Virus record (IMG/VR): IMGVR_UViG_3300032291_001071 | Location: 1 to 20,250 of that record | Source: a virus | Strand: one strand, 5' to 3' | Length of the DNA: 20,250 nucleotides | Shown here: one piece after another, positions 1-20,250 of the stretch | Numbering within the stretch: the stretch's first letter is position 1 | Layout of the letters: every line of letters begins with the position of its first letter | Translations under genes and position numbers: made by a program | The notes under the pieces: generated by a model | Seen by the model: the letters and a program-made list of their open reading frames with translations, nothing else | What the model was told of the DNA's origin: nothing | The model's database searches: none

Positions 1-69
1 ATGCTGGCCTATTTTGCTGGTCGCACAGTTGAGAAGGTGATGGATATGAAGGAAAAGGCTAAGGAGTGA
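1..69 (+). CDS. Partial ORF, C-terminal part of an unknown lysis-cassette protein
   Basis: An open frame runs from the window edge to a TGA at 67-69 and would encode the last 23 residues of a protein (or all of it, if the ATG at base 1 is the start). The visible part is short and charged, ending EKAKE. Its stop overlaps the GTG start of the next gene in a GTGA junction, so the two are probably translationally coupled. By position, just before a membrane protein, a lipoprotein and an endolysin, it could be the tail of a holin or another lysis protein, but nothing in 23 residues proves this. Confidence 0.4.
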   Translation: MLAYFAGRTVEKVMDMKEKAKE

Positions 70-653
70 AAGACTTAGTTCCACAAATACTGGAATATGT
101 CAGTAGCCCTTTTAAGCTATTTGCCATCATCATTATGGCTACCCTTGCATTTGCTGGCTATTTTGTATGGGAAAACCAAGCCGTCATGCTTGGTGCTTAT
201 TCCAAGTCTAAGGAAAGACCTACGCTAAATTCTTCAAAGTTTGACCAAGCTGCAAGAACTGTATTTAAGGGCACTAACGCTGATGTAGTCGCTATTTTTA
301 GTGTAGATTCTATCCTTGGAAAACGCATTGTAGAACGCATTTATATTGCTGATGGCTCTAGATACAAAGAGTTTGATAATAGCGATGTAGGACTGTTTAA
401 CCGCAATGTACGCAACAACGAAGATATTATTCGCCTAATGGCTAATGAAGTACCTTGTTCTGCGTATCCTACCGCACAGTCTGAAATCGGTATCTGGTAC
501 AAACAAATAGGTATTAACTACACTTGCCGTATATCTATTCCACCTGACAGTAATCAGTTTATTGGTCAGATGACAGTTGGATTTAAAGAAAAGCCCAAGG
601 ATGATCCTGAAGCAATCCTATCAATCTCTGCATTAATGCTATCAAGGAAATGA
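66..653 (+). CDS. Single-pass inner-membrane protein of the lysis cassette, function unknown
   Basis: This 195-residue protein starts at GTG 66, overlapping the previous stop. One hydrophobic segment at about residues 17-34 is preceded by a short N-terminus and followed by about 160 polar residues, so the natural topology is an N-terminal anchor with a large periplasmic domain. That is the layout of an inner-membrane spanin (Rz), and a tiny lipoprotein gene follows with an ATGA overlap, as Rz1 often follows Rz. However, the soluble part does not look like the extended coiled coil usual in Rz; it is mixed and contains two cysteines near residues 128-152. I do not recognise the family. The spanin role is an inference from position and topology only. 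Confidence 0.75.
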   Translation: MKDLVPQILEYVSSPFKLFAIIIMATLAFAGYFVWENQAVMLGAYSKSKERPTLNSSKFDQAARTVFKGTNADVVAIFSVDSILGKRIVERIYIADGSRYKEFDNSDVGLFNRNVRNNEDIIRLMANEVPCSAYPTAQSEIGIWYKQIGINYTCRISIPPDSNQFIGQMTVGFKEKPKDDPEAILSISALMLSRK

Positions 654-796
654 AATGGCTCGTCTTGTTACTGCTTGCAAGTTGTTCATTAAAGCAACCT
701 ACCTCAAATTCCGTACCAAGGTGTTACACAAATAACGCTGATGGCTCAATTACTATCTTTCATTGCCCTAAACCTATTAAAAACACTAATATATGA
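650..796 (+). CDS. Very small lipoprotein (48 aa), candidate outer-membrane spanin
   Basis: The ATG at 650 overlaps the stop of the preceding gene (ATGA), and its own TGA at 794-796 overlaps the endolysin ATG at 793. The product begins MKWLVLLLLASCSLKQPTS, a signal peptide with a lipobox ending in Cys12, so the mature lipoprotein would have only about 37 residues. Size, lipobox and position between an anchored periplasmic protein and the endolysin match a Rz1-like outer-membrane spanin. The mature part has some prolines but is not strongly proline-rich. The lipoprotein call is good; the spanin role is inferred. Confidence 0.7.
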   Translation: MKWLVLLLLASCSLKQPTSNSVPRCYTNNADGSITIFHCPKPIKNTNI

Positions 797-1380
797 ACGC
801 AGAACAACTTGAAAAGCTAGGCATTGGTGCTGAGTGGTTAGAACCCCTTAATGAAACCTTTGAAAAGTACGAAATAAACACCCCTAAGCGTCAGGCTTGC
901 TTTATTGGTCAGACAATGCACGAATCAGGTGGTTTTAAACACCTTGTAGAGAACTTAAACTACTCTGCTGCTGCTTTAATGCGGACATGGCCCTCACGCT
1001 TTCCTGACATGGATACCGCAGAAAAGTATGAACGCAACCCTATAAAAATAGCTGGCAAGGTTTACGCTGGTCGTATGGGCAACACTACAGAAGAAGAAGC
1101 CCAAAAGTACATTGGGCGTGGGTTAATCCAACTTACAGGAAAAGAAAACTATGCTAACTGCGGACTTGGTTTGGGTGTGGATTTGCTTGGGAATCCTGAT
1201 TGGTTATCTGATCCTAAATATGCGGCTTTAAGTGCTGGGTGGTTTTGGAACAAAAAGAACTTAAATCAGTACGCTGACATTAACGACATAGAAACCATGA
1301 CTAAACGCATCAATGGCGGAACTATTGGTCTAGAAGATCGTAAGGCCAAGATTGCTATGGTTTCAAAATATCTCGGTTAA
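793..1380 (+). CDS. Endolysin, glycoside hydrolase family 19 (chitinase-like lysozyme)
   Basis: This 195-residue protein matches phage GH19 endolysins, which cut the glycan strands of peptidoglycan during host lysis. The motif FIGQTMHESGGF at residues 37-48 carries the probable catalytic Glu44. YIGRGLIQLTG at 106-116 is the typical family core, and the C-terminal part has the W-x-W and MTKRINGG-x-x-G-x-x-DR pattern. There is no signal peptide or transmembrane segment, so it would need a holin or pore to reach the periplasm. It follows the lipoprotein gene with an ATGA overlap. Its last 18 bases overlap the 3' end of a convergent leftward gene. Confidence 0.93.
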   Translation: MNAEQLEKLGIGAEWLEPLNETFEKYEINTPKRQACFIGQTMHESGGFKHLVENLNYSAAALMRTWPSRFPDMDTAEKYERNPIKIAGKVYAGRMGNTTEEEAQKYIGRGLIQLTGKENYANCGLGLGVDLLGNPDWLSDPKYAALSAGWFWNKKNLNQYADINDIETMTKRINGGTIGLEDRKAKIAMVSKYLG

Positions 1381-1800
1381 ATCTACAAATTTCCATAGTT
1401 TTTTAGGTACATCGTAAAAGTATTCATCCTTTGATACTGCAGTATTGGGTACTTCGATTAACGGACATTTTTTAATCTTGCTTGCCCTAATCCAGTAGGC
1501 GTGAGTTAAATCACGGGTAACCACATACATCGTGGTACGGGGGTGGGCAAATAGCTTTTCCTTACGCTGGGCTATGTGAATTGTGTCGTATGGACAAAAG
1601 TTCATACCCCAATCCCTTACTTCTACTTCTGCAAATCCTAGTTCTTGCCCTTTACGGCTTAATACAAGGTCTACAGCGTACTTATCAGGGTTGGGTAAGG
1701 CATCGACATACCAAAGGTTTTTAAGCCAGCCAGCGACCGCATTACGTGCTGGGGGATCACAAGCATCATGCAATCGCTGGTCAAATGGCTTGTACTTCAT
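1363..1800 (-). CDS. PD-(D/E)XK-like nuclease-fold protein, hypothetical
   Basis: This 145-residue leftward gene starts at ATG 1800, whose ATGA overlaps the stop of the upstream gene; a longer reading from 1845 is less likely. A segment at residues 44-60 has the pattern D-L-V-L, then G-F-A-E-V-E, like the Asp and Glu-x-Lys positions of a PD-(D/E)XK nuclease, but with Glu60 where Lys is usual. HIAQRKEKLF at 75-84 and the following beta-strand MYVVTR are also typical of such small endonuclease-like folds. The enzyme role is uncertain because the last catalytic residue is changed. It is the last gene of its leftward operon and its 3' end overlaps the endolysin by 18 bases. Confidence 0.75.
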   Translation of the reverse strand: MKYKPFDQRLHDACDPPARNAVAGWLKNLWYVDALPNPDKYAVDLVLSRKGQELGFAEVEVRDWGMNFCPYDTIHIAQRKEKLFAHPRTTMYVVTRDLTHAYWIRASKIKKCPLIEVPNTAVSKDEYFYDVPKKLWKFVDLTEIF

Positions 1801-2000
1801 GTGTAAATAATCCCCAAAAAGACCGCTACAACAAGCAAACAGCAATAAGTTACATTGGCCCAGTAATCTCGTCTAGCAGCCTTGTTGTCACCAATAAACC
1901 AACCCTGAATAGTAATCATGTCAGGGTCTTGCTCAACATAAGCTGGTTTTTGGTAGTACTTGCCAATCTGCACTTTGCCGTTGTTATATGGGATATTCAT
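1797..2000 (-). CDS. Small C-tail-anchored membrane protein (67 aa)
   Basis: The start at ATG 2000 (MNIPYNNGKVQIG...) was chosen because it overlaps the stop of the 25-residue gene upstream in a TAATG junction. A longer reading from 2060 would overlap that whole gene. The N-terminal 45 residues are polar and the last 20 (about ANVTYCCLLVVAVFLGIIYT) are strongly hydrophobic, so it should be inserted in the membrane by its C-terminus. Its stop overlaps the next gene's ATG. I do not recognise the family; by size it may be a superinfection or host-modulating protein, but that is a guess. Confidence 0.7.
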   Translation of the reverse strand: MNIPYNNGKVQIGKYYQKPAYVEQDPDMITIQGWFIGDNKAARRDYWANVTYCCLLVVAVFLGIIYT

Positions 2001-2077
2001 TAGAACCCCCATGCAAACATAGTGCCAAACACGATACCCATGATGATTACGCCAATCCATTCTAAGGTTGCTTTCAT
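2000..2077 (-). CDS. Tiny single-span membrane peptide (25 aa)
   Basis: A 26-codon frame from ATG 2077 encodes a short polar start (MKATLEW) followed by a hydrophobic stretch (IGVIIMGIVFGTMFAWGF). A strong Shine-Dalgarno, CTAGGAGATC, lies just upstream, and the stop overlaps the next gene's ATG (TAATG), so both ends fit a real gene. Phage membrane peptides of this size exist in lysis and superinfection-exclusion roles, but none can be assigned here. Confidence 0.6.
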   Translation of the reverse strand: MKATLEWIGVIIMGIVFGTMFAWGF

Positions 2078-2086
2078 GCTGATCTC

Positions 2087-2338
2087 CTAGTAAAAAATCT
2101 TATAGCGAGGATGACAAGTCACTTCTACAGTTACATCGGTAGAAACACCATTAATCTTGCGTTTAGCCGTAATAACTACAGGGCGTGTACCTGCTGATTC
2201 ACACTCGTTAATACCAAGAATAACCTGTGAACGGGTCATGTGAAAAGCCTGTTTATCGGTTTCTAGGCCAACATTAGGTGGTTCAAAAGAACTACAAGCA
2301 GCTAATGCTAATGGGGCTAATAAAAGTAAATATTTCAT
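2087..2338 (-). CDS. Small lipoprotein (83 aa)
   Basis: The start was placed at ATG 2338, preceded by AAGGAAT at a normal distance; an upstream in-frame ATG at 2416 would put 26 charged residues before the signal peptide. The N-terminus MKYLLLLAPLALAACSS is a clear lipoprotein signal with lipobox LAAC. The mature part has two further cysteines (in the NECES and VTCHP segments) and could form a disulfide in the periplasm. Function unknown. It sits in the leftward early operon rather than with the lysis genes, so an envelope-modulating or exclusion role is possible but unproven. Confidence 0.75.
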   Translation of the reverse strand: MKYLLLLAPLALAACSSFEPPNVGLETDKQAFHMTRSQVILGINECESAGTRPVVITAKRKINGVSTDVTVEVTCHPRYKIFY

Positions 2339-2430
2339 TTTGATTCCTTTGGTGGGGTGGTAGGTCAAGGTCTTTTTAGTCGTTCGTCTGCGAGTACTTG
2401 AGCTGAATAGTGTCAATGACCTGCCGTTGA

Positions 2431-2712
2431 TTAACGGGCTGTTACTTTTAAAGTAATAACAGCCGTAGTTTTGGTGTGCTTTTCAATTAAGTCTGCTGGC
2501 ACATTGAGTTCTGCAAATACTGCTTTGTTATCTACAGTTTTGCGTTGTGACAATGTTACGCAAGATTTGTACAGGTTACCTTCTACATGGCCTTCACCAG
2601 CGTTTTTAAGGTTGTTCTTGATAACTTCTGCTTGTGCTTCCAAGTCAGCAATCTGAGCCAACAACATACCTAACTGGTCTACTTCTGTAATTTGAATGTC
2701 TAAAACTTGCAT
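2431..2712 (-). CDS. Hypothetical protein (93 aa) with N-terminal coiled coil
   Basis: The gene starts at ATG 2712 behind a strong AAAGGAGA ribosome site. Residues 8-38 form a heptad-like helix (LGMLLAQIADLEAQAEVIKN), followed by a basic, beta-rich C-terminal half ending TAVITLKVTAR. I have seen this general layout in small proteins of phage recombination modules but cannot name the family. It is the first gene of a leftward unit with its own promoter at 2756-2784. The 92 bases between it and the downstream lipoprotein hold no convincing gene. Confidence 0.75.
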   Translation of the reverse strand: MQVLDIQITEVDQLGMLLAQIADLEAQAEVIKNNLKNAGEGHVEGNLYKSCVTLSQRKTVDNKAVFAELNVPADLIEKHTKTTAVITLKVTAR

Positions 2713-2755
2713 TTGAATCTCCTTTTTCTATCTCACTCCCCAATGGAGTAACTCC

Positions 2756-2784
2756 AGTTTAATTTAGAAATCTAAAGTAATCAA
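2756..2784 (-). promoter_or_regulatory. Leftward promoter with embedded palindromic operator
   Basis: Read on the minus strand, TTGATT (2784-2779) and TAAACT (2761-2756) are separated by 17 bases, fitting a sigma-70 promoter that fires toward the gene starting at 2712. The spacer carries the palindrome TTTAGAAATCTAAA (2763-2776; arms TTTAGA/TCTAAA). Related sequences lie at the 4588-4616 and 5810-5838 promoters. A second small palindrome, GGAGTAACTCC (2745-2755), sits at the expected transcription start. Confidence 0.6.
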
Positions 2785-2978
2785 GCGTTTTTTATTAGGA
2801 CATTCCCTAATATGTGAAAAAACAACAGGGCAGTATTTAGCAGTTACTAGCTGTTAGGTGGAAAGCCACAAAAACCCTAACTTACTGCATCCTACTATGG
2901 TGGCTTAACGCCCTTAGATGGTGGGTCGGCAATCCCGTGAAGGAGCATAGATTTTGTCTACTTGCCGCCCATATTCCA
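2785..2978. other. Non-coding stretch rich in inverted repeats
   Basis: No gene is visible between the exonuclease stop and the promoter at 2756-2784. The stretch holds several inverted repeats: TATTAGG/CCTAATA (2793-2812); GTTAGG/CCTAAC (2853-2858 with 2876-2881) enclosing a GTGG-AAAG-CCAC hairpin; and a nine-pair stem GGG(T)CGGCAA with TTGCCGCCC (2923-2932 with 2962-2970) whose loop contains TAGA-TTTTG-TCTA. ATGGTGG occurs twice (near 2897 and 2918). None is followed by a T-run on either strand, so simple terminators are unlikely. A leader RNA, a small RNA or an origin are all possible. Confidence 0.45.
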
Positions 2979-3722
2979 TTATATTCCGTTCTTGATCTGA
3001 TAGACCCGTAACAGATGCTCAAAACATTCCCAGCCCTTTTGAAGCCGATCTTGCTCTATTTCAATTAATTTCACTTCATTGGTAGTGCCGTTTACAAAAA
3101 CAATGGCACATCTAGCTGTTGGCATACCCAAGCCTTCACGATATGCGGCTAATTGCATTTCATGTTCAAAGTAAACATCTACTTTTTCAAGGCTGGTATC
3201 TTTAGTCTTAAAATCAACAATAAAGCCACTTTTAGCCATTAAGTCGCATTTGCCACCATACCCTAGCGGATGACCAAACGAACGCTCTGCAAGCCAAGGC
3301 TGATCTCCAAAAGCATCTTTAAGGGCCTTATCAATATTATCCAAATAAGCTGGCTTTTCAGGCATATACATCTGCTCAAAATAGCCTTCAATAATGGCGT
3401 GGATCTTTGTACCCCGTTCTGCTGCTTCCCTACCCGTAGCCTTAGAATCTTGCATAACACGGGCTAACCACTCCTGTTCTGCTTCACCTTCTGCTCTAGG
3501 CAAGGTTAAGGCAGCTAACAAGACTTGTTGTTGCTTCCAAGTATCTAGCCCTGCTTTTGATAGCTGTCCGTTAATTGTTGTAACGCTAGGAAGAAGCCCT
3601 AACTTCCTTGCATCACGCAAAGTTGTAGGCCTTTCCCCAGTTTTACCAATAGTTGTATAAGCTGGCGTACCTTCTTTGGTATACCAATGGCCTGTATCTT
3701 GCTGTTTGTCTTTAACTATCAT
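2979..3722 (-). CDS. PD-(D/E)XK exonuclease, RecB/lambda-exo-like
   Basis: This 247-residue protein has the signature of the Cas4/RecB/lambda-exonuclease group of PD-(D/E)XK nucleases. His108 lies in RGTKIHAIIEGYF, Asp160 in GGKCDL, the D-x-K pair Asp170/Lys172 in FIVDFKTK, and the trailing Q-x3-Y motif is QLAAY (190-194). Such phage enzymes resect DNA ends for recombination or replication-coupled packaging. It starts two bases after the stop of the SSB-like gene, so the pair is co-translated, which fits a resection-plus-SSB module. No separate annealing protein is recognisable here. The enzyme class is firm; the exact role is inferred. Confidence 0.88.
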   Translation of the reverse strand: MIVKDKQQDTGHWYTKEGTPAYTTIGKTGERPTTLRDARKLGLLPSVTTINGQLSKAGLDTWKQQQVLLAALTLPRAEGEAEQEWLARVMQDSKATGREAAERGTKIHAIIEGYFEQMYMPEKPAYLDNIDKALKDAFGDQPWLAERSFGHPLGYGGKCDLMAKSGFIVDFKTKDTSLEKVDVYFEHEMQLAAYREGLGMPTARCAIVFVNGTTNEVKLIEIEQDRLQKGWECFEHLLRVYQIKNGI

Positions 3723-3724
3723 AA

Positions 3725-4339
3725 TTAAAAGGGAATATCCGATAAATCATCATCTTCAATCTTTGGGGCATCAGCTTCCCTAGCTTTTTGACCACGCCAC
3801 TCTGATGATTCGGTAATCTTTTCCTTATAGTATTTTGGCAGGGCATCGTATTTAACTTGATCAAATTCAGCTAACCAAAAATGCAAGGGAGCGTTAATGC
3901 CGTCAGGCTGGGCGTTACGCAATGCACTAGGAACAGGGCTAATACCGCTAATGTTGGCGTATTTACCATCTTCTGAGTGCGTAATGTTTACCATGCAAAA
4001 CTTGCCTAACAGATTCTTAAGGTCAAAGTTCTTACGATCTTCAGGGGTCATTTTTTTGTTTGACCACGCTTCTAAATCTTGACGCAATCTAGCTTGATCT
4101 CCAAGGCTGACTGTATAGCGTTTAGATACAATTAACGGCTTGCCATCATCAGTCTTAAGCGGTTGGTCGTTATCGTCATTACCATGCAATTCCCAAGTAA
4201 ATACTACTTTGTGCATGATCTTGGATTCGCCAGCCCATTCTACGGATTGGTGACCTAAGTCAATAATGGAGTAAAGCCGTGCCATGTGTAAGCCAGCAGG
4301 GGCAATCTTAAAATCTCTTTGAGTATCTTGAATAATCAT
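3725..4339 (-). CDS. ssb: Phage single-stranded DNA-binding protein
   Basis: This 204-residue protein ends in an acidic tail, EDDDLSDIPF, like the C-terminal tip that SSB proteins use to recruit partners. The N-terminal 150 residues alternate beta-strands and charged loops, as expected for an OB-fold of the phage SSB type. Its ATG overlaps the stop of the small gene upstream (ATGA) and the exonuclease follows after two bases, so it belongs to the leftward replication and recombination operon. The tail and the neighbour are the main evidence; the fold itself was judged by eye. Confidence 0.8.
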   Translation of the reverse strand: MIIQDTQRDFKIAPAGLHMARLYSIIDLGHQSVEWAGESKIMHKVVFTWELHGNDDNDQPLKTDDGKPLIVSKRYTVSLGDQARLRQDLEAWSNKKMTPEDRKNFDLKNLLGKFCMVNITHSEDGKYANISGISPVPSALRNAQPDGINAPLHFWLAEFDQVKYDALPKYYKEKITESSEWRGQKAREADAPKIEDDDLSDIPF

Positions 4340-4548
4340 TTTGTTGCTCCAAAAGTTGTGCCAAATTGTTCAAATAACGATTTGAGTGCGGGGTGTGGTG
4401 CTTTTTTAGGGGGCAATCCACAGCTATATCGCAGTAGATCAATTTGACGCTCGGTCAGGAATATTCCATCCTCGATGTCTTTGAAAATTTCTTCTAATTC
4501 TCGTTCTTGCTGAACTTGGTCAGCCCATTGCTGGTCTATTTCACTCAT
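4336..4548 (-). CDS. Small acidic hypothetical protein (70 aa), first gene of leftward operon
   Basis: The start at ATG 4548 (MSEIDQQWADQVQQEREL...) is preced by AGGAGA at a good distance; an in-frame ATG at 4569 lies in the leader palindrome and is less likely. The protein is mainly helical, with an acidic N-terminal half and a basic, proline-containing C-terminal half (GLPPKKAPHP). The last base of its stop overlaps the SSB-like gene start (ATGA). I do not recognise the family. Being first behind the strongest leftward promoter, it is an immediate-early product. Confidence 0.7.
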   Translation of the reverse strand: MSEIDQQWADQVQQERELEEIFKDIEDGIFLTERQIDLLRYSCGLPPKKAPHPALKSLFEQFGTTFGATK

Positions 4549-4567
4549 AAGAGTTCTCCTAATTAAC

Positions 4568-4581
4568 ACGGCAAATGCCGT
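4568..4581. promoter_or_regulatory. Palindrome ACGGCA-AA-TGCCGT at the leftward transcription start
   Basis: The 14-base palindrome has perfect six-base arms around AA. It covers the predicted start of the leftward transcript, so it could be an operator or the first hairpin of the leader RNA. It is different in sequence from the TTTAG-N4-CTAAA family, so a second regulator is possible. Confidence 0.45.
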
Positions 4582-4587
4582 ATTTAG

Positions 4588-4616
4588 ATATTAAGATAAC
4601 TAAATTAGATTGTCAA
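4588..4616 (-). promoter_or_regulatory. Strong leftward early promoter (PL-like)
   Basis: On the minus strand, a perfect TTGACA (4616-4611) is followed after exactly 17 bases by TAATAT (4593-4588), one mismatch from the -10 consensus. It would drive the operon beginning at 4548. The spacer contains TAATTTAGTTATCTTAA (plus-strand 4591-4607), a degenerate copy of the operator seen at 2763-2776 and 5823-5836. Confidence 0.7.
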
Positions 4617-4621
4617 CCCCC

Positions 4622-4650
4622 TTGTAAAATATATTTAAATCAATTAAGAT
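4622..4650 (+). promoter_or_regulatory. Candidate rightward promoter giving a leaderless repressor mRNA
   Basis: TTGTAA (4622-4627) and TAAGAT (4645-4650) are 17 bases apart. A start about seven bases after the -10 falls on or next to the A of the repressor ATG at 4657, and no Shine-Dalgarno precedes that ATG. This would be a leaderless transcript, as for lambda cI from PRM. An alternative pair, TTGTCA with TATTTA further upstream (16-base spacer), would give a leader of only about 10-15 bases. Confidence 0.4.
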
Positions 4651-4656
4651 TGTTGT

Positions 4657-4917
4657 ATGACTGACACATTTTTACTTTCTCACAACCAACTTATTGATCT
4701 GTTAGGCGGAACTAAAAAGGTCGCTAAAATGGCTAAAGTTAGTCAGGCAGCAGTTACGCATTGGCGTACAACTGATATACCTGAAGGGCAAATGATCCGT
4801 TTAGCAGCAGAATTAGAAAAACAATCACATGGTCTGATAAGCCGTAAGTCGCTTTTTCCCACTAGTTATGGCATGATATGGCCTGAACTATTGGAGAAAT
4901 ATAATGACCAAAAATGA
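4657..4917 (+). CDS. Cro-like / YdaS-like helix-turn-helix repressor
   Basis: This 86-residue protein has a helix-turn-helix at about residues 18-42 (GGTKKVAKMAKVSQAAVTHW), the pattern of small Cro/YdaS-type phage repressors, followed by a short C-terminal extension with MIWPELLEKY. It faces the leftward operon across about 90 bases that contain both promoters, so it is the natural candidate to bind the palindromes there. No ribosome-binding site is visible before the ATG. Its end overlaps the homing-endonuclease gene by 14 bases. No CI-like repressor with a protease domain and no integrase is present in the window, so lysogeny cannot be judged. Confidence 0.85.
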   Translation: MTDTFLLSHNQLIDLLGGTKKVAKMAKVSQAAVTHWRTTDIPEGQMIRLAAELEKQSHGLISRKSLFPTSYGMIWPELLEKYNDQK

Positions 4918-5380
4918 TTTGTTAGAAAATTTTTTGTTTATTGGTAATAATTTTTATTGGAAAAAAGCAAGATCAGGTATAAAAATTGGCCAAAAAGCTG
5001 GATCGCTTGAAAAAAATGGGTATTTAAGAATTAGGTTTAACACTAAAAAATACTTAGTTCACAGGCTTGTTTTTTTGTACCACTATGATTATTTGCCTAA
5101 ATATGTAGATCACATTGATGGAAACCCGTTAAACAATGACATAAGCAATTTACGGCCAGCTACCTTTGCTCAAAATAAATTAAACACAAAATTACAAAAA
5201 AACAACACTTCAGGCTACAAAAATGTTACTTGGTCAAAATCTCAAAAAAAATGGCGAGTTAATCTTTTGCTAAAAGGAAAAAATGTAAATTTTGGCGGTT
5301 ATGATGACATTGAACTGGCTGATTTAGTGGCACAAGAAGCAAGAAAAAAATATCATAAAGATTTTGCAAGGCATTTTTAA
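4904..5380 (+). CDS. HNH homing endonuclease with C-terminal AP2 DNA-binding domain
   Basis: This 158-residue protein carries an HNH_3-type nuclease core: LVHRLVFLYHY (51-61), the VDHIDGNPLNN segment at 68-78 and SNLRP at 81-85, with His53, Asp69/His70 and Asn82/Asn91 as likely metal or catalytic positions. Residues 102-150 (SGYKNVTW...KKWRV...GGYDDIELA) form an AP2 domain, which binds the target DNA. Such free-standing endonucleases spread themselves into related phages. The gene is visibly more A/T-rich than its neighbours and overlaps the repressor end by 14 bases, as expected of a recent insertion. A GGAG lies eight bases before the ATG. Confidence 0.92.
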   Translation: MTKNDLLENFLFIGNNFYWKKARSGIKIGQKAGSLEKNGYLRIRFNTKKYLVHRLVFLYHYDYLPKYVDHIDGNPLNNDISNLRPATFAQNKLNTKLQKNNTSGYKNVTWSKSQKKWRVNLLLKGKNVNFGGYDDIELADLVAQEARKKYHKDFARHF

Positions 5381-5393
5381 TTTGTAGTACACT
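5364..5393 (+). promoter_or_regulatory. Weak candidate promoter for the hairpin RNA
   Basis: TTGCAA (5364-5369) and TACACT (5388-5393) are 18 bases apart and would start transcription near 5400, just before the structured stretch ending in a T-run. The -35 box lies inside the end of the HNH gene. An alternative overlapping pair with a 17-base spacer also exists, so the exact promoter is uncertain. Confidence 0.25.
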
Positions 5394-5399
5394 AACAAT

Positions 5400-5521
5400 A
5401 TTGAGGACTGAAACACTCGATAGTCAAGGGTTTTAGAGGTAACTTTGTGGGTTTAGGAAAGAAGTTAAAGAGGTCTTTTCTAAGCCGTTTCAGCATAAAG
5501 CTACCCCTAAAGCCCTTTTTT
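5400..5521 (+). ncRNA. Candidate structured RNA: long rod-like hairpin ending in T6
   Basis: The outer arms 5428-5443 and 5500-5515 can form a 16-position stem with only two mismatches (one G-U pair). An inner 13-pair stem is formed by 5450-5462 with 5474-5486, again using G-U pairs, closed by an 11-base loop. Six T residues (5516-5521) follow directly. The simplest reading is an unusually long rho-independent terminator after the repressor/HNH unit; with the weak promoter at 5364-5393 it could also be an independent RNA of about 120 nt. A GTG at 5448 opens a 36-codon basic peptide frame inside the same stretch, which I consider less likely than the RNA. No known RNA family was recognised. 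Confidence 0.45.
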
Positions 5522-5797
5522 ATTGCTCATTCTCATTCGTACTCCAAACGATATTAAGCACCTAAATGGGTGGCGTGGAATAGAACATAGGCTGGTTTAC
5601 ACCTGATCGCAAGCCTCGCTGACTTAAATGGGTACAGCACAAGTTATAGGAACAATGGTGAGACAAGCCCTATAACGATTGAACATTATCTTAGGAAGCA
5701 TTAGTTCAAGATCAACTTCTTGAATGGATGAAGGTTTATCACCTTTGGGACACCTATGACAAAAAACAACACTTAGGGAAACTACCTACAAAATAAA
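5522..5797 (+). pseudogene. Possible decayed coding sequence (short frames, several shifts)
   Basis: No complete gene is visible, but several short frames read like protein: a piece around 5534-5602 containing NDIKHLNGWRGIEHRLVYT, a piece around 5628-5672 (MGTAQVIGTMVRQAL), and a final piece from 5695 ending at TAA 5797 (LLEWMKVYHLWDTYDKK...). They lie in different frames and are separated by stops, so an intact protein would require several frameshifts. This could be the remains of a gene damaged near the HNH insertion. Chance cannot be excluded without homologues. Confidence 0.3.
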
Positions 5798-5809
5798 TAC
5801 AAATAGTTG

Positions 5810-5838
5810 TTGACAAGCATAATTTAGAAAACTAAACT
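5810..5838 (+). promoter_or_regulatory. Rightward early promoter with embedded operator (PR-like)
   Basis: A perfect TTGACA (5810-5815) is followed after 17 bases by TAAACT (5833-5838). It would start the rightward replication operon at 5868. The palindrome TTTAGAAAACTAAA (5823-5836; arms TTTAG/CTAAA) overlaps the -10 box, so a bound repressor would block polymerase. The same -10 hexamer and nearly the same palindrome occur at the leftward promoter 2756-2784. Confidence 0.65.
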
Positions 5839-5867
5839 GGTGTTACTTAATAACAAGTGAGATAGAC

Positions 5868-6023
5868 ATGAATATTCAAAATCAAATCATTGCAGAAAAA
5901 GATGGTTCATTTACGATCAATGTTGATTGGTATCAAAAACAATACTTTCAATTGCTTGAAGCATACAAAATGCTAGAAGAAGAATGCAAAGCATTACGGG
6001 AGCAGGTCAATGAACTTCAATGA
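5868..6023 (+). CDS. Small helical protein (51 aa), first gene of rightward operon
   Basis: ATG 5868 opens a 52-codon frame ending at TGA 6021-6023. The N-terminal third is polar (MNIQNQIIAEKDGSFTINVD) and the rest is a charged amphipathic helix (LLEAYKMLEEECKALREQVNELQ) likely to form a coiled coil. It overlaps the next gene's start by 14 bases. No family was recognised. Being first behind the PR-like promoter, it should be made very early. Confidence 0.65.
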   Translation: MNIQNQIIAEKDGSFTINVDWYQKQYFQLLEAYKMLEEECKALREQVNELQ

Positions 6024-6393
6024 ATTCTATGCTTTATATCCTCGTAAAATGGGGCGTAAAGACGCTGAAAGGTCATGGAACAGGCTAACCCCCATCCAGC
6101 AAGCAGAGTGCCTTGAAGCCATGCCAAATTACCTTAAATATTGGAAGATTAAAGAAACGGCTAAAGACTTCATACCCTACCCCGCTACCTTTTTAAATCA
6201 AGAACGCTGGACAGATGAGATTGACATTGAGCCAATACAGTCTAAAAAACCTGAATTGCCTTGGTACTCATCCGAAGAACTAACTAAAGCCAAAGCACAA
6301 GAATTAGGAGTACAAGCGTATGCAGGTGAAGGATGGCAGCAATGGCGTTCTAGGATTAGTCAAAAGATAAAGCAATTAGAGGAACAACTTTGA
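6010..6393 (+). CDS. Phage replication-protein-like small protein
   Basis: This 127-residue protein begins NEFYALYPRKMGRKDAERSW and continues through FIPYPATFLNQERW (about residues 54-67). This FxxxYPRK...PATFLNQxRWxDE pattern is typical of the C-terminal part of many phage and plasmid replication proteins, where it follows a winged-helix DNA-binding part. Here that part is missing: the 51-residue gene upstream is too short to supply it. It may therefore be a stand-alone helper that loads replication factors. It ends with the TTGA junction that starts dcm. The motif is clear; the function is inferred. Confidence 0.75.
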   Translation: MNFNEFYALYPRKMGRKDAERSWNRLTPIQQAECLEAMPNYLKYWKIKETAKDFIPYPATFLNQERWTDEIDIEPIQSKKPELPWYSSEELTKAKAQELGVQAYAGEGWQQWRSRISQKIKQLEEQL

Positions 6394-7475
6394 ATTATTT
6401 ATCAGTATGTTCAGGTATTGAGGCTGCTACAGTTGCTTGGCATGACATGGGGTGGAAGCCTGTAGGCTTTAGTGAAATTGAGAAATTTCCAAGTCAAGTG
6501 CTTGCTTACCACTATCCAACTGTCACAAACTTTGGTGACATGACAAAATACAAAGAATGGAATTTAAATGACCCAATTGGACTTTTGGTCGGAGGAACTC
6601 CCTGTCAATCATTTAGCGTTGCAGGCTTACGCAAAGGACTTGACGACCCAAGAGGTAACCTCGCTCTCACCTATCTTGGAATACTTGACCACTTTAGACC
6701 CAAGTGGTGCGTATGGGAAAACGTGCCAGGCGTCCTCAGTAGCGGTGGTGGACGGGACTTTGGTGCCTTCCTCGGGGCGCTGGGCGAACTCGGGTATGGG
6801 TGGGCCTACAGAGTGCTTGACGCTCAAAACTTCGGAGTCGCACAAAGACGCAGAAGAGTGTTTGTTGTCGGATGTCTTGGAGGTTGGGAATCTGCCGCAG
6901 AAATATTATTTGAGCCCGAAAGCTTGTCAAGGAATATTAAACCGAGCAGAAAACCGAGGGAAACAACTGCCGACAAATTTGTACAATGCTTTGAGCCACG
7001 TAGCCCTGATGGACACGCAAGAATAGTTGGAAATATATCTCCCACACTTAATACAATGACAGGCGGGCAAAGACAGCCATGTGTTTCAATTCAAGGCAAT
7101 TTAATAGGTTGTGATGCTGGTGGCCCACAAGGTATTGGTGTTTCTAATAGCAACATTATGTATACATTAACAAAAACGGATGTTCATGCAATAGCATTTG
7201 ATGCTTACAACAGTTCTGTTACAGGAAATGTAACTAAAACATTGGATACTGGTTCTGATTATCATCATGTGCCAAATGTATATAGTTCAACAATGGCGGT
7301 ACGCAGACTTACGGAAGTTGAATGTGAACGATTACAAGGTTTTCCAGACAATTACACCAACATTAAAGAAAACTGTCCCAGTGGAGCAAGATATAAGGCT
7401 TTGGGAAACTCTATGGCTGTGCCTGTAATGCGCTGGATTGGGGAAAGAATAAATAAATTTGAACAACAACTCTGA
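6390..7475 (+). CDS. dcm: DNA (cytosine-5) methyltransferase
   Basis: This 361-residue protein has the ordered motifs of C5-cytosine methyltransferases: SAM-binding motif I near LSVCSGIEAATVAW (4-17), catalytic Cys72 in GGTPCQSF, ENVPG at 110-114 (motif VI), QRRRRVF at 152-158 (motif VIII) and motif X near the end (YKALGNSMAVPV). The stretch of about residues 190-300 is the target-recognition region, so the recognised site cannot be read. The only plausible start is TTG 6390, whose TTGA overlaps the previous stop and which has GAGGAA upstream. With no restriction enzyme beside it, its likely job is to protect phage DNA from host restriction. A long second frame lies within it (6568-7026). Confidence 0.95.
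   Translation: MNYLSVCSGIEAATVAWHDMGWKPVGFSEIEKFPSQVLAYHYPTVTNFGDMTKYKEWNLNDPIGLLVGGTPCQSFSVAGLRKGLDDPRGNLALTYLGILDHFRPKWCVWENVPGVLSSGGGRDFGAFLGALGELGYGWAYRVLDAQNFGVAQRRRRVFVVGCLGGWESAAEILFEPESLSRNIKPSRKPRETTADKFVQCFEPRSPDGHARIVGNISPTLNTMTGGQRQPCVSIQGNLIGCDAGGPQGIGVSNSNIMYTLTKTDVHAIAFDAYNSSVTGNVTKTLDTGSDYHHVPNVYSSTMAVRRLTEVECERLQGFPDNYTNIKENCPSGARYKALGNSMAVPVMRWIGERINKFEQQL
6568..7026 (+). CDS. 152-codon ORF nested in dcm (+1 frame), possible overlapping gene
   Basis: Inside dcm, the +1 frame stays open for 152 codons from ATG 6568. The product reads like a protein, not noise: ELPVNHLALQAYAKDLTT near the start, SSGRWANSGMGGPTECLTL in the middle and QKYYLSPKACQGILNRAENR near the end. From memory, phage databases contain proteins with these same patterns (ELPASHSALP..., YYLSPKAC-GILRRA-RGK-LP), so the frame appears to recur wherever this dcm type occurs. 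That could mean a true overlapping gene or simply a shadow of conserved Dcm codons annotated many times. The ribosome site is weak (GAATGGA). I list it as a candidate only. Confidence 0.3.
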   Translation: MTQLDFWSEELPVNHLALQAYAKDLTTQEVTSLSPILEYLTTLDPSGAYGKTCQASSVAVVDGTLVPSSGRWANSGMGGPTECLTLKTSESHKDAEECLLSDVLEVGNLPQKYYLSPKACQGILNRAENRGKQLPTNLYNALSHVALMDTQE

Positions 7476-7608
7476 TGATTATTTAGTAAGTTGGTACATA
7501 GCTGTAGCCAAAAAACGGGGATGGCCTAAAGTTGTCGAATTGTTAGCCCAATACCCTGAAAAAGAAGAACGAATCAAGATGCTAATAAAGAAAAGGTTAG
7601 GAAAATGA
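7459..7608 (+). CDS. Small hypothetical protein (49 aa), TTG start
   Basis: A frame opening at TTG 7459, inside the end of dcm, encodes a protein-like sequence (DDYLVSWYIAVAKKRGWPK, then VVELLAQYPEKEERIKMLI) and ends at TGA 7606-7608, which overlaps the next gene's ATG. No ATG is available upstream in frame; a stop lies three codons before the TTG. GGGGAAAG lies somewhat far upstream. The composition (helical, basic C-terminus KKRLGK) and the ATGA junction support a real gene of unknown function. Confidence 0.55.
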   Translation: MNNNSDDYLVSWYIAVAKKRGWPKVVELLAQYPEKEERIKMLIKKRLGK

Positions 7609-7934
7609 AAGAATTTGACCCACACGATGCAATCAATTTTATTTACACAACAGCACCTGAATACGCCCGTGCCAAGGGCCATTTAGCCCAACTAGAGGCA
7701 TTTAAGAGCAGTTTGAAAAGTATTAAGATGAAACAGTCAAGTGAACAAAGCCTTGGAGCGCAAGAGCGTGAGGCATACTCAAGCCAAGAGTATCAAGACC
7801 TTTGCACGGCAATAGGCGAAGCAACAGAACAGGCAGAAGCATTAAAGTGGAAGATAACAGCAGCTACAATGCGTTTTGATGCGTGGCGTACAGAACAAGC
7901 CAGCAACCGTAACTTAGAAAAGATGACCCGATGA
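7605..7934 (+). CDS. Conserved phage hypothetical protein (109 aa), helical
   Basis: The protein is nearly all helix, with a central segment LGAQEREAYSSQEYQDLCTA and an end AWRTEQASNRNLEKMTR. The WRTxQASNR ending is one I associate with small phage proteins in recombination regions, but I cannot name the family. It overlaps both neighbours with ATGA junctions (7605 and 7931), so it lies in one tight translational unit with the Ref-like nuclease and RusA genes. The long helices would suit a coiled-coil accessory subunit. Confidence 0.75.
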   Translation: MKEFDPHDAINFIYTTAPEYARAKGHLAQLEAFKSSLKSIKMKQSSEQSLGAQEREAYSSQEYQDLCTAIGEATEQAEALKWKITAATMRFDAWRTEQASNRNLEKMTR

Positions 7935-8098
7935 TGACTCTTACAGAAGAATTTTTAATCCTTAAAACTTTAATGCGTATGTTTGATGTAGCGTTAGGCA
8001 AAGGTGACCCCGTAATCTTGCTACAACTTAGCGTAGACATAGCTGAAAGTGCAGAAAAGTTAGAACAATTAGCTTGCGATCACGCAAATGGCCACTAA
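7931..8098 (+). CDS. Small hypothetical protein (55 aa)
   Basis: ATG 7931 overlaps the previous stop (ATGA) and the frame runs to TAA 8096-8098. The product is amphipathic and helical (MMTLTEEFLILKTLMRMFD..., DIAESAEKLEQLA). It overlaps the Ref-like nuclease start by 11 bases. There are no motifs and no recognised family; the tight overlaps on both sides are the main support. Confidence 0.6.
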   Translation: MMTLTEEFLILKTLMRMFDVALGKGDPVILLQLSVDIAESAEKLEQLACDHANGH

Positions 8099-8360
8099 GC
8101 ATGAGAAAGAAATTTTCAGGCGAATTGCTGAATTGGGATGCTCATTATGTAGGCATCAAGGCTTTGAAGGAACGCCAGCAGAACTGCATCACATTAGACG
8201 AGCTGGTAAGAGAAGTGCTGCCCCTGTTATCCCCCTCTGCCCCTATCACCATCGAGGCTCAAATACCAGTATTCACGGCATGGGCAGACGTAGATTTGAA
8301 AGGGAATATGGCGTATCTGAAGAATCATTACTCGCTCAGACACTTGAACTACTTGCATGA
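8088..8360 (+). CDS. Ref-like HNH / zinc-binding nuclease
   Basis: This 90-residue protein has the P1 Ref / DUF968-type HNH pattern: Cys18 and Cys21 (GCSLC), His34-His35 (ELHHIRRAG), Cys51 with His54-His55 (PLCPYHHRG) and IHGMG around His63. In P1, Ref is a RecA-dependent nuclease that cuts displaced strands; related phage proteins sit in the nin-like region and act in recombination. The position in front of a RusA-type resolvase fits. The start overlaps the previous gene by 11 bases and its stop forms ATGA with the next gene. A reading of the same bases in another frame (8074-8364) is a shadow. Confidence 0.88.
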   Translation: MATKHEKEIFRRIAELGCSLCRHQGFEGTPAELHHIRRAGKRSAAPVIPLCPYHHRGSNTSIHGMGRRRFEREYGVSEESLLAQTLELLA

Positions 8361-9181
8361 TTGATCCCTTTAAAATCATAGAACCAACCGTTATTAGTTT
8401 CAGCGGTGGTCGTACATCGGGGTATATGCTTTGGCGCATATTACAGTCAAATAACGGGTTACCTGAAGATGCTATTGTTACTTTTGCCAATACTGGTAAG
8501 GAAGAAGAAGCAACTTTAGAATTTGTACGAGATTGCCAAACTAACTGGAATGTGCCTATTCATTGGTTAGAATATACTTTTGATGACCCAAAATGGAAAC
8601 TAATAGATTTTGATACAGCCAGCCGCAATGGTGAGCCATTTGAAGCGTTAATTACCAAAAAAAGCTATTTACCTAATCCAGTCACACGGTTTTGCACGGC
8701 AGAACTAAAAATACGCACAATCCATAGATATTTAAAGCATTTAGGCTGGAAACATAATGAAAATATGGATTGGGTAGGTATTCGTGCTGATGAACCTAGA
8801 CGAGCCATGAAAATGGCTAGGGAACGAGTACCGCTTTATACCGCTGGCATTACTGCGGCTGATGTTGGTCAATTTTGGAAAGAACAATCATTTGACCTTG
8901 GTTTGCCAAACTTTAACGGTAAAACCTATCACGGTAACTGTGATTTGTGCTTTTTAAAAGGCTATCCACAAACATTAAGCCTTATTGCAGAAAAGCCTGA
9001 ACGAGCAATTTGGTGGGCCAAACAAGAAGCTAGAATCCACTCATCAGGCAAATTTCAAGGCGATGGTGCAAGGTTTAGAAAAGATAGACCAAGTTATCAA
9101 AAAATGATGGATTACGCTGCCGACCAAGCTGATATGTTTGAAACAGACGAAGAAACAATTGCTTGTTTTTGCGGAGATTAA
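8357..9181 (+). CDS. PAPS reductase-like protein (PP-loop ATPase fold)
   Basis: This 274-residue protein belongs to the phosphoadenosine-phosphosulfate-reductase family (COG0175). The PP-loop is SGGRTS at 16-21, followed by FANTGKEEEATLEFV (43-57), then RFCTAELKIR with Cys113. A CxxC (Cys195, Cys198, in GNCDLCFLKG) and a C-terminal CFC (270-272) could hold an Fe-S cluster or act in thiol chemistry. Phage members sit in recombination regions and their substrates are mostly unknown; sulfate assimilation, nucleotide or base modification, or a phosphorothioate (DndC-like) reaction are possibilities. No Dnd or sulfate-pathway partner lies in the window. The fold is firm; the reaction is not known. 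Confidence 0.85.
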   Translation: MIDPFKIIEPTVISFSGGRTSGYMLWRILQSNNGLPEDAIVTFANTGKEEEATLEFVRDCQTNWNVPIHWLEYTFDDPKWKLIDFDTASRNGEPFEALITKKSYLPNPVTRFCTAELKIRTIHRYLKHLGWKHNENMDWVGIRADEPRRAMKMARERVPLYTAGITAADVGQFWKEQSFDLGLPNFNGKTYHGNCDLCFLKGYPQTLSLIAEKPERAIWWAKQEARIHSSGKFQGDGARFRKDRPSYQKMMDYAADQADMFETDEETIACFCGD

Positions 9182-9559
9182 ATGCTAGTACTTAACCTAC
9201 CCCTACCCCCTAGCGTAAACAGCTATAGGACTATATTTCGTAACAGGATGGGCATTAGCAAAGCTGGCAGAGAATTTAAAGTTCAGGTTAGCGACTATGT
9301 AGTTGAGTACCGAGTACCAAAGTTAGGCAAAGCTAGGCTTGAAATGAAAGTAGTCATTTACCCCCGTGATCGCAGAAAACAAGACATTGATAACAGAATC
9401 AAGGCTTTATGGGATGCGTTAGGTGATGCTGGCGTATTTGATGATGATGAACAGATTGATGTTTTGCACATTGAAAGAGGCGAAATTAAAAAAGGTGGTG
9501 CATGTTTGGTACTTATTGATATTCTTGATAAAATCGAGGAAAATATACCCATAACATAA
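9182..9559 (+). CDS. rusA: RusA-family Holliday junction resolvase
   Basis: This 125-residue protein begins LNLPLPPSVNSYRT, the RusA N-terminus, and has the key motif RKQDIDNRIKALWDAL at 65-80, with Asp68 and Asp70 as metal-binding residues and a third acidic cluster at FDDDEQID (86-93). RusA enzymes cut four-way DNA junctions; phages use them to resolve recombination or replication intermediates before packaging. The ATG follows the previous TAA directly and GGAG lies six bases upstream. Length and motifs are as usual for the family. Confidence 0.95.
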   Translation: MLVLNLPLPPSVNSYRTIFRNRMGISKAGREFKVQVSDYVVEYRVPKLGKARLEMKVVIYPRDRRKQDIDNRIKALWDALGDAGVFDDDEQIDVLHIERGEIKKGGACLVLIDILDKIEENIPIT

Positions 9560-9567
9560 GGATTCGT

Positions 9568-9927
9568 ATGGAAAAGTCAATGGCGTTGTTTCTCGCTACT
9601 ATGCTACATTCAGGCACAAACACCCACTTTTTCCATTGGGCCACTAAATCTTATGCCAAGCACAAGGCTTTAGGGCATTTTTACGAAGCCATTATTGAGC
9701 ATACCGATGCTTTAGCAGAAACCTACTTTGGCATCTATGGTCAGATTACCGATTTTCCAGCCATATACCATATGCCTAAAGAGCCATTGACCTATATGCA
9801 ATCTTTACAACGCTTTGTAAAAGAAGCAAGATCAGACCTGCCAATGGATTCTGAGATCGTTCAATTGATTGACAATATTGCCCAAAAGATTGACACCACC
9901 ATTTACTTACTTAAATTCAAGGCTTAA
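9568..9927 (+). CDS. DUF5856-like helical protein
   Basis: This 119-residue protein starts at ATG 9568 behind AAGGA. It is fully helical, and the segment FFHWATKSYAKHKALGHFYEAI, followed by an ALAETYFGIYG stretch, matches my memory of the DUF5856 phage family, a Dps/ferritin-like helical bundle. Conserved His and Glu positions (His23, His32, His37, Glu40, Glu51) could bind metal, but this is unproven. Function unknown; it lies between RusA and a string of tiny basic proteins. Confidence 0.75.
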   Translation: MEKSMALFLATMLHSGTNTHFFHWATKSYAKHKALGHFYEAIIEHTDALAETYFGIYGQITDFPAIYHMPKEPLTYMQSLQRFVKEARSDLPMDSEIVQLIDNIAQKIDTTIYLLKFKA

Positions 9928-9929
9928 TC

Positions 9930-10115
9930 ATGCCATTAGTCAAATCAGGTAGCACAGAAGCAGTCGGCAAAAACATTAAAGCCGAAATGAAAGCTGGCAA
10001 GCCTAAGAAACAAGCCATAGCCATTGCACTTAGCGTTGAGCGTGAAAACGCCAAAGGTGATCGTAAAGCCAAGCTGGAAGATGCCTATGCCAAGTACATT
10101 GAGGAAAAAGCATGA
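9930..10115 (+). CDS. Tiny basic phage protein (61 aa)
   Basis: The sequence MPLVKSGSTEAVGKNIKAEM, then KAGKPKKQAIAIALS, is a recurring small phage protein pattern (DUF6496-like by my recollection), rich in Lys and Ala. The Lys-rich turn GKPKKQAIAIAL may contact nucleic acid. It starts two bases after the previous stop and ends in an ATGA junction. Function unknown; Lys-rich composition suggests a DNA- or RNA-associated or virion-packaged peptide. Confidence 0.75.
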   Translation: MPLVKSGSTEAVGKNIKAEMKAGKPKKQAIAIALSVERENAKGDRKAKLEDAYAKYIEEKA

Positions 10116-10378
10116 GTAGACGGGATGACATTCGTGCCGCAGTAGAAAAGCACGATAAGCCTATTGCCAAGACAACTAAAGGCAAAGGGCGTCATTATCA
10201 GTCAGTAGAAGAAGGCGCAGGTATGACCGCAGCAGGTCGCAAAGCATACAACGCTAAGAACAACAGTAATTTACAAGCACCCCAATCGAGTGGGCCAAGG
10301 CACGATAGCTTCTGTGCAAGGTCAGCAGGATGGACTGGGGAACGGGGCAAAGCAGCTAGAGCAAGGTGGAAATGCTAA
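10112..10378 (+). CDS. DUF6321-like small phage protein
   Basis: This 88-residue protein has the pattern GAGMTAAGRKAYNAKNNSNL followed by LQAPQSSGPRHDSFCARSAG and a C-terminal ARARWKC. I associate this GxT-GR-YN...SFCAR...RW-C layout with DUF6321 of phages. Two cysteines (Cys68, Cys88) and many basic residues may indicate metal or nucleic-acid binding. It is overlapped by its neighbours on both sides (ATGA and TAATG). Confidence 0.7.
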   Translation: MSRRDDIRAAVEKHDKPIAKTTKGKGRHYQSVEEGAGMTAAGRKAYNAKNNSNLQAPQSSGPRHDSFCARSAGWTGERGKAARARWKC

Positions 10379-10563
10379 TGAAAGACGGACTATACGCAAA
10401 TATTCACGCTAAACGGGAACGCATCAAAGCTGGTTCGGGCGAGAAAATGAAAAAAGCTGGGGCAAAAGGCGCACCATCAGCACAAGACTTTAAAGATGCT
10501 GCCAAGACTGCCAAGCCACAAAGCCGTAAAGACATGATCCGTGACAAGATGAAGGATATGTAA
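10378..10563 (+). CDS. Tiny basic phage protein (61 aa), KRERIKAGSGEKM family
   Basis: The start at ATG 10378 was chosen over 10366 because it forms a TAATG junction with the preceding stop and has AAGGTGG upstream. The product DGLYANIHAKRERIKAGSG, then EKMKKAGAKGAPSA, is a pattern I recognise in many phage genomes as an unassigned, Lys/Ala-rich small protein. Function unknown. It is one of four tiny basic genes arranged head-to-tail before the terminase module. Confidence 0.75.
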   Translation: MKDGLYANIHAKRERIKAGSGEKMKKAGAKGAPSAQDFKDAAKTAKPQSRKDMIRDKMKDM

Positions 10564-10730
10564 TGGTTAAGATGATCACCCCTACCCCAATGAGTCGCAG
10601 TTACAAAAAAGAAGATGCAATGCTACGCCCTCATGTAGAAACAACGCTAGAAAAGAATCAGCGTGAGCGATTAGAGCGTAGGGCCGCTATTGCCAATAAA
10701 GTTAAAGACTTGGATAAAGAAGTTAAGTAA
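10563..10730 (+). CDS. Tiny basic helical protein (55 aa)
   Basis: ATG 10563 overlaps the previous stop (TAATG) and the frame ends at TAA 10728-10730. The C-terminal half is a long charged helix (LEKNQRERLERRAAIANKV...). No family was recognised, and the next gene's possible upstream start (TTG 10690) would overlap it by 41 bases. Its compact position in the run of small genes is the main support. Confidence 0.6.
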   Translation: MVKMITPTPMSRSYKKEDAMLRPHVETTLEKNQRERLERRAAIANKVKDLDKEVK

Positions 10731-10731
10731 G

Positions 10732-11445
10732 TTGGAAATAAACACCCTTTGGATTGAAAAACTGTTAAAAAAGCCATTTCATAAGCACAGCCTGTGGGGT
10801 GATAAGAAGTTTTATGATCCGCAACTACATCCAATTACGCAAAAATTAGAAGGTAACTTCCCAGCTATTCAGGCTGAAATCAAAGAATTGCTTAAGCGTT
10901 ACGATGAGTTCGCAAACTTTCAAAGCATTAGCCCCGATCAGACTTACATAAGTAACGATGACCGCTGGCGTATGTTCTTCTTCAAGGCAGCGGGCGTAAG
11001 TTTTGGCAAGAACAAGCAATACTGCCCAGTAGCTATGAATATCGTAGATAAGCACAAGGATGTAATCTCAGCATATATATCGGTACTTGGCCCACGCAAA
11101 CTGCTAAACCCACATGAAGGCCCTTGGAGTGGAATTCTGCGGATGCATTTAGGGGTGGTAGTACCTGAACACCAACAATGCTCGTTACACAATGGTGGTG
11201 AAGTGTACTTTTGGGAAGAAGGAAAGTGCGTATTGTTTGACGATACCTACACGCACATGGCATTAAACGACACAGATAGCATCAGAGCCGTACTATTTTT
11301 AGACATCATGCGACCATTACCCCAGCCTTGGAAGTTCATTAACTACGCCATACTAAGACTATCAATCCTTTTCCCCTATATATGGATACCCTACTTCAGG
11401 CATAAGAAATGGGAAAAGCAGTTTTACAAACAACAAGTTAGCTGA
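10732..11445 (+). CDS. Aspartyl/asparaginyl beta-hydroxylase-like (LpxO-like) oxygenase
   Basis: This 237-residue Fe(II)/2-oxoglutarate oxygenase has the family signature: RMHLGVVVPEH (His139), a GGEVYFWEEGKCVLFDDTYTH-like stretch (His175) and IRAVLFLDIMRPLP (Arg185). Two His ligands with no obvious Asp is usual for this family. A hydrophobic C-terminal stretch (about 202-222, FINYAILRLSILFPYIWIPYF) suggests membrane attachment, as in LpxO, which hydroxylates lipid A acyl chains. The start is uncertain: TTG 10732 sits one base after the previous stop, while TTG 10690 has a better ribosome site (TAGGG) but overlaps the previous gene by 41 bases. Substrate unknown. Confidence 0.85.
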   Translation: MEINTLWIEKLLKKPFHKHSLWGDKKFYDPQLHPITQKLEGNFPAIQAEIKELLKRYDEFANFQSISPDQTYISNDDRWRMFFFKAAGVSFGKNKQYCPVAMNIVDKHKDVISAYISVLGPRKLLNPHEGPWSGILRMHLGVVVPEHQQCSLHNGGEVYFWEEGKCVLFDDTYTHMALNDTDSIRAVLFLDIMRPLPQPWKFINYAILRLSILFPYIWIPYFRHKKWEKQFYKQQVS

Positions 11446-11451
11446 TAGAAT
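11423..11451 (+). promoter_or_regulatory. Candidate promoter for the packaging operon
   Basis: TTTACA (11423-11428) and TAGAAT (11446-11451) are separated by exactly 17 bases, and transcription would start about 25 bases before the terminase small subunit gene. The -35 box lies in the last codons of the hydroxylase gene. The absence of the TTTAG-type palindrome would let it fire independently of the early regulon. Confidence 0.4.
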
Positions 11452-11483
11452 TAACTTATCTTAATCAACCACTTGGATAAGGT

Positions 11484-11801
11484 ATGAGTTCTAAAGTAGA
11501 AAGTCCTAGAAAAGGTAAGCCTAAAGGATCACCTAAGACAGGTGGCAGACAGGCTGGTACACCAAACAAAGCCACAGGTGCGGCTAGATTAGCTTTTGCT
11601 TCTTTTGTTGATAACAATGCTGACCGATTACAGACATGGCTTGATGACATAGCTACTAATGAAAAGCTAGGCCCTAAAGTAGCATTTGATTGCTTAATGC
11701 AAGTAGCTGAGTTCCATGTACCTAAACTAGCCCGTACTGAGGTAGTAGGGGTAGAAGATGAACCAGTTAAACATATTCACGAACATAGCTTTTTAGATTG
11801 A
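11484..11801 (+). CDS. terS: Terminase small subunit-like protein
   Basis: This 105-residue protein begins with a basic stretch (GKPKGSPKTGGRQAGTPNKA) typical of phage small-terminase-like proteins that recognise packaging DNA, followed by a helical domain ending EFHVPKLARTEVVG. It directly precedes the large subunit with a TTGA overlap, the normal order. AAGG lies before the ATG. The family link rests on the GGRQxGTPNK pattern and on position. Confidence 0.8.
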   Translation: MSSKVESPRKGKPKGSPKTGGRQAGTPNKATGAARLAFASFVDNNADRLQTWLDDIATNEKLGPKVAFDCLMQVAEFHVPKLARTEVVGVEDEPVKHIHEHSFLD

Positions 11802-13147
11802 AAGAAGTAAAGCACCAGTACCGCTATCCTTATAAAGCTAGGGAAGCGTTTTTAGACTTTCACAAGCGTCAAGAAAGATGGGCTGTCTTAGTCTGTCATA
11901 GAAGGGCAGGAAAGACTGTAGCGACCATTGCGGACATTATTCGTAGGGCAGTCACAGAAAAGAAAGAAAACGCTAGATACGCCTATATTGCCCCTTACTA
12001 CGCACAAGCTAAAAACATCGCTTGGGACTATTTATTGAGGTTTGCAGAGCCAGCTATTGTTAAGGCCAATCAATCTGAATTATGGGTAGAGTTAGTCAAT
12101 GGGGCTAAGATCAGGTTATTTGGTGCAGACAACCCTGATGCCCTGCGTGGACTGTACCTTGATGGCGTAGTTTTAGATGAATATGCTGACATGAAACCTA
12201 GGCTTTGGGGTGAAATTGTTAGGCCATTACTTACAGACAGACAAGGCTGGGCTACCTTTATTGGTACGCCAAAAGGTCATAACGCTTTTTACGATATATA
12301 CAACGATGCCCAAAAAAACCCTAACTGGTATGTCAAGACGCTTAGAGCAGATCAATCAGGGCTATTGCCACAGGCTGAATTAGAAGATGCCCAGCAGTCT
12401 ATGTCAGACAACCAGTACGAACAAGAGTTCTTATGTAGCTTTGAAGCTGCCATTCTTGGTGCTTATTACGGGCAGGAACTGCGTAGAATTACGGACTTGG
12501 AGCGTATTACTACTGTTGACTATGACCCTATGTTCCCTTGCCATACGGCTTGGGACTTAGGTTTTAACGATTCCACAAGCATTTGGTGGTTTCAGGTGGT
12601 CTATGGAGAGATTCGGGTACTCGATCACCACTCATCCAATGGCCAAGCTATCCCTTTTTACACCATGTTAATAGCTCAAAAGGAAGAAGAATTTGGGTAC
12701 AAATATGGCTTTCATTATTTACCTCACGATGCTAGAGCAAAAACACTAGCAAGCGGTGGTAAGAGCATAATTGAACAAATTGCGACAAAAATTGACATAA
12801 AACACCTAAAAATTGTTCCAAATCTGTCATTACAAGACGGAATACAAGCAACACGACTTGCATTAACTCGTGCTTGGTTTGATAATAGATGTGAAGAAGG
12901 TATCGAATGTTTGCGTCAATATCAACGAGAGTGGGATGATGATAAAAAGATATTTAGGGATCGCCCAAAACACGATTGGACAAGCCACTCTGCGGATGCG
13001 TTCCGCTATCTCAGCATTGTATGGAAAGACGAGGACAGCCCTATCCTTAAAGATTCAAGAGTTAAAGGACTTCATGTCGGGCAAACGGATGTAACGCTCA
13101 ATGAAATGTGGAAAGAAACCCCAAAAATAGTTAATCGCAGGATATAA
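11798..13147 (+). CDS. terL: Terminase large subunit (ATPase/nuclease)
   Basis: This 449-residue protein powers DNA packaging into the prohead. The Walker A-type loop is CHRRAGKT (33-40), Walker B is VVLDE with Asp127-Glu128, and the coupling motif lies in FIGTPKG (154-160). In the C-terminal RNase-H-like nuclease domain, Asp253 (AWDLGFNDS) and Asp311 (LPHDARAK) are likely metal ligands, and a third acidic residue lies in HDWTSHSADAFRY. The start is TTG 11798, overlapping the small-subunit stop, with no visible ribosome site, so it depends on coupling. Length is normal. Confidence 0.95.
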   Translation: MKEVKHQYRYPYKAREAFLDFHKRQERWAVLVCHRRAGKTVATIADIIRRAVTEKKENARYAYIAPYYAQAKNIAWDYLLRFAEPAIVKANQSELWVELVNGAKIRLFGADNPDALRGLYLDGVVLDEYADMKPRLWGEIVRPLLTDRQGWATFIGTPKGHNAFYDIYNDAQKNPNWYVKTLRADQSGLLPQAELEDAQQSMSDNQYEQEFLCSFEAAILGAYYGQELRRITDLERITTVDYDPMFPCHTAWDLGFNDSTSIWWFQVVYGEIRVLDHHSSNGQAIPFYTMLIAQKEEEFGYKYGFHYLPHDARAKTLASGGKSIIEQIATKIDIKHLKIVPNLSLQDGIQATRLALTRAWFDNRCEEGIECLRQYQREWDDDKKIFRDRPKHDWTSHSADAFRYLSIVWKDEDSPILKDSRVKGLHVGQTDVTLNEMWKETPKIVNRRI

Positions 13148-13149
13148 AC

Positions 13150-15429
13150 ATGGATCATACATACGAAGATTGGTACAACTGTATTGCCCAGTACGAGCGT
13201 ACATTTAAAGAATGGGAAGGTCGTGCCGATAAGATCGTTAAGCGTTATCGTGACGATTCTCGTAGTAGGAATAACCCTAACGCTAAGTTCAATATCCTTT
13301 GGTCTAATGTCCAAACCATTACTCCTGCGGTATTTGCTCGATTACCAAGACCTGACGTAAGCCGTAGGTTTAGAGACAACGATCCTATAGGTCGAGTGGC
13401 ATCAATGATGCTAGAACGAGCATTAGAGTACGAGATTGAGCATTATGGTGACTATGCCAGCGCAATGAAGCAAGCGGTTCAAGATCGTTTACTTGGTGGG
13501 CGTGGTACTGCATGGGTTCGTTACGAGCCACACATTGTTGGTCAAGCTGCTGGAATGGGCGAAGATGCACCCGATGATGGCTTCCAAGTTACTGAAGATA
13601 CAGACGAAGCAGAGACCGAAGGCGGTATCTATCGTGAGAACGAGGAACGCATTGAGTATGAGTGCGCCCCTGTAGATTATGTTTATTGGCGTGATTTTGG
13701 ACTAACTGTTGCCCGTACTTGGGAAGAAGTAACCGCAGTATGGCGTAAAGTTTACATGGAGCGTGATGCCCTTGTTGAGCGCTTTGGTGAAGAACTAGGC
13801 GGTAAAATACCCCTTGATACCAAACCTGAAACATCTAAATCATTTAATGAGAAGATGGGCGAAGGTTCACGGGAAGCCCTGATTTATGAGATTTGGGATA
13901 AATCCACAGGCCAAGTCATTTGGCTATCTAAGTCTATGGGTAAAGTCCTTGACACCCGTGACGATCCGCTACAACTAGAAAACTTTTGGCCTTGTCCTAA
14001 TCCGATGTTCTCTACCCTTACAACTGACAGCCTAATCCCTGTTCCTGACTTTGTACTGTACCAAGACCAAGCAAGACAGCTAGACACGCTTGCTGACAGG
14101 ATTGATGGATTCATCCAAGCACTTAAGGTTCGGGGCGTATATGACGCTTCTGAGCCATCCTTAGCCCGTTTATTTTCTGAAGGTGAGAACAACGCCTTGC
14201 TACCAGTTAAGAACTATGGTGCATTTAGCGAAAAGGGTGGATTACAGGGGGCTATTAACCTTGTAGACATCAAGCCAATTGCTGAAGGCTTAAACATGGC
14301 TTATCAGGCTATGGAGCAGGTCAAGGGTCAAATCTACGAGATTATGGGCATTGCTGATATTCAGCGTGGACAGACAGATCCTAGTGAAACTCTTGGCGCA
14401 CAAATCATTAAGTCGAACAACGCTTCAGGGCGTTTAAAGACTATGCAACACGATGTAGTGAACTTTGCTACAGCCCTTTTGCAGATCAAAGCACAGATTA
14501 TTTGCCAGCATTTTACTGATGACACCATCGTTAAGATTAGCGGTGCAATGCAATTATCCCCACAAGATCAACAACTTATACCCCAAGCCCTTGCATTATT
14601 GAAGGATGAGCCAGCTAAAAACTTCCGTATTGAAGTGACTAGCGATTCAATGATCTATCAGGATGAACAGCAAGAGAAGCAAAACCGCATGGAATTCCTA
14701 TCCGCTATGGGTGGATTCTTAAGCCAAGCTATTCCTGCTGCACAAGCTACGCCTGAACTTACACCAATGCTAGTCGAGATGCTTAAGTTTGGCGTTACAG
14801 CGTTTAAAGCTGGTAAAGGTCTTGAAGGCCTTATCGATGAAACTGCTGATAATTTCCGTCAACAAGCTAAAGCGGCAGAGGGTCAACCTAAACCACCATC
14901 ACCTGAACAACAGAAGATGGAAATGACCATGCAGATTGAGCAATCTAAGATTCAAGCTAAACAAGCTGAAATGCAAATGCAAATGCAAATGGATCAACAA
15001 AAGATGCAGATGCAGATGGAACTTGAAAAAGCCAAGCAGGAGTACCAAGCCCAAGAGAACCAGCTTAAATTCCAACTGGAAGAACAGCGCAATATGCTAG
15101 ATCGGGAAATGGAAATTAAGGTTGCTCAGATGAAGATGCACACAGAACGCAATACCCAAGTTTTGCTTGCTCACATTAATAACGGGGCAAAGATTGAGGT
15201 TGCCCGTATTGGTTCAGATGATTCGGATGGCGCACAAGCCTACATGACAGAAATGGACATGGCAGATTCTATGAAACACCCTATGCAACCTATTGCTGAT
15301 GCTATTGGTCAAAGCAACCAACAAATGACATTAGCATTAAGCGAATTGGTAAATACCATTAACGAAAATCAAAACCGCCCTAAAACTGTTGTTAGAGGTC
15401 AAGATGGCAAGATAATCGGAGTCCAATAA
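13150..15429 (+). CDS. Portal protein, P22 gp1-like
   Basis: This 759-residue protein follows the terminase directly and has the P22-type portal pattern: an N-terminal region with RADKIVKRYRDDSR and NILWSNVQTITPAVFARLPRP, then a long alpha/beta core with AYQAMEQVKGQIYEIMGIAD near residues 380-400. The portal forms the DNA channel at one capsid vertex. Residues about 586-670 are a Met/Gln/Lys-rich coiled coil, probably a barrel extending into the capsid like the P22 barrel. The length is close to the 725 residues of P22 gp1. CAGGA lies eight bases before the ATG. Confidence 0.92.
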   Translation: MDHTYEDWYNCIAQYERTFKEWEGRADKIVKRYRDDSRSRNNPNAKFNILWSNVQTITPAVFARLPRPDVSRRFRDNDPIGRVASMMLERALEYEIEHYGDYASAMKQAVQDRLLGGRGTAWVRYEPHIVGQAAGMGEDAPDDGFQVTEDTDEAETEGGIYRENEERIEYECAPVDYVYWRDFGLTVARTWEEVTAVWRKVYMERDALVERFGEELGGKIPLDTKPETSKSFNEKMGEGSREALIYEIWDKSTGQVIWLSKSMGKVLDTRDDPLQLENFWPCPNPMFSTLTTDSLIPVPDFVLYQDQARQLDTLADRIDGFIQALKVRGVYDASEPSLARLFSEGENNALLPVKNYGAFSEKGGLQGAINLVDIKPIAEGLNMAYQAMEQVKGQIYEIMGIADIQRGQTDPSETLGAQIIKSNNASGRLKTMQHDVVNFATALLQIKAQIICQHFTDDTIVKISGAMQLSPQDQQLIPQALALLKDEPAKNFRIEVTSDSMIYQDEQQEKQNRMEFLSAMGGFLSQAIPAAQATPELTPMLVEMLKFGVTAFKAGKGLEGLIDETADNFRQQAKAAEGQPKPPSPEQQKMEMTMQIEQSKIQAKQAEMQMQMQMDQQKMQMQMELEKAKQEYQAQENQLKFQLEEQRNMLDREMEIKVAQMKMHTERNTQVLLAHINNGAKIEVARIGSDDSDGAQAYMTEMDMADSMKHPMQPIADAIGQSNQQMTLALSELVNTINENQNRPKTVVRGQDGKIIGVQ
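14971..14991 (+). repeat. In-frame six-base tandem repeat (ATGCAA) in the portal gene
   Basis: The unit ATGCAA occurs three times in a row and is followed by ATG, encoding alternating Met-Gln. A closely related run of ATGCAG units follows from about 15005. Because the unit is six bases, gains or losses would keep the frame and simply lengthen or shorten the Met/Gln coiled coil. Confidence 0.7.
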
Positions 15430-17603
15430 TGCCTATAACAGTCAAGCATTTAAAGGTATCAACCGTTCCTGATGCTGGGGATGACACACTTGTAGAACCG
15501 TCAGACTGGAATGCCGACCATACCTTAACTGGTTTAGGCACAATGGCAGAACAAAACGCTAATGCCGTAGCCATTACTGGCGGCACAATTAGCGGTGTAA
15601 CCATACCTGCTTCTAATGTAACAGGAACGCTAGGCGTACCTAATGGTGGTACAGGTGCAACAACCCTAACAGGTTATGTAAAGGGTACTGGCACAACGGC
15701 CATGACAGCATCGGCAACAATTCCAAACACAGACATTACAGGTTTAGGTACGGCATCGACTAAGGATGCTGGATCACCATTGGGCGTGGCTACTCTAGAT
15801 GCTGGCGGTAAAGTACCTGTTTCTGAACTACCAGCCGCAGTATTGGGCGCACTTAGCTATCAAGGAACATGGGATGCTGCAACCAACACTCCTACCCTTA
15901 CTTCTTCTGTTGGCACTAAGGGTTATTACTATGTGGTCAATGTTGCTGGTAATACTAACCTTAACGGGATTACTGATTGGCTTGTGGGCGATTGGGCAGT
16001 ATATAACGGGTCTATTTGGCAAAAGGTGGATAACACCGAAACCGTAACAAGCGTAAACGGGCAAACAGGCGCAGTGGTATTAACCACTACCAATGTAGCC
16101 GAAGGTACAAACGAATACTTCACAACCGCTAAAGCTAGGGCTTCAGTAAGTGCAGGCACAGGCATTAGCTACAACAGCACAACTGGCGTAATTACTAATT
16201 CAAACCCATCTTTGGGTGGTGATGTAGTAGGCCCAGCAAGTGCAACAGACAATGCAATAGCTAGATTTGATACCACTACAGGCAAATTACTGCAAAACAG
16301 CGTAGTCACAGTAAGTGATACAGGAGCAATTGCAGGTGCAACTACCATTACTGACATTGATTACATTGACTTTGATACGACCTATGCGACAACGCTAGGT
16401 GCAGGGCAATTAGGTTGGAATGGTAACGACACCCTTGGTTTAGGCATGATTGGCGGTAATGTCATTCAACACATTGGTGAAGACCAATATTTTTATGCCA
16501 AAGCTACTGCCACAATTACCAAAGGTCAAGTGGTTATGTTTACTGGCGCAGTTGGGGCTAGTGGCGTACCTACAGGCGCACCAGCTACAGGCATTACTGA
16601 TGGCACTTACATCATGGGTATTGCTGCCGAAAACATAGCAAACAACGGTTTTGGCTTAGTACAAGCGTTTGGAACGCTACGCAATGTCAATACAAGTAGC
16701 TATGCTGATGGCGATATTCTTTGGTACAACCCTGCCGTAGCTGGCGGTTTAACCAAGACTAAGCCTGTTGCGCCTAATCTTAAAGCACAAATGGCTGCCG
16801 TTATTAATGGCGGTTCAGCAGGTGGCGGTACGATTTTGATTCGTATTAGTGCAGGTTCTACCCTTGGTGGCACAGATTCAAACGCTCAAATTGACACACC
16901 TAGCAATGGTCAAATTATTACTTATGATGGATTAAACGGATATTGGAAAAACACCGATTTAACGGCTGGAACTGCAATATCTGTAGCTGAATCGTCTACT
17001 GGCGTATTAACCATTAACAATACAGGCGTTACTTCTGCCGTAGCAGGCACAGGAATTAGCGTAAGTGGTGCAACTGGTGCTGTAACTGTAACTAATACTG
17101 CCCCTGACCAAACAGTAGCTTTAACAGGTGGTACTGGAATATCAACTAGTGGTACATACCCTAACTTCACCATTACCAATACAGCCCCATCTAGCGGTGG
17201 TACTGTTACAAGCGTTACTGGAACTGCCCCAGTCGTATCGTCAGGCGGTAATACCCCAGCAATTAGCATGGCTGCCGCAACTGGTAGCGTAAACGGGTAC
17301 TTAACAAGCACAGATTGGACTACCTTTAATGGTAAAGCCAATGCGTTTACTTATACGACCAACTACATCCCGTATGGTCAAGGCACTACTACACCTAACC
17401 AAAACGCTAACTTCACCTTTGATGGCACTACCCAAACTGCCCCAATTCAACGGGCAAGTAACGGTATTCTTGTAAACAGCAAGTCTATATCTGCAAGTTA
17501 CACAATTGCAGCAACCGATAATGCGGTAAGTGCAGGGCCAGTAACCATAGCTTCAGGTCAATCGGTAACAGTTTCTAGTGGGTCACGCTGGGTAGTCCTA
17601 TAA
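15429..17603 (+). CDS. Tail-fibre-like / receptor-binding structural protein (724 aa)
   Basis: The protein is Gly/Thr/Ser/Asn-rich with low-complexity beta repeats such as VPNGGTGATTL (70-80) and VTSVNGQTGAVVL (206-218), which are typical of phage fibre shafts. Residues about 125-205 form a known fibre domain (LDAGGKVPVSELPA ... YQGTWDAATNTPTL ... DWLVGDWAVYNGSIWQK). A second domain near 325-500 includes VIQHIGEDQYFYAKATATIT, which I recall in aquatic phage virion proteins. The C-terminus (SGQSVTVSSGSRWVVL) resembles the end module of other fibres. It starts at a TAATG junction with the portal gene. The class is firm, but receptor binding is inferred. Confidence 0.8.
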   Translation: MPITVKHLKVSTVPDAGDDTLVEPSDWNADHTLTGLGTMAEQNANAVAITGGTISGVTIPASNVTGTLGVPNGGTGATTLTGYVKGTGTTAMTASATIPNTDITGLGTASTKDAGSPLGVATLDAGGKVPVSELPAAVLGALSYQGTWDAATNTPTLTSSVGTKGYYYVVNVAGNTNLNGITDWLVGDWAVYNGSIWQKVDNTETVTSVNGQTGAVVLTTTNVAEGTNEYFTTAKARASVSAGTGISYNSTTGVITNSNPSLGGDVVGPASATDNAIARFDTTTGKLLQNSVVTVSDTGAIAGATTITDIDYIDFDTTYATTLGAGQLGWNGNDTLGLGMIGGNVIQHIGEDQYFYAKATATITKGQVVMFTGAVGASGVPTGAPATGITDGTYIMGIAAENIANNGFGLVQAFGTLRNVNTSSYADGDILWYNPAVAGGLTKTKPVAPNLKAQMAAVINGGSAGGGTILIRISAGSTLGGTDSNAQIDTPSNGQIITYDGLNGYWKNTDLTAGTAISVAESSTGVLTINNTGVTSAVAGTGISVSGATGAVTVTNTAPDQTVALTGGTGISTSGTYPNFTITNTAPSSGGTVTSVTGTAPVVSSGGNTPAISMAAATGSVNGYLTSTDWTTFNGKANAFTYTTNYIPYGQGTTTPNQNANFTFDGTTQTAPIQRASNGILVNSKSISASYTIAATDNAVSAGPVTIASGQSVTVSSGSRWVVL

Positions 17604-18079
17604 TGTTTTCAACGGCTTTTCAGGCTAATGCGTTTCAAAATGACGCTTTTCAAGTCTACATTCCGCCACCGCCTGATAACCAAAAGACGGGTGGCGATGA
17701 TGCAAGCTGGACTGAAGACGATTTAAAACGCCTACGCAAGTTATCTGCAAAGATAGCTGAAAGGCAGCGCAAGTTACAGCAAGCTACCAAAGAAGCTAAT
17801 CAAGCAAGAAAACAATCTATTCGCAACTTAGTATCACCTGTTGCTAAAGTTAAGCAAACTAAAGTACAATCAATTCAAGAGGTTAAAGCTGATATACCGT
17901 CAGTCGATACACAAGAGTTACAACGGTCTATTAGCTACCTTGAAAGACAACGGGATAACATCCTTGAGGCAGTAGCTTACAGACACCAGCAATATCTCAT
18001 TCAAGATCAATTGCGAGTAATGGAAGCCAAACGCCAAGAGGAACTTGACGATGAGGCTGCATTATTACTACTGCTTTAG
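17603..18079 (+). CDS. Coiled-coil virion-like protein (158 aa)
   Basis: The N-terminus carries short repeats (AFQANAFQNDAFQ), a motif I know from small proteins beside phage fibre and portal genes, then a proline stretch (PPPPDNQ), followed by long Lys/Glu/Gln-rich helices predicted to form coiled coils (residues about 40-75 and 105-150). It ends in an acidic and leucine-rich tip (DDEAALLLLL). It starts at a TAATG junction with the fibre gene and overlaps the start of the next gene. Function unknown; an adaptor or head-tail connection role is possible. Confidence 0.75.
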   Translation: MFSTAFQANAFQNDAFQVYIPPPPDNQKTGGDDASWTEDDLKRLRKLSAKIAERQRKLQQATKEANQARKQSIRNLVSPVAKVKQTKVQSIQEVKADIPSVDTQELQRSISYLERQRDNILEAVAYRHQQYLIQDQLRVMEAKRQEELDDEAALLLLL

Positions 18080-18972
18080 ATCCACACGCACAATATAAGT
18101 TAGCCTACGATAACCTACACGCTGGCAGGTATGCTGCTGGATTTAGGCTATTTGAATATAGGTGGCATCCAGCCATTTTAGGCAACCAACAGATTCCATA
18201 CGACAAGTTGCCAAAAATTACTAAAGCTTGGCAGGGTGAATCGCTATTAGACAAAACCATAGTAGTACAAATGGAGCAAGGTTTTGGCGATATATTTCAA
18301 TACGCTAGGTTCTTGCCAGCCCTTAAAGTTATGGGTGCTAAAAAGGTAGTAGTTTTAACCATACCTGCATTGTTTGGCGTACTAGGCCAAATGGAATGTA
18401 TTGACCAGCTAACCAACCTTACAGAAGAAGGCCCAGCCGTAGAATGCGATTTATGGGTAGGTTCTATGTCCCTGCCCTATTACATTGACTGCGCTATGCC
18501 CTATGTAAAAGCCCTTTTTCCCGTTACAAACACTAAAGTAGTAGGCTCAGAAGGCTATTTTGATGCCGAACATAGTAATATCCCTAAAAAAGTAGGCGTA
18601 AATTGGTCAGCAAGTAAAGGTACATTGCATTGGATCAAGTCTATTTCAGCAGAACACATGGAAAAGCTGGTCGGAAGTGATGTATACAGCCTAAATCCTG
18701 AAACAGATGCAATGTTTAGACCGCTTCCTGACGATGGTTGGAAAAAAGACTGGTCAATTACAGCTAAACATATGAAAGCCATGCGTGGCGTGGTTACGGT
18801 AGACACAGGCACAGCACACTTGGCAGGTGCTTTGGGCGTGAAATGCGTAGTTTTGCTTCCTAAAGAAGAATTTGTTTGCTGGAGATGGAAAAATGCCCGT
18901 TGGTACGACAGCGTTTTGACCCTTAGACCTGATGAATACGATCAATTACCCGAAATTTTAAGGAGAATGTAA
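18064..18972 (+). CDS. Glycosyltransferase/heptosyltransferase-like protein, apparent ATT start
   Basis: The 302-residue protein has a helical N-terminal part with ALDPHAQYKLAYDNLHAGRY and GFRLFEYRW, as in the TPR-like start of this family, followed by a GT-B-like domain: EQGFGDIFQYARFLP at about 71-85 and VTVDTGTAHLAGALG at 244-258, like heptosyltransferase motifs. The frame between the previous TGA (18052-18054) and Leu49 has no ATG, GTG or TTG, although the homologous sequence clearly extends upstream. ATT 18064 has GAGG seven bases before it and gives a natural N-terminus (I/M-T-T-A-L-D-P). A start at TTG 18208 would lose 48 family-like residues. A sugar donor cannot be named. Confidence 0.7.
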   Translation: MTTALDPHAQYKLAYDNLHAGRYAAGFRLFEYRWHPAILGNQQIPYDKLPKITKAWQGESLLDKTIVVQMEQGFGDIFQYARFLPALKVMGAKKVVVLTIPALFGVLGQMECIDQLTNLTEEGPAVECDLWVGSMSLPYYIDCAMPYVKALFPVTNTKVVGSEGYFDAEHSNIPKKVGVNWSASKGTLHWIKSISAEHMEKLVGSDVYSLNPETDAMFRPLPDDGWKKDWSITAKHMKAMRGVVTVDTGTAHLAGALGVKCVVLLPKEEFVCWRWKNARWYDSVLTLRPDEYDQLPEILRRM

Positions 18973-19349
18973 TGAAGTGCCCTAATTGTGGATATTCCGA
19001 AGGAAACCATGCCAAAGTTAAACAAACGGATGAGGAGTTCTTCCTAGAATGGTGGACACCCACTATTGGCTTAGAAGCAGCCAAGGCATCGTGGCAGGAT
19101 AAGGTAGCTATGAAGTCTAGAATAGCCCCTACTGTTATGTCTGACATCGAAGGTCACATTAGCATGGCTGATGGTACATGGGTTTCTAGTCGTTCTAAGC
19201 ATCGTGAGAACCTAAAGCGTAATGGTTGCATTGAATTGGGTAACGATGTGCCAGTAGCCCAAAAAACCCACGAATTTAGCCGTAAAGAGCATGAAGCCCG
19301 TAAGCGTGAGATTGCTGAAATCACCTATTCAAAACTTAATTACAGATAA
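18972..19349 (+). CDS. Zinc-ribbon phage protein (125 aa)
   Basis: The N-terminus MKCPNCGYSEG has a CxxC pair (Cys3, Cys6) resembling a FmdB-type zinc ribbon, but no second CxxC is obvious nearby, so the metal site may be partial. The middle part (DIEGHISMADGTWVSSRSKH followed by RENLKRNGCIELGND) is a pattern I recognise between portal and scaffold genes of P22-like aquatic phages, where it recurs with an SRSKHRE core. It starts at a TAATG junction behind AAGGAG. Function unknown. Confidence 0.75.
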   Translation: MKCPNCGYSEGNHAKVKQTDEEFFLEWWTPTIGLEAAKASWQDKVAMKSRIAPTVMSDIEGHISMADGTWVSSRSKHRENLKRNGCIELGNDVPVAQKTHEFSRKEHEARKREIAEITYSKLNYR

Positions 19350-19357
19350 GGATCACC

Positions 19358-20250
19358 ATGTCAGATGACCGCAGAGAACTACTTGAAGCCGCATTAGACC
19401 AAGCCGAAGATGGCACTTTAGAAGCACCTGTTGAAAAGGAGATTGAAGTAAATGACGATCCAATCCAAGCCGAAAGCACCAGCGAAGAAAGCACCATTGA
19501 AGAAAGCAACGACCGTGACGAAAAAGGTCGTTTCAAGAGTAAGTCGGAAGAAGCCAGTAGCCAAGACGATTCCAATCAAGAATCTGAACTGGTTGCAGAA
19601 GCTAGTGATGCTAATGAAGAACCCGAAATAAAACGCCCTACTACTTGGAAAAAAGAGTATGTAGAAGTATGGAACAAGATGCAAGAAGGCAAGCCTTTAG
19701 ACAAGGAAGAATTTGCTAAGTTTGCTGAATACGCCAATCAGCGTGAATCTGAGTACAAAAAGGGTGTTTCTGCCTACAAAGCAGAAGCCGACAACGCTAG
19801 GGAACTAACCCAAGCTATTGGTCAATTTGTGCCTGAATTGCAAAAGCATGGCATTCATCCTGTAGCTTGGATCAACAATCTAGGTAGGGCACACTACACT
19901 TTAGCTAACGGAACATACGAGCAAAAACTCAATGCTTTCAATAGACTAGCTTCAGATTATGGAATACAATTAAATCAAGATGCTCTGCAAATGCCCGAAC
20001 AGGCGTATGTAGACCCGTATCAACAGCAGTTAATGCAACAACTTCAAGCTACACAGCAACAAGTTGCCCAACTGTCACAGATTCGGGAGCAAGAAGAAAA
20101 TGCTCGGTTGACCCAAGAAATCAGCCGAGTAAGTAGTGACAGAGAGCGGTTTCCGCACTTTGAGATGGTACGGGAAGATATGGCTCAACTACTTGAGCGA
20201 GGTTTAGCCCCAAACCTAGAAACGGCTTATGCCAAAGCGGTGCGTATGAA
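19358..20250 (+). CDS. Scaffold-like protein, truncated by window end
   Basis: ATG 19358 follows AAGGA and the frame stays open to the window edge (about 297 codons visible). The N-terminal 90 residues are very acidic and disordered, with Glu/Ser/Asp runs and a GRFKSKSEE break, then a helical core (TWKKEYVEVWNKMQEG onward) and a Gln-rich coiled coil (QQQLMQQLQATQQQVAQL). This pattern fits the capsid scaffolding proteins that follow portals in P22-like phages and hold the prohead shell during assembly. The C-terminal coat-binding part lies outside the window, so the call rests on layout and position. Confidence 0.7.
   Translation, partial: MSDDRRELLEAALDQAEDGTLEAPVEKEIEVNDDPIQAESTSEESTIEESNDRDEKGRFKSKSEEASSQDDSNQESELVAEASDANEEPEIKRPTTWKKEYVEVWNKMQEGKPLDKEEFAKFAEYANQRESEYKKGVSAYKAEADNARELTQAIGQFVPELQKHGIHPVAWINNLGRAHYTLANGTYEQKLNAFNRLASDYGIQLNQDALQMPEQAYVDPYQQQLMQQLQATQQQVAQLSQIREQEENARLTQEISRVSSDRERFPHFEMVREDMAQLLERGLAPNLETAYAKAVRM

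Follow-up and report, generated by a model that had tools for sequence, protein, structure and literature searches.

Analysis of a 20,250-nt stretch of viral DNA (hereafter the window; IMG/VR record IMGVR_UViG_3300032291_001071), which covers only part of the genome of a freshwater virus of bacteria, suggests that an 86-residue Cro-like protein represses three early promoters through the palindrome TTTAG-N4-CTAAA, while its own promoter is left free, and that early transcription is shut off in this way. The probability of this reading is put at about 0.86.

The window has one operator per promoter, and the three promoters span 3 kb. The left operator TTTAGAAATCTAAA (2763–2776) is located inside the spacer of the left early promoter (2756–2784, minus strand), where TTGATT (2784–2779) and TAAACT (2761–2756) are separated by 17 bp, a geometry also present in relatives. 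The middle operator TTAAGATAACTAAA (4591–4604), which has one mismatch, extends over the spacer and the −10 box of the promoter (4588–4616, minus strand; TTGACA at 4616–4611, 17 bp, TAATAT at 4593–4588) that serves the leftward operon at 4569–2979. The right operator TTTAGAAAACTAAA (5823–5836) covers the spacer and the −10 box of the right early promoter (5810–5838, plus strand; TTGACA at 5810–5815, 17 bp, TAAACT at 5833–5838). The left and right operators belong to class A, as defined below. The original prediction had placed palindromes at three promoters with 17-base spacers, two of them directed leftward and one rightward, with a common −10 hexamer TAAACT in two. All of the coordinates were verified (two exact palindromes and one with a single mismatch), the strands of all three promoters were confirmed, and the common hexamer is that of the left and right promoters.

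Two exact copies of TTTAG-N4-CTAAA are observed in the window against 0.06 expected, and none of 100 shuffles reaches two. When one mismatch is allowed, five copies are observed against 1.8 expected, and 3 of 100 shuffles reach five, so that the middle operator alone is not significant in the window; with two mismatches the count is near chance (26 observed, 19 expected). The middle operator is a hybrid which combines two half-site types. It is credible because perfect palindromes are present at the same position in relatives, with TTTAGATAACTAAA found in loci L002, L004, L005, L008, L010 and L011.

A search with the Cro-like protein identified 32 IMG/VR loci and a further search with their alignment identified 80, many of them new. 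Covariation of operator and Cro was followed across three recognition-helix classes. Class A comprises 18 loci, including the window, with the Cro helix (S/T)QAAVTHW, and each of them has TTTAG-N4-CTAAA at one or more of three promoters located ~1.8–2.3 kb to the left, 66 bp upstream and ~0.7–1.4 kb to the right of cro. The check proposed with the original prediction, namely a search for this palindrome next to promoters in relatives, shows that they keep it at these three promoters. At the middle promoter, eight class A loci lack a site within one mismatch and present only the half-degenerate TTAACTTATCTAAA. In class B, the helix SV(P/A)AVSMW is paired with TTAAG-N4-CTTAA at the same promoters, and in class C (two loci) the helix SIQAVCQW is paired with TAAAG-N4-CTTTA or close variants of it. 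When inverted repeats with 5-bp arms are all counted blind, TTTAG-N4-CTAAA comes first in the QAAVTHW loci (25 distinct contexts, the next repeat 8) and TTAAG-N4-CTTAA first in the VPAVSMW loci (48 distinct contexts, the next 15). Among distinct exact sites at the three promoters, class A loci contain 27 class A sites and one class B site, class B loci 48 class B sites and no class A site, and class C loci two class C sites; operator and Cro class therefore agree in 77 of 78 sites. The sole exception is the left site of L004, which is of class B although the Cro of this locus and its middle and right sites are of class A; L004 may be a chimeric 5-kb contig or a recent recombinant. For the more distant Cro classes (PNAVSMW, PNAVSQW, PAAVSLW and PPAVTQW), a symmetric operator was sought and no repeated palindrome was found.

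Comparison of gene trees reveals that the operator class follows cro and not its neighbours. On the Cro tree a single change of operator class is counted, against seven on the tree of the single-strand DNA-binding (SSB)-like gene and seven on the nuclease tree, where five of the seven changes are forced by well-supported branches; both neighbour genes are flanked by the left operator on one side and by cro on the other. The nuclease tree offers five supported independent pairs for the left operator, which agrees with Cro in an average of 4.5 of them and disagrees in none; for the right operator, agreement is four of four. These pairs are too few to reach p < 0.05. Between the window and the class B locus L023, protein identity is 91–95% for the nuclease, the SSB-like protein and the product of the first left gene, against 58% for Cro, and most of the difference between their left promoters lies in the operator patch. 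In this region, near-identical phages are distinguished solely by an operator patch of ~30 bp. The flanks of the left operator in L010 and L020 are 92–100% identical in 50-column blocks, whereas the operator block alone is 72% identical. L047 shares its class B patch with L020, even past the palindrome arms, while its near relative L005 is of class A, which hints that operators may switch by short-patch exchange rather than by point mutation. Since the operator class changes in step with the Cro helix, it is very probable that all three sites are read by a single repressor acting in trans, the Cro-like protein. The proposal that a single repressor acts on all of them is supported to this extent, the palindrome class tracking Cro and not the neighbouring genes.

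The protein is called Cro-like rather than a member of the P22-type Cro family because its score against Pfam P22_Cro (PF14549; residues 10–47, E = 1.7e-6) is 28.1 bits, under the curated cut-off of 30.2; nor does it reach the cut-off for YdaS (PF15943; 27 bits against 30). When the family profile is compared with solved structures, P22 Cro (1rzs) ranks first and YdaS (8c7k, 8co2) is also matched. The AlphaFold model (pLDDT 83) is an all-helical helix-turn-helix (HTH) with a P22 Cro-like fold, and its nearest folds in Foldseek are 3bd1, 8c7k and 1rzs (Xfaso1 Cro, YdaS and P22 Cro), at weak E-values of 0.02. Inverted half-sites of 5 bp, 4 bp apart, are present at the early promoters and covary with the recognition helix, and the protein would bind them.

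The gene for the Cro-like repressor (4657–4917, plus strand; recognition helix SQAAVTHW) is followed leftward, on the minus strand, by an operon of three genes: a 77-aa gene with no assigned function (4336–4569), a PHROG 862 gene whose distant phage matches are annotated as single-strand DNA binding (3725–4339; the SSB-like gene) and an exonuclease-like PD-(D/E)XK nuclease (2979–3722). The first gene behind the left promoter (2431–2712, minus strand, 93 aa) and that behind the right promoter (5868–6023, plus strand, 51 aa) have no assigned function; the right arm continues with a gene related to replication initiation proteins (PHROG 270; 6010–6393, plus strand). A DNA similarity search against named phages yields only two weak matches, one over an HNH gene and one over the nuclease gene, and no tRNA was found in a tRNA scan.

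From this arrangement we infer the following circuit. The 86-residue protein, presumably as a dimer, would bind TTTAG-N4-CTAAA and exclude RNA polymerase from the three early promoters, as expected of a dimer bound in the spacer or over the −10 box. The units repressed would be the cro-adjacent leftward operon, the far-left operon (2712 leftward) and the right replication-gene operon. The divergent cro promoter (predicted at 4622–4650, plus strand; TTGTAA, 17 bp, TAAGAT) has no overlapping class A operator, so Cro would accumulate in the infected cell and go on to silence early transcription. Transcription from this promoter would start at ~4657, about at the ATG, and the cro mRNA is therefore probably leaderless.

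Class B loci differ at this promoter. In 20 of 20 distinct class B loci, a near-operator matching 9 of 10 positions takes in the cro −10 box (TTAAGAT) and extends as far as the start codon, with six different right arms of one mismatch each, whereas no such near-operator is present over the cro −10 box in 13 class A loci (0/13; 5–6 of 10 matches). Class B Cro thus probably represses itself, whereas the window's Cro probably lacks this means of autorepression.

Hairpins are present at the predicted 5′ ends of the early transcripts. The left transcript would begin with ACTCC-ATTGG-GGAGT (2735–2749, minus strand) followed by a GAGATAGA motif, and the stem bases of this hairpin differ between leaders in compensated pairs. 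The 5′ end of the transcript of the leftward operon would carry ACGGC-ATTT-GCCGT (4568–4581, minus strand), with paired changes among relatives, and that of the right transcript ACTT-AATAAC-AAGT (5845–5858, plus strand), a leader of the same type as on the left. These hairpins were dismissed as the target of the regulator, since they stay constant when the operator switches. Most of the noncoding DNA between the operators looks like structured RNA: a pseudoknotted RNA (~2827–2914, minus strand), a rod-like RNA with a terminator-like end (~5427–5521, plus strand) and a branched RNA (~5543–5747, plus strand) all show paired changes far over controls. An Rfam search of the window and its noncoding pieces gave no convincing match for the three conserved RNAs, and the permissive matches to mir-34 and MIR1888 are taken as chance. 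The pseudoknotted RNA is present in at least 120 viral stretches and follows the nuclease gene in 73 of 81 copies; some of the other copies follow a SprT-type metalloprotease-like gene (named by eye from its HExxH motif). Its pattern had no match in genome contigs, and nothing relevant to it was found in the literature searched.

In 11 records, which may be incomplete and for which no completeness estimate is given, no match was found to S24-type repressors (PF00717) or to integrase or resolvase (PF00589, PF00239), and the only HTH_3 match, below the cut-off, is at the Cro gene. With no integrase, resolvase, S24 repressor or second HTH regulator detected, the circuit looks like a Cro-only early shut-off, and the phage is most likely virulent. 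The alternative that differs solely in the role of the same repressor is that the Cro-like protein reads the three sites as the maintenance repressor of an integrase-free, plasmid-like lysogen, that is, as a CI analogue without a separate lytic Cro. The divergent orientation of cro relative to the leftward operon and its predicted leaderless start would fit this, since leaderless cI-type repressor genes have been described (PMC8630535), and all of the records may be fragments. However, the want of any integrase, resolvase or S24-type repressor in the 11 records, together with the failure of the associated RNA pattern to match genome contigs, speaks against it, and we regard it as unlikely, though the most serious of the alternatives.

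It is improbable that some other regulator, of host or phage, binds the palindromes while Cro is a bystander. The window is only part of a genome and binding by Cro is deduced from sequence, which leaves room for such a factor; however, the operator class tracks the recognition-helix class of Cro rather than the neighbouring genes, and the 11 records contain no S24 repressor and no HTH_3 match besides the Cro gene. That the palindromes are by-products of AT-rich −10 and spacer sequence, with no regulator involved, is scarcely credible: they do fall exactly in promoters, AT-rich palindromes are cheap in this genome and the two-mismatch pattern is near chance level, but the arms are exact around four variable central bases, they switch as a set with the Cro class, and the blind counts pick these very motifs.

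Returning to early shut-off by the Cro-like protein, the relatives provide a natural series of rewiring, in which three recognition helices and three half-sites one or two bases apart occur in near-identical genomic backgrounds. The hybrid half-sites at the middle promoter and L004 with its one unswitched site are possible intermediates. How a regulator and its scattered targets change jointly without loss of control is a long-standing question, which such pairs allow to be tested directly. More tentatively, and with somewhat less than even confidence, cro and its three unlinked operators can be viewed as a discontinuous immunity module of probably virulent phages, in which recombination or selection exchanges ~30-bp patches singly to match an incoming cro and heteroimmune groups result; the change from the P22-type TTAAG to the window's TTTAG would also remove the autorepression site at the cro −10 box and turn an autorepressed circuit into an open-loop one. 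A further suggestion from this arrangement is that one Cro-like protein can be enough to shut off early transcription in a phage in which no CI or integrase is detected.

Among the closest known systems is Salmonella phage P22 with its Cro and C2 proteins. Its operators follow the same 14-bp plan as those of the window, and by profile P22 Cro comes nearest among the solved Cro proteins. In NC_002371, one exact TTAAG-N4-CTTAA is found in each of the annotated P22 operator regions OL and OR, and OR also holds one exact TAAAG-N4-CTTTA; classes B and C are therefore P22-type. The window's class A site TTTAG-N4-CTAAA is not among the P22 operators, and its half-site reads as a one-position variant of that of class B. 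The window's site is thus one of at least three operator specificities, of which two are P22-type. In contrast to P22, where operators are clustered and two repressors act on them, the window has one operator at each of three promoters over 3 kb, cro is transcribed from its own promoter, and no C2 or CI was found. Of the features of a lambdoid immunity region, neither a second, prophage-maintaining repressor (CI/C2 type, often S24) nor an integrase or other recombinase was found in the 11 possibly incomplete records, and the window has no clustered operators at PL and PR. YdaS of E. coli prophage CP-933P, a Cro analogue, has a fold related to that of the window's protein and a matching C-terminal segment, and its inverted-repeat consensus GTTTAGTAA contains TTTAG (PMC8630535). 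CP-933P has 18-bp repeats, several per promoter region, along with the CI-like PaaR2 and the CII-like YdaT (PMC8630535). The leaderless repressor gene described there resembles the probably leaderless cro of the window, which differs in repeat spacing, in number of repeats per region and in the partners PaaR2 and YdaT. The stoperators of cluster A mycobacteriophages are dispersed single sites for one repressor, with a phage-specific motif that varies between phages, and number up to ~30 genome-wide, mostly in one orientation, in temperate phages (PMC6550527). Unlike these, the window has three palindromes, all in promoters, and a pooled palindrome pattern gives only 1–5 matches per record in ten larger records (20–37 kb), mostly at the three promoter positions. 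A correlation of the Cro operator half-site with the recognition helix was reported by Hall, Lefevre and Cordes (2005, as cited in PMC4997575); relative to that work as cited there, the present case comprises three classes that are exchanged repeatedly within a single phage family and have nearly identical flanks. The individual elements (P22-type Cro with its operators, YdaS, dispersed repressor sites and the correlation of helix and half-site) are thus already known; new within the literature searched is the combination of a single operator at each of three scattered promoters, no partner repressor detected, and repeated joint switching of operators and Cro in near-identical backgrounds.

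Behind the gene for the PD-(D/E)XK nuclease of the leftward operon, the minus strand carries a pseudoknotted RNA (2827-2914) with a conserved structure, as seen in alignments A2 and A3. Its architecture consists of helices P1 to P4 together with a pseudoknot of 7 bp, which is formed between J1/2 and the loop of P4. Among 74 distinct sequences, 99.1% of the cells are paired and both-sided changes are present at 12 pairs. Covariation reaches 0.240 vs 0.087 in shuffled alignments, the pairing signal collapses in slid controls, and the G-U pairs favour the minus strand. The RNA is present in at least 120 IMG/VR stretches (for example L117:916-1050, L134:6537-6671 and L161:539-663), usually 36-203 nt 3' of the nuclease gene, while some copies are located behind an unrelated HExxH gene instead. 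A search for it in genome_contigs found none, and an Rfam search gave no convincing match. Between the nuclease gene and this RNA, immediately 3' of the gene, lies a second conserved foldable stretch (2920-2978, minus strand, GGGCGGCAA ... TTGCCGACCC), which is 85-94% identical across several relatives.

Two further structured RNAs are present on the plus strand. The branched RNA (5543-5747, alignment A4) is placed 5' of the right early promoter; 98.7% of its cells are paired in 16 sequences, with both-sided changes at 16 of the 34 pairs. The rod-like RNA (5427-5521, alignment A5) ends in a G+C stem and a T run, and in 15 sequences has 95.9% of its cells paired and both-sided changes at 18/31 pairs. 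The region which holds it (5385-5809) has a fold z-score of -3.5. Rfam searches with the branched and with the rod-like RNA returned no convincing match.

All three predicted early transcripts open with a short hairpin (2735-2749, 4568-4581 and 5845-5858). The left and right leaders have ACTNN..NNAGTGAGATAGA in common, and stem changes in their hairpins are compensated. The leader hairpins might possibly serve RNA stability or as an antitermination signal.

In the relative L004, Cro and the middle and right operators belong to class A (TTTAG-N4-CTAAA) and the left operator (1673-1686) to class B (TTAAG-N4-CTTAA); this mixed set may represent either a chimeric contig or an operator-switching intermediate. 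The HNH endonuclease gene (4904-5380), located between cro and the right promoter, has relatives in only part of the related loci and a separate DNA match of its own in phage MW202520, a patchy presence and a match that fit a mobile gene, as expected.

Follow-up and report, generated by a model that had tools for sequence, protein, structure and literature searches.

An ATT codon as the apparent start of a GT9-like glycosyltransferase gene at an overlapping junction in freshwater viruses of bacteria

A gene for a GT9-like glycosyltransferase in a virus record is very probably translated from an AUU codon at 18064-18066 (+ strand), or possibly from the adjoining AUU at 18061-18063, which a Shine-Dalgarno site would select and which the overlap with the upstream gene would impose; this reading is drawn from the comparison of sequences. 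ATT, which is rare as a start codon, is retained in many relatives within a large group of freshwater bacterial viruses, and the overlap appears to be the cause of the ATT start, a simpler reason, absent from the initial annotation, than the possible control of the kind described for infC. Comparison of the relatives brings out an open frame, constraint on the N-terminal residues, retention of the ATT, a Shine-Dalgarno site and the presence of ATG after loss of the overlap. The window referred to below is the whole virus record that was analysed, 20250 bases in length.

The overlapping junction and its relatives

Frame 1, which encodes the glycosyltransferase, stays open from 18055, immediately 3' of a TGA at 18052-18054, to a TAA at 18970-18972, and the gene counted from the ATT at 18064 comprises 302 codons (18064-18972, + strand). 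The first ATG, GTG or TTG in the frame is the TTG at 18208-18210 (+ strand), and the open reading frames of the window thus confirm the initial annotation, which had described a frame devoid of usual starts before this codon. In-frame ATT codons are found at 18061 and 18064; the ATT at 18061 lies 4 nt after a GAGG, and the GAGG (18053-18056, + strand), in which the upstream gene has a Glu codon (GAG), was correctly placed by the annotation at seven bases 5' of the ATT at 18064. The upstream gene (17603-18079, + strand, frame 2) encodes 158 amino acids with a conserved C-terminal tail, DDEAALLLLL, overlaps the glycosyltransferase gene in the neighbouring frame and ends with a TAG at 18077-18079 (+ strand).

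Relatives were collected as loci from scans of viral contigs from many metagenomes, the locus counts including repeats of the same contig. They were found to form three junction classes, with no mixed cases: an overlap that holds an in-frame ATT but lacks any usual start (338 loci, 137 distinct junctions), an ATG that shares bases with the upstream stop as ATGA (63 loci, 34 distinct junctions) and a separate ATG (49 loci, 19 distinct junctions), as in L252-L254. An in-frame ATT is present in all the 137 distinct overlapping junctions and a usual start in none of them; the position of the ATT varies between codons 3, 4 and 5 of the frame, one always being present, and the overlaps of this clade are 13-19 nt long. 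One contig, L042 (identical to L203), lies outside the ATT and ATG classes, as other sequence replaces the junction near the contig end. About 600 bases of unrelated, intron-like sequence (L042:1-640) occupy this position, with no usual start before the glycosyltransferase, and comparison of the insert with Rfam gave sub-threshold matches only and none at the cut-off.

A phylogeny of 183 proteins contains a branch with full support that separates a clade of 124 rows, which have ATT except for two nested ATG rows, L036 and L040, from the 59 rows of a sister group, all of which carry ATG, either fused to the upstream stop as ATGA or separate from it; ATT may have arisen once, and the relatives are not independent. 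The upstream gene of L036 stops ahead of a short frame that begins with GTG, and an ATG stands exactly at the position of the ATT; in L040 a gene for an HNH endonuclease sits in the junction and the glycosyltransferase begins with ATG at codon 8. The upstream tail of L040, DDEQALMLLL, is recoded as TTG ATG CTT TTA TTG TAA, without ATTATTACT. As both L036 and L040 carry ATG, the ATT seems to be abandoned once the overlap is gone. The start codon in relatives, which the initial annotation had proposed to examine, is thus ATT in the close relatives, ATG being confined to rearranged junctions and to the sister clade. The choice of the ATT at 18064 as the best start is favoured by its retention in 137 of 137 junctions, by the correctly placed Shine-Dalgarno site, by the limit of constraint in the frame (see below) and by the ATG that takes its place in two overlap-free relatives. 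As a separate observation, the HNH endonuclease genes (PF13392) of L040 (L040:2516-3004) and L273 (L273:1046-1504) are inserted between this gene pair in members of two different clades, and the stop codon of each HNH gene shares bases with the glycosyltransferase ATG in the form ATGA.

In the alignment the sister group has its ATG opposite codon 8, an NTA in the ATT group, so that the ancestor could have started there. Reinitiation after the upstream gene, independent of the ATT and for example at this NTA, would also suit the upstream stop, which lies 13-16 nt after the ATT, and the codon coincides with the ATGA start of the sister group. It is nevertheless improbable, as codon 8 may begin with any base (T47 G36 A23 C16), with no conservation, its second and third bases are dictated by the upstream stop, the ATT is never lost and the spacing of the Shine-Dalgarno site suits the ATT. 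A minus-one ribosomal frameshift within the overlap, raised as an alternative in the initial annotation, would join the glycosyltransferase to the upstream protein in one product, and the two frames are indeed correctly related and both open across the overlap. However, the absence of a classical slippery heptamer that had been remarked upon is borne out in the relatives, with no in-frame XXXYYYZ heptamer in any of 122 and no homopolymer longer than 4, and relatives in which the junction is separated or carries an insertion produce the glycosyltransferase on its own from an ATG, so that a frameshift is highly improbable. A third-frame start at ATG 18051 (ATGAGG...) was considered and rejected, as that frame ends after 15 codons, would need a second frame change and varies in position. 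RNA folding at the junction is unremarkable, its stability being not above that of shuffled sequences (z 0.71), and Rfam gave no match at the gathering score in the window, L036, L040, L042 or L111.

Amino-terminal coding sequence and identity of the glycosyltransferase

The sequence 5' of 18208 is real coding sequence, as judged by purifying selection, alignment with bacterial TPR-glycosyltransferases and confidently modelled helices. Among 121 relatives, pN/pS is 0.26 for codons 8-19 of the glycosyltransferase frame, 0.29 for codons 20-51 and 0.54 for codons 52-119; the value for codons 1-3 is 0.99, that is, unconstrained, and purifying selection begins after codon 3. The alignment with bacterial proteins in which TPR repeats precede a GT9-like domain begins at residue 4-9 of the phage protein, numbered from the ATT. 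AlphaFold gave a poor model with 9 sequences and a good one with 53 (mean pLDDT 91.6), in which helices span residues 7-19 and 23-31 from the ATT.

Since ATG, GTG and TTG are the only starts that standard gene finders allow, the gene would be called about 48 residues short, in the window and likewise in the relatives. A protein that truly begins at TTG 18208, the first usual start and the choice of such a program, with the preceding part untranslated, is very hard to credit given the strong purifying selection 5' of the TTG and the bacterial homologues that align ahead of it; moreover, the position of the TTG is not conserved, and a start there would delete the first 48 residues including the two helices. 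That the ATT arose from ATG through an error of sequencing or assembly, a single base change named in the initial annotation as grounds for discarding the start, has a negligible probability, as 137 distinct junctions from many metagenomes share the ATT, it is common to the close relatives, which already refute an error, and an ATG here would stop the upstream gene.

The most fitting description of the protein is a GT9-like glycosyltransferase preceded by a single TPR-like helical hairpin. The window protein scores 18.8 bits against the Pfam GT9 family (PF01075), below the curated cut-off of 22, and weak matches to PF01075 at E-values up to 0.1 were obtained for 51 of the 53 members, the best being 1.1e-5. 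For a putative GT9 (heptosyltransferase) fold, the best PDB matches are GT9 enzymes such as 3tov and WaaC, with E-values down to 6.5e-6 but a TM score of about 0.48. The earlier designation as glycosyltransferase-like therefore holds at the level of a distant GT9-type match and falls short of assignment to a curated family. Among annotated phage records, only two distant relatives of the glycosyltransferase were identified, and a search of these records for relatives of the upstream gene found none.

Constraint from the upstream tail and the Shine-Dalgarno site

The second base of the glycosyltransferase start codon is the first base of a codon of the upstream gene. ATT followed by A, which is present in every distinct overlapping junction, is thus read upstream as TTA (Leu). 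In the same register, NTG followed by A gives the stop TGA and ATA the stop TAA, ATC gives Ser, ACG and AAG give Arg and AGG gives Gly, so that of the nine single-base variants of ATG, ATT alone keeps the upstream Leu. The codon-table argument is reasoning from the genetic code and the junction counts are measured. As the next codon starts with A, any NTG would write TGA in the upstream frame, and ATGA is unusable in the ATT clade without losing the Leu tail. The ATT is thus apparently retained because a usual start at this position would cut short the overlapped upstream gene. The register provides a rule that can be checked elsewhere, as for any start placed in this way over upstream Leu codons NTG is excluded and ATT is the sole fitting near-cognate codon.

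The upstream protein ends in an acidic, Leu-rich tail (DDE..LLLLL; 18047-18079 in the window) in all relatives, with or without an overlap, and Cys or Trp occurs within the last 8 residues of no upstream tail. Since the tail is kept in relatives that lack the overlap, it is selected in its own right, perhaps as a docking peptide. The upstream stop is TAA or TAG in 137 of 137 ATT junctions and TGA, as part of ATGA, in 34 of 34 junctions of the sister group. The upstream Leu codon partly holds the second and third bases of the ATT, and its letters are therefore not wholly due to the start. Despite a similar Leu tail, an in-frame ATT occurs within six codons 5' of the ATG in just 8 of the 34 ATGA junctions, and the contrast between the ATT and ATGA classes gives a Fisher p of 5e-24, a value that is not a true probability since the sequences are related.

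The two classes also differ at the Shine-Dalgarno site, which lies at the right distance in the ATT group and is missing from the ATGA group. The mean energy of the anti-Shine-Dalgarno duplex (16S tail against the 19 nt before the start) is -6.3 kcal/mol for the ATT class and -1.2 kcal/mol for the ATGA class. A conserved Glu is written as GAG followed by G in 119 of 137 ATT junctions compared with 7 of 34 ATGA junctions, although the genes of the window favour GAA over GAG for Glu (160 versus 52); the site in the ATT class thus results from the choice of GAG before G for the conserved Glu. Since Shine-Dalgarno pairing in the ATGA class is weak, this class probably depends on translational coupling, whereas the ATT class has a site of its own. 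The ATGA stop-start overlap is used by the sister clade for the same gene pair, the overlap of the ATT clade being longer.

Proposed initiation and comparison with known non-canonical starts

Ribosomes would initiate at the AUU, chosen by the Shine-Dalgarno site inside the end of the upstream gene, and the initiator tRNA would presumably still insert fMet. An NTG start with its following A would stop the upstream gene, a loss that AUU would spare the Leu tail, and ribosomes terminating at 18077-18079, 13-16 nt 3' of the ATT, might assist. We infer the initiation at the ATT, the preference for 18064 over 18061, a lowered yield and any effect of coupling or IF3; control by IF3 or coupled reinitiation is plausible and putative. 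A further proposal, which we consider doubtful, is that the weak AUU may act as a regulatory element tying glycosyltransferase output to ribosomes delivered by the upstream gene and to the balance of IF3 and ribosomes, and hence to the stage of infection, and that the same register may force AUU in other phage genes truncated by gene finders.

AUU starts are known, infC among them, and four ATT genes are listed for E. coli (PMC1805508); E. coli infC, which encodes IF3, has a conserved AUU that lowers expression and against which IF3 discriminates (cited in PMC1805508 and PMC5472188). A conserved AUU start would be common to infC and the phage gene; in infC it serves autoregulation, whereas the phage AUU lies where two genes overlap and the gene encodes a product other than IF3. 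For the AUU of pcnB the proposed role is regulation, not overlap, and this is a bacterial gene, in contrast to the overlap case of the phage start. In E. coli pcnB the AUU start limits translation (Binns and Masters 2002, as cited in PMC13009471). The AUU of Staphylococcus aureus cvfC1, demonstrated by ribosome profiling and reporters, is conserved among staphylococci and has a strong Shine-Dalgarno site, according to passages of PMC13009471. It resembles the proposed phage glycosyltransferase start in being conserved in relatives and backed by a Shine-Dalgarno site; however, it belongs to a host gene, not a phage, and those passages of PMC13009471 name no reading-frame overlap as its cause.

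An AUU within another reading frame starts a separate product, RcsD-Hpt, as tested by mutation (PMC10191623); that AUU lies inside a frameshift-disrupted gene, whereas the phage AUU lies at a conserved gene junction. The GTC start of Streptomyces sigR is conserved across species, has a strong Shine-Dalgarno site and is repressed by IF3 (PMC5472188), and is therefore similar as a conserved non-canonical start with a strong site, differing in the codon and in having no overlap as its reason. Non-AUG reinitiation in E. coli has been demonstrated with matching mutant initiator tRNAs (PMC2268962). A partial literature search yielded no description of a DNA phage gene with a conserved AUU start. The ATT, ATGA and separate-ATG versions of one gene pair represent natural controls for the study of AUU initiation and translational coupling.

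Short frames of 11-13 codons, started by GTG and preceded by a strong Shine-Dalgarno site, were observed between the two genes in L252-L255 and L036 (L036:1368-1409), and in L252 the TGA of the short frame overlaps the glycosyltransferase ATG; such a frame looks like a small leader for coupling. In junctions of the L111 type (L111:3478-3510), GCG replaces the GTG of the short frame and an ATT is left 6 nt after AAGGAG, which is possibly another ATT start, of a 9-codon frame.
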